Origin: an uncultured Eubacteriales bacterium | Lineage (GTDB): Bacteria; Bacillota; Clostridia; Christensenellales; Aristaeellaceae | Direction of reading: 5' to 3' | NCBI GenBank assembly: GCA_902790175.1 | Contig: CADAQZ010000014.1 | Coordinates: forward strand, 1 to 64,000 | DNA length: 64,000 bases | Shown here: piece by piece, positions 1 to 64,000 of the stretch | Numbering within the stretch: position 1 is the stretch's first letter | How the letters are laid out: the number at the start of each line of letters is the position of its first letter | Position numbers and translations under genes: made by a program | Notes under the pieces: generated by a model | What the model saw: only the letters and a program-made list of their open reading frames with translations | What the model was told of the DNA's origin: nothing | Database searches by the model: none

Positions 1-22
1 GGGAACCGCCTTTGCGATTCCC
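1..22 (-). terminator. rplS terminator hairpin
   Basis: On the minus strand a nine-pair stem (GGGAATCGC / GCGGTTCCC, one G-T pair) with an AAAG loop lies about 18 bases past the rplS stop. The T-run that would follow falls outside the window, so it is a likely but not fully visible terminator. Confidence 0.5.
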
Positions 23-39
23 GATGGTGGTCCGGAAAA

Positions 40-384
40 TTAAGTCCTTTCCTTGACCTTGGCCGCCTTGCCGCTGCGCTCGCGCAGGTAGTACAGCTTC
101 GCGCGACGAACCTTGCCGCGACGCACGACCTTGATGCTGTCCACGCGGGGGCTGTGCAGCGGGAACGTGCGCTCGACGCCGATGCCGTAAGACACGCGGC
201 GGACAGTGAACGTCTCGCGGACAGAGCCGTTGCGGCGGGCGATGACCACGCCTTCAAAGGCCTGCAGGCGCTCGCGGGAGCCTTCGACAACCTTCACCTG
301 AACGCGCACGGTATCGCCGATCGCGAACTGGGGGATGTCCTTCTTGAGCTGGGCGCTCTCAATGGAACGGATGATCTCATTCAT
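40..384 (-). CDS. rplS: 50S ribosomal protein L19
   Basis: This 114-residue protein is ribosomal protein L19, a component of the large subunit near the inter-subunit bridge. The full family pattern is visible: N-terminal helix with [15 protein letters not shown], then the beta-barrel part ([26 protein letters not shown]) and the basic C-terminus with [15 protein letters not shown]. Length is normal. The start is preceded by AAAGGAGG. It follows trmD in the usual rimM-trmD-rplS order, but it also has its own promoter in the gap upstream, so it can be made independently of the modification enzymes. Confidence 0.97.
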
Positions 385-453
385 GCGAATTTCCTCCTTT
401 CCTCTCCAGGACGTTCATGCTGGCCTTGCCACAGAGGACCGTCCGATCTCAAC
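385..453 (-). promoter_or_regulatory. rplS 5' leader
   Basis: About 70 transcribed bases separate the rplS promoter from its start codon. In other Firmicutes an L19 leader RNA in this position is known as an autoregulatory site. Here I can see complementary CCTC/GAGG segments but could not confirm the Rfam L19 leader consensus, so the regulatory role is inference from position. Confidence 0.3.
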
Positions 454-459
454 TTGTCC

Positions 460-488
460 ATTATACCACGCAGTCAGGCGGAAGGCAA
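460..488 (-). promoter_or_regulatory. Sigma-A promoter of rplS
   Basis: On the minus strand TTGCCT (483-488) and a perfect TATAAT (460-465) are separated by 17 bases. It lies between trmD and rplS. Confidence 0.75.
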
Positions 489-500
489 TGTCATTTTGTG

Positions 501-1661
501 TTAAACTTCTCCGTCCACCGCCGCATTTCGGGCGAAATACGGCCCCTTTCCGGGCCTGCCGGTGTGGACGAGGGTGCGCGTCAACGCCGCGTCCGCGAGG
601 ATGAACGGGCCAAGGCCGGCGAGGGCGTGGGGCGCGAGGTTCCCCGCGCGGTACAGCAGCCGCTCGTCCGGCAGGTACAGAAAGCCGCTTTCGAGCAGCT
701 GCTCGTCCCATGCCTGAACTGCTTCTTCGCCCTCGACGAACGCCGGGATGAAGCCCATCGAAAACGCCTGCCACAGGTAGCCCACGTGCCGCCGCCCGGA
801 GACGCACTGCTTCCGGGCCGCCTTGCGGCTCTCCTCGGGCACGAACGCGGAAAGCCACTGCTTGGGCCACAGGTCGACGGCCTGCATGTCCTGCCGCTTC
901 AGGCAAAGATCGCCCAGACCTGCCTCGATTTCCCGCGCGCGCGTAAGTCGTGAAAGCAGTTCCTTGTCGGCATCCGTCAGCGGCGCGGATTCCAGCAGTT
1001 CCGGCCTGCGCTGAAGCGTCAGCGCCAGCGACTGCTCCCGCCGCCATGCGACGATGTCGGCGTGGTTGCCGCCCAGCAGCACGTCCGGCACCGGTTCGCC
1101 TCGAAAGTCCGCCGGCCGGGTGTACTGCGGATACTCCAACAGCCCCGTCGTGAAGCTCTCATCCTCGCTGGATTCGTCCGAGCCCAGCACGCCGGGCACC
1201 AGCCGCGCCACCGCGTCGATCACCACCAGCGCGCCGAGCTCGCCGCCGGTGAGCACGTAATCGCCGATGGAGAGCTCCTCGTCGATCACGGCGTCCAGCG
1301 CGCGCTGATCCACGCCCTCGTAGTGGCCGCAGAGCAGCGCCAGCTCGTCCTCCTTCGCCAGTTCCTCCACGACCTTCTGCGTCAGCGTCCGCCCCCGGGG
1401 GGACAGGTACACGCGCCTGCCCTTGTAGCCCGCGGGCAGGTTCGCGGCGAAGGCGTCCACGATGGGCTGGGCCGCCATCACCATGCCCGCGCCGCCGCCG
1501 AACGGGTAGTCGTCGGTGTTGCGGTGCTTGTCCTCGGAGTACGCGCGGATGTCGATCAGCTCCACGTCGATCAGGCCCGCCGAGATGGCGCGCCCGAGGA
1601 TGCTCGCGCCCAGCATGGGCCTGAGCATGTCCGGAAACAGCGTAAAGACCTTAATCCTCAT
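501..1661 (-). CDS. trmD: tRNA (guanine37-N1)-methyltransferase TrmD with C-terminal DUF4275-like domain
   Basis: TrmD methylates G37 next to the anticodon using S-adenosylmethionine through a trefoil-knot fold. Residues 1 to about 240 match the family: MRIKVFTLFPDM, DDYPFGGGAGMVM, LLCGHYEGVDQR, ELSIGDYVLTGGE and the C-terminal helical part EYPQYTRP. The protein is 386 residues, about 140 longer than usual. The extra part has YLWQAFS, VEGEEAVQAWDEQ and KGPYFAR, a spacing I recall from DUF4275 proteins; function unknown. The start chosen (1661) overlaps the rimM stop by 11 bases, giving translational coupling. A longer upstream start would put unrelated residues before MRIK and is rejected. 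Confidence 0.93.
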   Translation of the reverse strand: MRIKVFTLFPDMLRPMLGASILGRAISAGLIDVELIDIRAYSEDKHRNTDDYPFGGGAGMVMAAQPIVDAFAANLPAGYKGRRVYLSPRGRTLTQKVVEELAKEDELALLCGHYEGVDQRALDAVIDEELSIGDYVLTGGELGALVVIDAVARLVPGVLGSDESSEDESFTTGLLEYPQYTRPADFRGEPVPDVLLGGNHADIVAWRREQSLALTLQRRPELLESAPLTDADKELLSRLTRAREIEAGLGDLCLKRQDMQAVDLWPKQWLSAFVPEESRKAARKQCVSGRRHVGYLWQAFSMGFIPAFVEGEEAVQAWDEQLLESGFLYLPDERLLYRAGNLAPHALAGLGPFILADAALTRTLVHTGRPGKGPYFARNAAVDGEV

Positions 1662-2178
1662 CGAACACCGCCACCTCGTCCAGCCGCTTGCCATCCAGGC
1701 GCATCTCGCCCTTCTCCAGGTCCACCGCCAGCACCACGCTCTTCAGCGCCGGCACCAGTACCTCGCCCAGCGGTCCCTTGAACACGTACACGTCGTTGCC
1801 GCCGGGCTGCATCACGTCCGTGAGCTTCCCCAGGTCGCGCCCGTCGTCCACGACGCCGCGCAGGCCGTACAGGTCGGTCAGGAAGTTGCTGTCCGCGTCC
1901 AGGTCGACGGCGTGCGCGCGGTCGATGTAGAGGAGCGTGCCGCGCAGCTTCTCCGCCGCGTCGCGGTCTGAAATGCCTTCCACGTTCATGAACACGGCGT
2001 CCGCGCCGAGCCGGTTGACGCGGATCTGCATCGGCGCGTAGCCGCCGTCCCTCTCGATGTACACCGTCTCCAGTCCCTCGAAGCGCGACGGGTCGCAGGT
2101 GCAGGGCCGCACCTTCACCTCGCCCCGCACGCCCTGCGGCTTGGTGATTTCTCCGATCATCAGGTATTCAGAAAGCAT
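1651..2178 (-). CDS. rimM: 16S rRNA processing protein RimM
   Basis: RimM assists late maturation of the 30S head domain by binding S19. The 175-residue protein has the family start (YLMIGEITKPQGVRGEVKV), the central VEGISDRDAAEKLRGTLLYI segment and the PRC-barrel C-terminal half ending in EVLVPALKSVV. The ATG at 2178 has GGAGGA eight to thirteen bases upstream, while the longer open frame reads through its own promoter and is rejected. In many Firmicutes rpsP and a KH-domain gene precede rimM; here the operon instead starts with rimM, divergent from a secreted protein. Confidence 0.95.
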   Translation of the reverse strand: MLSEYLMIGEITKPQGVRGEVKVRPCTCDPSRFEGLETVYIERDGGYAPMQIRVNRLGADAVFMNVEGISDRDAAEKLRGTLLYIDRAHAVDLDADSNFLTDLYGLRGVVDDGRDLGKLTDVMQPGGNDVYVFKGPLGEVLVPALKSVVLAVDLEKGEMRLDGKRLDEVAVFDED

Positions 2179-2218
2179 GTGGTCTCCTCCGCTCGTCGAT
2201 CTGCGTTCCATTTCCACC

Positions 2219-2247
2219 ATTATAGCGGGAAAAGGCAGAAAAAGCAA
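2219..2247 (-). promoter_or_regulatory. Sigma-A promoter of rimM-trmD
   Basis: Minus strand TTGCTT (2242-2247), 17-base spacer, perfect TATAAT (2219-2224). It is back to back with the promoter of the plus-strand SH3 gene. Confidence 0.75.
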
Positions 2248-2266
2248 ATACAGATTGGCACGCGAA

Positions 2267-2296
2267 TTGACAGGACAGAGCGATCGGAAGTATAAT
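2267..2296 (+). promoter_or_regulatory. Sigma-A promoter of secreted SH3 gene
   Basis: Perfect TTGACA (2267-2272) and TATAAT (2291-2296) with an 18-base spacer. Confidence 0.8.
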
Positions 2297-2347
2297 AAGA
2301 ACAGATTAAACGTCGACAACAACGACGCGGCGGGGGAGGGCTTGCAC

Positions 2348-3388
2348 GTGAAGAGGATCTGTCTGTTGCTGGCGGTCATGCTGGCCGTGATGGCGCCGGC
2401 CATGGCCGAGACCACCTGGTACGGCACGATGATGGTCGATCACTGCGACGAGTGGGTGTCGCTGCGCGACGGCCCCGGCACCGGCTGCGACCGCATCGCG
2501 AAGGTGCCGCTCTACGCCATCGTGACGGATGCAGAGCATGACGAGTTCTGCGGCGACTTCATCTACTGCAATTACGACGGCCAATACGGCTACATCCTCG
2601 CGAAGTACCTCGAGCCGTGGGCGGACCCGGAGCTGGAGGCGAGCGCCCGCTTCGCCAGCGACCAGGGCTTCTCCTTCGACTACGACGCCTCCGTGCTGGC
2701 GGTGGACGCCGATGGCTCCGAGGGCGGCCAAAGCCTGATGCTCCGTCCCGCCGAAAGCGACGACGCGGCGTACCTGGAGATCATGACCGCCGAGAGTGTG
2801 GGCATGCTGCCGTCGCGCTTCCTGGCGCTCAACGCCCCGGCGGACGTGACCTACGAGGCGGGCGAGACCGCGGACGGCTCGCCGGTGCACTGGTTCCAGG
2901 CGCTCGACGAGGACGACCCGGACGTCATCCGCGTCTGCTACGCCGTGGACGGCCCCGACGAAGGGCTGGTCGCGCTCGGCGCGTGCCCGTTCGTGGGCGG
3001 GGGCAACTGGGTCGCGCAGTTCACCGCCGCGGTGTTCTCCATCACATTCGGAGCGCCCGCGCCGCTGAGGATCGACTGGGCCGAGGCGACGCCGAACGCG
3101 ACGGTCGTGGACGAGGACGGCGAGTACGTGACGATCATGGCGGACGAGCCCGTCTCGGACGTCGCGCTGCTTTCGCTGGAGTTCAGGGGCGGAGAGCCGC
3201 CGTTCGACGCGATGGATCTCTTTGAGCGCGACGGCATCGGCCCGGACGATCCGCTGGTCGTGAAGATCGCGTTCCCCGGAGACATCCCCAGCTACGGCGT
3301 CCGCTACACCGACGCCCGGGGACAGGCGCGCCGATGCGCCATCGAGCTGAGCGGCTACGACGGATCGCTGCTGCTGGTCGATTTCTGA
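2348..3388 (+). CDS. Secreted SH3-domain protein
   Basis: A 346-residue exported protein of unknown role. Residues 1-20 form a signal peptide (KRICLLLAVMLAVM then APAMA). Residues about 25-85 are a bacterial SH3-like domain: VDHCDEWVSLRDGPGT, then KVPLYAIV, then YNGQYGYI-type sequence (YDGQYGYILAKYLEP). The remaining 260 residues are acidic and beta-rich with no recognised domain. The likely start is GTG at 2348, eight to ten bases after GGGGAGGG; TTG at 2342 is the alternative. Bacterial SH3 domains usually bind peptidoglycan or cell-surface ligands, so a cell-envelope sensor or binding role is inferred. A protein of the same plan lies at 60312. Confidence 0.8.
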   Translation: MKRICLLLAVMLAVMAPAMAETTWYGTMMVDHCDEWVSLRDGPGTGCDRIAKVPLYAIVTDAEHDEFCGDFIYCNYDGQYGYILAKYLEPWADPELEASARFASDQGFSFDYDASVLAVDADGSEGGQSLMLRPAESDDAAYLEIMTAESVGMLPSRFLALNAPADVTYEAGETADGSPVHWFQALDEDDPDVIRVCYAVDGPDEGLVALGACPFVGGGNWVAQFTAAVFSITFGAPAPLRIDWAEATPNATVVDEDGEYVTIMADEPVSDVALLSLEFRGGEPPFDAMDLFERDGIGPDDPLVVKIAFPGDIPSYGVRYTDARGQARRCAIELSGYDGSLLLVDF

Positions 3389-3408
3389 GCAAACTGCCGG
3401 ATTTTCCC

Positions 3409-3437
3409 TTTTCAAACGGCGCTTAGTATGCTATAAT
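3409..3437 (+). promoter_or_regulatory. Extended -10 promoter of APC permease
   Basis: TTTTCA (3409-3414), 17 bases, then TGC-TATAAT with perfect -10 at 3432-3437. The transcript has a leader of roughly 80 bases. Confidence 0.65.
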
Positions 3438-3526
3438 CACTCTATGATGATTCGGATGCCGGGCCGACGCTCCTGAATGGGCCCGGACAGCGCAACGACG
3501 GCGGCAAAGCCAGCGGAGGCATGGAT

Positions 3527-5194
3527 ATGGAAGGCAACAGAATCAACAACGAGTACGACAGATACCTATCCCCCCTGGACGTGTGGGCCATCGCCTTCGG
3601 CTGTACCGTGGGCTGGGGCGCGTTCATGATGCCCGGCTCCACCTTCCTGCCCGTGGCCGGTCCGCTGGGCACGGTGATCGCCATGGCCATCAGCGTGGCG
3701 ATCATGCTGGTCATCGGCGCGAACTTCTTTTACCTGATGCGCCACAAGCCCGGCACGGGCGGCGTGTACGCCTACACGAAGGAGGCCTTCGGTCGGGAGC
3801 ACGCCTTCCTGTGCGCCTGGTTCCTCTCGCTATCCTATTTGACGATCCTGTTCATGAACGCCACGTCGCTGTTTCTGGTCATCCGCATGGTGTTCGGCCG
3901 GAGCCTGCAGATCGGCTACTACCACTACAACATCGCCGGGAACGACATCTTCATGGGCGAGGTCGGCGCGTCGATCGTGGCGCTGGCCAGCGTCGGCCTG
4001 ATGTTCATCAACGCCAAGCCCTTCCTGCAAAAATTCCAGACGGTCCTGGCGATCCTGCTGCTGGCGGGCGTGGTGGCCATCGCGGCGGTGTGCCTGCCGC
4101 GATTGCAGCTGGACGGCGGCGTGCAGAGCATGTTCGGCGTGCGCGGCGGAAGCCCCGCCTTCGCGATCTTCTCCATCGTGCTGCTCGCACCCTGGGCATT
4201 CGTGGGCTTCGAGGTCATCTCGCTGGAGACGGCCCACTATGACTTCAAGATCCGCAAGACGCGCTGGATCGTTCTGACGTCGATCCTGCTCAGCGGCCTG
4301 GTCTACATCGCGCTGACGCTCGTGGGCGTCTGCTCCACGCCGGACGGCTACGCCTCCTGGCAGGAGTACATCCTGGGCCTGGACGCGCTGGACGGCGTGC
4401 AGGCGGTGCCCACGTTCTTCGCCACGAAGTCGATCATGGGCAGCGGCGGCCTGTTCCTGATGGCCATCGCCGCGCTGGCTGCCATCCTCACGGGCATGAT
4501 CGCGGCCTACCGCGCCACGACCCGCGTGCTCTCCACGATGGCGGAGGACCGCATCCTCTCCGAGAAGTTCTCCAAGACCACCTACAGCATCCTCACGATC
4601 ATGGTCGTCTCCATCGCGATCTCCATCTTCGGCCGGAACACGCTGGAGTGCTTCATGGAACTGACGGCGCTGGGCGCGATCATCGGCTTTGGCTACACGT
4701 CCGCTTCCGCGTGGCGGCTGGCGAAGAGGTCGGGCCATCGCCGCTTCGTCGTGACGGGCGTCGTGGGAACGATCATCTCCGCGGCGTTCGCCGTGGTGCA
4801 GCTGATCCCGAGGCTGACGATGCTGGAGACGATGAGCGCCAACGCCTTCCTGCTCCTGACGCTGTGGTGCCTGCTGGGCTTCCTGTTCTACATGCGCATC
4901 GTGACGCGCTCGAAGTCCGCGGTCTTCAGCGGCACGTCCACCACCAGCGTGGTGATGTTCGCGCTGCTGCTCTACTCGGCGGTGATGTGGCTCGGCAAGA
5001 AGCTGATGGCCGCCGGGAGCGTGCAGGAGATCCACGAGATGCTCCGGCTGGAGGGCGGGATCATGCTCGGGGTGATCTTCATCGCGCTGGGCGTGATGCT
5101 CTACATACAGAACCTGGCGCACAGGAAGCAGAACGCGCTGTCCGCGCCCCGCGCCACGGAGGAGGCAAAGCCGGACCCCGACGACGCGGCCTGA
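3527..5194 (+). CDS. APC-family amino acid permease
   Basis: A 555-residue integral membrane transporter of the amino acid-polyamine-organocation superfamily. It opens with a cytoplasmic DRYLSPLDVWAIAFG and the helix-1 unwound glycine motif (GWGAFMMPGSTF), followed by about twelve hydrophobic segments, including GTGGVYAYTKEAFG after helix 2 and FVGFEVISLE in helix 6, typical of the family. The substrate cannot be read from sequence; an amino acid is likely. Of two in-frame ATGs, 3527 is seven bases after GGAGG, while 3521 is one base after it. The C-terminus is charged. The gene is monocistronic, with a promoter in front and a strong terminator behind. Confidence 0.9.
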   Translation: MEGNRINNEYDRYLSPLDVWAIAFGCTVGWGAFMMPGSTFLPVAGPLGTVIAMAISVAIMLVIGANFFYLMRHKPGTGGVYAYTKEAFGREHAFLCAWFLSLSYLTILFMNATSLFLVIRMVFGRSLQIGYYHYNIAGNDIFMGEVGASIVALASVGLMFINAKPFLQKFQTVLAILLLAGVVAIAAVCLPRLQLDGGVQSMFGVRGGSPAFAIFSIVLLAPWAFVGFEVISLETAHYDFKIRKTRWIVLTSILLSGLVYIALTLVGVCSTPDGYASWQEYILGLDALDGVQAVPTFFATKSIMGSGGLFLMAIAALAAILTGMIAAYRATTRVLSTMAEDRILSEKFSKTTYSILTIMVVSIAISIFGRNTLECFMELTALGAIIGFGYTSASAWRLAKRSGHRRFVVTGVVGTIISAAFAVVQLIPRLTMLETMSANAFLLLTLWCLLGFLFYMRIVTRSKSAVFSGTSTTSVVMFALLLYSAVMWLGKKLMAAGSVQEIHEMLRLEGGIMLGVIFIALGVMLYIQNLAHRKQNALSAPRATEEAKPDPDDAA

Positions 5195-5218
5195 CGGAAA
5201 GCAAAACGACACAGCCCG

Positions 5219-5249
5219 GCGGGGGCGGCGCAAAGCCGCCCCCGCTTTT
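5219..5249 (+). terminator. Intrinsic terminator of APC permease
   Basis: Eleven-pair perfect GC stem (5219-5229 with 5235-5245), five-base loop, followed by TTTT. Confidence 0.85.
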
Positions 5250-5282
5250 CCGTGCCCGCCACAAAACTTTATCCATTCTTCC

Positions 5283-5311
5283 TTGAATATACGCGGGCGC
5301 CGATATACAAT
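5283..5311 (+). promoter_or_regulatory. Sigma-A promoter of ACT/UPF0210 operon
   Basis: TTGAAT (5283-5288), 17-base spacer, TACAAT (5306-5311). Confidence 0.7.
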
Positions 5312-5342
5312 GATAGCGACTATTGAACGGGAGGTTCATCCC

Positions 5343-5624
5343 ATGAACGAGATGAAGAAAGCGGTCATCAGCGTGCTGGGCACGGACAAGAAGGGCATCA
5401 TCGCGCAGGTGAGCCGGATACTGTACGAAAACGACGCGAACATCCTCGACATCAGCCAGACCATCGTCTCAGGGCTGTTCAGCATGATCCTGATCGCGGA
5501 CGTGTCCAGCGGGGCGTGCTCGTTCGACGCGTTGAAGACGGAGCTGGACGCGCTGGGCGATCGCATCGGCGTGCAGATCCGCATCCAGCGCAGCGAGATC
5601 TTCGAGGCGATGCACCAAATCTGA
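5343..5624 (+). CDS. ACT-domain protein (UPF0237 type)
   Basis: A 93-residue stand-alone ACT domain. The fold signature is clear: KKAVISVLGTDKKGIIAQVSRIL, then ANILDISQTIV and FSMILIADVS, ending in a charged helix and RIQRSEIFEAMHQI. ACT domains bind amino acids or other small effectors as regulatory units. The start at 5343 is eight bases after GGGAGG; the longer frame would begin upstream of the promoter -10. This family is commonly found directly in front of the UPF0210 gene, as here (152 bases apart), so the two are probably functional partners. A hairpin overlaps its stop codon (ATCTGATTT at 5619-5627 with AAATCAGAT at 5638-5646). Confidence 0.9.
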   Translation: MNEMKKAVISVLGTDKKGIIAQVSRILYENDANILDISQTIVSGLFSMILIADVSSGACSFDALKTELDALGDRIGVQIRIQRSEIFEAMHQI

Positions 5625-5650
5625 TTTATCTGCGGACAAATCAGATTCAG

Positions 5651-5737
5651 GGAGTAGGGACAGGGGAGTAGGGAGTAGGGGAGGCTGAAAAAGGCGGCAG
5701 CCACTATTCCTACTCCCTACTCCCTACTGCCTACTCC
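5651..5737. repeat. Inverted GGAGTAG 7-mer arrays
   Basis: Four tandem heptamers (GGAGTAG, GGACAGG, GGAGTAG, GGAGTAG; 5651-5678) are followed after about 30 bases by four heptamers of the complementary strand (CTACTCC, CTACTCC, CTACTGC, CTACTCC; 5710-5737). Together they can fold into a long hairpin between the ACT gene and UPF0210. The same family in the same arrangement occurs at 46596-46675. Confidence 0.9.
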
Positions 5738-5776
5738 CTCGATCGACCATTCACCCAATTCAAAGGAGCTTTTCCC

Positions 5777-7135
5777 ATGCACATGATCAACACCTCTGAA
5801 ATCCTGGAAACCCTGAACATGATCGACCACCAGAAGCTGGACGTGCGCACGATCACGATGGGCATATCGCTCTTGTCCTGCATGACCGACGACGAGGACA
5901 AGCTGGCGAACAACATATACGACCTGATCACCCGCCGCGCCGAGCACCTCGTGGCGGTGGGCCGGGCCATCGAGCGCGACTATGGCGTGCCGATCGTGAA
6001 CAAGCGCATCTCCGTGACGCCCGCGGCGCTGGTGACGGGCGCGATCCAGAACCCCGTGAAGGTCGCCCGCGCGCTGGACCGGGCCGCGAAGGCCACCGGC
6101 GTGGACTTCATCGGCGGCTATTCTGCGCTGGTGCAAAAGGGCATGACCGAGGCCGACAGGCGGCTGATCGAGTCCATCCCCGAGGCGCTTTCCGAGACGG
6201 ACTTCCTTTGCTCGTCCATCAACGTGGGCTCCACCCGCGCGGGCATCAACATGGACGCCGTGCGCCTGATGGGCGAGGTGGTGAAGCAGACCGCCGCGAA
6301 CACCGCTGACAACGGTGGGCTCGGCTGCGCGAAGCTGGTGGTGTTCTGCAACGCCGTGGAGGACAACCCCTTCATGGCCGGCGCGTTCCATGGCCCCGGC
6401 GAGGGCGACTGCGCAGTGAGCGTGGGCGTCAGCGGCCCGGGCGTGGTGAAGGTGGCGCTGGAGGGCGTGAAGGGCGCGCCGTTTGACGAGGTGGCCGAGA
6501 CCATCAAGCGCACGGCGTTCCACATCACGCGCGTGGGCCAGCTGGTGGCCCGCGAGGCCAGCCGGAGGCTGGGCGTGCCGTTTGGCATCGTGGACCTGTC
6601 GCTCGCGCCGACGCCCGCGGTGGGCGACTCCGTGGCGGCGATCCTGGAGGAGATGGGCCTGGAGGTCTGCGGCGGCCACGGCACCACCGCGGCGCTGGCG
6701 CTCTTAAACGACGCGGTGAAGAAGGGCGGCGTGATGGCCTCGTCCCACGTGGGCGGGCTGTCCGGCGCGTTCATCCCCGTGTCGGAGGACATCGGCATGA
6801 TCCAGGCCGCCGAGCGCGGCGCGCTGAGCCTGGAAAAGCTGGAGGCCATGACCTGCGTCTGCTCGGTGGGCCTGGACATGATCGCCATTCCCGGCGACAC
6901 CCCCGCCGAGACCATCGCCGCCATCATCGCGGACGAGGCCGCCATCGGCATGGTGAACAACAAGACCACCGCCGTGCGCGTGATCCCCGCCCCCGGCAAG
7001 AAGGTGGGCGACAGCGTCGAGTTCGGCGGGCTGCTGGGCCACGCGCCCGTCATCCCCGTGCGCGAATTTTCCGCCGCCGAATTCATCCGCCGCGGCGGCA
7101 GGATCCCTGCGCCGCTGCACAGCCTGAGGAATTAG
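5777..7135 (+). CDS. PFL-family UPF0210 protein (DUF711)
   Basis: A 452-residue protein of the UPF0210/DUF711 family, distantly related in fold to pyruvate formate-lyase-type proteins but without a proven reaction. Family segments include [59 protein letters not shown] and [19 protein letters not shown]. The ATG at 5777 is eight bases after AAGGAG; a second ATG two codons later is spaced less well. It follows an ACT-domain gene, the usual pairing. Its stop codon TAG forms the first bases of a tandem heptamer array. Confidence 0.9.
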
Positions 7136-7238
7136 AGTGGAGAGTGGAGAGTTGAGAGTGGAGAGTTGAGAGTGGAGAGTTGAGAGTGGAGTGTGGAGAG
7201 TGGAGTGTGGAGTTAGAAGAGTTAGGAGTTAGGAGTTG
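7134..7238 (+). repeat. AGAGTGG tandem 7-mer array
   Basis: Fifteen consecutive heptamers in perfect register, beginning AGAGTGG, AGAGTGG, AGAGTTG and then alternating AGAGTGG/AGAGTTG (a 14-base higher period), drifting to GGAGTTA, GGAGTTG. The first unit overlaps the UPF0210 stop codon TAG (7133-7135). The rest of the gap to 7408 holds the shared tail ATGGCCGCTGCCGCGCG and a palindromic element, with no gene. Confidence 0.95.
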
Positions 7239-7261
7239 ATGGCCGCTGCCGCGCGGTATCC

Positions 7262-7315
7262 AAAAGCCTTCCCCTATGGGGAAGGTGGCTGAGCGAAGCG
7301 AGGCCGGATGAGGTC
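7262..7315 (+). repeat. Double-hairpin palindromic element, copy 1
   Basis: Consensus as read from three copies in this window: AAAGCCTTCCCC, short loop, GGGGAAGGTG, a second hairpin of variable sequence, then CGGATGAGG. Here hairpin 1 pairs 7267-7274 with 7278-7285. Other copies: 20027-20093 and, inside a gene, 63112-63167. Confidence 0.8.
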
Positions 7316-7408
7316 GTCCCCGTTCTCCGTAGGGGCGGCGATGCGGCGGAAGGTCTGCCCCCGCGCCCGCCCTTGCCCCGCGTCATACCAACCCATCGGA
7401 GGTACTGC

Positions 7409-7957
7409 ATGAATGCACCGATCGACATCACCCGTGTCGTGCTGAAAACCGAACGCCTCATCCTGCGCCCGTGGCGCGAAGGCGACCTCGACGACTTCTT
7501 CGAGTACGCCCGCGTGGACGGCGTGGGGCAGATGGCGGGCTGGACGCCGCACGCCAATATCGAAGAATCGAAAAAGATCCTCGACATGTTCATCCGCGAA
7601 AAGAGGACCTTCGCCCTCGAATATGAGGGGAAGGTCGTGGGCTCGCTGGGCCTCGAGACCTACGACGAGTCGCGCTATCCGGAGCTCGGCCTCGATGAAA
7701 AGCGCGGCCGCGAGATCGGCTACGTGCTCTCAAAGGACTACTGGGGCCGCGGCCTGATGACCGAGGCTGTGCGGGCCGTCATTCGCTGGCTGTTCGACGA
7801 GGTGAAGCTGGATTTCATCATCGTCGGCCACTTCACGCGCAACGACCGCTCCCGCCGGGTGATCGAGAAGTGCGGATTTACGTACGTCAAGACCATCCCC
7901 TACGGCACACAGGACGGCCGGACGGAGGAATCGAGGGAGTATATACTATATAAGTGA
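7409..7957 (+). CDS. GNAT N-acetyltransferase, RimJ/RimL type
   Basis: A 182-residue acetyl-CoA-dependent acetyltransferase. It begins with the RimJ/RimL signature LKTERLILRPWREGDLDDFFEYA, and has the acetyl-CoA binding region IGYVLSKDYWGRGLMTEAVRAV and the C-terminal NDRSRRVIEKCGFTYVKT. The substrate (protein N-terminus or small amine) is not deducible. The start at 7409 follows GGAGG by six bases; the longer frame to 7373 lacks a ribosome site. It is followed by its own terminator and converges with the GH94 gene. Confidence 0.9.
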   Translation: MNAPIDITRVVLKTERLILRPWREGDLDDFFEYARVDGVGQMAGWTPHANIEESKKILDMFIREKRTFALEYEGKVVGSLGLETYDESRYPELGLDEKRGREIGYVLSKDYWGRGLMTEAVRAVIRWLFDEVKLDFIIVGHFTRNDRSRRVIEKCGFTYVKTIPYGTQDGRTEESREYILYK

Positions 7958-7967
7958 TTGTATGGAA

Positions 7968-8004
7968 CGAGGGAGCTTTCTTGCGAAAGCTCCCTCGCTG
8001 TTTT
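7968..8004 (+). terminator. Terminator of GNAT gene
   Basis: Thirteen-pair perfect stem (7968-7980 with 7985-7997), loop TTGC, then CTGTTTTA on the plus strand. Confidence 0.8.
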
Positions 8005-8018
8005 ACCGGCTGATCCTA

Positions 8019-10451
8019 TCAAGCCAGCACGGCCTCGACCTCGTGGGTTGCGGGCGCGGCGTCGGCGGGGATCACGTTTCCGTCCAGCGCCTTGCCGTCC
8101 ACGGTCAGGGTCAGCTTGCCCTTCTCGTCGCCGGCCTTGTTGACGATGTGGATGTTGTAGGTGCTGCCGCGGAACTTGCGCACCAGCTTCAGGTCCGTCA
8201 GCTCCTTGGGCAGGCAAGGATCGACGCGCAGGCCCTCGTAGTCCGGCTTCACGCCCAGGATGCCCTGGCTGATGGTGTAGAAGGTCCATGCCGCGGTGCC
8301 GGTCAGCCAGCTGTTCTTGGCCTGGCCGAAGTTCGGCGCGTAGGGACCGGCCACCATCTGGCTGTACACGTAGGGCTCGGTGTAGTGCAGCTTCTGGTCC
8401 TCGATCCAGGCGGGGCAGGTGCGCTTGTAGATGTCGAACGCCTGGCCGCCATGGCCCAGCTTCGCCAGCGCCAGCGCGATCCACGGGTTGTTGTGGCAGA
8501 AGATGCCGCCGTTCTCCTTGTATCCCGGCGGATAGGAGCTGATCTCGCCCAGCTCCAGGTGGTAGCGGGTGTAGGGCGGGGTGAGGATGGCCACGCCGTG
8601 CTCGCTGACCAGGTGCTTGTAAACGGAGTCCATGGCCTTCTGGGCGTAGCCCTGCTCGATGCCCACGCCGCTCATCACGATGAAGCCCTGCGGCTCGATG
8701 AAGATCTTGCCCTCGTCGCACTCGCTGCTGCCCACCTTGTTGCCCAGCGCGTCATAGGCGCGCAGGAACCACTCGCCGTCCCAGCCGTGGGTGAGGATGG
8801 CCTTCTCCATGTCGGCATACCAGCCCGCGACCTGCTCGGCCTCGTCCGTCCAGCCGTACAGGCGGCACAGTGCCTCGTAGTCCGGGCAGACGCCGGCGAA
8901 CATGCCCGCGATGAACGTGCTCTCCGCCGCGCCGGACTCGTTGTTCTCGGTGGTCTGGAAGCTCTCGCCGGGCGTGTTGGAGAAGCAGTTGAGGTTCAGG
9001 CAGTCGTTCCAGTCGGCTCGGCCGATCAGCGGCAGGCCGTGGGGGCCGCGGTGCTCCAGCGTATAGTGGATGCTGCGGCGCAGATGCTCCATCAGTGGCT
9101 GGGCCAGCTTCTCGTCGTTGTCGAACGGCACCATTTCCTTCAGGATGGACACATCGCCGGTCTCCTTCACGTAGGCGGCCACGCCGAAGATCAGCCACAG
9201 CGGGTCGTCGTTGAAGCCGGAGCCGATGTCGTTGTTGCCGCGCTTGGTCAGCGGCTGGTACTGGTGGTAGGCGCTGCCGTCGGGGAACTGCGTGGCGGCG
9301 ATGTCCAGGATGCGCTCGCGGGCGCGCGCGGGAATCAGGTGCACGAAGCCCAGCAGGTCCTGCGTGGAATCGCGGAAGCCCATGCCGCGGCCGATGCCGC
9401 TCTCATAGTAGCTGGCGGAGCGCGACATGTTGAAGGTCACCATGCACTGGTACTGGTTCCACAGGCCCGCCATGCGGTCCACGCGGATGTCGCCGCTGTC
9501 CACCTGGAACGAGGACAGGAGCTCTGCCCAGTATTCGTTCAGCGCGGCGAAGGCCGCCTCGAACTGCGCGTCGGTCTTGAACTGCTCCAGCAGCGCGTAG
9601 GCCGGGGCCTTGTTGATCACGTTCGGCGCGATGAACTTCTCGTCCTGCGGGTTCTCGCAGTAGCCCAGCACGAAGATGAACGAGAGCGTCTCACCGGGGG
9701 CGATCCTGCGCTTTAAACAGTGGCTGGCGATGGGGGAGAAGCCGCTGGCGACGCTGTTCTTGCTCTGGTTGGCGGTGGGCACCTCCGGCTCGCCGAAGCC
9801 GTTGTAGTAGCCGATGAAGCTGGCGCGGTCGGTGTCGAAGCCGTCGATCTCAGCGTTCACGGCGTACACCGCGAAGTGGTTGCGGCGCTCGCGATACTCG
9901 GTCTTGTGGTAGATGGCGCTGCCCTCGATCTCCACCTCGCCGGTGGAGAAGTTGCGCTGGAAGTTGGTGGAGTCGTCCTGCGCGTTCCACAGGCAGAACT
10001 CCACGAAGCTGTACAGCGCCACGTCCTTCTCGGCGGCGGACTCGTTGGTCAGCTGTACGCGGGTCACGAGCGCGTCCACGCCGCGGGGCACGAACGACAG
10101 CTGCTCGGCCTTCAGGCCGTCCTTTTTGCCGGTGATGCGGGTGTAGCCCAGGCCGTGGCGGCACTCATAGCTGTCCAGCTTGGCCTTCACGGGCATCCAG
10201 CCGGGCGTCCAGAGGCTGCCCGCGTCGTTGATGTAGAAGTACTGTCCGCCGGCGTCGGTGGGCACGTTGTTGTAGCGATAGCGGGTGATGCGCAGCATGC
10301 GGGCGTCCTTGTAGAAGCTGTAGCCGCCGCTGGTGTTGCTCATCAGGGTGAAGAACGTCTCGCTGCCCAGGTAGTTGATCCAGGGCGAGGGGGTGTCGGG
10401 GCGGGTGATGACGTACTCCCGCGCCAGGTCATCAAAATGGCCGTACTGCAT
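8019..10451 (-). CDS. GH94 cellobiose/cellodextrin phosphorylase
   Basis: An 810-residue cytoplasmic glycoside phosphorylase that splits beta-1,4-glucobiose type substrates with phosphate to give glucose 1-phosphate. Length matches cellobiose phosphorylases. The N-terminal beta-sandwich domain starts [25 protein letters not shown]; the catalytic (alpha/alpha)6 barrel has [14 protein letters not shown] and the acid motif RADWNDCLN, whose Asp is the general acid in the family; the phosphate-site region [16 protein letters not shown] follows. No signal peptide, so it acts on imported oligosaccharides. It has its own promoter, GGAGG site and palindromic operator; no transporter or regulator gene adjoins it. 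Cellobiose is the best guess; longer or mixed-linkage substrates are possible. Confidence 0.93.
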   Translation of the reverse strand: [810 protein letters not shown]

Positions 10452-10480
10452 GGATTTGCCTCCTCTGTTTTTTGGTGGAA

Positions 10481-10494
10481 CTAAAACGTTTTAG
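10481..10494. promoter_or_regulatory. LacI/CcpA-type palindromic operator of GH94 gene
   Basis: A perfect 14-base palindrome CTAAAACGTTTTAG with a central CG, the form used by LacI-family repressors. It lies about 30 bases downstream of the promoter -10 and 16 bases before the GGAGGAGG site, where a bound repressor would block elongation. The regulator is not in this window. Confidence 0.7.
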
Positions 10495-10527
10495 AGATGT
10501 GGAACACACTTCCAATCTATTACGTCT

Positions 10528-10556
10528 ATATTATCGTGAATCGCCAAAAAAATCAA
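10528..10556 (-). promoter_or_regulatory. Promoter of GH94 gene
   Basis: Minus strand TTGATT (10551-10556), 17-base spacer, TAATAT (10528-10533). The rest of the 280-base gap up to 10731 contains the surface-protein leader, in which I see no clear promoter. Confidence 0.6.
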
Positions 10557-10731
10557 GGGGGTTGAGAAGTTTTTTTGGATTGTGGCCGTCCGCGTCAAAT
10601 AAGGCGGATTTGCGGCAAAGAGAGGGCTTTTCTACGATGCCCCAAAAACCGGCAGGAATCCCGGACCGGGTGTAGAATCAGTATAGTTTGAAACGGGTGA
10701 ACTATGCCATTCAACAGGAGGATGTGTAGAT

Positions 10732-13700
10732 ATGAACAGAAGCAGAGGGAATGTGAACCGCAACAGCAGGGCATGGGCGGCGTGGCGCTGGTTGGCGCTG
10801 ACGCTGTGCCTTGCGCTGCTGCTGGGCGGCGTGAGCGCGCTGGCGACCGATGAGCCTGAGCTCACGCCCGAGCAGATCGCGGCTGCGGATCAGGCTGCGA
10901 TAGACGCGGCGGCAGCAGACGCGGCGGCAGCAGAAGCGGCGGCAGCAGAAGCGGCGGCAGCGGAAGCAGCAGCGGCAGAAGCGGCAGCGGCTGCGGCCGA
11001 AGTCGTCGAGGAGCCTATCCCCGAACAGGTCGTCGAGTTGACCGCGGAGGAACCTGCGGCGGAACCCGCGGCACCTGAGCCGGCACCTGAGCCGGTCGTC
11101 GAGCAACCCGCGGCGGAACCTGCGACGGCACCTGCGGCGGATCCCGCGGCGGCACCTGCGGCTGATCCAACAGAAACCTATACAGTTCTCTGGATGAATG
11201 AGGATGGCACCGTCGAGTTGGAAAGAGATACGGATGTTGGTGAAAACACGGCGCCATCCTTTGATAGCCCTGATAAACCAACCAAAACGGACCCGAATTA
11301 TACCTATGCCTTCGTAGGATGGGCGGATCATGACAATGCAGCGGTTAGCGAAGTGATCAATCCACTGCCCAAAGTAAATGCAAATACTACGTATTATGCG
11401 GTCTTTTCTGCAACACCGAACCAATACACGATCACCTGGAAAATGAACAACGGGGTATCCCCCGATGTTACAAAACAAGTTGATTACAATACCGTTCCGA
11501 CCTATGACGGCGAAACGCCGACCAAGCAAACGGCGAACAACACCACCTATACCTTCGACGGCTGGACAGTCGAAGGCGGTACGGACGTCATCACGACCTT
11601 CCCGCCGGTGACCGGTGTTGCGATCTATGTCGCGCACTATGCCGAAGCCCCCGTTACCTATCCCGTCACCTGGAAGCTGGACAACGGCGCCGCGGACGAG
11701 ACGACGAACGTGGCTTACAATACAAAGCCGACTCACGACGCGCCGACCAAGGCGGCGGACGCGCAGAGCACCTATACCTTCGCGGGCTGGTACGACGAAG
11801 CCGACGCGGAAAAGACGGTCAAGGCGGTCGAGGAGCTGCCCGCGGTGACTGCCGCGGTGACCTATGTCGCCAGCTATACCGCGACCCCTGTCCCGTATCC
11901 CGTCACCTGGAAGCTGGACCCCGACAAGGCGGAGGCGGTCGAGACGACGAACGTGGCCTATGGCACAAAGCCCACCCACGACGCGCCGACGAAGGACTCC
12001 GACGGCGAGAGCCTGTTTACCTTCGCGGGCTGGTATGACGAGGTCGAGAAGGACAAGGAAGACAAGAAGATCTATAAGCCGGGCGAGGAGCTCCCGGCGG
12101 TGACCGGCGCGGTGACCTATGTCGCGACCTATACCACCGAGAGCCTGACCATCCAGGAAGGCTTCCTCTGGTACAAGCTGAACCCCGAGAAGACCGAGGC
12201 GACCGTCACCGCTTGGACCTGGGAGATGGGCGAGAACAACAGCGTGGTCGTGCCCGAGACCATCCTGGGCGGCAAGGCGAAGGTCGTCGCCATCGGCGAC
12301 GGCGTGTTCAAGGACCACGAGGCGCTCGCCAGCCTCTCGATCCCCTGCGGCGTGAAGCGCATCGGCGCGAATTCCATCGTGAACCTGCCGCTGCTGGCCA
12401 CGCTGACGCTGCCGGACAGCCTGGAGACCCTGGGCGAGAACGCCCTGACCAATCTGCCGGCGCTGACGACGGTGATGCTCTGCTGCACGGGGAACACTTC
12501 GCTGGACCCCGCGACCACCATCACGCACAACGGCGAGGCGCCTGCCACGCTGACGCTGCCCGTGTCCGTGACGGACATTCGCGTGACCAAGAACAACGTG
12601 CCGGAGAACCCCGCACTTTTGAACATCGGCACCTTCTGGGTGCAGCCCGGCCACGCCATCACCGTGGAGGAGGGCGCGACCCTGATCAACAACCGTGAGA
12701 TCGTGGCCTGCGGCGGCACCATCACCTGCGCCGGAACATTCACGAACCTCGACGGCACCACCTACATCGCCCCCGGCGAGCACTACTATGTCGGCGGCAT
12801 TTGCGAGCGCTGCCAGACGGCCTGCACGCACAACTACGTGAACGGCGTGTGCACCATCTGCGGCGTGGAGCTGCCGAAGCTCACCTTCAAGTACAAGGGC
12901 GGGAAGCTGGAGAAGGTCTACGACTCCACCACGAAGGTGAAGTACTCCCAGAGCACCGGCACGATCGAGGCCTACGACCTCGAGGCCGAGGCCCAGAAGG
13001 CGGGCTTCTCCATCGAGGGCCTGGACGACGCGCACAAGGACGTCACGATCAAGAGCATCAAGCTGGGCACGTTCAAGAGCGCGAACGTCGGCGACTATGA
13101 GTTGAGCGTCGACTTCACGCTGGAGGGCGCGGACGCGGAGTACTACCAGTGCGAATCCGCGAAGGTGCCTGCGGCGATCACGAAGAAGACGCTGACCATC
13201 ACGCCCTACCCGGACCAGAAGAAGGTGTATGGCGCGAAGGACCCGTCCACCTACACCGGCAAGGTGAAGGGCCTGCTTTCCGCCGACAAGATCGACGGCA
13301 AGCTGAGCCGCGACGCCGGCGAGAACGCGGGCAAGTACCGCATCACGCAGGGCGACCTCAAGGTGAACGACAACTACAACATCCAGGTGATGGAGGAGTA
13401 CTTCACCATCGAGCCCAAGAGCATCAACAGCTCCGACGTAGGCCTGGTGTCGATCGGCAACCAGCTCTATACCGGAAAGGAAGTGGAGCCGGAGATCACG
13501 CTGCGCTACGGCAGCCAGACCCTGGTAAAGGGCACCGACTTCAAGGTGGAGTATAAAGACAACGTGCAGCCCGGCACGGCCACCGTGACGCTGACCGGCA
13601 TGGGCAACTACAACGGCACGCGCCAGACCAACTTCCGCATCCTGAACGTCGCCTCCAACACGGGCGGCGGCTCCAGCGGCGGCGGCAGCTCCGGCAGCTC

Positions 13701-14892
13701 CAGCTACAGCTACGATGGCTTTGACGACGGCGAGGGCGACGACGAGGACGACGAGGACGAGAAGGACGAGGATGTCGGCAAGCTGATCGTCAAGGGCGAA
13801 GACTTAGGCACCATCCTGTACACCACAGAGGGCGAGGCCAGCCCGTTCGTGATCTTCGAGGAGGAGATCGAGGACGCGGTCGTGGAGGACCCGAACGCGC
13901 CCAAGCCCTGGCGGCTGACCATCATCGCCGACCCCAAGACCGACGAGGAGACGGGCGAGACGATGATGCTGGAGGACGGCGAGCGCGAGCTCTACGACGA
14001 GCTGCACCTGCGCTTGACCCCGACCATCGCGGAGACCCTGATCAACCGGGGCTGCACCGAGATCGTCTACGAGGTGGAGAGCGCCGAGGTGCACATCCCG
14101 CTGACCTCCCTGGTGGCGGAGATCCCGCTGAACACCGAGGAGCAGACCGAGGTCGTCAGCGCGATCATGAACGACGAGGACGAAGACGAGGACGAGGACG
14201 AGCTGAGCGAAGGCCCCGTCGAGGAGCTCGAGGTGGAGCTGAACGCGACCTCGCTGCAGGTGGTCACCTACGACATCTGCGTGGAGCAGATCGAGACGCT
14301 CGAGCTGACCGAGCGCGAGACGCAGAGCCTGGCAGCCTACCAGCCCCTGGCGCCCGCCTTCCGCGTGAACTTCCGCGCGGTGGTCAAGGGCGAGAATGGC
14401 GAGATCCCGCAGCCCACGACCACCGTGGACGCGGACGGCAACGAGATCACGATCCTGCCCGAGGCCGTGCGCCTGCCCGACGGCATCTATCCCGAGGGCG
14501 TCACGATGCGCGTGATGCCGACGTATGACCTGAGCGATTCCGCCGTGGCGGACGAGCAAGACCCCGAGAAGCTGCGCGTTCCCGACGCCACAGACCTGTT
14601 CATCTCCCGCGTGGACGACCCGCTGACGGACGCCGACGTGGTGACGGCCAATCCCGCCGCCTTCATCGACGAGGAGGGCATGCTCTACGCCGAGGTGCCG
14701 CTCACCGCGGACGGCATCTACGCCCTGTGCGCGCCCTTGGATTCGGCGCTCGTAATCGAGCCCGAGGGCGACAGCGAGGACGATGACGTCAGCTTTGACG
14801 ACAACGCCGGCGGCGGCAGCCTCACCGGCACCAGCTTCGGCATGGGCAGCAGCTTCACCGTCGACGAGAACGGCAAAGCGGTGTTCAACTGA
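10732..14892 (+). CDS. Large multidomain surface protein with InlB-type, LRR_5, YDG and MBG modules
   Basis: A 1386-residue secreted protein. In order: signal peptide (about 1-38); alanine-rich helix of EAAAA-type units (47-90); Pro-Ala-Glu linker (90-145); four InlB/Flg_new-like repeats of the form YPVTWK...FAGWYDE...VTYVA-YT (148-460); a BspA-like leucine-rich part (SIPCGVKRIGANSIVNLP, about 490-620); a CxxC pair region near 690; a YDG-like domain with KVYDSTTKV (about 720-800); an MBG domain with KKVYGAKDPSTYTGKVKGL (about 815-885); a Gly/Ser then Asp/Glu-rich linker; and an unrecognised acidic C-terminal 380 residues. No LPXTG or membrane anchor is visible. Such proteins are usually adhesins. 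AGGAGG precedes the ATG by about ten bases. The first repeats are AT-richer than the rest. Confidence 0.85.
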   Translation: MNRSRGNVNRNSRAWAAWRWLALTLCLALLLGGVSALATDEPELTPEQIAAADQAAIDAAAADAAAAEAAAAEAAAAEAAAAEAAAAAAEVVEEPIPEQVVELTAEEPAAEPAAPEPAPEPVVEQPAAEPATAPAADPAAAPAADPTETYTVLWMNEDGTVELERDTDVGENTAPSFDSPDKPTKTDPNYTYAFVGWADHDNAAVSEVINPLPKVNANTTYYAVFSATPNQYTITWKMNNGVSPDVTKQVDYNTVPTYDGETPTKQTANNTTYTFDGWTVEGGTDVITTFPPVTGVAIYVAHYAEAPVTYPVTWKLDNGAADETTNVAYNTKPTHDAPTKAADAQSTYTFAGWYDEADAEKTVKAVEELPAVTAAVTYVASYTATPVPYPVTWKLDPDKAEAVETTNVAYGTKPTHDAPTKDSDGESLFTFAGWYDEVEKDKEDKKIYKPGEELPAVTGAVTYVATYTTESLTIQEGFLWYKLNPEKTEATVTAWTWEMGENNSVVVPETILGGKAKVVAIGDGVFKDHEALASLSIPCGVKRIGANSIVNLPLLATLTLPDSLETLGENALTNLPALTTVMLCCTGNTSLDPATTITHNGEAPATLTLPVSVTDIRVTKNNVPENPALLNIGTFWVQPGHAITVEEGATLINNREIVACGGTITCAGTFTNLDGTTYIAPGEHYYVGGICERCQTACTHNYVNGVCTICGVELPKLTFKYKGGKLEKVYDSTTKVKYSQSTGTIEAYDLEAEAQKAGFSIEGLDDAHKDVTIKSIKLGTFKSANVGDYELSVDFTLEGADAEYYQCESAKVPAAITKKTLTITPYPDQKKVYGAKDPSTYTGKVKGLLSADKIDGKLSRDAGENAGKYRITQGDLKVNDNYNIQVMEEYFTIEPKSINSSDVGLVSIGNQLYTGKEVEPEITLRYGSQTLVKGTDFKVEYKDNVQPGTATVTLTGMGNYNGTRQTNFRILNVASNTGGGSSGGGSSGSSSYSYDGFDDGEGDDEDDEDEKDEDVGKLIVKGEDLGTILYTTEGEASPFVIFEEEIEDAVVEDPNAPKPWRLTIIADPKTDEETGETMMLEDGERELYDELHLRLTPTIAETLINRGCTEIVYEVESAEVHIPLTSLVAEIPLNTEEQTEVVSAIMNDEDEDEDEDELSEGPVEELEVELNATSLQVVTYDICVEQIETLELTERETQSLAAYQPLAPAFRVNFRAVVKGENGEIPQPTTTVDADGNEITILPEAVRLPDGIYPEGVTMRVMPTYDLSDSAVADEQDPEKLRVPDATDLFISRVDDPLTDADVVTANPAAFIDEEGMLYAEVPLTADGIYALCAPLDSALVIEPEGDSEDDDVSFDDNAGGGSLTGTSFGMGSSFTVDENGKAVFN

Positions 14893-14916
14893 CAAAGCGA
14901 CAAATGACAACATGAA

Positions 14917-14940
14917 GGGGCGGCGCGAAAGCGCCGCCCC
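14917..14940. terminator. Bidirectional hairpin between surface protein and cupin
   Basis: Ten-pair perfect stem GGGGCGGCGC with a GAAA loop and the complementary arm; flanked by short A/T tracts only. It separates convergent genes. Confidence 0.6.
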
Positions 14941-14964
14941 TTGATTCGTAGTAATCTTGTTCTA

Positions 14965-15306
14965 TCAATCCTTCACGATGCAGGCCAGTATCACCAGGTT
15001 CGTGTCGCCGGTGTTCTCCACGGCGTGGCCGTGGCCGCTGAACGTGGCCATCGAATCGCCGGCGGAGATGTCGAAGAACGCGTCGTCGTCCTGCACGCGG
15101 CCGTTGCCCTCGATGAAGTAGAACAGCTCCGTCTCCTCCTCGTGGACGTGGTAGCCGATCGACGCGCCGGGAATCAGCGTCAGCACGTTGAAGATGCGAA
15201 CGCGGTCGGGCAGCTGCCGGGAGAGCATCGTGTGCTCCACGTGCTTCTTGCCGCCGCGCATGAACTCGCGGATGCTGTGGGATTGCTCCTCGCTGCGTGT
15301 GATCAT
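14965..15306 (-). CDS. Single-domain cupin protein
   Basis: A 113-residue small cupin. The first cupin motif is PGASIGYHVHEEETELFYFIEGNG, with two metal-binding His and a Glu; the second is GDSMATFSGHGHAVENTGDTNL, with the last His. It probably binds a metal ion; whether it is an enzyme or a sugar/small-ligand binder cannot be told. The start at 15306 has AGGAGG eight bases upstream; the longer frame starts before this site and adds unrelated residues. Monocistronic with its own promoter. Confidence 0.88.
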   Translation of the reverse strand: MITRSEEQSHSIREFMRGGKKHVEHTMLSRQLPDRVRIFNVLTLIPGASIGYHVHEEETELFYFIEGNGRVQDDDAFFDISAGDSMATFSGHGHAVENTGDTNLVILACIVKD

Positions 15307-15369
15307 GGACAGGACCTCCTTTTCATGCGGGGTTGAAAACACTTTCGTCGGCCCTCTCGAGCCTTCCCC

Positions 15370-15398
15370 ATTATAATATGCCTTGTGCCCGTTTACAA
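15370..15398 (-). promoter_or_regulatory. Promoter of cupin gene
   Basis: Minus strand TTGTAA (15393-15398), 17 bases, perfect TATAAT (15370-15375). Confidence 0.65.
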
Positions 15399-15435
15399 GC
15401 CGTATACAAGTAAATTCTTTTTAACATTATGTGGT

Positions 15436-15463
15436 TTGTTGATCGCGGCAAATGTGATATACT
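15436..15463 (+). promoter_or_regulatory. Extended -10 promoter of panT-coaX
   Basis: TTGTTG (15436-15441), 16 bases, TGA-TATACT (-10 at 15458-15463). The transcript leader is about 85 bases and GC-rich with GGGAC/GGACC and GGGTATCC segments that could pair; no named riboswitch was recognised. Confidence 0.65.
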
Positions 15464-15555
15464 ATTTGCGTCGGCATCCGAACGGAGCCGAACACGGGAC
15501 CCAAGGACCCCAATCTGTAGGGTATCCAACGCGAACCTGAACGGAGGAAATGCAA

Positions 15556-16155
15556 ATGAAGAAACTGACGACCCGCAATTTTGTGCTGCTGGCGCTGCTG
15601 GTGGCGATCCAGATCGTGCTGGGCTATGTGAACATCCCGATGCCCGGCGGCCTGCACATCGTATTCAACATGATCCCCATGGCCATTGCGGCCATCGCGA
15701 TGGGCCCGCTGGGCGGCGCCGTGATCGGCGGCGCGTTCGGCCTCATCAGCTTCTTGCAGTGCTTCGGCGTGCTCGGCTTCTCGGGCATGGGCGCGGCGCT
15801 GGCGGCGGTGAGCGTGCCGCTGTCGTTTGTGCAGCGCTTCTTCCCGCGGCTGATCGACGGCCTGCTGCTGGGCTACATCTACCGCTTCCTGAAGCCCCGG
15901 ACGAACGTCCACGCCGCCTGCGCGATCACGGGCTTCTTCGCCGCCTTTTTGAACACGGCATTGTTCATGACCAGCCTCGTCTGGCTATTTGGAAACACCG
16001 AGTACATGCAAAACAGCATGGCGGGCCGCGGCCTGCTGACCTACATCGTGGCCTCCGTGGGCGTGAACGGCCTGGTGGAGATGCTGGTGTCCACGATCGT
16101 GACCGGCGTGGTAGGCGCGGCGCTTGCAAAGGCCGGGTTCTTCGACAAGAAGTGA
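15556..16155 (+). CDS. panT: ECF transporter S component, probably pantothenate-specific
   Basis: A 199-residue integral membrane substrate-binding subunit of an energy-coupling-factor transporter. It has the family start KKLTTRNFVLLALLVAIQIVL, six hydrophobic segments, the PGGLHIVFNMIPMAIAAIAMGPLGGAVIGG core of the S fold with small-residue helix packing, and a PRLIDGLLLGYIYRF segment. Of two ATGs, 15556 has eight bases to GGAGG while 15550 has two. It sits 12 bases before coaX (pantothenate kinase), which strongly suggests pantothenate as the ligand: import then phosphorylation. The shared energising module (EcfA, EcfA', EcfT) is not in the window. Specificity is inferred from context. Confidence 0.8.
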   Translation: MKKLTTRNFVLLALLVAIQIVLGYVNIPMPGGLHIVFNMIPMAIAAIAMGPLGGAVIGGAFGLISFLQCFGVLGFSGMGAALAAVSVPLSFVQRFFPRLIDGLLLGYIYRFLKPRTNVHAACAITGFFAAFLNTALFMTSLVWLFGNTEYMQNSMAGRGLLTYIVASVGVNGLVEMLVSTIVTGVVGAALAKAGFFDKK

Positions 16156-16167
16156 CAGGAGCATGAT

Positions 16168-16944
16168 ATGATACTGACGCTTGATATCGGCAACACCAAC
16201 ATGAAGACGGCCCTCTTCGACGGCATGGAGATGCGGCAGTACTGGCGGCTGTCCACGAACCGCGCCCGCACGTCGGACGAGTTCGGCATGTCGCTGATCG
16301 GCCTGATGAACCATCACGGCATCGACCGCAGCCAGATCAAGGGCATCATGATGTCCTCGGTGGTGCCGCAGATCAACTTCACCATCGAGCACATGTGCCG
16401 CAACTACTTCGGCATGGAGCCGATGAAGATCGAGCCCGGCGTCAAGACCGGCATCAACATCAAGTATGAGAACCCGCGCGAGCTGGGCAGCGACCGCATC
16501 GCCAACGCCGTGGCCGCCTACGAGCTCTACGGCGGGCCCTGCATCACCATCGACTTCGGCACCGCCACGTCCTTCGGCGCGATCTCGGCCAAGGGCGAGT
16601 TCCTCGGCGGCGCGATCTGCCCGGGCCTGAAGCTGGCGGCGGACGCGCTGACCGAGCACACGGCGAAGCTGCCGCGCTTCGAGCTGGTGAAGCCGGAGGG
16701 GGCCATCGGCCGCAACACCGTCACGAACATGCAGGCGGGCATCGTCTACGGCTACATCGGCCAGATCAAGTATCTCGTCAACCGCATGAAGAAGGAGATG
16801 GGCGTCGAGGGCATCAAGGTGATCGCCACCGGCGGCCTGGCCGTGCTCGTGGCCGGGGAGAGCAGCGTGATCGACGTGATGGACGGCCTGTTGACGCTGA
16901 AGGGCCTCAGGATCATATACGAGAAGAACGCGAAAACCGAATGA
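16168..16944 (+). CDS. coaX: Type III pantothenate kinase
   Basis: CoaX phosphorylates pantothenate, the first step to coenzyme A. The 258-residue protein carries the ASKHA-fold motifs: LTLDIGNTNMKTALFDG (phosphate 1), GSDRIANAVAAYELYG, ITIDFGTATSFGAIS (phosphate 2) and ATGGLAVLVAGE near the C-terminus. Length is normal. It is preceded 12 bases upstream by the ECF S component, and its stop codon lies inside a 15-pair terminator stem, so termination is built into the 3' end of the gene. Confidence 0.96.
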   Translation: MILTLDIGNTNMKTALFDGMEMRQYWRLSTNRARTSDEFGMSLIGLMNHHGIDRSQIKGIMMSSVVPQINFTIEHMCRNYFGMEPMKIEPGVKTGINIKYENPRELGSDRIANAVAAYELYGGPCITIDFGTATSFGAISAKGEFLGGAICPGLKLAADALTEHTAKLPRFELVKPEGAIGRNTVTNMQAGIVYGYIGQIKYLVNRMKKEMGVEGIKVIATGGLAVLVAGESSVIDVMDGLLTLKGLRIIYEKNAKTE

Positions 16945-16965
16945 CGCGCAGCGTCATTCGGTTTT
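16933..16965 (+). terminator. Perfect hairpin overlapping coaX stop
   Basis: Fifteen perfect pairs (16933-16947 with 16951-16965), loop GCA. The right arm ends in GGTTTT. The coaX TGA (16942-16944) is in the left arm. Confidence 0.75.
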
Positions 16966-16989
16966 GCCGATGAAGGGAGGGGATCGTCC

Positions 16990-19182
16990 ATGTCAAAGTT
17001 CGAGGGCACCGTGGAGGACATCGTGTTCCGCAACGACGAAAACGGCTGGACGGTGGCCTCCGTAAAGCTGGACGGCGACAAAAAGCGCATCGCCGCCGTG
17101 GGCGTGATGCCGTTCCTCTCCGCGGGCGAGCACGCGATATTCGACGGCGAGCTGGCCGAGCACCGGGACTACGGCAAACAGATCAAGGTTTCCTCCTACG
17201 AGGCGACGCGCCCGGAGACGAAATCCGGCGTGGAGCGCTTTTTGGCGTCCGGGCTCATCAAGGGCGTGGGGCCCGCCACGGCGAAGCTGATCGTGGGCTA
17301 CTTCGGCAAGCGCGCGCTGGACGTGCTGGAGAGCGAGCCGGAGCGCCTGATCGAGGTGGACGGCATCGGCCCCAAGCGCGCGGCGATGATCGCCCAGTCG
17401 TTCGCCGAGCACAACGGCATGCGCAACACGCTCATCTTCCTGCAGGGCTACGGCCTGACGCCGAACCTGTCCATGAAGATCTACCGCGCCTTCGGCGACA
17501 TGACCGAATCGGTGCTCAAGAGCAACCCGTACCGGCTGGTGGACGAGATCGAGGGCGTGGGCTTTCGCACCGCCGACGACATCGCCATGAGCCTGGGCTT
17601 TGGCCGCGAATCGGAGTTTAGGCTGCGCAGCGGCATCAAGTACGCGCTTTCGGAGGCGGCGAACGGCTCCGGCCACGCCTATCTTCCCAAGGACATACTG
17701 GTCGAGCAGGCCGCGCGGCTGTTGGTCGCCGAAGAAGCGCTGGTGGACGGCGTGCTGCGTGCTCTGGTATTGCAGGGCGACCTCGTCGCGGAGGACATTG
17801 GCGGCGAGACGGCCGTGTACCTGCCGCGGCTGCACCGCGCCGAGTGCGAGACGGCGCGGCTGATGAACCGCCTGCGCGCGAGCGTCCGCCCGCCGAAGCT
17901 GAAGCCGGGCGAGGCGATGCGCGAGATCGAGCGCCGGGAGCGCGAATTGAACGTGTCGCTGTGTGCCGAGCAGCGCGAGGCCGCGCTGGCGGCGCTGATG
18001 GAGGGCGTCTGCGTGATCACCGGCGGCCCCGGCACCGGCAAGACCACGTCCATCAACGTCATCATCCGCCTGCTGAGCGGGCTGGGGGACGTGGAGCTCT
18101 GCGCGCCCACGGGCCGTGCCGCCAAGCGCATGAGCGAGGCCACCGGCTGCCCGGCCCGCACGATCCACCGCCTGCTGGAGTACAGCGGCGAGAAGCAGGG
18201 CTTCCTGCGCAACGAGGACAGCCCGCTGGACGCCGACGTGGTGATCGTGGACGAGATGAGCATGGTGGACATCTTCCTGATGCGCGCGCTGCTGTGCGCG
18301 CTGCGCCCGGGCACGCGGCTGGTGCTGGTCGGCGACGTGGACCAGCTGCCCAGCGTCGGCGCGGGCAATGTGCTCAAGGACCTGATCGCGTCGAACACGC
18401 TGCGCGTCGTGCGCCTGACGGAGATCTTCCGCCAGGCCGGACAGAGCCAGATCGTGATGAACGCGCACCGCATCAACCGCGGCGAGTACCCCGAGATCCG
18501 CACGCGCGGCACCGACTTCTTCCTCGAGCGCCGGCAGACGGCCGCGGAGGTTTCGGCCTCGGTGGTGGCGCTGGTGCAGACGCGGCTTCCGAACTACATG
18601 GGGCTGGACAGCCTGCGCGACATTCAGGTGATGGCCCCGATGAAGCGCGGCGACGTGGGCGTTTTCGCGCTGAACGCGCGCCTGCAGGAGGCGCTGAACC
18701 CGCCCGGCGACAAGCCGGAGCTTGCGCACGGCGGGGCGATCTTCCGCCGCGGCGACAAGGTGATGCAGGTGCGCAACAACTACGACCTGGCCTGGCGGCG
18801 CGACGGCGAGGATGGCGAGGGCGTGTTCAACGGCGACATCGGCTACATACTGGCAGTGGACCGCAAGGCGCGCGCGCTGACGGTGGAGTTCGACGACGGG
18901 CGCGTGGCGGACTACGACGAATCGCTGCTGGACGAGCTGGAGCTGGCCTACTGCATGTCGGTGCACAAGAGCCAGGGCAGCGAGTTCGACGCGGTGGTGC
19001 TGCCGCTGCTGAGCGGTCCGCCGATGCTGATGACGCGCAACCTGCTCTACACGGCGGTCACCCGGGCCAAGCGGTTGGTGGTGATCGTGGGGCGCGAGGG
19101 CTGCGTTCGCGCGATGGTGGACAACAACCACGTCGCCCGGCGCTACAGCGCGCTGGACGTGCGTCTGGAGGAAGCGAAATGA
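16990..19182 (+). CDS. recD2: ATP-dependent RecD2-type 5'-3' DNA helicase
   Basis: A 730-residue SF1B helicase of the RecD2 (YrrC) family that works without RecBC. Residues 1-80 are the N-terminal OB-like part (SKFEGTVEDIVFRNDENGWTV); about 90-200 hold helix-hairpin-helix repeats (GVGPATAKLIV, VDGIGPKRAAMI, IEGVGFRTADDIA); Walker A GGPGTGKTT is at about 345-353, Walker B VIVDEMSMVD follows, then LVGDVDQLPSVGAG and the C-terminal SVHKSQGSEFD and LLYTAVTRAKRLVV. All helicase motifs are intact. RBS GGGAGGGG precedes the ATG. The stop overlaps the comF start (ATGA). Confidence 0.96.
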   Translation: MSKFEGTVEDIVFRNDENGWTVASVKLDGDKKRIAAVGVMPFLSAGEHAIFDGELAEHRDYGKQIKVSSYEATRPETKSGVERFLASGLIKGVGPATAKLIVGYFGKRALDVLESEPERLIEVDGIGPKRAAMIAQSFAEHNGMRNTLIFLQGYGLTPNLSMKIYRAFGDMTESVLKSNPYRLVDEIEGVGFRTADDIAMSLGFGRESEFRLRSGIKYALSEAANGSGHAYLPKDILVEQAARLLVAEEALVDGVLRALVLQGDLVAEDIGGETAVYLPRLHRAECETARLMNRLRASVRPPKLKPGEAMREIERRERELNVSLCAEQREAALAALMEGVCVITGGPGTGKTTSINVIIRLLSGLGDVELCAPTGRAAKRMSEATGCPARTIHRLLEYSGEKQGFLRNEDSPLDADVVIVDEMSMVDIFLMRALLCALRPGTRLVLVGDVDQLPSVGAGNVLKDLIASNTLRVVRLTEIFRQAGQSQIVMNAHRINRGEYPEIRTRGTDFFLERRQTAAEVSASVVALVQTRLPNYMGLDSLRDIQVMAPMKRGDVGVFALNARLQEALNPPGDKPELAHGGAIFRRGDKVMQVRNNYDLAWRRDGEDGEGVFNGDIGYILAVDRKARALTVEFDDGRVADYDESLLDELELAYCMSVHKSQGSEFDAVVLPLLSGPPMLMTRNLLYTAVTRAKRLVVIVGREGCVRAMVDNNHVARRYSALDVRLEEAK

Positions 19183-19841
19183 GGCGCGTGCTCGAAGCGC
19201 TGCTGGAGCTGGTCTATCCCCGGCGGGCCGTCTGCATGGGCTGCGGCAGCCGCGCGGGCTTTCCGCGCGACTGGCTGTGCGAGGACTGCCGCCAGCTGCT
19301 GGCGAAGCGCTGGGCGGGCCCGGGTCTGCCGCCGCCGGGCGGGCATTTCCTGGGCGCGGCCTACGCCTACTACTACGGCGGGCCCGCGGGCGGCCTGGTG
19401 CGGAATTTGAAGTATCGCGGCGTTACGCGGCTCGCGCCCGGCATGGGCCGGGCCATGGCCCGGGCTTTCGAGGGCATCCAGCCCACCGGCGTGGACTGCG
19501 TCGTGCCCGTGCCGATGCACAAGAAGCGCCTGCGCAAGCGCGGCTTCAACCATGCGGCGCTGCTGGCGCATGAGGCGGGGGACAGGCTGGGCCTTCCGAC
19601 GATCGACGCGCTGGAGCGCGTGCGCAACACCCGCCAGCAGGCGCGCCTGCCGGATGCGAAGCGGCGCGAGAACATGGAGGGCGCGATCGCGCTCGCCGGA
19701 GACGTCAAGGGCCGCCGCGTGATCCTCGTGGACGACGTCTGCACCACCGGAGCCACCGCCAACGCCTGCGCCAAGGCGCTGCTGGGCGGCGGCGCGGAGG
19801 CGGTGTACCTGCTCTGCTTCGCCGTGGCGCGGGAGAAATAG
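19179..19841 (+). CDS. comF: ComF-family phosphoribosyltransferase-like protein
   Basis: A 220-residue ComF protein, tied in other bacteria to DNA uptake or recombination. The N-terminus has the zinc-ribbon (CMGCG and CEDC pairs), the middle LVRNLKYRGVTRLA and PVPMHKKRLRKRGFNHA, and the C-terminal PRTase loop VILVDDVCTTGATANACA. All parts typical of the family are present. It starts at 19179 in an ATGA overlap with recD2, so the two are translationally coupled; the shared theme is DNA processing. Its TAG stop is the beginning of a heptamer array. Confidence 0.93.
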   Translation: MRRVLEALLELVYPRRAVCMGCGSRAGFPRDWLCEDCRQLLAKRWAGPGLPPPGGHFLGAAYAYYYGGPAGGLVRNLKYRGVTRLAPGMGRAMARAFEGIQPTGVDCVVPVPMHKKRLRKRGFNHAALLAHEAGDRLGLPTIDALERVRNTRQQARLPDAKRRENMEGAIALAGDVKGRRVILVDDVCTTGATANACAKALLGGGAEAVYLLCFAVAREK

Positions 19842-19909
19842 AGTTGAGAGTTTAGAGTTGAGAGTTTAGAGTTGAGTTGAAAGAGTTAGGAGTGAGGAGT
19901 TAGGAGTGG
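19840..19909 (+). repeat. AGAGTTG tandem 7-mer array
   Basis: Ten heptamers in register: AGAGTTG and AGAGTTT alternate, then AGTTGAA, AGAGTTA, GGAGTGA, GGAGTTA, GGAGTGG, followed by ATGGCGGCTGCCGCGCG, the same tail as at 7239. The array begins inside the comF stop codon TAG (19839-19841). Confidence 0.95.
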
Positions 19910-19933
19910 ATGGCGGCTGCCGCGCGTCCTATC

Positions 19934-20093
19934 TGTAGGGGCGGCGTTGCGCCGCCCGCCCCTGCACCCATGAATCCTATCTGTAGGGGCGGCGATACGA
20001 CGGAAGTTCCGCCCCCGCGCCCGCCAAAAGCCTTCCCCAGCGCCGTCAGGCGCGGTTCAGGGGAAGGTGCCCCCGAAGGGGGCGGATGAGGTC
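19934..20093 (+). repeat. Composite intergenic repeat block
   Basis: Two CTGTAGGGGCGGCG units (19932 and 19981 on) are followed by the double-hairpin element copy 2 at 20027-20093: CCTTCCCC (20031-20038) pairs with GGGGAAGG (20060-20067), then GCCCCC/GGGGGC and CGGATGAGGTCG. No gene in 19842-20140. Confidence 0.8.
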
Positions 20094-20140
20094 GCTCTTC
20101 TTCCTTACTCATAAACACCATCACACCCCAGGAGGCATCT

Positions 20141-20905
20141 ATGGAACACATCACCAGCGCGAAAAACCCGACGATCCGCGAGCTGAAGTCGCTCTCGACC
20201 CGCAAGGGGCGCGAGGCGGCGGGGCGATTCCTCGTCGAGGGCGAGGTCATGCTGCGCGAGGCGCTGAAGTGCGGGCTGCGCATACGCGACGTACTCGCCG
20301 ACGAAGCCAGCGCCGAACTCGCGGAGGAATTTGCCGCGGCGGGCGCGCGGGCCTTTGTCGTGCCGCGAAGCCTGCTGGAGAGCGTGTGCGAGACGAAGAC
20401 GCCGCAGGGCGTTTGCGCGTCGTTCGACGTGCCCGCGCCGCTCTCCGTCGACGAGGCCCCGGCGCGCATCGTGGCGCTGGACGGCGTGCAGGACCCCGGC
20501 AACGTCGGTACCATCTGGCGCACCGCGGACGCGGCGGGCTTTTCGGGCCTGCTGCTGGGCCCCGGCTGCGCCGACCCGCTGTCGCCGAAGGTGCAGCGCG
20601 CGGCGATGGGCTCGGGGTTTCGCGTGCCGTACATGCTCGCGGAGGACCTGCCCGCGGCGCTCATGGGGTTGAAGGCGCGTGGCTGGACGGTGCTCGCCAG
20701 CGACCTCAAAGGCGCGGACTTCTACCGCCGCCCGGATCCCGGCGCGCGCTTTGTGCTCGTGATCGGCAACGAGGCGCGCGGCATCTCTGACGCCACCCGC
20801 GAGGCCGCCTCCGCGCTCGTGAAGCTGCCGATGCGCGGCGGCGCGGAATCGCTGAACGCCGCCGTGGCCGCGGGGATCATGATGTATGAACTGACGCGCG
20901 AATGA
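20141..20905 (+). CDS. TrmH/SpoU-family RNA 2'-O-methyltransferase
   Basis: A 254-residue SPOUT methyltransferase that adds 2'-O-methyl to a ribose in rRNA or tRNA. The N-terminal substrate-binding domain reads SAKNPTIRELKSLSTRKGREAAGRFLVEGE; the knot domain has ALDGVQDPGNVGTIWRTADAAGF (motif 1), VLVIGNEARGIS (motif 2) and KLPMRGGAESLNAAVAAGIMMYE (motif 3). Closest in layout to 23S rRNA Gm2251-type or YsgA-type enzymes; exact target unknown. AGGAGG precedes the ATG. Probably starts the transcription unit that continues to the GH67/GH10 genes, though a separate promoter is not excluded. Confidence 0.92.
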   Translation: MEHITSAKNPTIRELKSLSTRKGREAAGRFLVEGEVMLREALKCGLRIRDVLADEASAELAEEFAAAGARAFVVPRSLLESVCETKTPQGVCASFDVPAPLSVDEAPARIVALDGVQDPGNVGTIWRTADAAGFSGLLLGPGCADPLSPKVQRAAMGSGFRVPYMLAEDLPAALMGLKARGWTVLASDLKGADFYRRPDPGARFVLVIGNEARGISDATREAASALVKLPMRGGAESLNAAVAAGIMMYELTRE

Positions 20906-20944
20906 CCGCGCTTTGATGAGCAAATGCGAGAAAGGATGATTACG

Positions 20945-22777
20945 ATGAGCAAGGATATCCGCCGCCTGTGGCTGCCGTTTTTAAGCGCGGACGTGCCCGC
21001 CAAGTGCGACACTCCGGCGAAGGTCGCCGAATACGAATTGAAGTTGGGCTGCGAAGCGCTCGGGCTGAAGATGCCCGCGCTGCGTGTCGACGCGGCCCTG
21101 GGCGAGGGCTATGAGATCGAAGGCGACGCCATCGTCGGCGGCGAGAGAGGCCTTCTCTACGGCGTCTACGCCTTCCTGATGGCACGCGCCGCCGGGGAGG
21201 AGCCCCCGACGGGCGCGCAGAGGCCGTTCTACGGCCTGCGGATGCTCGACGGCTGGGACAACGCCGACGGCACCATCGAGCGCGGCTATTCCGGGCGCTC
21301 GCTGTGGTTCGAGGGCGGGAAGCTCGAATGGGACGGCGCGCGCATCCGCCAGCTGGGCCGCCTGCTGGCCTCGGTGGGGCTGAACGTGCTGTGTGTGAAC
21401 AACGTGAACGTGGGAGACACGGAGGCGCGGCTGCTGGAGGACGCCCTTCCCGACCTTGCGAAGCTGGCGGACGCCTTTAGGCCCTTCGGCGTGCGGCTGA
21501 TGACGTCGATCGAGTTCGCGCGGCCGCTGGCGCACGGCGTGGGCACCGCGGACCCGCTGGACGCGGGCGTGCAGCGGTGGTGGCGCGAGCGCGCGGACGC
21601 CGTCTGGGCCGCCATCCCGGATTTCGCGGGCTTCCTCGTCAAGGCCGACAGCGAGCATCGCCCCGGCCCCTTCGCCTACGGGCGCAGCCATGCCGAGGGC
21701 GCGAACATGCTGGCGCGGGCCGTCGCGCCGCACGGCGGCGTGCTGGTGTGGCGCGCGTTCGTGTACAACTGCAAGCAGGACTGGCGCGACACCGCCACCG
21801 ACCGGCCCATGGCCGCGTACCAGACCTACGCGCCGCTGGACGGGCAGTTTGACGACAACGTGATCCTGCAGGTGAAGAACGGCCCGTTCGACTTCCAGGT
21901 GCGCGAGCCCGTCTCGCCGACGTTCTACGCCATGCCGCGTACGCGCCTGGCCGTCGAGTGGCAGCTGGCGCAGGAGTACACCGGCCAGCAGGTGGACATC
22001 TACGCGATGAACCCGATGTGGCGCGAGATGGCCGACGACCTGCCGCCGGAGAAGGTCTACGCCGTGGCGGCGGTGACGAACCTGGGCCGCGACGACAACT
22101 ACACCGGCCATCCGTTCGCCGCGGCGAACCTCTACGGCTTCGGGCGCTACGCCTGGGCGCCGAAGGTTTCGCCGGAGACGGTCATCCGCCGCTGGGCGCG
22201 GCTGACCTATCACCTGCCCGCCGAGCGCGAGGACGCGCTGGTGCGGCTTCTGATGGACAGCCGCGGGGTGTATGAGCAGTACGCCGCGCAGCTGGGCATC
22301 GACTGGATGGTGAACCCCCACGACCACTACGGTCCCAACCCCGGCGGCTACGAGTTCGACGTGTGGGGCACGTACCTGCGCCCGACCCGCGACGCCGTGG
22401 GCATCGACCGCACGTCGAAGGGCACCGGGCTCACGCTGCAATTCCCGCCCGAGATGCGCGAGCGCTACGAGACGCCCGAGGCCTGCCCGGACAACCTCAA
22501 GCTGTTCTTCCATCGCCTGCGCTACGACTACGTGATGGCCGACGGGCACACGCTGATCCAGCGCCTGTACGACGACCACTTCGAGGGCTGCGCCCGCGCC
22601 GAGGCGATGGCCGATACCATCGCGGGCCTCGGCCTGCCCGAGCCCGACAGGAGCGAGGCCATGGAGCGCATCGAGCGGCAGATCCAAAACGCCCGCGAGT
22701 GGCGCGACGTGGTCAACACCTTCTTCCACCGACTCTCCGGCGTCGACGACGCGCACGGGAGAAAGATCTACGACTGA
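20945..22777 (+). CDS. aguA: GH67 alpha-glucuronidase
   Basis: A 610-residue enzyme that removes 4-O-methylglucuronic acid from the end of xylo-oligosaccharides. The three catalytic carboxylates of GH67 are in place: the Glu of LVKADSEHRPGP (general acid), the Asp of PLDGQFDDNV and the Glu of FQVREPVSP; the sugar-binding WRAFVYNCKQDWRDT block is also typical. A short N-terminal beta domain (about 1-90) precedes the barrel; overall it is some 60-70 residues shorter than the best known GH67 enzymes. No signal peptide, so it is cytoplasmic. ATG at 20945 follows AGAAAGGA by about nine bases; 20924 and 20936 are alternatives. The next gene is a GH10 xylanase. Confidence 0.93.
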   Translation: MSKDIRRLWLPFLSADVPAKCDTPAKVAEYELKLGCEALGLKMPALRVDAALGEGYEIEGDAIVGGERGLLYGVYAFLMARAAGEEPPTGAQRPFYGLRMLDGWDNADGTIERGYSGRSLWFEGGKLEWDGARIRQLGRLLASVGLNVLCVNNVNVGDTEARLLEDALPDLAKLADAFRPFGVRLMTSIEFARPLAHGVGTADPLDAGVQRWWRERADAVWAAIPDFAGFLVKADSEHRPGPFAYGRSHAEGANMLARAVAPHGGVLVWRAFVYNCKQDWRDTATDRPMAAYQTYAPLDGQFDDNVILQVKNGPFDFQVREPVSPTFYAMPRTRLAVEWQLAQEYTGQQVDIYAMNPMWREMADDLPPEKVYAVAAVTNLGRDDNYTGHPFAAANLYGFGRYAWAPKVSPETVIRRWARLTYHLPAEREDALVRLLMDSRGVYEQYAAQLGIDWMVNPHDHYGPNPGGYEFDVWGTYLRPTRDAVGIDRTSKGTGLTLQFPPEMRERYETPEACPDNLKLFFHRLRYDYVMADGHTLIQRLYDDHFEGCARAEAMADTIAGLGLPEPDRSEAMERIERQIQNAREWRDVVNTFFHRLSGVDDAHGRKIYD

Positions 22778-22815
22778 CCGAACCCGACCGACCCCTTCCC
22801 GGGAGGAGAATGAGC

Positions 22816-24027
22816 ATGGCATACGAGCATCGCAGGGCGGCGGCTTCGATCCGCGTGCTGGACGCTGCGGGCAATCCCGTGGCGAACCAAAAGCTGCGCC
22901 TGGAGCAAACAAACCACGAATTCTGGTTCGGCTGCGGGGCCTTTGACGCCGTCGTATACGCCAACGGGGGAAAGGACGACCCGTTCTGGCGCGAGCGCGT
23001 GGAGAAGTGGCTGGGCCTTTTCAACTACGGCACGCTCCCGTTCTACTGGGGCCGCTACGAGCCGCAGGAGGGCAAGCCCGCGTTCGAGAGCCTGATGAAC
23101 GCCGCCCGCTTCCTCACGGGGCGCGGCGCGACGGTGAAGGGCCACCCGCTTTGCTGGCACACGGTGTGCGCCGACTGGCTGATGCAGTACGACGACAAGA
23201 CGATCCTCGACAAGCAGCTGGAGCGCATCCACCGCGACGTGACCGCGTTCGCGGGCCTGATCGACGTGTGGGACGTGATCAACGAAGTGGTGATCATGCC
23301 GGAGTTCGACCGTTACGACAACGCCGTCACCCGCATCTGCAAGCGCTACGGGCGCGTGACGCTGGTGAAGGAGGTGTTCGACGCGGCGAAGGCGGCCAAC
23401 CCGAACGCGCTGCTGCTCATCAACGACTTCAACCTGTCGGAGCGGTACGCGGCGCTGATCCGCGACTGCCTGGACGCCGGCGCGCCCATCGGCGCCATCG
23501 GCCTCCAGACGCACCAGCACCAGGGCTACATGGGCGCGGAGAAGCTGGGCGAGGTCCTGCGGCGCTTCGAGGGCTTCGGCCTGCCGCTGCACTTCACCGA
23601 GAACACACTGGTGTCCGGCCACCTGATGCCGGGGCACATCGTGGACCTGAACGACTACCAGGTGCCCGAGTGGCCCACGACGCCGGAGGGCGAGGCGCGC
23701 CAGGCTCGCGAGTGGGAGGAGATGCTGCGCCTGCTGTTCGACCATCCGCGCGTCGAGGCCGTCACCGGCTGGGACTTTGCCGACGGCGCGTGGCTCGGCG
23801 CGCCCAGCGGCCTGGTCGCGAAGGACAACCGCGTCAAGCCCGCCTACCGGGCGCTGGAAAAGCTGATCCGCGGCGAGTGGCGCACGGTCTGCGACATCAC
23901 GACGGACGCGGAGGGCCGCGCGGCGGTGTCCGGCTTCAAGGGCGCTTACGCGCTGTCAGACGGCGCGCGCAAGGGGACGCTCCGGCTGTCCGATGACGGC
24001 GAAGTTGCCGAGGTCGTGATCCGCTGA
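22816..24027 (+). CDS. GH10 endo-1,4-beta-xylanase, cytoplasmic
   Basis: A 403-residue xylan-chain hydrolase. After an N-terminal strand-rich part (about 1-45: ASIRVLDAAGNPVANQKL, FWFGCGAF) the TIM barrel has GRYEPQEGKP, KGHPLCWHT, the acid/base Glu in IDVWDVINEVV, IGLQTHQHQGYM and the nucleophile Glu in LHFTENTLVSG, then GWDFADGAWLGAPSGL. Both catalytic Glu are present. There is no signal peptide, so like the neighbouring GH67 it works on imported xylo-oligosaccharides. Two ATGs compete: 22816 has nine bases to GGAGG, 22810 three. A C-terminal strand tail (about 350-403) may be an accessory sandwich. Confidence 0.93.
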   Translation: MAYEHRRAAASIRVLDAAGNPVANQKLRLEQTNHEFWFGCGAFDAVVYANGGKDDPFWRERVEKWLGLFNYGTLPFYWGRYEPQEGKPAFESLMNAARFLTGRGATVKGHPLCWHTVCADWLMQYDDKTILDKQLERIHRDVTAFAGLIDVWDVINEVVIMPEFDRYDNAVTRICKRYGRVTLVKEVFDAAKAANPNALLLINDFNLSERYAALIRDCLDAGAPIGAIGLQTHQHQGYMGAEKLGEVLRRFEGFGLPLHFTENTLVSGHLMPGHIVDLNDYQVPEWPTTPEGEARQAREWEEMLRLLFDHPRVEAVTGWDFADGAWLGAPSGLVAKDNRVKPAYRALEKLIRGEWRTVCDITTDAEGRAAVSGFKGAYALSDGARKGTLRLSDDGEVAEVVIR

Positions 24028-24048
24028 AGAAAAAAAGGAGGGCTTCCC

Positions 24049-24576
24049 ATGCTGAAGGAGCAGTCCTATTGTCCCGCCTGTGGGGCGCGGCTGGTGGAGC
24101 GCCCGCTCGAGGGGGAGGGCCTCGTGCCCTACTGCGAGGCGTGCGCGGCCTTTCGCTTTCCGCAGTACAACGTGGCGGTCAGCATGATCGTGCGCGATGC
24201 GACCACGGGCAACATACTGCTGATCCAGCAGTACGGCAGGCCCTTTTACATACTCGTCGCGGGCTACGTGAGCCGCGGCGAGGCGGCCGAACACGCCGTC
24301 ACGCGGGAGATCGCCGAGGAGACGGGCCTGACGGTCGAGCGCCTGCGCTTCAACCGCACGGCGTTCTTTGAGCCCTCCAACACGCTGATGGTGAACTTCA
24401 CGGCCTGGGTCGGCGACGCGGCGAAGCTGCACGCAAACGCCGAGGTGGACCGCTGGCGCTGGTTCGAGCCTGCCGACGCGCGCGCGAATGTCAAGCCGGG
24501 CAGCCTCGCGGCCCAATTCCTGAACGCCTATCTGGACGAAGAGGAAAACGCGCATAGAGAGGAAGAAAACCGATAA
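24049..24576 (+). CDS. Nudix hydrolase with N-terminal zinc ribbon
   Basis: A 175-residue Nudix pyrophosphohydrolase. Two CxxC pairs (CPACG near residue 8, CEAC near 30) form a zinc ribbon as in NudC-type NADH pyrophosphatases. The Nudix box is complete: GYVSRGEAAEHAVTREIAEE-TGL, satisfying G-x5-E-x7-RE-U-x-EE-x-GU. A C-terminal WRWFEPADAR follows. Likely substrate is a dinucleotide or NDP-sugar, not fixed by sequence. It lies 21 bases after the xylanase gene with an AGGAGGG site and may be co-transcribed. Confidence 0.92.
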   Translation: MLKEQSYCPACGARLVERPLEGEGLVPYCEACAAFRFPQYNVAVSMIVRDATTGNILLIQQYGRPFYILVAGYVSRGEAAEHAVTREIAEETGLTVERLRFNRTAFFEPSNTLMVNFTAWVGDAAKLHANAEVDRWRWFEPADARANVKPGSLAAQFLNAYLDEEENAHREEENR

Positions 24577-24601
24577 ACCGCGACCGGAGAAATTTCAGGC
24601 A

Positions 24602-24646
24602 AACCTTAAAATCCTCAAGGTTCGTTTAAGGATCGCGCCGTACAAT
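24602..24646 (+). promoter_or_regulatory. Inverted repeats and -10 before beta-helix gene
   Basis: AACCTT (24602-24607) pairs with AAGGTT (24617-24622), and CCTTAAA (24604-24610) with TTTAAGG (24625-24631). A TACAAT -10 is at 24641-24646, with no good -35. This looks like an activator or repressor site, by form only. Confidence 0.4.
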
Positions 24647-24676
24647 AGGGCCATCGAAAGGAAAGGGGTGCTTGAA

Positions 24677-26173
24677 ATGAAGAACCGAATCATCGCGATC
24701 CTGATGGCCCTGGCCATATTGATGCTGATCCCCGCCGGCGTGCTGGCGGAGACGACCGAGACGACGACTGCCGCCGAGATGCCCGGCGAACCGCCCGAGG
24801 GCATGGGCGAGCCGCCGGAGGGAATGCCCGGCGAGCCGCCGGAGGGAATGCCCGGCGAACCGCCGGAGGGAATGCCTGGCGAACCGCCCGAGGGCATGGG
24901 TGAGCCCCCGGAGGGAATGCCCGGTGGCGGCGGCTTCGGCGGGGGAACCCCTCCGGGAGGCGGCTCCGCGGACTTTGAGTACACCGGCGCGACCGAGATC
25001 ACCGAGGCGGCGGACGCCTCCGGCGAGACCTACGCTTCCGAAACCACCGATGAGAGCGCGCTGATCGTGGACACCGACGCCGACGTGACGCTGACGGACA
25101 TCACGGTCACCAAGACCGGCTCCTCCGACGGCGGCGACAGCTGCAACTTCTACGGTCTGAACGCGGCGCTGCTGGCGATGGGCGGCGGCACGGTGACGAT
25201 CACCGGCGCGACCATCACCTCCGACGCCTCCGGCGCGAACGGCGTGTTCAGCTACGGCGGCAACGGCGGCCAGAACGGCGCGGCGGGCGACGGTACGACG
25301 GTGTATATCTCCGATTCGACCATCACCACCACCGGCGACGGCTCCGGCGGCATCATGACCACCGGCGGCGGCGTGACCTACGCCAGCGACCTGACGATCG
25401 AGACCTCCGGGCGCTCCTCGGCGGCCATCCGCACCGACCGCGGCGGCGGGACCGTTGTGGTGGACGGCGGCAGCTACACCACCAATGGCCTGGGCTCCCC
25501 GGCCATCTACTCCACCGCCGACATCACCGTGTCGAACGCCACGCTGACCAGCAACCTGTCCGAGGGCGTTTGCATCGAGGGCAAGAACTCGATCACGCTG
25601 ACCGACTGCGACATGACCGCGAACAACACCCAGATGAACAGCAACGCCACGTTCCTGGATACGATCATGATCTATCAGTCGATGTCCGGCGATGCCGACA
25701 GCGGCGAATCGTACTTCACGATGACGGGCGGCAGCCTGACCAGCCTGAGCGGCCACATGTTCCACGTCACCAACACCAACGCCGTGATCACCCTGACGGG
25801 CGTGGAGCTGGTGAATGAGGGCAGCGACATACTGCTCTCCGTGTGCGACGACGGCTGGAGCGGCGCGGGCAACGTGGCGACGCTGAACGCCGTGAACCAG
25901 GCCCTGACCGGCACGATCCTGGTGGGCGACGATTCCACGCTGACGCTGAACCTGACTGAGGGCTCCACCTTCGAGGGCGCGATCAGCGGTGAGATCGAGA
26001 ACGCGAAGGGCGAGACCGTCTCCGCCGAGGTGGGCGACGTGACCGTGACGCTGGACGCGACCAGCACCTGGACGCTGACGGCCGACACGACCATCTCCGC
26101 CTTCGAGGGCGATTTGGAGAACGTGAACGCGAACGGCTACGCGCTGATCGTGAACGGCGAGCAGGTGAAGTAA
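24677..26173 (+). CDS. Secreted beta-helix protein with GEPPEGM repeats
   Basis: A 498-residue exported protein. Signal peptide at 1-25 (KNRIIAILMALAILMLIPAGVLAE), then about 60 residues of tandem Pro-Gly-Glu units (GEPPEGM, seven-residue period, six or so copies) ending in a Gly-rich link. From about residue 100 to the end it is made of short Thr/Ser/Gly/Asp strands (VTLTDITVTKTG, VTITGATITSD, VYISDSTITTTG, ITLTDCDMTAN) that read as a right-handed parallel beta-helix, similar in style to Cthe_2159-type polysaccharide-binding proteins. No catalytic residues were identified. ATG at 24677 is eight bases after GAAAGGGG. A role in polysaccharide binding is possible but unproven. Confidence 0.78.
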   Translation: MKNRIIAILMALAILMLIPAGVLAETTETTTAAEMPGEPPEGMGEPPEGMPGEPPEGMPGEPPEGMPGEPPEGMGEPPEGMPGGGGFGGGTPPGGGSADFEYTGATEITEAADASGETYASETTDESALIVDTDADVTLTDITVTKTGSSDGGDSCNFYGLNAALLAMGGGTVTITGATITSDASGANGVFSYGGNGGQNGAAGDGTTVYISDSTITTTGDGSGGIMTTGGGVTYASDLTIETSGRSSAAIRTDRGGGTVVVDGGSYTTNGLGSPAIYSTADITVSNATLTSNLSEGVCIEGKNSITLTDCDMTANNTQMNSNATFLDTIMIYQSMSGDADSGESYFTMTGGSLTSLSGHMFHVTNTNAVITLTGVELVNEGSDILLSVCDDGWSGAGNVATLNAVNQALTGTILVGDDSTLTLNLTEGSTFEGAISGEIENAKGETVSAEVGDVTVTLDATSTWTLTADTTISAFEGDLENVNANGYALIVNGEQVK

Positions 26174-26218
26174 AAGAGTATCGGGTAATAGATTCTATCT
26201 ATTACCCGATACTCTTTT
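26172..26218. terminator. Terminator of beta-helix gene
   Basis: Twenty-one perfect pairs (26172-26192 with 26198-26218), five-base loop, starting in AAAAGAG and ending in CTCTTTT. It overlaps the stop codon TAA. Confidence 0.88.
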
Positions 26219-26224
26219 CATGTA

Positions 26225-27563
<1,339 letters not shown>

Positions 27564-27579
27564 GGGAGGGGGAAGAAAC

Positions 27580-27627
27580 AGATTGCCACGCCGGTTCCGC
27601 AGGAACCGGCGTGGCAATCTGCTTTTT
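27580..27627. terminator. Bidirectional terminator between metY and acyl-CoA ligase
   Basis: Nineteen perfect pairs (27580-27598 with 27602-27620), loop GCA, then GCTTTTT on the plus side. Confidence 0.88.
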
Positions 27628-27632
27628 ATCTT

Positions 27633-29321
27633 TTACCCCTCAAATGCCGCCTCGTCCGCCTTGCGGATCTGGGCGCGCTTGATCTTGCCGCCGATGGTCT
27701 TGGGCAGCTCGTCCACGTACTCGATCACGCGCGGATACTTGTAGGGCGCGGTCATCTTCTTCACGTGGTTTTGCAGCTCCTTCGTCAGCGCGTCGGAGCC
27801 CTCGTAGCCGCGGGCCAGCACCACCGTGGCCTTCACGATCTGGCCTCGGATCGGGTCCGGCGCGCCGGTGATGGCGCACTCGACCACCGCCGGATGGGCG
27901 ATCAACGCGCTCTCCACCTCGAACGGGCCGATGCGGTAGCCGGAGCACTTGATCACGTCGTCGTTGCGGCCCACGAAGCGGTAGTAGCCGTCGCTGTCGC
28001 GCCAGAGCACGTCGCCGGTGTTGTAGCCCACGCCGCCCAGCTTGTCCTCGGTCATCTCGGGGTTCTTGTAGTAGCCCGTGAACAGGCCCACCGGCGGGTG
28101 GTGCTTCACGTCCATGATGGTCAGCGAGCCCTCCTCGCCGTCCTCGCACTTCTCGTCCTGCGCGTTCAGCAGCTGGATGTCAAACAGCGGGTTCGGCTTG
28201 CCGGTGGAGCCCTCGATGGGCTCGAACCACTCGCTGCCGAAGTTCGCCATCAGCACAGGTCCCTCGCTCTGGCCGAAGCCCTCGTAGATCTGGTGGCCCG
28301 TCAGCTCCTTCCAGCGCTTCACCACCTCGGGGTTCAGCGGCTCGCCGGCGGTGCAGCAGTGGTGCAGGCCGCTCAGGTCGAACTGGCTCAGGTCCTCCTG
28401 CAGCATGAAGCGATACATCGTGGGCGGCACGCAGAACGTGGTCACGCGATACTTCTCCACCTTCTCCAGCAGGTGCCGCGGGTTGAAGCGGCCCTCCATG
28501 TCGTAGCAGAAGATGGTGGCCCCGCAGATCCACTGGCCGTAGATCTTGCCCCAGCCGAACTTGGCCCAGCCGGAATCGGAAACGCTCATGTGCAGGCGGT
28601 TCTCCTCCACGTGCTGCCAGTACTTCGCGGTGACGATGTGGCCCAGCGGATAGGCGAAGTTGTGCTGCACCAGCTTGGGCATGCCGGTGGTGCCGGAGGT
28701 GAAGTACACCAGCATCACGTCGTCCCAGCGGGTGGCCTCATCGCCGACGGGGCGCGTTAGTTCCTCCGAGGACTCATCCATGCCCTCGTGCAAATCCAGC
28801 CAGCCCTCGCGCTTTTCGCCGACAAGGATCTTGTGCTTCAGCGAGGGGATCTCCGGCACGGAGGCCTCCATCTGGCTGACGACAAACGGGTCGTCCACGC
28901 AGATCACGGCCTTGACCTCGGCGGCGTTGCCGCGGTAGACGATGTCCTTCTTCGTCAATTGCAGATTCGCCGGGATCAGGATCACGCCCAGCTTGTGCAG
29001 CGCCGTGGCGCACACCCAGTACTCCCAGCGGCGGCGCAATATCATCAGCGCCACGTCGCCCTTTTTAAGCCCCAGCTTCTTAAAGAAGTTCGCCGCGCGG
29101 TTGGAGAGGCGCTTCATGTCCGTAAACGTGAAGGTGCGCTCCTCGCCGGCCTCGTTGACCCACACCAGCGCCTTTTTGTCCGGCTCGTGCTCCGCCCAGG
29201 CGTCCACCACGTCGAAGCCGAAGTTGAAGTCCTCCGGCACGTTGATGGTGAACTTCTCGCGGAATTCCTCGTAGCTCTCAAACTCGATCTGCGGCAGAAA
29301 GCGATTCAGCAAATAATTCAA
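27633..29321 (-). CDS. AMP-forming acyl-CoA synthetase
   Basis: A 562-residue member of the ANL superfamily that activates a carboxylic acid as the AMP ester and then the CoA thioester. Motifs: P-loop YFTSGTTGMPKLVQHN, the adenine region YEGFGQSEGPVLMANF, YNTGDVLWRDSDGYYRFVGRNDDVIKCSGYRIGPFEVESAL, and the C-terminal catalytic lysine in PKTIGGKIKRAQIR. Similar to medium-chain/benzoate-like acyl-CoA ligases (AcsM type); substrate not fixed. It follows an XRE-cupin regulator gene by 28 bases and is probably read from that gene's promoter. The pair is a recurring arrangement in Clostridia. Confidence 0.92.
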   Translation of the reverse strand: MNYLLNRFLPQIEFESYEEFREKFTINVPEDFNFGFDVVDAWAEHEPDKKALVWVNEAGEERTFTFTDMKRLSNRAANFFKKLGLKKGDVALMILRRRWEYWVCATALHKLGVILIPANLQLTKKDIVYRGNAAEVKAVICVDDPFVVSQMEASVPEIPSLKHKILVGEKREGWLDLHEGMDESSEELTRPVGDEATRWDDVMLVYFTSGTTGMPKLVQHNFAYPLGHIVTAKYWQHVEENRLHMSVSDSGWAKFGWGKIYGQWICGATIFCYDMEGRFNPRHLLEKVEKYRVTTFCVPPTMYRFMLQEDLSQFDLSGLHHCCTAGEPLNPEVVKRWKELTGHQIYEGFGQSEGPVLMANFGSEWFEPIEGSTGKPNPLFDIQLLNAQDEKCEDGEEGSLTIMDVKHHPPVGLFTGYYKNPEMTEDKLGGVGYNTGDVLWRDSDGYYRFVGRNDDVIKCSGYRIGPFEVESALIAHPAVVECAITGAPDPIRGQIVKATVVLARGYEGSDALTKELQNHVKKMTAPYKYPRVIEYVDELPKTIGGKIKRAQIRKADEAAFEG

Positions 29322-29349
29322 AACAGCCCGTCCCCTTTGTATCAGTCGT

Positions 29350-29898
29350 TTATTCGGCGATCACCGTCAAAAACCGCGCCTTCTTGTCGCTGCCGCAGCG
29401 CTGGCCGTGCAGTATGGTGGGGTTGAAGTAGATGGAGTCGCCCTCGTTCATCGTGAACTCCCTGTCGCCCAGCGTGATGATCACGGTGCCCTCCAGCACC
29501 AGGTTGAACTCCTGGCCGGAGTGCGCGATCAGCTTCGCGGGCTCGTCGGTGGGCTCGAGCGTGACGAGCAGCGGCTGCATCACCTTGTTGGCGTAGCGAT
29601 AGGCGAGGTCCTCGAAGTGATACTCCGGGTTGCGGTTCACCGTCTTGCCGCCGCCGCGGCGGATCAGGTGGTAGGTCTCGAGCCTGGCGCTCTGCCCGGT
29701 CACAATCTCGTTGAAATCCACCTTGAACTTGTTGGCGATCTCGTAGATCACGCTGATGGGAATGTCCTTGCCGTTGGCCTCGTAGGAGGCGTAGACCTCC
29801 GGGCTCAGCCGAAGCTCGGCCGCCAGCTCCTCCACGGTGTAGTCGCTCACTTCCCGCAGCTCTCTGAGCCGCGCGCCGATCTCGTTGTAATCGTCCAT
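29350..29898 (-). CDS. XRE-family transcriptional regulator with C-terminal cupin
   Basis: A 182-residue regulator. Residues 5-65 are a helix-turn-helix of the XRE type (IGARLRELREVSDYTVEELAAELRLSPEVYASYEANGK), and about 105-182 a cupin sensor domain (SGQEFNLVLEGTVIITLGDREF, EGDSIYFNPTILHGQRC). Such proteins sense a small molecule through the cupin and control the adjacent operon. It is the first gene of a unit with the acyl-CoA synthetase, so autoregulation and control of acid activation are likely. Confidence 0.92.
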   Translation of the reverse strand: MDDYNEIGARLRELREVSDYTVEELAAELRLSPEVYASYEANGKDIPISVIYEIANKFKVDFNEIVTGQSARLETYHLIRRGGGKTVNRNPEYHFEDLAYRYANKVMQPLLVTLEPTDEPAKLIAHSGQEFNLVLEGTVIITLGDREFTMNEGDSIYFNPTILHGQRCGSDKKARFLTVIAE

Positions 29899-29936
29899 GG
29901 TGCTCGCTCCTTCCCTGATGGCATCATACTTCCTCC

Positions 29937-29965
29937 ATTATAAGCAAACGCCGCGCTTTTATCAA
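29937..29965 (-). promoter_or_regulatory. Strong promoter of XRE-cupin/acyl-CoA ligase unit
   Basis: Minus strand TTGATA (29960-29965), 17 bases, perfect TATAAT (29937-29942). Confidence 0.8.
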
Positions 29966-30036
29966 GTTAATATGCCGAAGTCCGTGAAAAAAAACGGAAA
30001 AGCGGCGCGAAAAAAGCGCTTATAGGCGCCGGACTG

Positions 30037-30045
30037 TGTTATAAT
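30037..30045 (+). promoter_or_regulatory. Extended -10 of serine dehydratase gene
   Basis: TGT-TATAAT with no clear -35; extended -10 promoters need little -35. Leader of about 65 bases. Confidence 0.6.
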
Positions 30046-30117
30046 AATGTCGGAACGCGCCACAATAGGAGCGCGCGACGCGCGAACAAGCGCGCCAAAT
30101 TCCGGGGAGGCAGCGCC

Positions 30118-31314
30118 ATGAAGACCATCAAGAGCGTCTATAAGATCGGCAACGGACCCTCGAGCTCCCACACCGTCGGCCCCTACCACGCCGCGCAGAT
30201 CTTCGGCGCGCGCTACCCGCAGGCCGACGCCTACAGGGTGACACTCTACGGCTCGCTGGCCTTCACCGGCGAGGGCCACGGCACCGGCAAGGCCATCCGA
30301 ACGGGCCTGCCGGAGGCGCAGGTGGCCTTTGACCGCGAGGAGAGGGACCTGCCGCACCCGAACACGATGCTGTTCGAGGCGTTCAAGGATGGCGAGCGCA
30401 TCGGCGCGAATCGCATCTTCAGCATCGGCGGCGGCTCGATCCGCATCGAGAACGAGGCTTCGGAGGAGGAGCGCGAGGTGTATCCCCAGCGCAACTTTAC
30501 CGAGATACTGAACGTCTGCCGGGAGAACGACCTGAATTTGGTTCAGTTCATCGACCGGATGGAGGACCCGTCGCTGCGGGATTACCTGAAGACGGCCTGG
30601 GAGGCCATGAAGGACGCCATCCGGCGCGGCCTCGCGGCGGAGGGCATACTGCCCGGCGGGCTGGGCGTGGCCCGGAAGGCGAAGCTGCTGTACGAAAAGC
30701 GATGCTACAACGAGAGCGCCGACGTGACGATGAACCGCGTGATCGCCGCTTACGCCTACGCCGTCAGCGAGGAGAACGCCGACGAGCACATCGTCGTCAC
30801 CGCGCCCACCTGCGGCAGCTGCGGCGTGCTGCCCGCCGTGCTGTACTACATGCACGCGGACCGCGGCTTCCCGGAGGAGGAGATACTGGACGCGCTGGCC
30901 GTGGCGGCGCTGGTGGGCAACGTGATCCGCACGAACGCCTCGATCTCCGGCGCGGAGTGCGGCTGCCAGGCGGAGATCGGCAGCGCCTGCTCGATGACCG
31001 CCGCCGCGCTGGCCTCGCTGTACGGGCTGAACATCGACCAGATCGAGTATGCCGCGGAGATCGCGATGGAGCACAACCTGGGCCTGACCTGCGACCCGGT
31101 GAAGGGCCTGGTGCAGATCCCGTGCATCGAGCGCAACGCCGTCGCCGCCATGCGCGCGATCAGCTCCGTGAACCTGTCGCGCTTTCTGTACTCCACCCGC
31201 AAGATCTCGTTCGACGAGGTGGTGACCACCATGTACCGCACCGGCAGGGACATGAGCGAAAAATATCGCGAGACCTCGCACGGAGGCCTCGCGCAGATCT
31301 ACCAGGGAAACTGA
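30118..31314 (+). CDS. sdaA: L-serine ammonia-lyase, iron-sulfur-dependent, single chain
   Basis: A 398-residue enzyme that deaminates L-serine to pyruvate using an oxygen-sensitive 4Fe-4S cluster. The beta part at the N-terminus has VYKIGNGPSSSHTVGPYHAAQIF; the alpha part has the cluster cysteines in APTCGSCGVLPAV, ISGAECGCQAEIGSACSMTA and CDPVKGLVQIPCIERNAVAA. The ACT-like linker of some two-chain forms is absent, so the fused protein is compact. It is monocistronic with GGGGAGG before the ATG. Consistent with a strict anaerobe that ferments serine. Confidence 0.93.
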   Translation: MKTIKSVYKIGNGPSSSHTVGPYHAAQIFGARYPQADAYRVTLYGSLAFTGEGHGTGKAIRTGLPEAQVAFDREERDLPHPNTMLFEAFKDGERIGANRIFSIGGGSIRIENEASEEEREVYPQRNFTEILNVCRENDLNLVQFIDRMEDPSLRDYLKTAWEAMKDAIRRGLAAEGILPGGLGVARKAKLLYEKRCYNESADVTMNRVIAAYAYAVSEENADEHIVVTAPTCGSCGVLPAVLYYMHADRGFPEEEILDALAVAALVGNVIRTNASISGAECGCQAEIGSACSMTAAALASLYGLNIDQIEYAAEIAMEHNLGLTCDPVKGLVQIPCIERNAVAAMRAISSVNLSRFLYSTRKISFDEVVTTMYRTGRDMSEKYRETSHGGLAQIYQGN

Positions 31315-31325
31315 CAGAAAAAGGA

Positions 31326-31685
31326 TTACGCCTCCTCCGGCGCTTCGCCCTCGGGCTCGACTTCCTCCGGCGCTTCGCCCTCGTCTGCTTCCTCATCTTC
31401 TTCGTCGTACTCGATCTCCACGTCGCCCATCTCCAGGTCGTAGCCGGCGGTGTGCATCGAGATGTCGTGGATGTCCTCCACCAGCGAGCCCAGGCCGATC
31501 ATAGCGCAGCCGATCACCACGCCCAGGCCGATGGACAGCACCGTCCACCACAGGCTGGTCAGCTCCAGACCGAAGTGGACGAACAGGTAGGTGAAGGGGA
31601 TCGCCAGCACGCCGACCACCATCAGCAGGATGGACAGGGGATAGCGCTTGCGCGCCGCCTCCGCGAGAATCGCCTTGAACCTCAT
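31326..31685 (-). CDS. Small membrane protein with acidic C-terminal tail
   Basis: A 119-residue protein of unknown function. Two hydrophobic helices (about 16-36, LSILLMVVGVLAIPFTYLFV; 42-65, WWTVLSIGLGVVIGCAMIGLG) are followed by an acidic cytoplasmic or external tail with EEDEEADEG and a near repeat EGEAPEEV / EGEAPEEA. Start at 31685 is eight bases after AAGGAGG; the longer frame adds unlikely residues. It is the last gene on the minus strand of the cobalamin operon, 45 bases after cobO, but a functional link is not shown. Confidence 0.72.
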   Translation of the reverse strand: MRFKAILAEAARKRYPLSILLMVVGVLAIPFTYLFVHFGLELTSLWWTVLSIGLGVVIGCAMIGLGSLVEDIHDISMHTAGYDLEMGDVEIEYDEEDEEADEGEAPEEVEPEGEAPEEA

Positions 31686-31730
31686 AGTAAGAACCTCCTT
31701 GAATTGTGTTTGCGTTGTGCGCGACACTCT

Positions 31731-32249
31731 TTATTTTTCTATACCCACTCTGGCGCAAAGGCCCTTCTGGGCGTAGTAGTGTTTCACGGCGCGCATCTCG
31801 GTGACGAGGTCGGCCCGCGCGAGCACCTCGTCGCAGGCGCCGCGCCCGGTGAACACGAGCTCCGCGGTTGCGGGCCGCGCGTCGATCAGCGAAAGCAGGT
31901 CCGAAACGTCCAGCAGGCCATAGGCGCAGGCGCAGTTGATCTCGTCCGCGATCACCACGTCGTATTTGCCCAGCGCTTCCCTCACGCGCGCGAGACCCGC
32001 CCGCGCGCAGGCGCGGTCGTCGGCGTCCGCCTCCCGGCCCATCAGCAGCCCCTTGCCGGAGCCGAATTGCTCGGCTGTCACATTTTCAAGCCGCGCGAGC
32101 GCGCTGAGCTCGCTGGTCGGCCCGGCCTTCATGAACTGGCCGATGAACACGCGAAGCCCCGCGCCGCTGGCCCGCAGCGCCAGCCCCAGCGCCGCCGTGG
32201 TCTTGCCCTTGCCGTCGCCGGTGTATACCTGGAATTGACCGTTTTGCAT
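31731..32249 (-). CDS. cobO: Cob(I)alamin adenosyltransferase, CobO/BtuR type
   Basis: A 172-residue enzyme that attaches the adenosyl ligand from ATP to cobalt in corrinoids. The N-terminal P-loop is VYTGDGKGKTTAALGLALRA; the family segments IGQFMKAG, YDVVIADEINCACAYGLL and LVFTGRGACDEVLARADLVTEM follow, with KHYYAQKGLCARVGIEK at the end. Length is normal for the family. It is nine bases after the phosphatase gene in an operon for nucleotide-loop assembly. Confidence 0.95.
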   Translation of the reverse strand: MQNGQFQVYTGDGKGKTTAALGLALRASGAGLRVFIGQFMKAGPTSELSALARLENVTAEQFGSGKGLLMGREADADDRACARAGLARVREALGKYDVVIADEINCACAYGLLDVSDLLSLIDARPATAELVFTGRGACDEVLARADLVTEMRAVKHYYAQKGLCARVGIEK

Positions 32250-32258
32250 TTCTGCCTC

Positions 32259-32840
32259 CTAGATTGGCTGATATCCGGCGGGAGCGCTGCCGTCGAACGT
32301 CACCCTCCAGCCCCGGCAGTATTCCGGCTGCCAGTCGTAGAAGCCGCGCCCATTGCACGGGAACCAGCGCATCATCAGCCGCGCGACGGGCCCGCCGTGG
32401 ATCACCGCCAGCGCCGCGTTCCATTTGAGCGCCAACAGCTTCTCGCCGCCTTTCAGCACGCGCGCGTCAAACTGCGCAGCGCTCTCGCCGCCGGGGCAGG
32501 GAACGACGCCCGGGCCCATGCAGTCCGCGATCCAGCGCCGGTAGTCGGCGTCGTCCTTTAGCTCATCGTAGCCGCGCATCTCGAACGCACCGAAGTCCAT
32601 CTCGCGCCATTCGGCGATCTCGATGTCCTGTGCGCGTCCCGTCAGCAGGAGAAGCGTCTCATTCGCCCGGCGCAGGCCGCTGGTGACATATAGATCGCAA
32701 GCGGGCAGCGGCCTGTTCGCGGCCGTTTCCAGCGCCAGGGCGCGCCCCGTTGGGGAGAGGGACAGGTCCGTCCTGCCGCAGTAGAGCCGCCGCTCGTTCG
32801 CCTCGGTCGGGCCGTGGCGAAGCAGGTACAAGGCCCTCAT
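32259..32840 (-). CDS. cobC: Histidine phosphatase, probable alpha-ribazole phosphatase
   Basis: A 193-residue histidine phosphatase. The catalytic RHG motif is in YLLRHGPTEANERRLYCGRTD, the conserved Glu region is IAEWREMDFGAFEMRGYDEL, and the second His is in LAVIHGGPVARLMM. In a cobalamin lower-ligand operon the likely substrate is alpha-ribazole 5'-phosphate or adenosylcobalamin 5'-phosphate. The start at 32840 overlaps the stop of the preceding CobU-like gene (ATGA); the longer frame would intrude into that gene. Assignment of substrate is by context. Confidence 0.85.
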   Translation of the reverse strand: MRALYLLRHGPTEANERRLYCGRTDLSLSPTGRALALETAANRPLPACDLYVTSGLRRANETLLLLTGRAQDIEIAEWREMDFGAFEMRGYDELKDDADYRRWIADCMGPGVVPCPGGESAAQFDARVLKGGEKLLALKWNAALAVIHGGPVARLMMRWFPCNGRGFYDWQPEYCRGWRVTFDGSAPAGYQPI

Positions 32841-33217
32841 TTCAGCCTCTGCGGCAGTCCGCAGAACAGCCGCCACACCTCGTCCGCCTCAGTAGCGAGG
32901 GAAGCCGTCAGCCGCCCGCAGGCCTCGCGCCAGGCGCGCATCAGCGCCTCGATGGGCACCACGCCGGCGGAGATGTCCGCGGCGATCACGACGGCGCCCT
33001 TCAGCTGCGGCAGGATCGCCTCCATTTCGGCGAGCGGGTCTGCGCCCGCGCGCAGCCGGTTCAGCGCCCAGCGATCGACATAGGCGACACAGCGCCGCGA
33101 CGTGTCGAGCGCGTCCGTATTTTCATCGCAGAGGCACACGTCCGCGTCCGAAAGGCCGAAGCGCTCGCGCGCGAACGCCAGCTTGCCCTGGTGGCTGCCG
33201 CCGATGATCAGTACCAT
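32837..33217 (-). CDS. Short CobU-like protein
   Basis: A 126-residue protein resembling the two ends of CobU (adenosylcobinamide kinase/guanylyltransferase). It has a P-loop-like start LIIGGSHQGKLAFARE, where the residue after GK is Leu instead of Ser/Thr, and a C-terminal half GVVPIEALMRAWREACGRLTASLATEADEVWRLFCGLPQRLK that matches the CobU VGxGIVP...FRD..G...LA..ADEV pattern. The central region with the guanylylated His is missing. It follows cobS by 24 bases. Because a fuller CobU is encoded two genes upstream, this may be a specialised partner or a decayed duplicate. Confidence 0.7.
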   Translation of the reverse strand: MVLIIGGSHQGKLAFARERFGLSDADVCLCDENTDALDTSRRCVAYVDRWALNRLRAGADPLAEMEAILPQLKGAVVIAADISAGVVPIEALMRAWREACGRLTASLATEADEVWRLFCGLPQRLK

Positions 33218-33241
33218 GCCGCGCCTCCCAAAATACTCATA

Positions 33242-33988
33242 TCAGAACAGCGTCGTCCGCCCGGCCAGCGACACCAGCGCCGCGCACTCCGCGATGGTCA
33301 GCGCAAAGCCTGCCACGTCGCCGGACACGCCGCCCAGCGTCCGATAGCCCCAGAGCATCGCCGCGCCGTAGATCAGCGCCTCCACCAGCAGCACGGCCAC
33401 TTGTTCCCCGAGCCACAGCCCGCAGAACAGCGCCGCGATCAGCCCCATGGCGGCGACGGCCAGCCGCTGGGCCGTGCTCGATTCCGCCTGGGCGTACTCG
33501 CTGTGGCCGATGGGCTCCAGCGCCAGCACGCACAGGGCCGAGCCGCAGCGGGAGATCACCGGAATGAACAGCAGCGCGCGCAGGTCGCTGCCGGGGGCGA
33601 TGCCGCTGGCGGCGTCGTAGCTGATCAGCGCCACCACCGCCAGCGCGATGATCGAGAACGCCCCGGCGTGAGGGTCCTTCAGGATCTTCAGCCGCTGCCC
33701 CAGCGGACGCCAAGACAACAGCGCGTCCGCCGTGTCCATGAAGCCGTCGAGGTGGATAAAGCCCGTGAGCAGCCACGGCAGCGCCACCAGCAGCGCCGCG
33801 TGGATCGCGGGCAGCCAGCGCCCGGCCAGCAGGGCCAGCACGTACCAGAACAGGCCCACCACCGCGCCCACGATGGGCAGGCACACCACCGCCAGCGGTC
33901 GGGCCTCCTCGTCGAAGGGCCGGTAGGGGCAGGGGATGGCGGTGAACGTGGAAAAACTCATGCACAGCGCGACCAGGATTCGCTTCAT
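33242..33988 (-). CDS. cobS: Adenosylcobinamide-GDP ribazoletransferase
   Basis: A 248-residue integral membrane cobalamin synthase that joins adenosylcobinamide-GDP to alpha-ribazole (or its phosphate). Family features: FSTFTAIPCPYRPFDEEA, the metal-binding GFIHLDGFMDTADALLS, LKDPHAGAFSII and six or more hydrophobic segments. Start at 33988 overlaps the cobU stop (ATGA); a longer frame is rejected. It lies between the two CobU-like genes. Confidence 0.93.
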   Translation of the reverse strand: MKRILVALCMSFSTFTAIPCPYRPFDEEARPLAVVCLPIVGAVVGLFWYVLALLAGRWLPAIHAALLVALPWLLTGFIHLDGFMDTADALLSWRPLGQRLKILKDPHAGAFSIIALAVVALISYDAASGIAPGSDLRALLFIPVISRCGSALCVLALEPIGHSEYAQAESSTAQRLAVAAMGLIAALFCGLWLGEQVAVLLVEALIYGAAMLWGYRTLGGVSGDVAGFALTIAECAALVSLAGRTTLF

Positions 33989-34521
33989 ATCGGCAGCACC
34001 CCCTTGTGGATGATCGGTATTCCCGCCGCGATTTCCAGCACGTTGTCGCAGCACGCGGCCATGCGCCTATCGACGAGCGCCAGCGCGGCGCGATAGGCAT
34101 CGGTCGTATCGTCGTAGATCGCGGCGTCGGAGAAGATGAAGTCCGAAACGATGACCGCGTTCGGCGCGCGCGCGACGAAGGCTTCGAGGTCGTCCGCGAC
34201 CTTCTGGCCCGCCTGCGGGTGAAAGCCGCGCGCGTCGAACATCTCGTTGGCCAGCAGCGCCGTCACGCTGTCGATGAGGAACGCGCCCGAAAGGTCGGCC
34301 CCGTCCAGCGCCGAGAGGATGTCCCGCCCGCGCTCCAGCGTGACGAAGCCCAGGCCCGCGCGCTCCGCGCGGTGTCGGCGGATGCGCGCCTCGTCCTCCG
34401 CGTCGCCGGGCAGCATCGTGGCGACGTAGTAGAGGGGTTTTCTCCCCGCATACGCCAGCGCGATCCTCTGCGCCCACATCGACTTGCCGTTCTTGCAGCC
34501 GCCAGAGATGTACGTGCTCAT
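33985..34521 (-). CDS. cobU: Adenosylcobinamide kinase/phosphate guanylyltransferase
   Basis: A 178-residue bifunctional enzyme that phosphorylates adenosylcobinamide and transfers GMP to it. The P-loop is TYISGGCKNGKSMWAQR; the His likely guanylylated is in ARIRRHRAERAGLGF; LIDSVTALLANEMF and SDFIFSDAAIYDDTTDAYRAAL follow, ending NVLEIAAGIPIIHKG. The canonical VGxGIVP loop is replaced by SDFIFS-type sequence, a variant I associate with Clostridia. It overlaps cobT by four bases upstream (ATGA) and cobS downstream. Confidence 0.88.
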   Translation of the reverse strand: MSTYISGGCKNGKSMWAQRIALAYAGRKPLYYVATMLPGDAEDEARIRRHRAERAGLGFVTLERGRDILSALDGADLSGAFLIDSVTALLANEMFDARGFHPQAGQKVADDLEAFVARAPNAVIVSDFIFSDAAIYDDTTDAYRAALALVDRRMAACCDNVLEIAAGIPIIHKGVLPI

Positions 34522-35615
34522 GCTTCCCCCATGTAGCGCCGGTTCCCGCGGATTTCGGCCAGGTAGCCGTCGTCGATCCCGGCCTCCTCGAACGTGCCCA
34601 TCTCACTTATCACGTGCTGGGCGGCGTCGATCACCTCGAACGCGATCGGGCAGCCGCTGCCCTCGCCGAGGCGCATGTTCAGCTCCAGCATCGGCGCAAG
34701 CCCCATCTCGCGCATCGCCAGCGCGTAGCCGCGCTCCGCGGAGGCGTGCGAGGGGAACAGGTACGCCGCGCACAGCGGGCTCAGCCGCACCGCGCAAAGC
34801 GCCGCCACCGCGCTGATGAAGCCGTCGATCACCGCCGGCAGCCGCAGCGACGCCGCGCCGATGAATGCGCCGCACATCGCCGCGAGGTCCAGCCCGCCGA
34901 CCTTTGAAAGCGCGTCCACGGGGTCATTTGGGTCGGGCTTCAGGCGGGCCAGCGCCTCGTCGATCACGTCCAGTTTCTTTTGAAGCCCCGCGTCCGTGAG
35001 CCCCGCGCCCCGGCTGGCGGTCTCGCGCGCGGGCAGCCCCAGCAGCGCCGAGAGCACCGCGGCGGAGGTCGTGGTGTTGCCGATGCCCATCTCGCCCACG
35101 CCGAGGATATCCACGCCGCCCTCGCGGGCGCGCCGCGCGGCCTCGACGCCGACCTCGATCGCCCGCAGCGCGTCCTCGCGCGCCATCGCGGGCCTATCTG
35201 CGAAACTGCGCGTGCCGCGGGAGATCTTCCGGTTAACAACGCCCGGCGCGTCGATGTCCGCGTCCACGCCCACGTCGATCACTTCCAGCTGCGCGCGAAA
35301 GTGCTTTGCCAGCACTGCCGCGCCGGTCAGCCCGCGGGAAAGGTTCAGCGTCTGATGGAGCGTGACGCTCGAGGGGCAGCTGCTGACGCCCTCCCTGACG
35401 ATGCCGTTGTCCGCCGCGAACACCAGCAGTCGCCGCTTCTCCATGCGGCTTCCGACCTGGCCGGTTATGCCCGCCAGCTTCACACTGATGTCCTCCAGCG
35501 CCCCCAGGCTGTGGGGCGGCTTGGCGAGGCGCGCCTGTCGGGTGCGCGCGGCCTCCATGGCGGCGGCGTCCGGTTCGCGAATGGCCCCTAGGACCTCGAG
35601 AAGATGCTGTTCCAT
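34518..35615 (-). CDS. cobT: Nicotinate-nucleotide--dimethylbenzimidazole phosphoribosyltransferase
   Basis: A 365-residue enzyme that makes alpha-ribazole phosphate, activating the lower base of cobalamin. Motifs: KPPHSLGALEDISVKLAGITG, LVFAADNGIVREGVSSCPSSVT, VDVGVDADID, LGVGEMGIGNTTTSAAVLSAL, and the catalytic C-terminal region MLELNMRLGEGSGCPIAFEVIDAA, whose Glu is the base. Length is usual. Its first 28 bases overlap the end of the NlpC/P60 gene and its last four overlap cobU. It begins the visible lower-ligand operon; no B12 riboswitch was recognised in front. Confidence 0.95.
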   Translation of the reverse strand: MEQHLLEVLGAIREPDAAAMEAARTRQARLAKPPHSLGALEDISVKLAGITGQVGSRMEKRRLLVFAADNGIVREGVSSCPSSVTLHQTLNLSRGLTGAAVLAKHFRAQLEVIDVGVDADIDAPGVVNRKISRGTRSFADRPAMAREDALRAIEVGVEAARRAREGGVDILGVGEMGIGNTTTSAAVLSALLGLPARETASRGAGLTDAGLQKKLDVIDEALARLKPDPNDPVDALSKVGGLDLAAMCGAFIGAASLRLPAVIDGFISAVAALCAVRLSPLCAAYLFPSHASAERGYALAMREMGLAPMLELNMRLGEGSGCPIAFEVIDAAQHVISEMGTFEEAGIDDGYLAEIRGNRRYMGEA

Positions 35616-36355
35616 AGCGATGCGACCTTGCCCTTCACGACCTCGAATTTGCCGGGGATGTCAAGCCTTTCAAACCACGCGCGCACCGGCGCGAGGCGTC
35701 CGGGGATGTCGAGCCTTTCAAACCACGCGCGCACGGGCGCGAGGCGTCCGGGGATGTCGAGCCCCTCGATCCACTTGCGCACCGGCTCCAGCTTTTCGGG
35801 AATGCCCGTGCCTTCAAACCACGCCGATATCTGCGCCCCGGTGGGCAGGTAGTAGTAGGGCTGGGCGTAGCGCCGCGCGCCGGTGAAGCGCTCGAGGTAG
35901 AAGTCATCTAGAACGCTGATCTTCACCTCGCCGGTGGACGAGGCGTGCACGAACCGGTTGCCGCCGATGTAAAAGCCCATGTGGTCGCTGGGGTCGCTGT
36001 CGCGCACGGTGTCGAAGCACACCACGTCGCCTGCCAGCAGGTCGCGCGGGTTTTTGATCAACTCATAGCGCTCGTCGGTGCCGATGAGGGCCGCGGCGTG
36101 CACGGGAAACTCGAAGCCCTCCGGTTCCAAACAGTACATCACCAGCCCGCTGCAGTCGAACTGATCCGGCCCCACGGCCCCCAGCACGTAGGGCTTGCCG
36201 AGGTGCTCCAGCGCCCGCAGCACCACCACCTCGCCCTGCGTGTAGCCGGAGCAGGTGAGCGCGATCAGCATCAGGCACAGCCACAGCGCGACGGTCTGGA
36301 TCAGGAAGAACCGGGCCTTGCGATGGGGCCTGAATCGAGGGCGTCGACGGGACAT
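35588..36355 (-). CDS. NlpC/P60 peptidase with tandem 16-residue repeats
   Basis: A 255-residue cell-wall endopeptidase. An N-terminal hydrophobic segment (about 15-38) acts as signal peptide or anchor. The catalytic domain (about 45-165) has Cys in GPDQFDCSGLVMYC and His in DPSDHMGFYIGGNRFVHAS. The C-terminus consists of 16-residue units (GRLAPVRAWFERLDIP), about five of them, with two central copies nearly identical in DNA (48-base unit). These form amphipathic helices of unknown purpose. The frame ends 28 bases inside cobT, an odd link to cobalamin genes. A palindrome GGGCGCC/GGCGCCC (36389-36407) precedes it. Confidence 0.88.
   Translation of the reverse strand: MSRRRPRFRPHRKARFFLIQTVALWLCLMLIALTCSGYTQGEVVVLRALEHLGKPYVLGAVGPDQFDCSGLVMYCLEPEGFEFPVHAAALIGTDERYELIKNPRDLLAGDVVCFDTVRDSDPSDHMGFYIGGNRFVHASSTGEVKISVLDDFYLERFTGARRYAQPYYYLPTGAQISAWFEGTGIPEKLEPVRKWIEGLDIPGRLAPVRAWFERLDIPGRLAPVRAWFERLDIPGKFEVVKGKVASLWNSIFSRS
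35657..35800. repeat. 48-base in-frame tandem repeats
   Basis: Two nearly identical copies (35657-35704 and 35705-35752) and a diverged third (35753-35800) encode the 16-residue units of the NlpC/P60 protein. Confidence 0.9.
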
Positions 36356-36407
36356 GGAGCGTTTTCCTCCGTTATCTTTGGTGAGGGCGGGCGCCGCATC
36401 GGCGCCC

Positions 36408-37091
36408 CTATGGGGTGTCCTGGGTGTCCGGCGCGAGGTCTGCCATCCGTGCGATCAGGAAGTGGATGGCCTTTCCCTGCCCGGCGTAGAGTCGCTCGTG
36501 CTCGGAGACGTAGTTCGGCTCAAACCCCGAGGCGTGCAGATCGTCGGTCAGGTAGATGATCTCAAACCCACTCTCGCCGAAGTAGCGCTTCGACGCGGTG
36601 AACAGCGCGTCGTTGTCGGTCTTGAACCAGATCTCGCCGCCGGGCTTTAAGAACGCCCGGTACTGCATCAGCTGCCTCGGGTGAGTCAGGCGGCGCTTGT
36701 GGTGCTTGGCGCGCTCGTCCCAGGGGTTCGGGAAGCTGATGTAGATGCGCTCGACGCCGTCCTCGGGCGCGAACGTGTCGTGGATGCGCGTCGCGTCCAC
36801 GGCGCTGAACAGCAAATTTGTCGGCGGCTGCTCGCCGTAGGCGGCGCTCGCGTTCTTCACCGCCACCGCTAGCACGTGGCGCACCTCGTCCACGGCGATG
36901 AAGTTGACGCCGGGGTTTTCAAACGCCATCTGCGCGGTGGAGACGCCCTTGCCACAGCCGATTTCGAGCATCACCGGCTGCTGTTTTACGAACAGTGACG
37001 GCCACTGGCCCCGGTGCGTCGAGGGCTTTTCAACGAAGAAGGGGCAGGCCGCCAGCGCGGGCTCGGTCCAGGCCTTTCTGCGAATGCGCAT
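36408..37091 (-). CDS. trmB: tRNA (guanine46-N7)-methyltransferase
   Basis: A 227-residue SAM-dependent enzyme that makes m7G46 in the tRNA variable loop. Motifs: VMLEIGCGKGVSTAQMA (SAM site), FIAVDEVRHVLAVAVKNA, ERIYISFPNPWDERAKHHKRRLTHP (catalytic Asp and substrate loop), LKPGGEIWFKTDN. Length is normal. It is three bases after a small membrane-protein gene and upstream of the NlpC/P60 gene, with a palindrome between. Confidence 0.95.
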   Translation of the reverse strand: MRIRRKAWTEPALAACPFFVEKPSTHRGQWPSLFVKQQPVMLEIGCGKGVSTAQMAFENPGVNFIAVDEVRHVLAVAVKNASAAYGEQPPTNLLFSAVDATRIHDTFAPEDGVERIYISFPNPWDERAKHHKRRLTHPRQLMQYRAFLKPGGEIWFKTDNDALFTASKRYFGESGFEIIYLTDDLHASGFEPNYVSEHERLYAGQGKAIHFLIARMADLAPDTQDTP

Positions 37092-37094
37092 GGG

Positions 37095-37331
37095 TCAGGG
37101 CTCCTTGGCCTCGGCTTCGGCGTCGGCCTTCGCGGCCTCCTCCTTGCGCCGGGTGACGGTGCGCATCCAGTACAGCAGCCCGATGCCGCCCAGCGTGGAC
37201 ACCACCCACAGGATCGACGCCAGCCGCACGTTCCCGGCCAGCATCGCGATCAGGCCCGCGACGTAGAGCGCCACCAGCACCAGCGCCACAATGGCCCGCA
37301 GCCTGCGCAGCATCGCCGTCTGTCTCTCCAT
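37095..37331 (-). CDS. Small two-helix membrane protein
   Basis: A 78-residue protein, family not recognised. Two transmembrane helices (about 10-31, IVALVLVALYVAGLIAML; 36-54, LASILWVVSTLGGIGLLYW) are followed by a basic then acidic tail (RTVTRRKEEAAKADAEAEAKEP). The ATG at 37331 follows GGAGGG by about seven bases. It ends three bases before trmB starts, so the two are one unit. Confidence 0.7.
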   Translation of the reverse strand: MERQTAMLRRLRAIVALVLVALYVAGLIAMLAGNVRLASILWVVSTLGGIGLLYWMRTVTRRKEEAAKADAEAEAKEP

Positions 37332-37448
37332 GCCTATCCCTCCGTATAAACCATTAACATTACAATATTCGCCGAAAATCATCGTTTGTCCTGCCGAAAG
37401 GGGGCTGGAGGAGAAAATAATTTGCGGGAGGATGCGTGCTTTCCGCGG

Positions 37449-37477
37449 TTGAACTTTTCCGCAAAACGCGCTATACT
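37449..37477 (+). promoter_or_regulatory. Promoter of 99-residue gene
   Basis: TTGAAC (37449-37454), 17 bases, TATACT (37472-37477). It lies inside the longer open frame and so fixes the downstream start. Confidence 0.75.
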
Positions 37478-37504
37478 GTTTGCATCGACGAGGAGGGATG
37501 CGCG

Positions 37505-37804
37505 ATGCGGCCGATCGATGAGATCACGAGGGTCTGCGGCGAGGCGCTGGCGGCGATGGACGCGCTGGCGGCGGAGATGGACGATCCGATCGCGGAGGAC
37601 CTGGAGGACATGAACGCGGAGCTCGAGGACGCGCTCATGCTGCTCGGCGAGTTCAGGCCCGGCGACGACGCGGACGAGCTCGCGGACGCGCTGGAGGACG
37701 TGCGGGCCCTGGCCGGGGACTACCGCGCCCTGACCGCGAAAGTGCCCGCCCTGGCGCCGCTTTGCGACCGGCTGGAAAGGGCGCTGGGCGGCGCGGGCGA
37801 CTGA
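37505..37804 (+). CDS. Small acidic helical protein
   Basis: A 99-residue protein, unknown. It is almost entirely predicted helix, with acidic heptad-like segments (EALAAMDALAAEMDDPIAED, ELEDALMLLGEF, DELADALEDVRALAGDYRAL), suggesting a coiled coil. No signal or membrane segment. The start at 37505 follows GGAGGG and a clear promoter. Followed closely by a membrane-protein gene that has its own promoter overlapping this gene's 3' end. Confidence 0.68.
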   Translation: MRPIDEITRVCGEALAAMDALAAEMDDPIAEDLEDMNAELEDALMLLGEFRPGDDADELADALEDVRALAGDYRALTAKVPALAPLCDRLERALGGAGD

Positions 37805-37809
37805 CCCGC

Positions 37810-37838
37810 TTGCCATTTTTCGCCCGATGGTCTATAAT
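37810..37838 (+). promoter_or_regulatory. Promoter of 191-residue membrane protein gene
   Basis: TTGCCA (37810-37815), 17 bases, perfect TATAAT (37833-37838). Confidence 0.8.
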
Positions 37839-37866
37839 AGGCTTATCACTTTACGGAGGACGATCT

Positions 37867-38442
37867 ATGAAGCGTTTTCGGCCCCACTGCGCGGGCTACA
37901 TCGTGCTGTACGTGCTCACGCTCATCAGCGCCATTGACGCGGGCTACACCCTCTATCGCCAGATCCACGGCATCCAGGACGCGATGGCGCAGTTCTCATT
38001 CTTCGCCTACATCGTGCTGGCGATGGCGCTTTTTTACGTGTGGATGTATGGGCGCAGCCAGGTGTGCTTCGACGGCAAGCGCGTGCGCGTGGCGTTCCCG
38101 GCGTCCGTGAGGCCCAAGGAGGGCGAGGGCCGCGCGATGTTCCTGTTCCGCCAGGGCGACACCGACCTGCGCTTCATCGACAAGACGATCCGCCTGGATA
38201 CCATCACTCGCTACGCCTACGTGGAGGACCTCGGCTACGAGCGCATCGACGCCAGCCAGGCCGGCGATAAGAACAAGCTGTTCCCCGTGCACGAGGTGGC
38301 GATCATCACCAACGAGAACAAGCGCTACCACATGAACGCCGCCATCTACAGCGCCAAGCAGCGCCGGGAGATCTTCGAGTTGATCCGCCAGGGCAGCGGC
38401 GTCGAGCCGGAAGGAAAGCTCAAGGAAGAGCTGAGAGCTTAG
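37867..38442 (+). CDS. Two-helix membrane protein with C-terminal soluble domain
   Basis: A 191-residue protein, unknown. Two transmembrane helices (about 8-28, AGYIVLYVLTLISAIDAGYTL; 40-60, FFAYIVLAMALFYVWMYG) precede a soluble domain of about 125 residues with alternating strands (SQVCFDGKRVRVAF, DLRFIDKTIRLDTITRYAYVEDLG, HEVAIITNENKRYHMNAAI) and a final helix, reminiscent of the PH-like domains of small membrane proteins. ATG at 37867 is eight bases after GGAGG. Its stop TAG (38440-38442) overlaps the first unit of a heptamer array. Confidence 0.72.
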   Translation: MKRFRPHCAGYIVLYVLTLISAIDAGYTLYRQIHGIQDAMAQFSFFAYIVLAMALFYVWMYGRSQVCFDGKRVRVAFPASVRPKEGEGRAMFLFRQGDTDLRFIDKTIRLDTITRYAYVEDLGYERIDASQAGDKNKLFPVHEVAIITNENKRYHMNAAIYSAKQRREIFELIRQGSGVEPEGKLKEELRA

Positions 38443-38524
38443 AGTGGAGAGTGAAGAGTGGAGAGTGGAGAGTGAAGAGTGGAGAGTGGAGAGTGAAGAG
38501 TGGAGAGTGGAGAGTGAAGTAAGT
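38441..38524 (+). repeat. AGAGTGG/AGAGTGA tandem 7-mer array
   Basis: Twelve heptamers with a 21-base higher period (GG, GA, GG repeated), starting in the stop codon of the membrane-protein gene. It is followed by GTAGGGGCGGCGATGCGCCGCCC and AGTTAGGAGTTAGGAGTTGATGG, parts also seen at 7218 and 19882. The gap to 38671 holds no gene. Confidence 0.95.
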
Positions 38525-38621
38525 CTTCTTCCGTAGGGGCGGCGATGCGCCGCCCGCCCATGCAAAGAGTTAGGAGTTAGGAGTTGATGGCCCCTGCGCC
38601 CGCCCTTCTCCTCGCCCACCT

Positions 38622-38656
38622 AAAAACAGGGAGGCCGCGCACGTGTGCGGCCTCCC
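38622..38656 (-). terminator. leuS terminator
   Basis: Ten perfect pairs (38629-38638 with 38647-38656), eight-base loop, followed on the minus strand by TGTTTTTA. Confidence 0.85.
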
Positions 38657-38671
38657 ATCTTTGTCTATCGG

Positions 38672-40981
38672 TTATCCAACCACGATATTCACCAGCCTGC
38701 CGGGGACGAAGATCAGCTTCCTTACGGTCTTGTCGCCGATCAGCTTCTTCACTTCATCCAGCGCCAGGAAGTAGTCGTTCGCGTCGTCGCGGCCCAGGTC
38801 GGCGGGCACGTCCATGCGCCCGCGCAGCTTGCCGTTCACCTGCAGGGCTACCTCCACGGTGTCCTTCACCAGCGCGGCCTCGTCGTACTTCGGCCACGCG
38901 GCGTACATCAGATCGCCCTCGGACAGCTTGCACAGCTGGTTGATCTCCTCGGTGATGTGCGGCGCGACGGGATTGAGCAGCTTCACCAGCGCCAGCAGCT
39001 CGGCTTTCGAGACGCTGCCCTTGGCGTAGAGCGCGTTCACCAGCGTCATCATCGCGGCGATGGCGGTGTTGTACTTCATCTTCTCGTAGTCCTCAGACAC
39101 CTTCTTGATGCAGGAGTGCACGTCGAAGGCCATGTCCGCGCGGATGCCTTCGTCGTCCGTCAGCATCTCCATCAGACGCCACACGCGGTCCAGGAAGCGC
39201 TTGCAGCCCTTCACGGAGTCGTCGTTCCAGGGCGCGGCGGCGGTGTAGTCGCCCATGAAAAGCACGTACAGCCGAAGCGTATCCGCGCCGTAGAGGCTCA
39301 CGATGTCCAGCGGGTCGACGACGTTGCCCTTGCTCTTACTCATCTTCTCGCCGTCGCTGCCCAGGATCAGGCCCTGATAGCTGCGCTTGGCGTAGGGCTC
39401 GGGAGTGTTTACCTCGCCGATGTCGTAGAGGAACCGGTGCCAGAAGCGGCTGTACAGCAGATGGCGCGTCACGTGCTCCATGCCGCCGTTGTACCAGTCC
39501 ACGGGCATCCAGTACTTCATCTCGTCCATGGACGCGAAGGCCTGGTCGTTGTGCGGATCCACGAAGCGCAGGAAGTACCAGCTGGAGCCGGCCCACTGCG
39601 GCATGGTGTCGGTCTCGCGCCTGGCGGGGCCGCCGCACTTGGGGCAGGTGCAGTTCACGAAGCTGTCGATGCGCGCCAGCGGGCTCTGGCCGTCCTGGCC
39701 GGGCTCAAAGTTCTCCACGTCCGGCAGCGTCAGCGGCAGCTGGTCGTAGGGCACGCCCACGGTGCCGCACTTCGGGCAGTGGATCAGCGGGATGGGCTCG
39801 CCCCAGTACCTCTGGCGGTTGAAGGCCCAGTCCTTCATCTTGTACTGGACGCCCTTTTTGCCGATGCCCTTCTTCTCCAGGAAGTCCAGCATGGCCTGGA
39901 TGGAGTCCTTCTTGTTGTCGTAGGTGTTCAGGAACTCGGAGTTGACCATCTTGCCGTCGCCGGTGTAGGCTTCCTTTTCGATGTCGCCGCCCTCGATGAC
40001 CTCGATGATGTCCACGCCGAACTTTTTGGCGAACTCCCAGTCGCGCTGGTCGTGCGCGGGCACGGCCATGATCGCGCCGGTGCCGTAGCCCATCATCACG
40101 TAGTCCGCGATGAAGATCGGGATCTTCTTGCCGTTGACGGGGTTGATGGCCTCCAGGCCCTCCAGCTTCACGCCGGTCTTGTCCTTTTGCAGCTGGGTGC
40201 GCTCAAACTCGGTCTTGCGGGCGCACTGCTCGCGATAGTCCTCGACCTGATTCCAGTTCGTCACGCGGTCCTTGTACTTGTCCAGCAGCGGGTGCTCCGG
40301 GGCCATGACCATGAACGTCACGCCGAAGAGCGTGTCCGGGCGGGTGGTGTAGATCTCCAGCTTCTCCTGCACGCCGTCCAGCGCAAAATCGACAAACGCG
40401 CCGGTGGAGCGGCCGATCCACGTCACCTGCTGCTGTTTGATGCTCTCGGGGTAGTCGACGGTGTCCAGGCCCTCCAGCAGCTTGTCGGCGTACTGGGTGA
40501 TGCGCAGATACCACACGTCCTTGGGCAGCTGCACCACGTCGCTGTGGCACACGTCGCACTTGCCGCCCTGGCTGTCCTCGTTGGAGAGCACCACCTTGCA
40601 GTGGGGGCAGTAGTTCACCAGCGTCTTGGCGCGGAACACCAGGCCGTGCTCGAACAGCTTGAGGAAGATCCACTGGGTCCACTTGTGGGTGTTGGTCTTG
40701 ATGGCGTAGTTTTCCGCCGGCAGGCCGAACGAGTCAAAACCCATCGGGAACAGCACGTTGTAGCCCTCCATGCGGCGCTTGCGGGCGACGACCTCCAGGC
40801 CGGAATAGGCCTTGATGTGGCCCACGTGCATGCCCGCGCCGGAGGGGTAGGGGAACTCCACCAGGCCGTAGAATTTCGGCTTGTCGTGGCTGGCGGACGC
40901 CTCGAAGGCGTGGGTCTCGTCCCAGTGCTTCTGCCACTTGTTTTCGATGCTTTGGGGGTTGTAGGCGGGAATGTTGTTCAT
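38672..40981 (-). CDS. leuS: Leucyl-tRNA synthetase
   Basis: A 769-residue class I synthetase that charges tRNA-Leu. HIGH-type motif is FPYPSGAGMHVGHIKAYS; zinc-type CPHC..CDVC is at about 140-165; the CP1 editing domain has TTRPDTLFG and GYGTGAIMAVPAHDQRD; a second CPKCG pair, WYNGGMEHVTRHLLYSRFW and the KMSKS loop DGEKMSKSKGNVV follow; the C-terminal domain ends FVPGRLVNIVVG. It is at the short end for bacterial LeuRS. The start at 40981 begins MNNIPAYNPQSIE and has GAGGTG eight bases upstream. No T-box leader was seen. A GGAATGA array lies between it and secG. Confidence 0.96.
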   Translation of the reverse strand: MNNIPAYNPQSIENKWQKHWDETHAFEASASHDKPKFYGLVEFPYPSGAGMHVGHIKAYSGLEVVARKRRMEGYNVLFPMGFDSFGLPAENYAIKTNTHKWTQWIFLKLFEHGLVFRAKTLVNYCPHCKVVLSNEDSQGGKCDVCHSDVVQLPKDVWYLRITQYADKLLEGLDTVDYPESIKQQQVTWIGRSTGAFVDFALDGVQEKLEIYTTRPDTLFGVTFMVMAPEHPLLDKYKDRVTNWNQVEDYREQCARKTEFERTQLQKDKTGVKLEGLEAINPVNGKKIPIFIADYVMMGYGTGAIMAVPAHDQRDWEFAKKFGVDIIEVIEGGDIEKEAYTGDGKMVNSEFLNTYDNKKDSIQAMLDFLEKKGIGKKGVQYKMKDWAFNRQRYWGEPIPLIHCPKCGTVGVPYDQLPLTLPDVENFEPGQDGQSPLARIDSFVNCTCPKCGGPARRETDTMPQWAGSSWYFLRFVDPHNDQAFASMDEMKYWMPVDWYNGGMEHVTRHLLYSRFWHRFLYDIGEVNTPEPYAKRSYQGLILGSDGEKMSKSKGNVVDPLDIVSLYGADTLRLYVLFMGDYTAAAPWNDDSVKGCKRFLDRVWRLMEMLTDDEGIRADMAFDVHSCIKKVSEDYEKMKYNTAIAAMMTLVNALYAKGSVSKAELLALVKLLNPVAPHITEEINQLCKLSEGDLMYAAWPKYDEAALVKDTVEVALQVNGKLRGRMDVPADLGRDDANDYFLALDEVKKLIGDKTVRKLIFVPGRLVNIVVG

Positions 40982-41011
40982 GCTATGCACCTCGCGCTTA
41001 ATGGTCAATTA

Positions 41012-41039
41012 TGAATGAGGAATGAGGAATGAGGAACGG
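41012..41039 (+). repeat. GGAATGA 7-mer array
   Basis: Four units TGAATGA, GGAATGA, GGAATGA, GGAACGG between secG and leuS. Confidence 0.85.
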
Positions 41040-41053
41040 GGAGGGCTAAACAA

Positions 41054-41084
41054 TCATGACCACCGGCTGGGCCGGTGGTCATGA
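41054..41084 (-). terminator. secG terminator hairpin
   Basis: Fourteen perfect pairs (41054-41067 with 41071-41084), three-base loop; minus-strand tail TTGTTTA. Weak T-run, so read-through to leuS is possible. Confidence 0.65.
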
Positions 41085-41098
41085 CGGCAACGGATCGA

Positions 41099-41638
41099 TC
41101 AGTCGTTCTTGGCTTCCTCGGCGGCCTCTTCGACGGCGGCCTCCGCGCCCTCAGCGGCCTCCTCGACGGCGGCCTCGGCGTTCTCGGCGGTCTCCTCGGC
41201 GGCTTCCTTGACGCCCTCGGTGGCCTCCTCAACGGCGGCCTCGGCGTTCTCGGCGGTCTCCTCTACGGCAGCCTCCGCGCCCTCGACGGCTTCCTTGGCC
41301 TCGGTCTCGGCCTCCTCCACGGCGTTCTCAGCCTGCTCGGCGGCCTCCTCCACGGCCTCGGTGACGCTGGCGGGAGCGGTGCTCTTGGCGCCGGTGTTGT
41401 GGGTGGTGATGATGGTGGCGACGATCGCCAGCACGATGAACACGGCCGCGGCGATCTTGGTGTAGCGCTGCAGGCGGCCTTCCATGCTCTTGGCCTTGTT
41501 CTTGCCGAAGAACGTCTCAGCGCCGCCGCCGATCGCGCCCAGGCCCTGACGCTGGCCCTCCTGCATCAGCACGGTCACGATGAGAACGATGGAAACCAGG
41601 ATCAGTACGATGTCGATGATGATGGAAACAGCGGTCAT
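41099..41638 (-). CDS. secG: SecG translocase subunit with long acidic repeat tail
   Basis: SecG is the small membrane subunit of the SecYEG export channel. Residues 1-75 match the family: two transmembrane helices around the cytosolic LMQEGQRQGLGAIGGGAETFFGKNKAKSMEGRLQR loop, then KIAAAVFIVLAIVATII. The protein is 179 residues, about 100 longer than usual. The extra part is a low-complexity Ala/Glu tail of 11-residue-like units (EEAAEGAEAAV, EETAENAEAAV) with no Arg and few Lys, likely an extended acidic helix on the outer face. The start at 41638 excludes about 32 upstream residues that lack an RBS. Confidence 0.92.
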   Translation of the reverse strand: MTAVSIIIDIVLILVSIVLIVTVLMQEGQRQGLGAIGGGAETFFGKNKAKSMEGRLQRYTKIAAAVFIVLAIVATIITTHNTGAKSTAPASVTEAVEEAAEQAENAVEEAETEAKEAVEGAEAAVEETAENAEAAVEEATEGVKEAAEETAENAEAAVEEAAEGAEAAVEEAAEEAKND

Positions 41639-41742
41639 GGGGTCATCCTCCTTAAGTATCAAACGCAAATCATCCGGGATTATTCCGGCGCGTACCCGCC
41701 CAAAGGGCGCAAAAAGAACACGTCGTTCAAACACACTGGCCT

Positions 41743-41771
41743 ATTATAGCACGGTTCCCCGCAAAACGCAA
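41743..41771 (-). promoter_or_regulatory. Extended -10 promoter of secG
   Basis: Minus strand TTGCGT (41766-41771), 17 bases, TGC-TATAAT (-10 at 41743-41748). Confidence 0.7.
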
Positions 41772-41845
41772 CCGTCTTTTTGCGTAAATCGACGCTTTTT
41801 CACCCTAAATGACGGTTAATTTTGAGAGAGGAGAGAGAAATAAAA

Positions 41846-41980
41846 AGATCCTTTGCTTCACAGGCCTGAGGCACGACTGCGCATTGCTGACGCAAGGCTC
41901 CGCTCAGGATGACAGGTCAGCGGTCGATGCAAAGTTGTCATCCTGAGCGAAGCCGCGAAGCGGCGCAGTCGAAGGATCTT
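41846..41980. repeat. Head-to-head GTCATCCTGAGCG element, copy 1
   Basis: Two outward units: AAGATCC...CGACTGCGC...GGCTCCGCTCAGGATGACAG (41846-41914) and GTTGTCATCCTGAGCG...GCGCAGTCGAAGGATCTT (41934-41980). They are approximate inverted copies. The gap 41772-42017 has no gene. Confidence 0.85.
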
Positions 41981-42017
41981 ATCCTTTCTGCAGGGCAGAC
42001 GGAGGAAGTTTACCCGA

Positions 42018-42872
42018 TCATTCCTCAAACATCTCCGCGATCTTCAGCTTGGCCCGGTACACCTCGTTGCGGGCGTATCCGGCCTCTGCGGCCGCGTCGG
42101 CGGCCTGGCGCAGGTCGCCGCCCTCCAGAAGCCGCTCCAGCATGAACGCCGCGGCTCCCGGGCGCGGCGCGGGCGTTTCCACGGGCGGCAGCATCGAGAT
42201 GTCCGCCGCGAGGCAGTACTCGCCCTTCTCCACGCTGGGGTTGGCCTGCAGCGCGGCGAGCACGTCCGGGGCCGCGCCGCGGTAGATGCGCTCGAACTTC
42301 TTGGTCAGGTCGCTGCACACGCACAGCGCGCACGCGGGCCACTTTTCGGCCAGCGCGGCGACGAGGTCCACGATCCGGTGCGGCGATTCGTACAGCACGA
42401 ACACGCCGACGCCGGCGCGCCGGATGGCGTCCAGCTTGTCCGAGAGCGCCTTTTTCTCGCGCGGCAAAAAGCCGTAGAACGCGAACTCGCGCGCGTCGAA
42501 GCCGCTGGCGGACAGGCACGTGACGGCGGCGGACGGCCCGCAGACCGGCTCCACCGGGATGCCCGCCTCCCAGCACGCGCGCACCAGCAGGTGCCCGGGG
42601 TCGGAGATGCCCGGCGTGCCCGCGTCGCAAGTCAGCGCCACGGTCAGATCCTCCGCCAGCATCTTTTCGACGATCTGCGGGGCCTTCGCTTCCTCGTTGT
42701 GCCGGTGGCAGGAGAGCATCGGCTTGTGCAGGTCAAACTGGTTCAGCAGCTTCATCGTCACGCGGGTGTCCTCCGCGGCGATCAGGTCGGCGCACTCCAG
42801 CGCCTGGCGCATCCGCGGCGTCAGGTCGTTCAGGTTGCCGATGGGCGTGGCGACGACGTACAGCTTGGGCAT
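42018..42872 (-). CDS. rsmI: 16S rRNA (cytidine1402-2'-O)-methyltransferase RsmI
   Basis: A 284-residue tetrapyrrole-methylase-fold enzyme that methylates the ribose of C1402 in the decoding centre. Motifs: LYVVATPIGNLNDLTPRM, LIAAEDTRVTMKLLNQF, LTCDAGTPGISDPGHLLV, VEPVCGPSAAVTCLSASGF, FYGFLPREKK, YESPHRIVDLV and the C-terminal READ-like helix. Length is normal. It is 18 bases after an isochorismatase-like gene and in the same run as the Rmt-like methyltransferase; the two rRNA enzymes both modify the decoding site. Confidence 0.95.
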   Translation of the reverse strand: MPKLYVVATPIGNLNDLTPRMRQALECADLIAAEDTRVTMKLLNQFDLHKPMLSCHRHNEEAKAPQIVEKMLAEDLTVALTCDAGTPGISDPGHLLVRACWEAGIPVEPVCGPSAAVTCLSASGFDAREFAFYGFLPREKKALSDKLDAIRRAGVGVFVLYESPHRIVDLVAALAEKWPACALCVCSDLTKKFERIYRGAAPDVLAALQANPSVEKGEYCLAADISMLPPVETPAPRPGAAAFMLERLLEGGDLRQAADAAAEAGYARNEVYRAKLKIAEMFEE

Positions 42873-42890
42873 GGGCGCTCCCTTCCAATC

Positions 42891-43403
42891 CTAAATAAAC
42901 TCGATCCCGGCCTCGTCCAGCTTCTTCTGGGCATTCGCCGCCCGCTTCGGCGGCATCACGGTGGCGGTGCCATCCCGGAGGATGGCGACCTCGTAGCCGC
43001 GCTTCTTCGCGCCCAGCGCCGTGGCGGTCACGCAGCCGTACTGGTCCAGGCCGCACAGGTGCAGGCGCTCGACGCCGTGCTTTTCAAGCCATTCGCGCAG
43101 CGCGGCGGTCGTCAGCGCGTCGCCGAAGTGCTTGTCAAAGTGGTTTTCGCCTGCGATCTCCAGCCCGCCGTACAGCTCCGCGCCCTCCGTGCCCGCGAGG
43201 GAGAAGCCGAACAGCAGCCGGTTCGTCGGCAGGTTCTGGATGATGTGGCGGATGTAGACGATTTCGCAGCCCTGTTCGGCGTCTCGGCGGATGATGCCGT
43301 TGACGGACGCGACGAGCGCCTCTGTGTCGTAGGCGAAGCGCGGCTTTCGCGCGGGCCAGAGGTAGTCGTTCTGCATGTCGATGACAAGCAATGCGGTGTT
43401 CAT
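42891..43403 (-). CDS. Isochorismatase-family cysteine hydrolase
   Basis: A 170-residue hydrolase. The start ALLVIDMQNDYLWP carries the catalytic Asp; the Lys is in the FDKHFGDALTTAALREWL region and the nucleophilic Cys in LCGLDQYGCVTATALGAKKRGY, followed by LRDGTATV. Substrates in this family include nicotinamide, carbamates and pyrazinamide-like amides; none is fixed here. It overlaps the Rmt-like gene upstream by four bases (ATGA). Confidence 0.9.
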   Translation of the reverse strand: MNTALLVIDMQNDYLWPARKPRFAYDTEALVASVNGIIRRDAEQGCEIVYIRHIIQNLPTNRLLFGFSLAGTEGAELYGGLEIAGENHFDKHFGDALTTAALREWLEKHGVERLHLCGLDQYGCVTATALGAKKRGYEVAILRDGTATVMPPKRAANAQKKLDEAGIEFI

Positions 43404-44197
43404 GGGCGCGCCTCCTTTCCGAGGATGAAGAACAGTTCGTTGCCGGTCTCAAACGACGCGGCGACGCTTCGACCCGCCGGGATGTGCGCCGCCATCCAGT
43501 CGGAATACTGCGCCGCCATGCCCACGTTCCTTCCGCCCATCGTGCGCGTGGGGAAGGAGACGACGAGCCAGTTGGCGTTCACGGCGTTCATCACATCCAG
43601 CGCCGCGCCCGCCTTTTGGCGCTCCAGCAGCGGCAGCAGCTTGAACAGCAGCGCCACGTCAAAGGGCCCGGCGGGGATCGCACCGGGGCAGAGGATGTCG
43701 GCGCAGGCGGCGCTGACGGGCATGCCGTACACCTCACCGAAGCGGTTGACGGCGTCCACCGCAAGGCCGGAAATATCGACTCCGGTCGCTTTTATGCCCC
43801 GGGCGCCAAGGTACAGCGGCTGGATGCCGCAGGCGAGGTCCAGAACCGACCGAGGTCTACCTGTGACCTCGAATATGCGCGCGTACAGCGCGTCCATGTC
43901 CGAAACGGGCAGCCGTTCCCGGGTGGAGGCGTGCAGCGAGAGCATCTTTTCCAAACCGACGTCGGTATGTTTTATGCACCAGTCCTGCATGTCATACGCC
44001 AGCTGCCGCGCCTCCCCGGGCGTCATGAAGGCCCCGCTGATGCCGTGCAGCGCCTCGCGGGCCGCCTTCTCGACGTCCTTGGGCTTTTTGTACCGGCGCA
44101 CGCACTCCGCCCACACCCGCCGCACCGTGTCCGGACAGATGTCGCGGTAGTTCTTCGATTGAAGCAGCTTGTCGAGGAGGGGATTTGAATCCGGCAT
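43400..44197 (-). CDS. Rmt/FmrO-family 16S rRNA (guanine1405-N7)-methyltransferase-like protein
   Basis: A 265-residue protein matching the family of ArmA, RmtB and actinomycete FmrO/Grm, which methylate N7 of G1405 in 16S rRNA and confer high aminoglycoside resistance. Visible motifs: LHASTRERLP (88-97), the SAM site VLDLACGIQPLYL (118-130), FDVALLFKLLPLLERQKAG (179-197) and VSFPTRTMGGRNVGM (213-227), in family order and spacing. Length is close to ArmA/RmtB. The start at 44197 is chosen because codons further up lie in a dispersed repeat. It is chromosomal, in step with local GC, and coupled to an isochorismatase-like gene and rsmI. No mobile element is adjacent. Whether it modifies G1405 is untested. 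Confidence 0.82.
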   Translation of the reverse strand: MPDSNPLLDKLLQSKNYRDICPDTVRRVWAECVRRYKKPKDVEKAAREALHGISGAFMTPGEARQLAYDMQDWCIKHTDVGLEKMLSLHASTRERLPVSDMDALYARIFEVTGRPRSVLDLACGIQPLYLGARGIKATGVDISGLAVDAVNRFGEVYGMPVSAACADILCPGAIPAGPFDVALLFKLLPLLERQKAGAALDVMNAVNANWLVVSFPTRTMGGRNVGMAAQYSDWMAAHIPAGRSVAASFETGNELFFILGKEARP

Positions 44198-44221
44198 ATG
44201 TGGGTTCCTTTCGACAGGGAC

Positions 44222-44336
44222 AGATTCTTCGACTTCGCGCGCCTTCGGCGCGCTCCGCTCAGAATGACAGCGAAACGGAATGCCTGTCATCCTGAGCGGA
44301 GCCTTGCGGCAAGCAAGGCGCAGTCGATGGATCTTT
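44222..44336. repeat. Head-to-head GTCATCCTGAGCG element, copy 2
   Basis: Two outward units, 44222-44270 (AGATTCTTCGACTTCGCGC ... CCGCTCAGAATGACAG) and 44284-44336 (CTGTCATCCTGAGCGGAGCC ... GCAGTCGATGGATCTTT). It fills most of the gap between tgt and the methyltransferase gene. Confidence 0.85.
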
Positions 44337-44356
44337 CTACTGCCTTTCTTGCATTG

Positions 44357-45442
44357 TCACTCGGCACTGCCGAGCAGCTCCATCAGCCGCCCGTAAAAGC
44401 GCAGGTTGTGCGCGGTGGCGAGGCGCAAGGCGGCGGGGTCGTTCACCTTGAACAGGTGGTGCAGGTACGCGCGGGAGTGGTTTTTGCACAGCACGCAGTC
44501 GCAGGCGGGGTCCACGGGCCCGTCCTCGCGGCGGTGCTCGTCGTCGAGGATGTACAGGAATTTGTAAAACTTCCCGTCCTCGCGCCGCACGCACGCGGGC
44601 GTGTCCCGGCCCGGCATCCACGTGTACAGCCGCTGGTGGCGCGCCTCGCGGGTGGGGATCACGCAGTCGAACAGCGTGTAGCCCATCTTTACCAGCGCGG
44701 CTATCTCCTCCGGCCGGCCGAGGCCCATCGCGTACTTGATCTTGCCGTCCGGCATCGCGTCCGCCGCCATTTTCAGGATGTCCGCGCGGAACTTGCCGTC
44801 CGAGTCCAGCGGCCAGCCGCCGAAGCCGTAGCCGTCGAAGCCGATTTCTTCCAGCCGCCGCCCGCACTCGGCGCGCAATTCCGGATCGCTGCCGCCCTGC
44901 ACGATGCAGAACAACAGCGGCTTCTTCTCCATCCTTGCCGACAGCTTGTCGAACTCCGCGCGACAGCGCTCGCCCCACTTCACGGTCAGCTCCACGCTGC
45001 GCCGCTGTACGTCCGCCGGGTCGTCCGGGTGTGTGCACATGTCCAGCGCCATCATGATGTCGCTGCCGTACTGGAACTGCACCTGCATGCACTTTTCCGG
45101 CGTGTAGGTCAGCTTTTCCCGACCGAGGTCGGGCCTGAAGATGATCTCCTTGTCGCGGATCTCGCCGTACTCCGGGTTTTCGCGGATCAGCGAGTACAGC
45201 TGGAACCCGCCGGAGTCGGTGAGGATCGCGCCCGTGTAGCCGGTGAAGCCGTGCAGCCCGCCGAGGCTCTTGATCAGCTTCGCGCCGGGCTTGGTCATCA
45301 GGTGGTAGCTGTTCATTTCGCAGCCCATCAGCCCCGCCGCGTCCACGTCCTCAAACGAGCCCGCGCGGATCGCGCCGTAGGTGGCGTCCGGGAAGAAGGC
45401 GGGCAGCCGCACCGCGCCGGAGGGAGTTTCAAGATAGCGCAT
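44357..45442 (-). CDS. tgt: tRNA-guanine transglycosylase family protein, divergent
   Basis: A 361-residue member of the TGT family, which exchanges G34 of tRNA for a 7-deazaguanine. Kept: NSYHLMTKPGAKLIKSLGGLHGFTG, the Asp of AILTDSGGFQLYSL, FCIVQGGSD, the nucleophile Asp in LFDCVIPTREARHQ and the zinc cluster CDCVLCKNH...H. Changed: the substrate-pocket GGLAVGE is here GFGGWPLDSDG, and the DECPPYPA region is LDMCTHPDD. It may be a functional TGT with altered base choice. No queuosine synthesis genes are near. Start 45442. Confidence 0.85.
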   Translation of the reverse strand: MRYLETPSGAVRLPAFFPDATYGAIRAGSFEDVDAAGLMGCEMNSYHLMTKPGAKLIKSLGGLHGFTGYTGAILTDSGGFQLYSLIRENPEYGEIRDKEIIFRPDLGREKLTYTPEKCMQVQFQYGSDIMMALDMCTHPDDPADVQRRSVELTVKWGERCRAEFDKLSARMEKKPLLFCIVQGGSDPELRAECGRRLEEIGFDGYGFGGWPLDSDGKFRADILKMAADAMPDGKIKYAMGLGRPEEIAALVKMGYTLFDCVIPTREARHQRLYTWMPGRDTPACVRREDGKFYKFLYILDDEHRREDGPVDPACDCVLCKNHSRAYLHHLFKVNDPAALRLATAHNLRFYGRLMELLGSAE

Positions 45443-45470
45443 GAGACACCTCGGTCAATTGGTCAATGAA

Positions 45471-45505
45471 AGAATGAGGAATGAGGAATTAGGAATGAGG
45501 AATGG
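45471..45505 (+). repeat. GGAATGA array, plus orientation
   Basis: Five units AGAATGA, GGAATGA, GGAATTA, GGAATGA, GGAATGG upstream of tgt. It is the inverted partner of the array at 45594-45621, and the pair encloses about 90 AT-rich bases. Confidence 0.9.
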
Positions 45506-45593
45506 CGGTTCAAATCCCTTCGGGATTTGTTTTGATTATTTATATAACGAGAACCATTATAAGAATCACAGAAATCCGTCAGGATTTCATCCA

Positions 45594-45621
45594 CAATTCC
45601 TCATTCCTCATTCCTAATTCC
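45594..45621 (-). repeat. GGAATGA array encoding the rsmH C-terminus
   Basis: Minus strand units GGAATTA, GGAATGA, GGAATGA, GGAATTG. The rsmH stop TGA (45601-45603) is the end of the third unit, so the last residues GIRNEE of RsmH are repeat-encoded. Confidence 0.92.
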
Positions 45622-46566
45622 AAATTTCTCGACAATTCTCAGGCTCGCGCTTCGCGCGCGGGGGTTCTGCTCCAGTTCGACGTCGGAGGCCGTGACGGGC
45701 TTGCGGGTGATGAGCCTGACGCTGGGCTTCTTGCCGCACACGCACACGGGAAAGGACTTCGGGCAGGTGCAGGGGTCGGCGAGATTGCGAAACGTGTTCT
45801 TGACGATGCGGTCCTCCAGCGAGTGGAACGTGATCGCGCACAGCCGTCCGCCTGGGTTCAATAGGTCGACCAGCGCGCGCAGCGCAGGCTCCAGCGGGTC
45901 CAGCTCGTCGTTCACGGCGATGCGCAGCGCCTGGAAGGTGCGCCGGGCCGGGTGGCTGCCGTCTGTTGAGCGGAATTTCTTGGGGATCGCCGCGTCGATC
46001 ACGTCCACCAGCTGGCCGGTGGTCTCGATGGGGGCGGACTTGCGGCGGTCACAGATCACGCGCGCGATCTGCCGCGCCCACTTCTCCTCGCCGTAGTCGC
46101 GCAGTACGCGGTTGAGCTCGTCCTCGCTCCACGTGTTCACGATCTCGCGCGCCGTCAATGCCTGGCTCTGGTCCATGCGCATGTCCAGCGCCGCGTCGTC
46201 GTGGTACGAGAAGCCGCGCTCGCGCACGTCCAGCTGGTGGCTGGAGACGCCCAGGTCGATCAGGATTCCGTCGAAGGCCGGAGCGATGCCCGCCGCTTCG
46301 AGCAGCGCCGGGGCGTCGTGGAAGTTGCCCCGCAGGCACTTAAAATGAGCCGGGGCGTTCAGCGCCGCCAGCCTTGCAGACGCCGCCTCGATGGCATCCG
46401 CGTCGCGGTCGATGCCGACCAGCAGCCCGCCCGGGCTCAGCCGCCGCAAAATCTCGGACGAGTGGCCTGCGCCGCCCAGCGTGCAATCCAGGTACGCGCC
46501 GTCCGGCTTAAGGTTCAGCCCGTCCAGGCATTCATTCAGCAGGACGGGAAGGTGGTGAAAGGACAT
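45601..46566 (-). CDS. rsmH: 16S rRNA (cytosine1402-N4)-methyltransferase
   Basis: A 321-residue SAM-dependent enzyme that methylates N4 of C1402, the same nucleotide served by RsmI. Motifs: HLPVLLNECLDGL, YLDCTLGGAGHSSEIL, VGIDRDADAI, FDGILIDLGVSSHQLD, RGFSYHDDAALDMRMDQSQ, RTFQALRIAVNDEL, LNPGGRLCAITFHSLEDRIVK. The last six residues come from a heptamer array that has replaced or extended the natural C-terminus. Unlike most genomes it is not at the head of a cell-division cluster here. Confidence 0.95.
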   Translation of the reverse strand: MSFHHLPVLLNECLDGLNLKPDGAYLDCTLGGAGHSSEILRRLSPGGLLVGIDRDADAIEAASARLAALNAPAHFKCLRGNFHDAPALLEAAGIAPAFDGILIDLGVSSHQLDVRERGFSYHDDAALDMRMDQSQALTAREIVNTWSEDELNRVLRDYGEEKWARQIARVICDRRKSAPIETTGQLVDVIDAAIPKKFRSTDGSHPARRTFQALRIAVNDELDPLEPALRALVDLLNPGGRLCAITFHSLEDRIVKNTFRNLADPCTCPKSFPVCVCGKKPSVRLITRKPVTASDVELEQNPRARSASLRIVEKFGIRNEE

Positions 46567-46595
46567 AAATTACCTCGATTGTGTCAAAGGATAAG

Positions 46596-46675
46596 GGAGT
46601 AGGCAGTAGGCAGTAGGGAGTAGGAATAGCGGTGTAAATGGCATTTCCTACTCCCTACTCCCTTGTCCCTACTCC
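46596..46675. repeat. Inverted GGAGTAG 7-mer arrays
   Basis: Plus units GGAGTAG, GCAGTAG, GCAGTAG, GGAGTAG (46596-46623) face minus-type units CTACTCC, CTACTCC, CTTGTCC, CTACTCC (46648-46675) between rsmH and trpS. Same family as 5651-5737. Confidence 0.9.
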
Positions 46676-46710
46676 CTGATGATGATTGGATGGGTACTTC
46701 AAATCATCAT

Positions 46711-47721
46711 CTATATCTTCCACGGCGCGATGCCCAGCTTCTTGCGCACCTTGAGCATCGTGCGGTGGGCGATGGCGGCGGCGCGCTCGCGGCCGGAGTC
46801 CATCACCTGCTGCAGATACGCCTTGTCGGCGCTGATGCGCTCGTACTCATTCTGGATCGGCTCCAGCGCGGCGATCACGGCGTCGGCCACGGCGTCCTTG
46901 AACTTGCCGTAGCCCTGCCCGTCGTACTGGGCGGAGATCTCGTCCATGCCCATGCCCGTCAGCGCGGAGAGTATGCTCATCAGGTTGGCCACGCCCGGCT
47001 GCTTTTCCGGGTCGAACACCACGCGGTTTTCGCAGTCCGTCACAGCGCGGCGCAGCTTCTTGCGGATGATTTCGGGCTTGTCGAGGATGGCGATGTAGGT
47101 CTCCTCGGGGTCGGACTTCGACATCTTCCGGGTCGGCTCCTGCAGGCTCATCACGCGCGCGCCCACCTTGGGGAAGTAGCCCTCGGGCACGACGAACACG
47201 TCGCCGTACACGCCGTTGAAGCGCTCGGCGATGTCGCGCGCGATCTCCAAATGCTGCTTCTGGTCCGCGCCGATGGGCACCAGGTCCGTCTGGTACAGCA
47301 GGATGTCCGCCGCCATCAGCACCGGGTAGGTGAACAGGCCGCAGTTGATGTTGTCGGCGTGCTTGGCTGACTTGTCCTTGAACTGCGTCATGCGGCTCAT
47401 CTCGCCCATGTAGGTAAAGCAGTTCAAAATCCAGGCCAGCTCCGGATGCGCGGCCACCTGGCTCTGGAAGTAGATGATGTTCTTTTCGGGGTCCAGGCCG
47501 CTGGCCAGGAACAGCGCCATCGTGCGCAGGCACGCCTTGCGAAGTTCCGCCGGGTTCTGGCGCACGGTCAGCGCGTGCAGGTCCACGATGGAGTACAGGC
47601 AGTCGTACTCGTCCTGCAGCAGGCCGAAGTTGCGCAGCGCGCCGATGTAGTTGCCCAGCGTCAGGTTGCCCGTGGGCTGGATGCCGGAAAAGATGCGTTT
47701 TTTCTGGATTTGCTGTTCCAT
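46711..47721 (-). CDS. trpS: Tryptophanyl-tRNA synthetase
   Basis: A 336-residue class I synthetase that charges tRNA-Trp. It has the HIGH-equivalent region RIFSGIQPTGNLTLGNYIGALRN, the tryptophan-site IVDLHALTV, TYPVLMAADILLYQTDLVPIGADQKQHLEIARDIAERFN, and the KMSKS loop LQEPTRKMSKSDPEETYIAIL. Length normal. No T-box or trp leader found; the short gap to the upstream acetyltransferase-like gene (34 bases) suggests they share a transcript. Confidence 0.96.
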   Translation of the reverse strand: MEQQIQKKRIFSGIQPTGNLTLGNYIGALRNFGLLQDEYDCLYSIVDLHALTVRQNPAELRKACLRTMALFLASGLDPEKNIIYFQSQVAAHPELAWILNCFTYMGEMSRMTQFKDKSAKHADNINCGLFTYPVLMAADILLYQTDLVPIGADQKQHLEIARDIAERFNGVYGDVFVVPEGYFPKVGARVMSLQEPTRKMSKSDPEETYIAILDKPEIIRKKLRRAVTDCENRVVFDPEKQPGVANLMSILSALTGMGMDEISAQYDGQGYGKFKDAVADAVIAALEPIQNEYERISADKAYLQQVMDSGRERAAAIAHRTMLKVRKKLGIAPWKI

Positions 47722-47755
47722 GGGTCGTTCCTCCGATTCAAGTGGATGTGGGGGG

Positions 47756-48883
47756 TCAGTCGAGCGCCTTGATGAAGCACCTTCTGCGCTTGTGCTGTTC
47801 GGTCTTAAAGAAGTTCCACTGGCTCTGCACCTTGTGGTTGGTCTCCAGCTGGGGGCCGGTCTCGGCGTATTTGATGCCCATCTTCTGGCTGCCCTTCAGC
47901 ACGTGGTTGAGCAGGATGGCGTTGACGGCCTTGTTCTGGTATTCCGGCGCGACGGCCACCAGGAACAGATCCAGCGTGTCGTTCACCTTCAGCGCGCGCA
48001 GCACGCGGATCCAGCCCAGCGGGAACAGCCGCCCGCGGCTCTTCTTCAGAGCGTCGGCCATGCTGGGCGCGGACACGCCGAAGGCTGCCAGCTCGTCGTG
48101 TTCGTCGGCCACGAAGCAGGCCAGGTCCGGGTTGATGAGGGGGATGAACTTCGCGGCGTAGCGCTTGATCTGCTTCTCGTCCAGCGGTACGGTGCCGTAG
48201 AGGCCGGAGTAGGCGACGTTCACCATGCGGAACACCTTTTCGATCCAGGGCTTGTAGTCGCGCCGGCTCTTGAGCTGGACGATGTGCAGGTTCGAATACT
48301 TCATCACGCGCTCGGCCAGCTTGTCCATGCGGGTGCAGGTGCGCTCGTCGTAGGGCACCTCCACCAGCATCTCCACCCAGTCCACGTCCTTGACGTAGCC
48401 CAGGCGGGTCAGGTGGTCCACATAGTAGGGGAAGTTATAGTAGGTGACGAACATGCTGCGGCGGTCGAAGCCCTCCACCAGCATGCCCTCGCGGTCCAGA
48501 TCGCAGAAGCCCAGCGGGCCGTGCACTTCGTTACAGCCCTTTTCGCGGGCAAAGTCCTCCACGGCCGCAAAAAGCGCCGAGGAGACCTCGAAGTCGTCGA
48601 TGAAGTCCACCTGCGTGAAGCGCATGCGGTTCAGGCCCCACTTCTCGTTGGCGCGCCTGCTCAGGATCGCGCCGATGCGGCCGACGATCTTTCCGTCGCG
48701 CCAGGCCAGCCAGCACTTCGCCTCGCAGTAGGAGAACGCGGGGTTTTTCTTCGGGTTCCAGTCGCTCAGGTCGTCGCCGATCATCGGGGGGACGTACTGC
48801 GGAACGTCCCTGTACATTACGTTCGGATAGTCGACGAACCTCTTGAGCTCTGAACGGGTCTTCACTTCTCTGATTTCCACCAT
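47756..48883 (-). CDS. Acetyltransferase-like (GNAT fold) protein, YghO-like
   Basis: A 375-residue protein with a GNAT-like N-terminal domain: VEIREVKTRSELKRFVDYPNVMYRD, VPPMIGDDLSDWNPKKNPAF, then CWLAWRDGKIVGRIGAI, FIDDFEVSSALFAAVEDFAREKGC, and HGPLGFCDLDREGMLVEGFD. A second half (about 190-375) resembles another GNAT-type half (LDLFLVAVAPEYQNKAVNAILLNHVLKG, YAETGPQLETNHKVQSQWNFF). Substrate unknown; similar proteins are annotated only as hypothetical or YghO. Preceded by an extended -10 promoter and followed by trpS. Confidence 0.78.
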   Translation of the reverse strand: MVEIREVKTRSELKRFVDYPNVMYRDVPQYVPPMIGDDLSDWNPKKNPAFSYCEAKCWLAWRDGKIVGRIGAILSRRANEKWGLNRMRFTQVDFIDDFEVSSALFAAVEDFAREKGCNEVHGPLGFCDLDREGMLVEGFDRRSMFVTYYNFPYYVDHLTRLGYVKDVDWVEMLVEVPYDERTCTRMDKLAERVMKYSNLHIVQLKSRRDYKPWIEKVFRMVNVAYSGLYGTVPLDEKQIKRYAAKFIPLINPDLACFVADEHDELAAFGVSAPSMADALKKSRGRLFPLGWIRVLRALKVNDTLDLFLVAVAPEYQNKAVNAILLNHVLKGSQKMGIKYAETGPQLETNHKVQSQWNFFKTEQHKRRRCFIKALD

Positions 48884-48916
48884 GTGAATCTCTCCAGAAA
48901 CAGATTTACCCGCACC

Positions 48917-48945
48917 AGTATAGCATATTTGCCGGGATTGTGCAA
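48917..48945 (-). promoter_or_regulatory. Promoter of acetyltransferase-trpS unit
   Basis: Minus strand TTGCAC (48940-48945), 17 bases, TGC-TATACT (-10 at 48917-48922). Confidence 0.65.
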
Positions 48946-48974
48946 ATGAATTATAGTTGAAAAACGCGCGATGA

Positions 48975-49007
48975 AAAGCGGGCGAGGGCGGCAGCGCCGC
49001 CCTCGCC
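48975..49007 (-). terminator. Terminator of BI-1 gene
   Basis: Twelve perfect pairs (48981-48992 with 48996-49007), loop AGC or complement; minus-strand tail CGCTTTTC. Confidence 0.8.
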
Positions 49008-49030
49008 GAGGTCGCGCCTTGCGGCGCGGC

Positions 49031-49723
49031 TCACTTCCGGTTCCGGCTCATGATGCTCAGTATGCGCAGGAACAGGTTGATGATGTCCAGGTACAGCGAG
49101 GCGGACAGGTCGATGGCGTTGTCCACCGTGCGGGCGCAGGTGTTGGCCCGGGCCCAGTCGTAGCCGATGTACAGCGAGAACAGCCCCGCGCCCAGCCACT
49201 CGTAGAGCATGCCCGTGCGCCGCCCGAACAGCAGAAGGCTGATCAGGCCGCCCACCACCATGAACAGCAGCGAGAAGAACAGCACCCGCCCCAGCCCCAG
49301 GAAGAAGCCGGGGAACAGCGTTCCGGCGATCATGAACGACAGCGTGACCACCGCCGTGGTCAGCACGGCGCTCTTGACGATGTTCAGCGGCACGCCCTGC
49401 ACCGACAGGCACACCACGATGCCGATCGGCGCGGCGATCAGCGTGTAGCCGATGAAGCTCATCAGCGCGCCCCCGCGCACCACCATGGTGTTGCCGACCA
49501 GCACCAGCACGAAGTAGCCCACGAGGAAGATCAGCGGGTTCATGCCGTACACCAGGCGCAGCGCCTGCCGGGCGAACAGCGCGACCGTCACGTAGTTCAG
49601 CGCGAAGCCCCAGAGCAGCATCGCGCCGATGATCAGGTTGAACGCCCGCTCCGAGATCTCCACATCCCCGTCGCGCAGCCCCCTGCGCTCGGAGAGGATC
49701 ATTTCAGAATTGCCTAAAGCCAT
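49031..49723 (-). CDS. Bax inhibitor-1/YccA-family membrane protein
   Basis: A 230-residue integral membrane protein of the TMBIM/BI-1 family, with seven hydrophobic segments (IIGAMLLWGFALNYVTVAL, PLIFLVGYFVLVLVGNTMV, LMSFIGYTLIAAPIGIVVCL and others) and the C-terminal LFSLYIGYDWARANTC...DAIDLSASLYLDIINLFLRIL, where the two Asp of the family's pH/calcium-sensing site sit. Members are leak channels or stress-linked proteins; role here unknown. ATG at 49723 has AGGAGG eight bases ahead. A heptamer array is in its 5' untranslated region. Confidence 0.9.
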   Translation of the reverse strand: MALGNSEMILSERRGLRDGDVEISERAFNLIIGAMLLWGFALNYVTVALFARQALRLVYGMNPLIFLVGYFVLVLVGNTMVVRGGALMSFIGYTLIAAPIGIVVCLSVQGVPLNIVKSAVLTTAVVTLSFMIAGTLFPGFFLGLGRVLFFSLLFMVVGGLISLLLFGRRTGMLYEWLGAGLFSLYIGYDWARANTCARTVDNAIDLSASLYLDIINLFLRILSIMSRNRK

Positions 49724-49740
49724 GCGATGACCTCCTTCAC

Positions 49741-49776
49741 TTTTCATTCCTCATTCCTTATTTTCCATTCCTCATT
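49741..49776 (-). repeat. GGAATGA-type array in BI-1 leader
   Basis: ATTCCTCATTCCTTATTTTCCATTCCTC on the plus strand, that is GGAATGA-like units on minus, transcribed between the BI-1 promoter and its ribosome site. Confidence 0.75.
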
Positions 49777-49805
49777 ATTTTATCCAGTGCTGCCGCCCAT
49801 GTCAA
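49777..49805 (-). promoter_or_regulatory. Promoter of BI-1 gene
   Basis: Minus strand perfect TTGACA (49800-49805), 17 bases, TAAAAT (49777-49782). Confidence 0.78.
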
Positions 49806-49896
49806 GCTCTCCGCCCTCCGCACACCCCGGCGCGCGTCAGCATACTGTTAAATATACCGCCTTTTCAAAAATGAGGCAGTTATAAACATGGATATG

Positions 49897-49905
49897 TGGT
49901 ATAAT
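49897..49905 (+). promoter_or_regulatory. Extended -10 promoter of ddl-murF
   Basis: TGG-TATAAT with -10 at 49900-49905; no good -35. Confidence 0.65.
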
Positions 49906-49940
49906 AGCAGGGATAATGTTTATGACGGAGGCGACTGCCT

Positions 49941-50984
49941 ATGAAGATAGTGGTGCTTTGCGGCGGGCTGAGCATGGAGCGCAACGTTTCCATCACCAGC
50001 GGATCGCTGATCTGCAAGGCCCTGCGCGAGCTGGGCCACAAGGCCGTGCTCGTGGACATGTTCTACGGGCTGGAGGACGTCGAAGGGCCGATCGACGCGC
50101 TGTTTGAGAACCTGCCGCCGGTGGAGACGGTGCCCGTGGCGGGCGAGCCGGACCTGGAGGCCGTGAAGGCCAGCCGCAAGTGGAAGAGCCCCAGCATGGT
50201 GGGCAAGGGCGTGTTCGAGCTCTGCGCGATGGCGGACGTGGTGTTCCTCGGCCTGCATGGCGCGTGCGGCGAGGACGGCCGCATCCAGGCCGCGCTGGAG
50301 CTGATGGGCATCCCCTACACCGGCAGCGGCTACCTGGGCAGCGCCCTGGCCATGGACAAGGACCTGACCAAGCAGCTGGTGCGCGCGGCGGGCGTGCGCA
50401 CGCCGAAGTGGCGCATCGCCAGCTATGGACGCGAGCCGATCGAGCAGATGGTCGCCTCGATGGACCTGCCCTGCGTGGTCAAGCCCGTGGACAGCGGCTC
50501 GAGCATCGGCGTGGCCATCGCGCACACGCGCGAGGAGCTCGTCGCAGCGCTGGAGATGAACCGTCCGCTGGGCCGCGTGATCCTGGAGCAGTACGTGAAG
50601 GGCCGCGAGATCCAGGTGGGCGTACTGGGCGGCCGCGCGCTGCCCTCCATCGAGATCATCCCCAAGCACGGCTTCTACGACTACAACAACAAGTACGTCG
50701 CCGGGGCGGCGGTGGAGATCTGCCCCGCGCCGGTCGATCCCGCCGTGGAGGAGGCGCTGCGCGAGACGGCGCTGAAGGTGCACCTGCTGCTGGGCCTGAA
50801 GACCTACTCCCGCACGGACTTCATAATGGACGACGCGGGCGAATTGTACTTCCTGGAGATCAACACGCTGCCGGGCATGACGCCCACGTCGCTGATGCCC
50901 CAGGAGGCCGCCGCCGTGGGCATCGACTACAACCACCTGTGCCAGATGATCGCCGACGACGCCGTGGGAGGTGCGAGGGCCTGA
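49941..50984 (+). CDS. ddl: D-alanine--D-alanine ligase
   Basis: A 347-residue ATP-grasp enzyme that makes the D-Ala-D-Ala dipeptide for peptidoglycan. Motifs: VVLCGGLSMERNVS, LGLHGACGEDGRIQAALELMGIPYTGSG, SALAMDKDLTKQLV, VKPVDSGSSIGV, the omega-loop FYDYNNKYVAG (Tyr present, as expected for D-Ala rather than D-lactate), and FLEINTLPGMTPTSLMPQ. Length normal. Its stop overlaps the murF start (TGATG), so the two cell-wall steps are coupled. Confidence 0.96.
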   Translation: MKIVVLCGGLSMERNVSITSGSLICKALRELGHKAVLVDMFYGLEDVEGPIDALFENLPPVETVPVAGEPDLEAVKASRKWKSPSMVGKGVFELCAMADVVFLGLHGACGEDGRIQAALELMGIPYTGSGYLGSALAMDKDLTKQLVRAAGVRTPKWRIASYGREPIEQMVASMDLPCVVKPVDSGSSIGVAIAHTREELVAALEMNRPLGRVILEQYVKGREIQVGVLGGRALPSIEIIPKHGFYDYNNKYVAGAAVEICPAPVDPAVEEALRETALKVHLLLGLKTYSRTDFIMDDAGELYFLEINTLPGMTPTSLMPQEAAAVGIDYNHLCQMIADDAVGGARA

Positions 50985-52342
50985 TGAAGCCGTTTCTGTT
51001 GAGCGACGCGCTGCGGGCCGTCGGGGGCCGATTCTTCGGCGACGAGGCCGCGCTTGGGCGAGAGGTCACGCGCGTGACCAGCGACAGCCGCGACGCGGGT
51101 CCCGGCGCGCTGTTCTTCGCCTTCAAGGGCAACCGCGTGGACGGCCACAACTTCATGGCCGGATGCATCGAGAAGGGCGCGGCAGGCTGCGTCAGCGAGC
51201 GGGAGCCCGCCGAGAGCGAGCGCCCCGCCATCGTCGTGGAATCGTCGCTGAAGGCTGCCGGGGCGCTGGCTGCCTGGCATCGCGGGCGCTTCGACATCCC
51301 CGTCGTGGGCATCACGGGCAGCGTCGGCAAGACCACCACCAAGGAGATGGTGGCGGCGGTGCTGTCGCAGCGGTTCAATACCCACAAGACCGAAAAGAAC
51401 TTCAACAACGAGCTGGGCGTGCCGCGCACGCTGCTGCGCCTGGACGAGAAGCACGAGGCCGCCGTGGTGGAAATGGGCATCTCCGGCTTCGGCGAGATGC
51501 GCCGCCTGACAAACATGGTGCGGCCCACCATCGCCGTGTTCAGCGTGATCGGCGACGCGCACCTGGAGTTCCTGGGCGACCGGAAGGGCGTGCTGCGCGC
51601 AAAGTCCGAGATCTTCGAGGGCATGGATAAAAATGCGCTGGCGGTGCTCAACGGCGACGATGCGCTGCTGGCCGGGTGCAAGCCGAACATGCGCCGGGTG
51701 CTGTACGGGCTCGGGGAGAACTGCGACGTGCGGGCCGAGAATGTGCGCAACCTGGGCGAGGACGGCATCGCGCTGACGATCTGCCACGCGCGCGACGCGT
51801 TCGAGGCGCGCATCCCCGCCTTCGGCAGCCACATGGTCTACGCCGCGCTGGCGGCAGCCGCCGTGGGCCTGGAGCTGGGCCTGACGGACGAAGAGATCGC
51901 GCGGGGCATCGCCGCCTACCGGACCGTCGGTGATCGCGCGCGGGTGCTCCACGCCGGGGACGTGACCGTGATCAGCGACTGCTACAACGCCAACCCGAAC
52001 TCCTGCCGCGCCGCGCTGGATTCGCTGGCCGCGATGCCGGGGCGGCGGGTGTGCGTGCTGGGCGACATGCTGGAGCTGGGCGAGCAGACCGCCGCGCTGC
52101 ACAGCGGCGTGGGGGAATACGCCGCGCGGCTGGGCGTGGAGCAGATCGTCGCCTGCGGCGCGCTGTCCCGGCACATCTACGAGGGCGCGAAGGCCGCCGG
52201 GGGGGATGCCGCGTACTACCCCGACAAGGCCGCGCTGCTAGGCGACCTGCCCGCGCTCATCCGGCCGGGCGACACCGTGCTCGTCAAGGCCAGCCACAGC
52301 ATGGCGTTTGAGGAGATCGTGGAAAGACTGGTTGAACGCTGA
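50984..52342 (+). CDS. murF: UDP-N-acetylmuramoyl-tripeptide--D-alanyl-D-alanine ligase
   Basis: A 452-residue Mur ligase that adds the D-Ala-D-Ala made by Ddl to the UDP-MurNAc tripeptide. N-terminal domain: TSDSRDAGPGALFFAFKGNRVDGHNF; ATP loop: VVGITGSVGKTTTKEMVAAVL; central THKTEKNFNNELGVP and VEMGISGFGEM; C-terminal DCYNANPNSCRAALDSL and LGDMLELG. All family positions are present. It starts at 50984 within the ddl stop codon; the long frame to 50180 is a shadow. A bidirectional terminator overlaps its stop. Confidence 0.96.
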   Translation: MKPFLLSDALRAVGGRFFGDEAALGREVTRVTSDSRDAGPGALFFAFKGNRVDGHNFMAGCIEKGAAGCVSEREPAESERPAIVVESSLKAAGALAAWHRGRFDIPVVGITGSVGKTTTKEMVAAVLSQRFNTHKTEKNFNNELGVPRTLLRLDEKHEAAVVEMGISGFGEMRRLTNMVRPTIAVFSVIGDAHLEFLGDRKGVLRAKSEIFEGMDKNALAVLNGDDALLAGCKPNMRRVLYGLGENCDVRAENVRNLGEDGIALTICHARDAFEARIPAFGSHMVYAALAAAAVGLELGLTDEEIARGIAAYRTVGDRARVLHAGDVTVISDCYNANPNSCRAALDSLAAMPGRRVCVLGDMLELGEQTAALHSGVGEYAARLGVEQIVACGALSRHIYEGAKAAGGDAAYYPDKAALLGDLPALIRPGDTVLVKASHSMAFEEIVERLVER

Positions 52343-52382
52343 CGCGAAAAGAGAGCCCCGAAAGGGGCTCTCTTTTCGCGTC
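52341..52382. terminator. Shared terminator of murF and ferritin-like gene
   Basis: Nineteen perfect pairs (52341-52359 with 52364-52382), loop GAAA. It contains A-run and T-run on both sides and overlaps both convergent stop codons. Confidence 0.88.
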
Positions 52383-53634
52383 AGCACGGCGTGCCCTGCA
52401 CCCGCCCGAGGCTCGTGTCGTCGCGCTTCCGGTCGCGCAGCGCGGACACCGGGTTCGGCGCGACCTCGAAGCGGTAGTCCTCGCCGTCGCGGCCGATCAC
52501 CCGCTCGATGATCGCGTGGCTCTCCACGTCGCGCACGTCGCCGTTCACGATGCCCTGGTAGGTGAAGAAGTCTGCGCCCCTGGCCAGGTCGTTGACATTC
52601 GTCCAGTCCTCGCGCAGCGCCGTGTTGCACACCGTGCCGCCCAGCACGCCGCGCACGTAGTCGATGTTGCCCGTCAGAAGCAGCGGATCCGGGAACGTGC
52701 CGTCGGGGATCACCTGCGCGGCCTCCCGGCCCTCGTAGGTCTCCAGCAGGTTCGCCGCGGCGTGCAGGTGGCTGACCTCCTGCTCGAACAGCATCAGCCA
52801 CACGTTCTTGATGCGCGGGTCGGTCTCGGTCTCCATGGCGCTCCAGTAGAGGTAGCACTCCGTGTACTGGTGGTTGAGGCACCCCTCCAGCCAGGTCTGC
52901 TCGGTGTCCATCAGGCTTCCGTACTGCGTGACGTGCTGTTCCTCCACCATGCCGATCTCCCGGTACAGCTTCTGGCCCCAGGCGGTGGGGTAGAACGCGG
53001 CCACGTTCATATAGTAGTTCATCGTCTGCTGCTCGGCGGCAGTGATGATGCCGGTGCACAGCCGCGTCATCGGCGAGGCCGTGCGGTTCTGGATGTGGAA
53101 CTTGACGGAATCGAACGGGTGCCGGTGGTGGGCGATGGTGGGCCGCCCGGGCATGATCTCGGTGTAGCGCCCCACGAGCTCCTCTGCGTGCTGCCCGTCG
53201 TCGAACTCCATCAGGTCGGCGTAGCGATAGAGGTGGTCGAAGTCCTCCAGCAGCGCGAAGTCCAGCGCCTGCTTCACATACGGGTTGTCCTCCCGCTGCG
53301 CCAGGCCCGCGGTCAGATCGACCGCCAGCTGCTCGTAGCCGATCGTGTGCTCCAATATCGTCTCGTCCGCGGGCTTCAGCGCGCCGATCAGCTTCTGCTG
53401 CTGCTGTTCCAGGCGCCGAAGCAGCGCGACCTGCCGCCTCAATTCGTTGTCGCCGGTGTGGCGCGAGAACTGGTGGCCGTACCACACCGCCTCAAACTCC
53501 GTGCCGTTCATCAATATCACCCGGCAGCGCGTGTAGGGGTCCACGTCATGCTTGTCGTAGGGCTTCGGCGACAGCTGCTTCCAGTTCATGATGATCTCTT
53601 CCAGGGGCTTCGGCTTCAACTCAAATGGGTTCAT
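52381..53634 (-). CDS. Ferritin-like di-iron protein of unknown function
   Basis: A 417-residue soluble protein not recognised as a named family. Residues about 195-300 contain the full carboxylate/His set of a di-iron four-helix bundle: Glu201 in TAAEQQTMNYYM, Glu231-x-x-His234 in MVEEQHVTQYG, Glu259 in YTECYLYW, Glu286-x-x-His289 in LFEQEVSHLHAA. An upstream bundle (about 90-145) has Glu101 in GYEQLAVDL and Asp131-x-x-His134, possibly a partial second site. The protein may be a rubrerythrin-like oxidase or oxygen/peroxide defence enzyme of anaerobes, or an iron store; this is inference. C-terminal 100 residues are without motif. No signal peptide. It converges with murF. Confidence 0.72.
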   Translation of the reverse strand: MNPFELKPKPLEEIIMNWKQLSPKPYDKHDVDPYTRCRVILMNGTEFEAVWYGHQFSRHTGDNELRRQVALLRRLEQQQQKLIGALKPADETILEHTIGYEQLAVDLTAGLAQREDNPYVKQALDFALLEDFDHLYRYADLMEFDDGQHAEELVGRYTEIMPGRPTIAHHRHPFDSVKFHIQNRTASPMTRLCTGIITAAEQQTMNYYMNVAAFYPTAWGQKLYREIGMVEEQHVTQYGSLMDTEQTWLEGCLNHQYTECYLYWSAMETETDPRIKNVWLMLFEQEVSHLHAAANLLETYEGREAAQVIPDGTFPDPLLLTGNIDYVRGVLGGTVCNTALREDWTNVNDLARGADFFTYQGIVNGDVRDVESHAIIERVIGRDGEDYRFEVAPNPVSALRDRKRDDTSLGRVQGTPC

Positions 53635-53700
53635 ATCCCACGCTCCTTCACGCGAATTTGCAAGTAGTATATGCGGAAAAACGGGGGATTATTTAAATGA

Positions 53701-53721
53701 GGAATGAGGAATGAGGAATGC
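53701..53721 (+). repeat. GGAATGA 7-mer array
   Basis: GGAATGA, GGAATGA, GGAATGC just upstream of the ftsH promoter. Confidence 0.8.
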
Positions 53722-53738
53722 TATATTCTTGACTTTCC

Positions 53739-53768
53739 TTGACATTCAGTTGACACTGGGTTTATAAT
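53739..53768 (+). promoter_or_regulatory. Promoter of ftsH
   Basis: Perfect TTGACA (53739-53744), 18 bases, perfect TATAAT (53763-53768). A second TTGACA lies inside the spacer. Confidence 0.82.
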
Positions 53769-53811
53769 GGAGTGGTAGACTGTCCCTGCATTGTAAAAGG
53801 AGGGCGCTTTC

Positions 53812-55653
53812 GTGAACGAAGTGAAGAAACCCAGACAACCCCTGATATTTTACTACATGCTCGCGATACTGGCGATCATACTGTTCAACAGCTTCATCGC
53901 GCCGCTGCTGTTTTCTCCGAAGGTGACGGAGGTGGACTACGGCGAGTTCATGCGCATGACCGAGGAGAAGCAGGTGTCCGAGGTGATGATCGAGGACAAC
54001 CAGATCCTCTTTGCCGACCAGTCCGGGAGCCTCTACAAGACGGGCCTGATGGACGATGCGGAGCTGACGCAGCGGCTGTACGACAGCGGCGCGAAGTTCT
54101 CCAGCCAAATCGTGGAGCAGATGTCGCCAATCCTGTCGTTCCTCATTTCCTGGGCGCTGCCGCTGATATTGATGATCGGCCTGGGCCAGTACTTCAGCAA
54201 GAAGCTGGTCGAAAAGGCCGGCGGCGGCGCGGGCAGCATGATGTTCGGCATGGGCAAGAGCAACGCGAAGGTGTACGTCAAGAGCACCAGCGGCATCAAG
54301 TTTGACGACGTGGCGGGCGAGGACGAGGCCAAGGAGATCCTGTCCGAGATCGTCGATTTCCTGCACAACCCGAAGAAATACGAGGAGATCGGCGCGAAGA
54401 TGCCCAAGGGCGCGCTGCTCGTCGGCCCTCCCGGCACGGGCAAGACGCTGCTGGCGAAGGCCGTCGCGGGCGAGGCGAACGTGCCGTTCTTCTCGATCTC
54501 CGGCTCGGAGTTCGTGGAGATGTTCGTGGGCATGGGCGCGGCGAAGGTGCGCGACCTGTTCAAGCAGGCCAATGAGAAGGCGCCCTGCATCGTGTTCATC
54601 GACGAGGTGGACGCCATCGGCGGCAAGCGCGACGGGCGCATCGGCGGCAACGACGAGCGCGAGCAGACGCTGAACCAGCTGCTGACGGAGATGGACGGCT
54701 TCGACGGCTCGAAGGGCGTCGTGATCCTCGCGGCCACGAACCGCCCCGAGAGCCTCGACCCGGCGCTCTTGCGCCCCGGCCGGTTTGACCGGCGCGTGCC
54801 GGTGGAGCTGCCGGACCTCGCGGGCCGCGAGGCGATATTGAAGGTGCACGCCAAGAAAGTGCAGCTGCAGAAGAACATCGACTTCGCCGCCGTGGCGCGG
54901 GCGGCCTCCGGCGCGTCCGGCGCGGAGCTGGCCAACATCGTCAACGAGGCCGCGCTGCGGGCCGTGCGCGACGGGCGGCGGCTGGTGACGCAGGCGGACC
55001 TGGAGGAGAGCGTGGAGGTCATCATCGCGGGCTACCAGAAGAAGAACCGTGTGATGAGCGACAAGGAGAAGATGGTGGTGGCCTACCACGAGATCGGCCA
55101 CGCGCTGGTGGCGGCGAAGCAGAGTGAGTCCGCGCCGGTCCACAAGATCACCATCATCCCGCGCACGAGCGGCGCGCTGGGCTACACGATGCAGGTGGAG
55201 GAGGGCGAGCACTTCCTGCTGACCAAGGAGGAGCTCGAGAACAAGATTGCGACGTTCACCGGCGGGCGCGCGGCCGAGGCGCTGATTTTCAAGCAGATCA
55301 CCACCGGGGCCTCGAACGACATCGAGCAGGCCACGCGGCTGGCCCGCGCGATGATCACGCGCTACGGCATGTCCGATGAGTTCGGCATGGTGGCGATGGA
55401 GCAGCTCACCAACCAGTACCTCGGCGGCGATACCACGCTGGCCTGCTCCGCCGAGACCGCGAACCGCATCGACGAGGTGGTGCGCAACCTGATCTCCGCG
55501 CAGTACGAGAAGGCGTACAAGATTTTGCAGGACAATGCCCAGCAGCTGCACGCACTGGCGAAGTACCTGTACGAGCACGAGACCATCACCGGCGAGGAGT
55601 TCATGGACATCCTGCACAAGAGCACGCCGCAGATCGCGGCGGCGCAGGCGTGA
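53812..55653 (+). CDS. ftsH: ATP-dependent zinc metalloprotease FtsH
   Basis: A 613-residue membrane AAA+ protease that removes unassembled membrane proteins. Two transmembrane helices (about 14-32, 104-124), AAA module with Walker A GPPGTGKT at about 205-212, Walker [13 protein letters not shown], second-region-of-homology [18 protein letters not shown], and the zinc site HEIGH at about 426-430 with the third ligand region further on. All catalytic residues present. Start is GTG at 53812, eight bases after GGAGGG. Strong promoter, terminator behind. Confidence 0.97.
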
Positions 55654-55675
55654 ACGCCGAAACATCCCAATTCCA

Positions 55676-55709
55676 GCCAAGGAACGCCAACGGCGCGCCT
55701 TGGCTTTTT
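55676..55709 (+). terminator. ftsH terminator
   Basis: GCCAAGG (55676-55682) pairs with CCTTGGC (55698-55704), with an inner CGC/GCG helix, then TTTTTC. Its right arm overlaps the -35 of the nagA promoter. Confidence 0.7.
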
Positions 55710-55728
55710 CGCGGGAACATGGTATGAT
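55700..55728 (+). promoter_or_regulatory. Promoter of nagA
   Basis: TTGGCT (55700-55705), 17 bases, TATGAT (55723-55728). Confidence 0.65.
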
Positions 55729-55758
55729 AGAGTTGAAATGAAACAAGGGGTGAAATCC

Positions 55759-56892
55759 ATGAGATACATCGTCAACGGCACGATCCTGCTCCCGAGGGGC
55801 GAAGTGTCCGGCAAGGCGCTGGCCTTCGACGCGGGCAAGATCGTCGGCATCGAGGACCGTGTGCCCGCCGACGCCCGGACCATCGACGCCGCGGGCGGCT
55901 ATGTCGCGCCGGGATTGGTGGACGTCCACTGCCACGGCTTCATGGGCTGGGACGCCTCGAACGGCAGCGCCGAGGAGCTCCTGGCGATGTCGCGGCAGAT
56001 GGCGCGGTGGGGGACCACCGCGTGGCTTCCGACGACGATGACGCTCGACTGGCCGGTGCTCGAGAAGTGCTTTGATGCGATCCGTCGGGCGATGGCGGAC
56101 AGCCTCGCGCCGGACTGGCGCGGTGCGCAGGTGCTGGGCTGCCACGCCGAGGGCCCGTTCATCAGCACAAAGAAAAAGGGCGCGCAATCGGAGGCGAGCA
56201 TCCAGCGGCCCGACGTCGAAAAGCTGCGCCCGTGGACGGACGTGGTGAAGCTGATGACCGTCGCGCCGGAGGCGGACGGGGCGCTCGAGTTCATCCGCGC
56301 CGCGGCGAAGCTGGGCGTCGTCCTGTCGATGGGCCACACCGCCGCCACGGCCCCGGAGGCGCTGGCGGGCATTGAGGCCGGCGTCACCCATGCCACGCAC
56401 ACCTTCAACGGCATGTCGCCGATGACGCACCGGGAGCCCGGCGCGGTGGGCGCGGCGCTGTCGGACGGGCGCGTGTACTGCGAGCTGATCGCCGATACCT
56501 TCCACGTGGACCCGCTGCTGTTTGCGCTGGTGGCGAAGCTGAAGGGCGACAAGCTCGTGCTGATCACCGACTCGATCCAGGTGGCGCACCTGCCCGACGG
56601 GGCCTACGAGCAGGGCAACCAGACCGTGGTCGTGAACGGCATTCGCCTGCGCTTCCCCAACGGCACCATCGCCGGCAGCGCCCTGACGATGGACCTCGCT
56701 GTGCGCAACTTCCGCGCGCACACGGGCCTGCCGCTCTATGAGGTCGTGAACATGGCCTCGCTCTATCCCGCGCGCTCCGTGGGCGTGGACGCGAAGAAGG
56801 GCTCGCTGGAACCCGGCAAGGACGCCGACATCCTCATCACCGACCGCGACTTCTGCGTACAGCGGACGTTTGTGCGGGGAGAAGAGGTTTGA
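55759..56892 (+). CDS. nagA: N-acetylglucosamine-6-phosphate deacetylase
   Basis: A 377-residue amidohydrolase that deacetylates GlcNAc-6-phosphate in aminosugar recycling. Metal-site motifs: GLVDVHCHGFMGWDA, LGCHAEGPFISTKKKGAQ, SMGHTAATAPEALAGIEAG, ATHTFNGMSPMTHREPG, and LITDSIQVAHLPDG, where the catalytic Asp sits. ATG at 55759 has AAGGGG eight bases ahead; a longer frame adds seven residues. No nagB adjoins. Stop codon TGA is the first three bases of a heptamer array. Confidence 0.93.
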   Translation: MRYIVNGTILLPRGEVSGKALAFDAGKIVGIEDRVPADARTIDAAGGYVAPGLVDVHCHGFMGWDASNGSAEELLAMSRQMARWGTTAWLPTTMTLDWPVLEKCFDAIRRAMADSLAPDWRGAQVLGCHAEGPFISTKKKGAQSEASIQRPDVEKLRPWTDVVKLMTVAPEADGALEFIRAAAKLGVVLSMGHTAATAPEALAGIEAGVTHATHTFNGMSPMTHREPGAVGAALSDGRVYCELIADTFHVDPLLFALVAKLKGDKLVLITDSIQVAHLPDGAYEQGNQTVVVNGIRLRFPNGTIAGSALTMDLAVRNFRAHTGLPLYEVVNMASLYPARSVGVDAKKGSLEPGKDADILITDRDFCVQRTFVRGEEV

Positions 56893-56917
56893 GTGGAGAG
56901 TGGAGAGTGGAGAGTAA
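56890..56917 (+). repeat. AGAGTGG 7-mer array
   Basis: Four units TGAGTGG, AGAGTGG, AGAGTGG, AGAGTAA beginning in the nagA stop codon TGA and running into the terminator. Confidence 0.92.
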
Positions 56918-56952
56918 AACGCAGGGGCGACGTATCGTCGCCCCTGCGTTTT
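56916..56952. terminator. Bidirectional terminator between nagA and malic enzyme
   Basis: Seventeen perfect pairs (56916-56932 with 56936-56952), three-base loop, with AAAA and TTTT ends. Confidence 0.88.
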
Positions 56953-56967
56953 GGGTCATGAACCGTC

Positions 56968-58143
<1,176 letters not shown>

Positions 58144-58216
58144 GGGTCGTCCTCCTCGATGTATTGTCGTTCGGCGGTGCGCTCGCGCGCCGGATGTTTG
58201 GAGTTGTCCTGTTGCT

Positions 58217-58245
58217 ATTCTAACACATCATTTCTCTTTATTCAA
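58217..58245 (-). promoter_or_regulatory. Promoter of malic enzyme gene
   Basis: Minus strand TTGAAT (58240-58245), 17 bases, TGT-TAGAAT (-10 at 58217-58222). Confidence 0.68.
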
Positions 58246-58270
58246 TATGGGATTGGACCTCATGCGCGGG

Positions 58271-58312
58271 AAAAGCCGGTCGGACCCGACAGAACGGGTC
58301 CGACCGGCTTTT
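58271..58312 (-). terminator. Terminator of SANT gene
   Basis: Eighteen perfect pairs (58271-58288 with 58295-58312), six-base loop, TTTT on the minus side. Confidence 0.88.
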
Positions 58313-58320
58313 ATGCGTTT

Positions 58321-59094
58321 CTACAGCCGCGCCTCGAGCGCGCCGATGCGCTCGGCGATCTGCTCGCAGAAGGAATCGGCGGCCTCCATGCGGGCGGAGG
58401 CGTCGAGGGCTACGAACTCCTTGATCGGGCCGATCAGCGCCCGCGCGGCCTCGGCCACGCCCTCGCCGGGCGTCGGCGCGCGCTGGGCGCGCAGGTACTG
58501 CGTCAGCACGTCGCAGGCCTTTGCCAGCTCCGCGTCGCCGGAGCGCCGCGCCTCCTCCATCAGCTGGCCGGAGGACGCCTGCAGGTCCGCCCGCACGCGG
58601 TGGTTCACCTGCGGCGTCTCGCAGGCTACGCCCTGCTCGTTCAGTTTCTCCACCATGTCCTGTACGTAGTCGGGCCGGCTCTTGATCACGGCGCGATACT
58701 TGTTCTGGTAGCGCAGCATCAGGCTGTGGTCGCCGCCGGACAGCTTTTGCAGGCACGAGCGCACCGACTGTCCCGCCGAGCGCGCGATCAACACCTGCTC
58801 CATCAGCCAGTCCACCTCCTGCTGTGTAAAGGGCACGAACCGCGCCGGGCGGGCCTCGCCGCCGTCGTGCTGGCGCACCTGGGCGTAGTAGTAGTTGCGG
58901 ATGCTGTTGGGGCGGCGTCCCGTCTTGCGGGCGATCTGCTCGAAAACGGCCTTCAGCGGCAGCCCCTGCTGCTGGGCTTCGTCCGCGGTCTCCCACAGCA
59001 GCTTGTTCTCCGAGTCGCTCCAGCCCGCGCGCCTGCCCGCCCGGGTCAGTTCCATGCGGCCGCTGCCTTCGTGCGTCGTCAATGCCTGATCCAT
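58321..59094 (-). CDS. SANT/Myb-like DNA-binding protein (RsfA-like)
   Basis: A 257-residue putative regulator. Residues about 20-75 form a Myb/SANT-like helix-turn-helix: AGWSDSENKLLWETADEAQQ followed by FEQIARKTGRRPNSIRNYYYAQ. The proline-poor helical remainder has FTQQEVDWLMEQVLIARSAGQSVRSCLQKLSGG, a possible second SANT-like repeat (about 88-125), and a long C-terminal helical part. RsfA-type proteins act in Bacillus sporulation; here the role is unknown. It has its own strong promoter and terminator. Confidence 0.78.
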   Translation of the reverse strand: MDQALTTHEGSGRMELTRAGRRAGWSDSENKLLWETADEAQQQGLPLKAVFEQIARKTGRRPNSIRNYYYAQVRQHDGGEARPARFVPFTQQEVDWLMEQVLIARSAGQSVRSCLQKLSGGDHSLMLRYQNKYRAVIKSRPDYVQDMVEKLNEQGVACETPQVNHRVRADLQASSGQLMEEARRSGDAELAKACDVLTQYLRAQRAPTPGEGVAEAARALIGPIKEFVALDASARMEAADSFCEQIAERIGALEARL

Positions 59095-59144
59095 TCAATC
59101 CCCTCCAAACCGTTGATGATACAGAGTATGCGCCTCGTGTGCGG

Positions 59145-59172
59145 AGAATATACTGAACCGCGCGATTGTCAA
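59145..59172 (-). promoter_or_regulatory. Promoter of SANT gene
   Basis: Minus strand perfect TTGACA (59167-59172), 16 bases, TATTCT (59145-59150). Confidence 0.6.
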
Positions 59173-59259
59173 AACTTTTTAATTTACCCGCCGGGACGCC
59201 GGACGCGCCCCAATCTGAATTCCATATGCGCCCGGCGGTGAAAATATACCGGTTTCGCT

Positions 59260-59287
59260 TGACTTTCGGGGCGGAAGGCATAAAATA
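59260..59287 (+). promoter_or_regulatory. Promoter of nucleotidyltransferase gene
   Basis: TTGACT (59260-59265), 16 bases, TAAAAT (59282-59287). Confidence 0.6.
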
Positions 59288-59316
59288 GTATACAGAAACA
59301 GCGGGAGGGGATACCT

Positions 59317-60240
59317 ATGAAGCACAACAAGCCGACCCTCGTCATCATGGCCGCGGGCATGGGCAGCCGCTTTGGCGGCAACAAGCAGATCGCGCCCGTG
59401 GATGACGCCGGACACATCATCATCGACTTTTCCATATTTGACGCCGCGCGCGCAGGCTTCGGCAAGGTGGTGTGCGTGATCAAGCCCGAGATGGAGGCGG
59501 ACTTTCGCCGCGCCATCGGCGACGCCATCTCAAAGCACGTGGAAGTCAGCTACGCCTACCAGACGATCGACGCGAAGCTCCCGGCGGGATTCGCCATCCC
59601 GGAGGGCCGCCAGAAACCCTGGGGCACCGGCCACGCCGTGCTCTGCGCGCTGGATCAGGTGGACGGCCCCTTCGCCGTCATCAACGCCGACGACTTCTAC
59701 GGCCGGGGCGCGTTCGAGGCCGCGGCGCGCTTCCTGCTCGCCGAGGGCGACGAGAACGAGCACGCCATGGTGGGCTACAACATCGAAAACACGCTGACCG
59801 AGAACGGCACCGTGTCGCGCGGCGTCTGCCAGGGCGACGCAAACGGCTTCCTCACCGACATCACCGAGCGCACCGCCATCGAGCCGCGGGAGGGCGGCGC
59901 GGCCTACACCGAGGACGGCGGCGCGACCTGGACCTTCATTCCCGCGGGCACGCCCGTGTCGATGAACCTGTGGGCGTTCCGGCGCGGCGTCGTGGAGGCG
60001 TTCGGCCGCATGTTCGAGGACTTCCTCAATAACGACGTGCCGAAGAACCCCGTGAAGGCGGAGTTCTACCTGCCCAACGTCCCCAAGGCGCTGATCGCCG
60101 AGGGAAAGGCGAAGGTGCGCCTGCTGAACACCGACGAGCGCTGGTACGGCATGACCTACCGCGAGGACGCCGAGAAGGTCCGCGCCGCCATCCGGGCGAT
60201 GAAGGCAAGCGGGATGTATCCTGAAAAGCTGTGGGAGTGA
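59317..60240 (+). CDS. Sugar-phosphate nucleotidyltransferase
   Basis: A 307-residue protein with the NTP-transferase fold. The nucleotide loop is VIMAAGMGSRFGGNKQIAPV (signature GxGxRxG...K); FAVINADDFYGRGAFEAAARFL contains the metal-binding Asp; GTGHAVLCAL is the purine/pyrimidine pocket. It resembles GalU/MobA-type transferases seen in gut Firmicutes; the sugar substrate is unknown. Start 59317 follows GGGAGGGG. It is followed 71 bases later by a secreted SH3-domain gene. Confidence 0.85.
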   Translation: MKHNKPTLVIMAAGMGSRFGGNKQIAPVDDAGHIIIDFSIFDAARAGFGKVVCVIKPEMEADFRRAIGDAISKHVEVSYAYQTIDAKLPAGFAIPEGRQKPWGTGHAVLCALDQVDGPFAVINADDFYGRGAFEAAARFLLAEGDENEHAMVGYNIENTLTENGTVSRGVCQGDANGFLTDITERTAIEPREGGAAYTEDGGATWTFIPAGTPVSMNLWAFRRGVVEAFGRMFEDFLNNDVPKNPVKAEFYLPNVPKALIAEGKAKVRLLNTDERWYGMTYREDAEKVRAAIRAMKASGMYPEKLWE

Positions 60241-60311
60241 TCCCGACGACGCCCGCGTCCCGGCCGGGACGCCTTTTACAGAGTGACGCCATCAGAGGAG
60301 GAGTGGATCGC

Positions 60312-61181
60312 ATGAAGAAGTTGATTGTCGTGCTGCTGGCGCTGGCGCTGCTGTGCGCCGCCGGGGCGCAGGCGGAGGTCGGCGCGGCGCTGAGGGTCGT
60401 GAACTGCGAGGAATTCGTCACGCTGCGCGAGGAGCCCGACACCCATGCCGCGGCGCTGGCGCGCGTGCCGCTGGGCGCGCGCGTGGACGAGCTGCACTGG
60501 GCGGAGAACGGCTTTACGTGCGTCAGCTATCGCGGCCGGACCGGTTACGTGCTGTCGGACTACCTGAGGCTTGACGACGACTATTCCGGTACGGAGATTG
60601 ACCTGACCCGCGAACAGCGCTACAACTTCAACCTCTTTCTGTCCAACTTCACCGAGGTCGGCTTCCCGCAGCGCACCGGCTGCTTTGACGCGAGCTGGGT
60701 GGACGAGGCGGTGCTGACGGATTTCGCCGTCGAGCACTGCTGGTTCAATCGAAAGAAGCAACTGGAGTGGGGCGAGTACTTTGGCGGCAACAACGTGCGC
60801 CTGCCGGAGGACCAGATCGTGCCCGTCGTGAAGAAGTACTTTGGGCTGAAGATCAAGCCGAGCCACGACCTGGCTTACATCGACTACAAAAAGGGCTATT
60901 ACTACTGGGAGGAGACCGGCGGGCACATCTCCGACGGCTTTGCCTGCCTGAGCAACGTCGAGGCGCTGGGCGGCGGGCGCTACTGCGTGCGCTTTGACGT
61001 CTACGGCATGGGCGAGGACTGGGACAACGACGTGTGCTACTACGACAGCAGCGCCGCCGACGCGGCCTATCCGACCTATGACTACGCGCCCACGGGCCGC
61101 GCCGTGATCGACGTCGGCTCCAGCGGCCTGAACGACCGCAGCGGCTGGCGGCTGGTGCGCTATGCGATCACCGGCGACTGA
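60312..61181 (+). CDS. Secreted SH3-domain protein
   Basis: A 289-residue exported protein built like the one at 2348. Signal peptide at 1-22 (KKLIVVLLALALLCAAGAQAE), SH3-like domain at about 27-85 (VNCEEFVTLREEPDT, LARVPLGARVDELHWAENGFTCVSYRGRTGYVLSDYL), and a 200-residue C-terminal domain of unknown type with aromatic-rich strands (KKGYYYWEETGGHISDGFACL, GDGEDWDNDVCYY-like) . ATG at 60312 is about nine bases after GGAGGAG. Probable cell-wall binding or sensing role, inferred from the SH3 domain only. Confidence 0.78.
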   Translation: MKKLIVVLLALALLCAAGAQAEVGAALRVVNCEEFVTLREEPDTHAAALARVPLGARVDELHWAENGFTCVSYRGRTGYVLSDYLRLDDDYSGTEIDLTREQRYNFNLFLSNFTEVGFPQRTGCFDASWVDEAVLTDFAVEHCWFNRKKQLEWGEYFGGNNVRLPEDQIVPVVKKYFGLKIKPSHDLAYIDYKKGYYYWEETGGHISDGFACLSNVEALGGGRYCVRFDVYGMGEDWDNDVCYYDSSAADAAYPTYDYAPTGRAVIDVGSSGLNDRSGWRLVRYAITGD

Positions 61182-61208
61182 ACGCCCTGTGCGCGATAGA
61201 TGGCGATT

Positions 61209-61250
61209 CCCCGCCTTTGCCGAGAAAACGGCAGGGGCGGGGATTTCTTT
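61209..61250 (+). terminator. Terminator of secreted SH3 gene
   Basis: CCCCGCC...GCCG (61209-61222) pairs with CGGC...GGGGCGGGG (61229-61242), with a small bulge, then TTTCTTT. Confidence 0.7.
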
Positions 61251-61260
61251 CGCACCGTCC

Positions 61261-61289
61261 TTGTGAAACCGCTCGCTCTGTGTTATAAT
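61261..61289 (+). promoter_or_regulatory. Promoter of zapA-U32 unit
   Basis: TTGTGA (61261-61266), 17 bases, TGT-TATAAT (-10 at 61284-61289). Confidence 0.78.
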
Positions 61290-61323
61290 CATTTTGGATT
61301 GACAGGATCATCGGAGGTTTATT

Positions 61324-61599
61324 ATGGAAAAGATCAGGACCACCGTACGCATCGCCGGCAAGGAGTACACCATCGCCAGCTACGACACCGAGGAGTACGT
61401 GAACCGCGTGGCGGACTGGGTGAACCGCCGCATGGAGGAGCTGGGGGCGGCCACGAAGCTGCCCGCGGCCCAGCTGGCCGTACTGACGGCGGTGAACGCC
61501 GCGGACGACATGATGAAGAGCCGCGACGAGATCCGCCGCCTGAAGGCGGAGCTGGACGACCTGCGAAACGCCCCGGATGCCGAGAGCAAGGATGAATAA
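61324..61599 (+). CDS. zapA: Cell division protein ZapA
   Basis: A 91-residue FtsZ-ring stabiliser. N-terminal strands KIRTTVRIAGKEYTIASYDTEEYVNRVADWVNRRM form the small globular part; AQLAVLTAVNAADDMMKSRDEIRRLKAELDDL is the coiled coil by which ZapA tetramers bridge FtsZ filaments. Length typical of Firmicutes. Its last eight bases overlap the likely U32 peptidase start, and the zapA-U32 neighbourhood is a common Clostridial pairing. Confidence 0.93.
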   Translation: MEKIRTTVRIAGKEYTIASYDTEEYVNRVADWVNRRMEELGAATKLPAAQLAVLTAVNAADDMMKSRDEIRRLKAELDDLRNAPDAESKDE

Positions 61600-64000
61600 T
61601 CGCCCCATGGAGCTGCTGGCTCCGGCGGGGGATTTCGAGGCCCTGCGCGCCGCGGTACAGAACGGCGCGGATGCCGTGTACCTCGGCGCGGGCGCGTTCA
61701 ATGCCCGCCGCACCGCCGGAAATTTCGACGGCGACGCCCTCGACGAGGCCGTCGCCTATTGCCATACCCGGGGCGTGAAGGTGCACGTGACGCTGAATAC
61801 GCTGGTGCGCGAGGACGAGTTCGACGCGCTCATCGACGCCGTGCGCGCGGTGAACCGCGCCGGGGCCGACGCCGCCATCGTGCAGGACTTCGGCGTGGCG
61901 CGGGCGCTGCGGCAGATCGCGCCGGACATCCAGCTGCACGCCAGCACGCAGATGGCCGTGCACAATCGGCAGGGCGTCGCTTTTTTGCGCGATCAGGGCT
62001 TTGACCGGGCGGTGCTGGCCCGGGAGTTGACGTTTTCGGAGATGGCCGAGTGCGCCCGCGAGGGCATCGAGATCGAGGCCTTCGCGCACGGCGCGCTGTG
62101 CGTGGCCTGCTCCGGCCAGTGCCTGATGTCCAGCCTCGTGGGCGGGCGCAGCGGCAACCGCGGCCTGTGCGCGCAACCCTGCCGCCTGCCGTGGCGACTG
62201 GACGACCGGGCCGGATGCCTGCTGTCCACGCGCGACCTGTGCGGCATCGCGGACCTCGCGCGGCTTTGGGACGCGGGCGTCGCCAGCCTCAAGATCGAAG
62301 GGCGGCTCAAGCGCGCGGAGTACGTGGCCGTGACCGTGGCGGCCTATCGCCGCGCGCTCGACGCGCTCGACGAGGGCCGCGCGATCGACCTCGACGGGGA
62401 GCGCGCCGAACTGGCGCAGATGTTCAACCGCGGCGGTTTCACGCGCGGCTACGGCCCGGGCGTGTCCGAGAGCGATTTGATGTATCCCGAGCGTCCGAAC
62501 CACATCGGCGTGCGGGTGGGCGCGTGTCGCCGCGACGGCGAGGTGACGCTGGATGCGGACGTGTTGGCCGGGGACGCGCTGGCGCTGCGGGGCCGGGGCG
62601 AGGATATGCCGGTGAAGCTGTCGGGCGCGGCGGGCGAGCGCGTGCGCTGTCCGCAGGCCAGGCGAGGCGACGGGCTGTTCCGGCTCGTCAGCGAGGCGCA
62701 GATGAAGGCCGCCCGCGAGAGCTTCCGCGGCGAAAAACGGCAGGCGCCCGTCACCGCGAAGGCCACGCTGCGCGTCGGGCAGCCCGCGCTCTTGGAGGTC
62801 ACCGACGGCGTGCACACCTCGCAGGCCGCTGGGGAGGTCGTCGAGGCGGCGACGGGCCGCGGCCTCGACAGCGCGCGCGTGATCGCCCAGCTGCAGAAGA
62901 CCGGCGGCACGCCCTACAGGTTGGAGCGGGTGGCGCTGGACGCGGACGCGAACGCCTTTTGTCCGGCCTCGCTGCTGAACGCGCTGCGGCGCGACGCGCT
63001 GGCGGCGCTGGACGCGGCCCGCACGGCGGTGGAGCGGGAAGAACGGCCGTATGACGCCGAGGCCGACGCGGCGATACTTGAAGCGACCTTCAAGGACCAA
63101 GGCGCGCAATCCCAAAGCCTTCCCCTCTGGGGAAGGTGTCCCGGCGCAGCCGGGACGGAGGGAGTTCCCCTCCTCCTCGCCCAGTCCCCGGACCCGCGCC
63201 AGCTCGAAGCCGCGTTGGCATGCGGTGCGGACGTCGCCGTGTTCGCCCCGGCCGACCTGCGGCCCGGGGCGCTGGAGCAGATCGACCTGGCCGCGCTTTC
63301 TCGCAGAGGTCGCGTGGGACTGGCGGTCCCGGCGGTGACGACGGCCCGGGCGCTGGACGCGCTGAACGCGTGGGCGCTCGAAAACCGCGATTCCATCGAA
63401 ATCACGTTCCTCTCGAACGTCGGCCAGCTGGGCCTTCAGTGGCCCGGGATTCGGGCGGGGGACTTCCTGCTGAACGTCGGAAGCCGCGCGTCGGAAGCGC
63501 AGCTGGCGGCATGGGGGCTGGAGCGCTTCACGCCGTCGGTGGAGCTGAACGCGGGGCAGCTGCACCGGCTTGGCGGGCGCATGGACCTGGTGATGTGGGG
63601 CCGCATCCCGCTGATGCACCTGCGGCACTGTCCGCTGCGCGCGGCGAAAGGCATGAGGGGAAGACACGCCGACTGCCGCCACTGCGACGCCTGCCCGCCC
63701 GCCGAGCGCCTGGACGGCAGGACGCTCGTGGACCGCAAGGGCGTGGCCTTTCCACTGCGGCGGCTGGCCATGGAGGGCGGGGAGTCGGGCGGCTGCGTCG
63801 TGCAGGTGCTGAACTCCGCGCCGCTGATGCCGCTGCGCCGCCTGGATCGGCTGCCCCGGGCCGGGGGCTGGCGGCTGCTGCTGAATCCCGGCGAGCCGAC
63901 CGAAGCCGTTGTGCGGATCTACCGCGCCGCGCTGGACGGGGAGGACTTCCGGGTCCTGCCGGAGTGGGAGATCATCGAGAACATGAACACCACGACCGGG
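61592..64000 (+). CDS. U32-family peptidase, 3' end beyond the window, with in-frame repeat insertion
   Basis: At least 803 codons, cut off by the window end at the family's NTTTG motif. It begins MELLAPAGDFEALRAAVQNGADAVYLG. The U32 signature EAFAHGALCVACSGQC is at about residues 160-178, followed by SGNRGLCAQPCRLPW and the iron-sulfur-type cysteines; a second half (about 510-720) has the CPLRAAKGMRG...CRHCDAC cysteine cluster seen in long U32 proteins such as those making 5-hydroxycytidine (RlhA/TrhP type). Start at 61592 (ATG inside zapA) or 61607 (five codons later) is unresolved. At 63112-63167 a palindromic intergenic repeat is read in frame as SLPLWGRCPGAAGTEG. Confidence 0.9.
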   Translation, partial: MNNRPMELLAPAGDFEALRAAVQNGADAVYLGAGAFNARRTAGNFDGDALDEAVAYCHTRGVKVHVTLNTLVREDEFDALIDAVRAVNRAGADAAIVQDFGVARALRQIAPDIQLHASTQMAVHNRQGVAFLRDQGFDRAVLARELTFSEMAECAREGIEIEAFAHGALCVACSGQCLMSSLVGGRSGNRGLCAQPCRLPWRLDDRAGCLLSTRDLCGIADLARLWDAGVASLKIEGRLKRAEYVAVTVAAYRRALDALDEGRAIDLDGERAELAQMFNRGGFTRGYGPGVSESDLMYPERPNHIGVRVGACRRDGEVTLDADVLAGDALALRGRGEDMPVKLSGAAGERVRCPQARRGDGLFRLVSEAQMKAARESFRGEKRQAPVTAKATLRVGQPALLEVTDGVHTSQAAGEVVEAATGRGLDSARVIAQLQKTGGTPYRLERVALDADANAFCPASLLNALRRDALAALDAARTAVEREERPYDAEADAAILEATFKDQGAQSQSLPLWGRCPGAAGTEGVPLLLAQSPDPRQLEAALACGADVAVFAPADLRPGALEQIDLAALSRRGRVGLAVPAVTTARALDALNAWALENRDSIEITFLSNVGQLGLQWPGIRAGDFLLNVGSRASEAQLAAWGLERFTPSVELNAGQLHRLGGRMDLVMWGRIPLMHLRHCPLRAAKGMRGRHADCRHCDACPPAERLDGRTLVDRKGVAFPLRRLAMEGGESGGCVVQVLNSAPLMPLRRLDRLPRAGGWRLLLNPGEPTEAVVRIYRAALDGEDFRVLPEWEIIENMNTTTG
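63112..63167 (+). repeat. Double-hairpin palindromic element, copy 3, inside U32 gene
   Basis: Hairpin 1 CCTTCCCC (63118-63125) with GGGGAAGG (63129-63136); hairpin 2 TCCCGGC (63139-63145) with GCCGGGA (63149-63155); then CGGAGGGAG. It keeps the reading frame, adding roughly 18 residues between two conserved halves. Confidence 0.85.

Follow-up and report, generated by a model that had tools for sequence, protein, structure and literature searches.

A chromosomal, genus-wide predicted 16S rRNA G1405-N7 methyltransferase from a bacterial family that is the likely source of rmtD and rmtG

The 64,000-nucleotide stretch of DNA analysed here (the window; contig CADAQZ010000014.1 of the uncultured Eubacteriales assembly GCA_902790175.1) carries genes in the order trpS-rsmH-tgt-rmt-(isochorismatase)-rsmI-secG (Table 1). 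Within this block, rmt is flanked by two enzymes that act on C1402, rsmH and rsmI. A sequence-only reading of this DNA had already described a translation-modification neighbourhood on account of rsmI, and this description holds; rsmH, the other C1402 enzyme, beyond tgt, was left unmentioned. Its statement that rmt lies next to rsmI is true of the relatives, in which the two genes are adjacent, but in the window one gene separates them. Two copies of an inverted-repeat element with the core CAT(T/C)CTGAGCGGAGC bracket rmt, the isochorismatase gene and rsmI; the pattern search gave four matches where 0.29 were expected. The SecG-like protein (positions 41099-41734, minus strand) has a long Ala/Glu-rich tail of near-repeats.

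Table 1. Genes and repeat elements of the rmt region, with positions in the window.
Feature	Position	Strand	Assignment and basis
trpS	46711-47721	-	Tryptophanyl-tRNA synthetase, start of the block; PF00579; 3′ part found on rmtG plasmids
rsmH	45601-46566	-	16S rRNA C1402-N4 methyltransferase (MraW family); PF01795, 397 bits
tgt, Rmt-linked	44357-45442	-	Second, divergent tRNA-guanine transglycosylase paralog, 361 aa; TIGR00430, 288.1 bits
Inverted-repeat intergenic element	44252-44302		Between tgt and rmt; pattern search
rmt	43400-44197	-	Predicted 16S rRNA (guanine1405-N7) methyltransferase, 265 aa; NF000466, FmrO, PDB relatives RmtF/RmtB, trees
Isochorismatase-like hydrolase	42891-43403	-	PF00857; 4-base overlap with rmt; outside the conserved block
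rsmI	42018-42872	-	16S rRNA C1402 2′-O-methyltransferase; TIGR00096, 194.6 bits (cut-off 167.9); 5′ part found on rmtG plasmids
Inverted-repeat element, second copy	41897-41953		Beyond rsmI

The rmt reading frame has no internal stop codon. An alternative upstream ATG would yield a protein of 296 residues; homologue starts cluster near position 44197. All four sequence blocks of the G1405 enzymes that had been picked out by eye are present in order within the 265 residues: STRER (residues 91-95), CGIQPL (123-128), LLPLLERQKAG (187-197) and SFPTRTMGGRNVGM (214-227). The profile search proposed as a check, against Pfam FmrO (PF07091), returns 121 bits over a cut-off of 27, and the NCBIfam Rmt equivalog model NF000466 is passed with 279.4 bits (cut-off 250). 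The protein falls below the cut-offs of the allele models (500-525 bits, with 500 each for RmtD and RmtG), scoring 275 bits with RmtD, 233 with RmtG, 206 with RmtF and 189 with RmtB. In a PDB sequence search the best matches are RmtF (6pi9, 202 bits) and RmtB (3frh, 185 bits), followed by Sgm and RmtC. A predicted model of the protein (pLDDT 94.9) gives TM scores of 0.83-0.84 to RmtF and RmtB, and its top 16 fold matches in the PDB are chains of RmtF, RmtB, RmtC, Sgm and ArmA, all of them G1405 enzymes. It also has the conserved residue at all 32 invariant positions in an alignment of 33 Rmt sequences, which were hand-picked from about 300 protein hits and include RmtA, RmtB, RmtD and RmtH. 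Judged by sequence and predicted fold, the window protein is almost certainly a member of the Rmt-type G1405-N7 16S rRNA methyltransferase family, in agreement with the original Rmt/FmrO-like call.

The predicted enzyme would dock on the finished 30S subunit, a mechanism known for the family, and would methylate N7 of G1405 in helix 44 using S-adenosylmethionine. The resulting m7G1405 would block 4,6-disubstituted 2-deoxystreptamine aminoglycosides. A 15-base universal 16S pattern, ACACACCGCCCGTCA, was found in none of 29 rmt-positive genomes (for example, G000), in which the rRNA genes are likely unassembled or absent from the data and a helix 44 change is possible.

The gene blends into its surroundings, as had been noted: its G+C content of 65.2% equals that of the window, although its GC3 (84%) is somewhat low, being the lowest of nine genes compared (87-94% in the remaining ones). 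Its dN/dS is 0.26 against locus L034 and 0.24 against L035, with values of 0.09-0.21 for tgt, rsmI and rsmH. Thus, rmt is under purifying selection that is somewhat looser than that on its neighbours. The earlier label 'Clostridium' did not survive: the window has 65% G+C, and the named MAGs closest to it bear the titles 'uncultured Clostridiales bacterium' (two, with the label RUG, presumably for rumen) and 'Clostridia bacterium'.

NF000466 matches 27 of the 28 genomes of the window's genus, including all 14 high-quality ones; the sole genome without a match (G007) is 67% complete. In the family as a whole, rmt is present in 69 of 308 genomes, a count that combines NF000466 on 200 genomes with an RmtD1 search of all 308 (G054 and G087 were found by NF000466 alone). 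Because NF000466 at E 1e-3 weakly matches five of 14 control genomes, none above the cut-off, further hits were counted at E 1e-15. FmrO has one match in the window's own genome and none in the 14 controls. Samples of the order (297 genomes) and class (341 genomes) hold eight rmt matches, four of these from two other families, and three matches, the window's genome included, respectively. Some of the corresponding MAG proteins already carry the NCBI name 'Rmt family 16S rRNA (guanine(1405)-N(7))-methyltransferase', which means that the gene call by itself has a precedent. The proposal that the gene is chromosomal and intrinsic is borne out by its one fixed chromosomal block in the compared loci and its presence in 27 of 28 genus genomes; by the same two observations, the window rmt is not an acquired (mobile) 16S-RMTase.

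The block is conserved well beyond the window. In 35 family loci (the window's own two copies excluded; the pairs L002/L036 and L005/L035 look like the same place counted twice), tgt adjoins rmt every time, and rsmI follows rmt in all but L007, which ends before it. The isochorismatase gene recurs only in L034 and is an insertion of the window species and L034. Its coupling to rmt, which had been put forward as a property of the locus, is real as a four-base overlap but is no general feature, and the gene was dropped as a functional partner. Twelve rmt-less family genomes with a completeness of 94% or more were hand-picked for comparison: rsmH and rsmI are immediate neighbours in nine (in reversed order in L168), and in the other three the two are not within 1.5 kb of each other. 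The tgt-rmt pair thus occupies a spot that is empty in nine rmt-less genomes. Farther afield, the tgt-rmt pair is retained in four loci from two other families, where the stretch examined contains no rsmI; the pair lies away from rsmH in L157, L158 and L160-L162, and the order is tgt-rmt-rsmI in a genome of another order (G492, locus L159).

The tgt gene of this pair is distinctive. Searching the 308 family genomes with the window Tgt gives a bimodal result: 67 genomes reach E 1e-110 or better (50-100% identity), whereas the non-carriers offer nothing beyond a canonical-like Tgt (identity about 35-41%, with the best E values running from about 1e-48 to 1e-65) or, in 30 cases, no match at E 1e-40. 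All 67 carriers of this linked tgt are among the 69 rmt-positive genomes, and 239 genomes have neither gene (Fisher p = 4e-66, kinship ignored). The two rmt-positive genomes that lack it, G103 and G174, have completeness values of 73% and 75%. In three genomes (G075, G102 and G066) the block is interrupted between tgt and rmt, such that rsmH-tgt and rmt-rsmI lie on separate contigs, each amid other genes, and both are kept; only in G075 is the break well inside contigs on both sides, and in G102 the tgt side is at a contig edge.

Alignment of 56 linked Tgts (52 chromosomal and four from plasmids) reveals that the canonical loop GGL(A/S)VGE, which we take to be the base-recognition loop, is replaced by GGWP (W in 55 of 56, P in all 56; GGWPLD in the window), and that a short insert follows SGGFQ. 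By contrast with this loop, FDCV.PTR.AR and CxCxxC...H, presumably the catalytic Asp motif and the zinc site, are invariant or nearly so. The proteins of the window (288.1 bits), rmtD1 (291.2) and rmtG (296.2) all score below the TIGR00430 cut-off of 306.75 bits; that of rmtB2 passes at 317.7 bits, and the canonical Klebsiella Tgt reaches 633.4. The predicted model of the linked Tgt has a pLDDT of 93.9. The view of this gene as the housekeeping copy was rejected: most rmt-positive genomes have two tgt genes and the other genomes a single canonical one, the loop sequence differs, and the window's own genome also has a canonical Tgt, on another contig. Beside that canonical tgt (L163:4915-7134, contig 15 of G000) is a 739-residue reading frame that by eye is repeat-rich with a caspase-like part. 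A difference in the queuosine pathway was also rejected, since QueA matches in all 77 hand-picked genomes (33 rmt-positive, 44 rmt-negative), 75 of them above the cut-off and G060 and G140 as fragments only. Because the catalytic Asp motif and zinc cysteines are kept, the linked Tgt is likely to be an active enzyme, with a changed preference for base or RNA.

We compared the window proteins with 11 plasmid stretches by tblastn. The rmtG stretches from K. pneumoniae Kp13 and E. hormaechei (L078, L079) hold a collinear block on one strand: TrpS residues 242-336 (71% identity), RsmH 1-315 (78%), Tgt (76%), RmtG (46%) and RsmI 1-79 (82%). This block is cut at both ends, inside trpS and rsmI, and protein identity outside rmt is 71-82%. 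The rmtD2 stretch holds RsmH 190-315 (81%), Tgt (79%) and RmtD2 (50%), and the rmtD1 stretch holds RsmH 285-315 (74%), Tgt (79%) and RmtD1 (51%); IS26 or IS91-like elements lie near the rmtD and rmtG stretches. On the rmtB2 stretch of P. rettgeri, a sister Tgt is followed by a metallophosphoesterase gene and RmtB2, and in two rmtE2 records a truncated Tgt lies upstream of, and overlaps, rmtE2. The rmtF1, rmtB1, rmtC and armA stretches have no block neighbours detectable by tblastn within 3.5-4 kb on either side.

A Tgt match of any kind occurs in 69 plasmid records, at least 16 of which are of the Rmt-linked kind by identity or annotation; among the 60 matches listed, the latter include at least two with rmtD, eight with rmtG, two from P. 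rettgeri, three from E. hormaechei and one from E. coli. Flanks were examined for seven of these 16 or more records, and for two of the eight or more with rmtG. Tgts of the window's family share 79-82% identity with the rmtD Tgt, compared with 38-39% for the enterobacterial Tgts among the matches listed. In one record (NZ_KT935445.1; L049:5319-6404 and 11918-13001), the linked tgt with the rsmH tail occurs twice with IS26 between, an arrangement that resembles tandem amplification. In another (NZ_CP032188.1; L083:3296-3391), a piece like Rmt residues 28-59 is found upstream of a whole rmtF1 and is perhaps a leftover of duplication. The rmtB2 stretch (L080:2775-8354) also carries genes for a CorA-type transporter, a metallophosphoesterase and part of a cation:proton antiporter, which may mark an unsampled donor because none matched the loci compared.

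This Tgt paralog, which travels with resistance genes on plasmids, is unstudied, and several observations make its functional coupling to rmt plausible. The alternative that tgt and rmt travel together as neighbours, and not as working partners, comes only a little short of an even chance in our estimation. The two genes are adjacent in nearly all loci, and plasmid capture takes neighbours along, as it has with pieces of rsmH, trpS and rsmI. However, all 67 genomes with linked tgt also have rmt, rsmH and rsmI remain where both are absent, the two genes are both retained in the three genomes where they are apart, and in other families and orders they remain side by side at sites away from rsmH. 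A bolder proposal, which we offer tentatively and consider unlikely, is that tgt and rmt form one decoding-centre system and that rmtA/B/D/E/F/G/H are broken-off halves of a clostridial pair. A new kind of Tgt, with a rebuilt base pocket and possibly another target RNA or base, would then work together with m7G1405, and the hospital rmt genes would, several times over, still be carrying their Tgt partner.

The phylogenetic check suggested in the sequence-only reading places acquired genes within the window's family. In a 60-row Rmt tree (11 further genus loci omitted as thinning), RmtD and RmtG fall inside the family (97/91 for a set of nine rows, 100/97 for a set of 27), and RmtF stands beside genus g2 (85/88), inside the family with modest support. 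RmtA, RmtB and RmtH, together with three metagenomic rows, are sister to the family (98/98 for the joint group), RmtE stands beside G571, which belongs to another order (100/92), and ArmA and RmtC are long branches of unsure placement. For two family genera (G060 and G092), rmt and Tgt branch outside the family set, with rmt near family f23. A 37-row tree built without the metagenomic rows and the G060 and G092 genes agrees with the larger one. Constraining 26 chromosomal family genes to group without RmtD, RmtG and RmtF was rejected (log-likelihood 61.7 lower, AU p = 0.00014) for a group picked after the 60-row tree.

The Tgt tree (68 rows; 18 genus loci omitted as thinning) separates Rmt-linked from canonical Tgts at 100/100, at a point where long branches meet and caution is due. 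The Tgts of rmtD and rmtG are inside the family (98/92), that of rmtB2 is sister to it (97/98), and that of rmtE2 groups with f23 and G092 (99/93). A Tgt from another order (L043) that was called canonical by an identity threshold nevertheless clusters with the linked Tgts and has the loop GGWPLD.

Because the neighbouring genes match in order around rmtD and rmtG, we propose that the window's family is very probably the source of these acquired genes, as far as gene order and trees can tell. Counting against this reading, the window rmt shares no more than 46-51% identity with RmtG and RmtD, the rmtB1, rmtF1, rmtC and armA stretches are without the neighbours, and the genes of two family genera (G060 and G092) branch outside the family in both trees. 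The closest protein to RmtD1 in the 308 family genomes is 63% identical, and metagenome proteins reach 83%, 83%, 76% and 73%; rmtD and rmtG probably came from a member of the family outside the genomes searched. The suggestion that the gene is a reservoir relative of ArmA/Rmt therefore divides: for rmtD and rmtG, inside the family and with neighbours, the case is stronger than claimed, but ArmA is distant (27-31%).

Movement appears to have run from chromosome to plasmid, since the plasmid flanking genes are cut inside trpS, rsmH or rsmI, IS26 or IS91-like elements are nearby, and the plasmid genes nest among chromosomal ones. The opposite course, in which a plasmid-acquired rmt entered this chromosome, could draw on the mobility of the family (1584 plasmid records of Rmt family members) and on an rmt GC3 slightly below that of the neighbours, yet it is extremely improbable given the truncated trpS, rsmH and rsmI pieces on plasmids, the nesting of acquired genes, and the conserved location of an rmt under purifying selection.

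The other acquired genes, rmtF, rmtA/B/H and rmtE, may each trace back to an inner or a sister branch of this tgt-rmt lineage. The case for them is weaker than that for rmtD and rmtG and draws on tree position and, for rmtB2 and rmtE2, also on the linked Tgt. A protein search with RmtB1 finds RmtA (82%), RmtH (64%) and unnamed relatives (66%, 65% and 58%). Acquired 16S-RMTases defeat most clinical aminoglycosides, and a family-level source with kept gene order makes their origin testable, with rsmH, tgt and rsmI as the neighbouring genes that could serve as its signature.

The primary publications on the genetic context of rmtD and rmtG are Doi 2008 and Passarelli-Araujo 2019. A 2022 review (PMC9311965), in its available part, cites Passarelli-Araujo 2019 for an operon that joins rmtG to rsmH, tgt and 'rsmL' (sic), and the accessible text of the Kp13 genome paper (PMC3904158) places a gene for a tRNA ribosyltransferase upstream of rmtG; neither of these portions names a source for rmtG. 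The available parts of the rmtD2 paper (PMC11590977), the rmtE paper (PMC10132066) and a paper on transfer between phyla (PMC12188727) contain no mention of tgt or queuine, of tgt, tRNA, Clostridi or Firmicutes, and of rmt, respectively. A paper on resistance-gene origins (PMC7782503) mentions neither rmt nor armA, and the subject of PMC12340973, in the part available, is NpmA. Across these portions of the literature, actinomycete producers are named as natural bearers and no source is given for rmtD or rmtG. We found no naming of a clostridial source for the two genes in these texts; an earlier statement elsewhere, supplements included, is possible.

In its native host, the enzyme could serve first as a standing modifier of the decoding centre, with drug insensitivity as a by-product, a view that we hold less firmly than that on origin. 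The presence of rmt throughout the genus and its place among other 16S enzymes agree with a standing modification; its patchy distribution across the family would suit a dispensable or protective trait just as well. It is a real possibility, if not the probable case, that aminoglycosides in the habitat maintain rmt, in which case m7G1405 would mark resistance rather than housekeeping. Proven members of the enzyme family confer high-level resistance, according to the available parts of two sources (PMC9311965, PMC12406665), rmt is found in only 69 of 308 family genomes, and it is dispensable where absent, with rsmH directly beside rsmI in nine of 12 rmt-less genomes. Against self-protection, 27 of 28 genus genomes keep rmt in one chromosomal place, the loci compared contain no mobile element, and aminoglycosides have little effect on anaerobes, clostridia included, as stated in the accessible part of one paper (PMC12188727). 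Since rmt is core in the genus yet patchy over the family, we put a housekeeping rather than protective role at about even.

It is very unlikely that the fold has been kept while another nucleotide is methylated or activity has been lost. G1405 activity is predicted by sequence, and even the nearest characterised enzyme among the matches, RmtD, is only 51% identical; but the G1405 equivalog cut-off is passed, the 32 invariant columns are common with RmtA, RmtB, RmtD and RmtH, and RmtD, RmtF and RmtG branch inside the family, which makes the same target the simplest ancestral state.

In E. coli, RmtC and Sgm block RsmF at C1407 and ArmA blocks RsmI, according to the available part of PMC12406665. 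An exclusion of RsmF from rmt-positive genomes was considered and rejected: an RsmF-type gene (PF13636) is present in 84 of 100 family genomes, comprising 29 of 37 with rmt and 55 of 63 without. Its presence with and without rmt indicates that coexistence of RsmH, RsmI and RsmF with rmt is common in these hosts. In this family, a predicted m7G1405 enzyme thus coexists naturally with RsmH, RsmI and an RsmF-type enzyme, whose marks are reportedly disturbed by G1405 enzymes in E. coli.

Among the known systems compared, RmtD1 is closest to the window Rmt (51% identity); RmtD1 and RmtD2 share the upstream tgt and rsmH tail, and RmtD nests in the window's family. Unlike the window rmt, RmtD is mobile and flanked by IS26 or IS91-like elements. 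For RmtG, the plasmid stretch (trpS piece-rsmH-tgt-rmtG-rsmI piece) is collinear with the window, but the methyltransferase is 46% identical and mobile. RmtF and RmtB/RmtA/RmtH are of the same family and fold as the window Rmt at 41-45% identity; block genes are absent beside rmtF1 and rmtB1, and a metallophosphoesterase gene separates tgt from rmtB2. RmtE, RmtC, ArmA and the actinomycete Sgm, the self-protection enzyme of an antibiotic producer, are G1405 enzymes of the FmrO family that are 27-31% identical to the window Rmt. At this distance ArmA and RmtC are only distant kin, and rmtE2 has a truncated linked tgt upstream, with RmtE placed beside a genome from a different order. Finally, the linked Tgt shares with canonical Tgt (Zymomonas mobilis, Klebsiella) its fold (TM 0.84-0.87), the catalytic Asp motif and the zinc cysteines, but is only about 35-41% identical to it and differs in having GGWP in place of GGL(A/S)VGE and an insert after SGGFQ.
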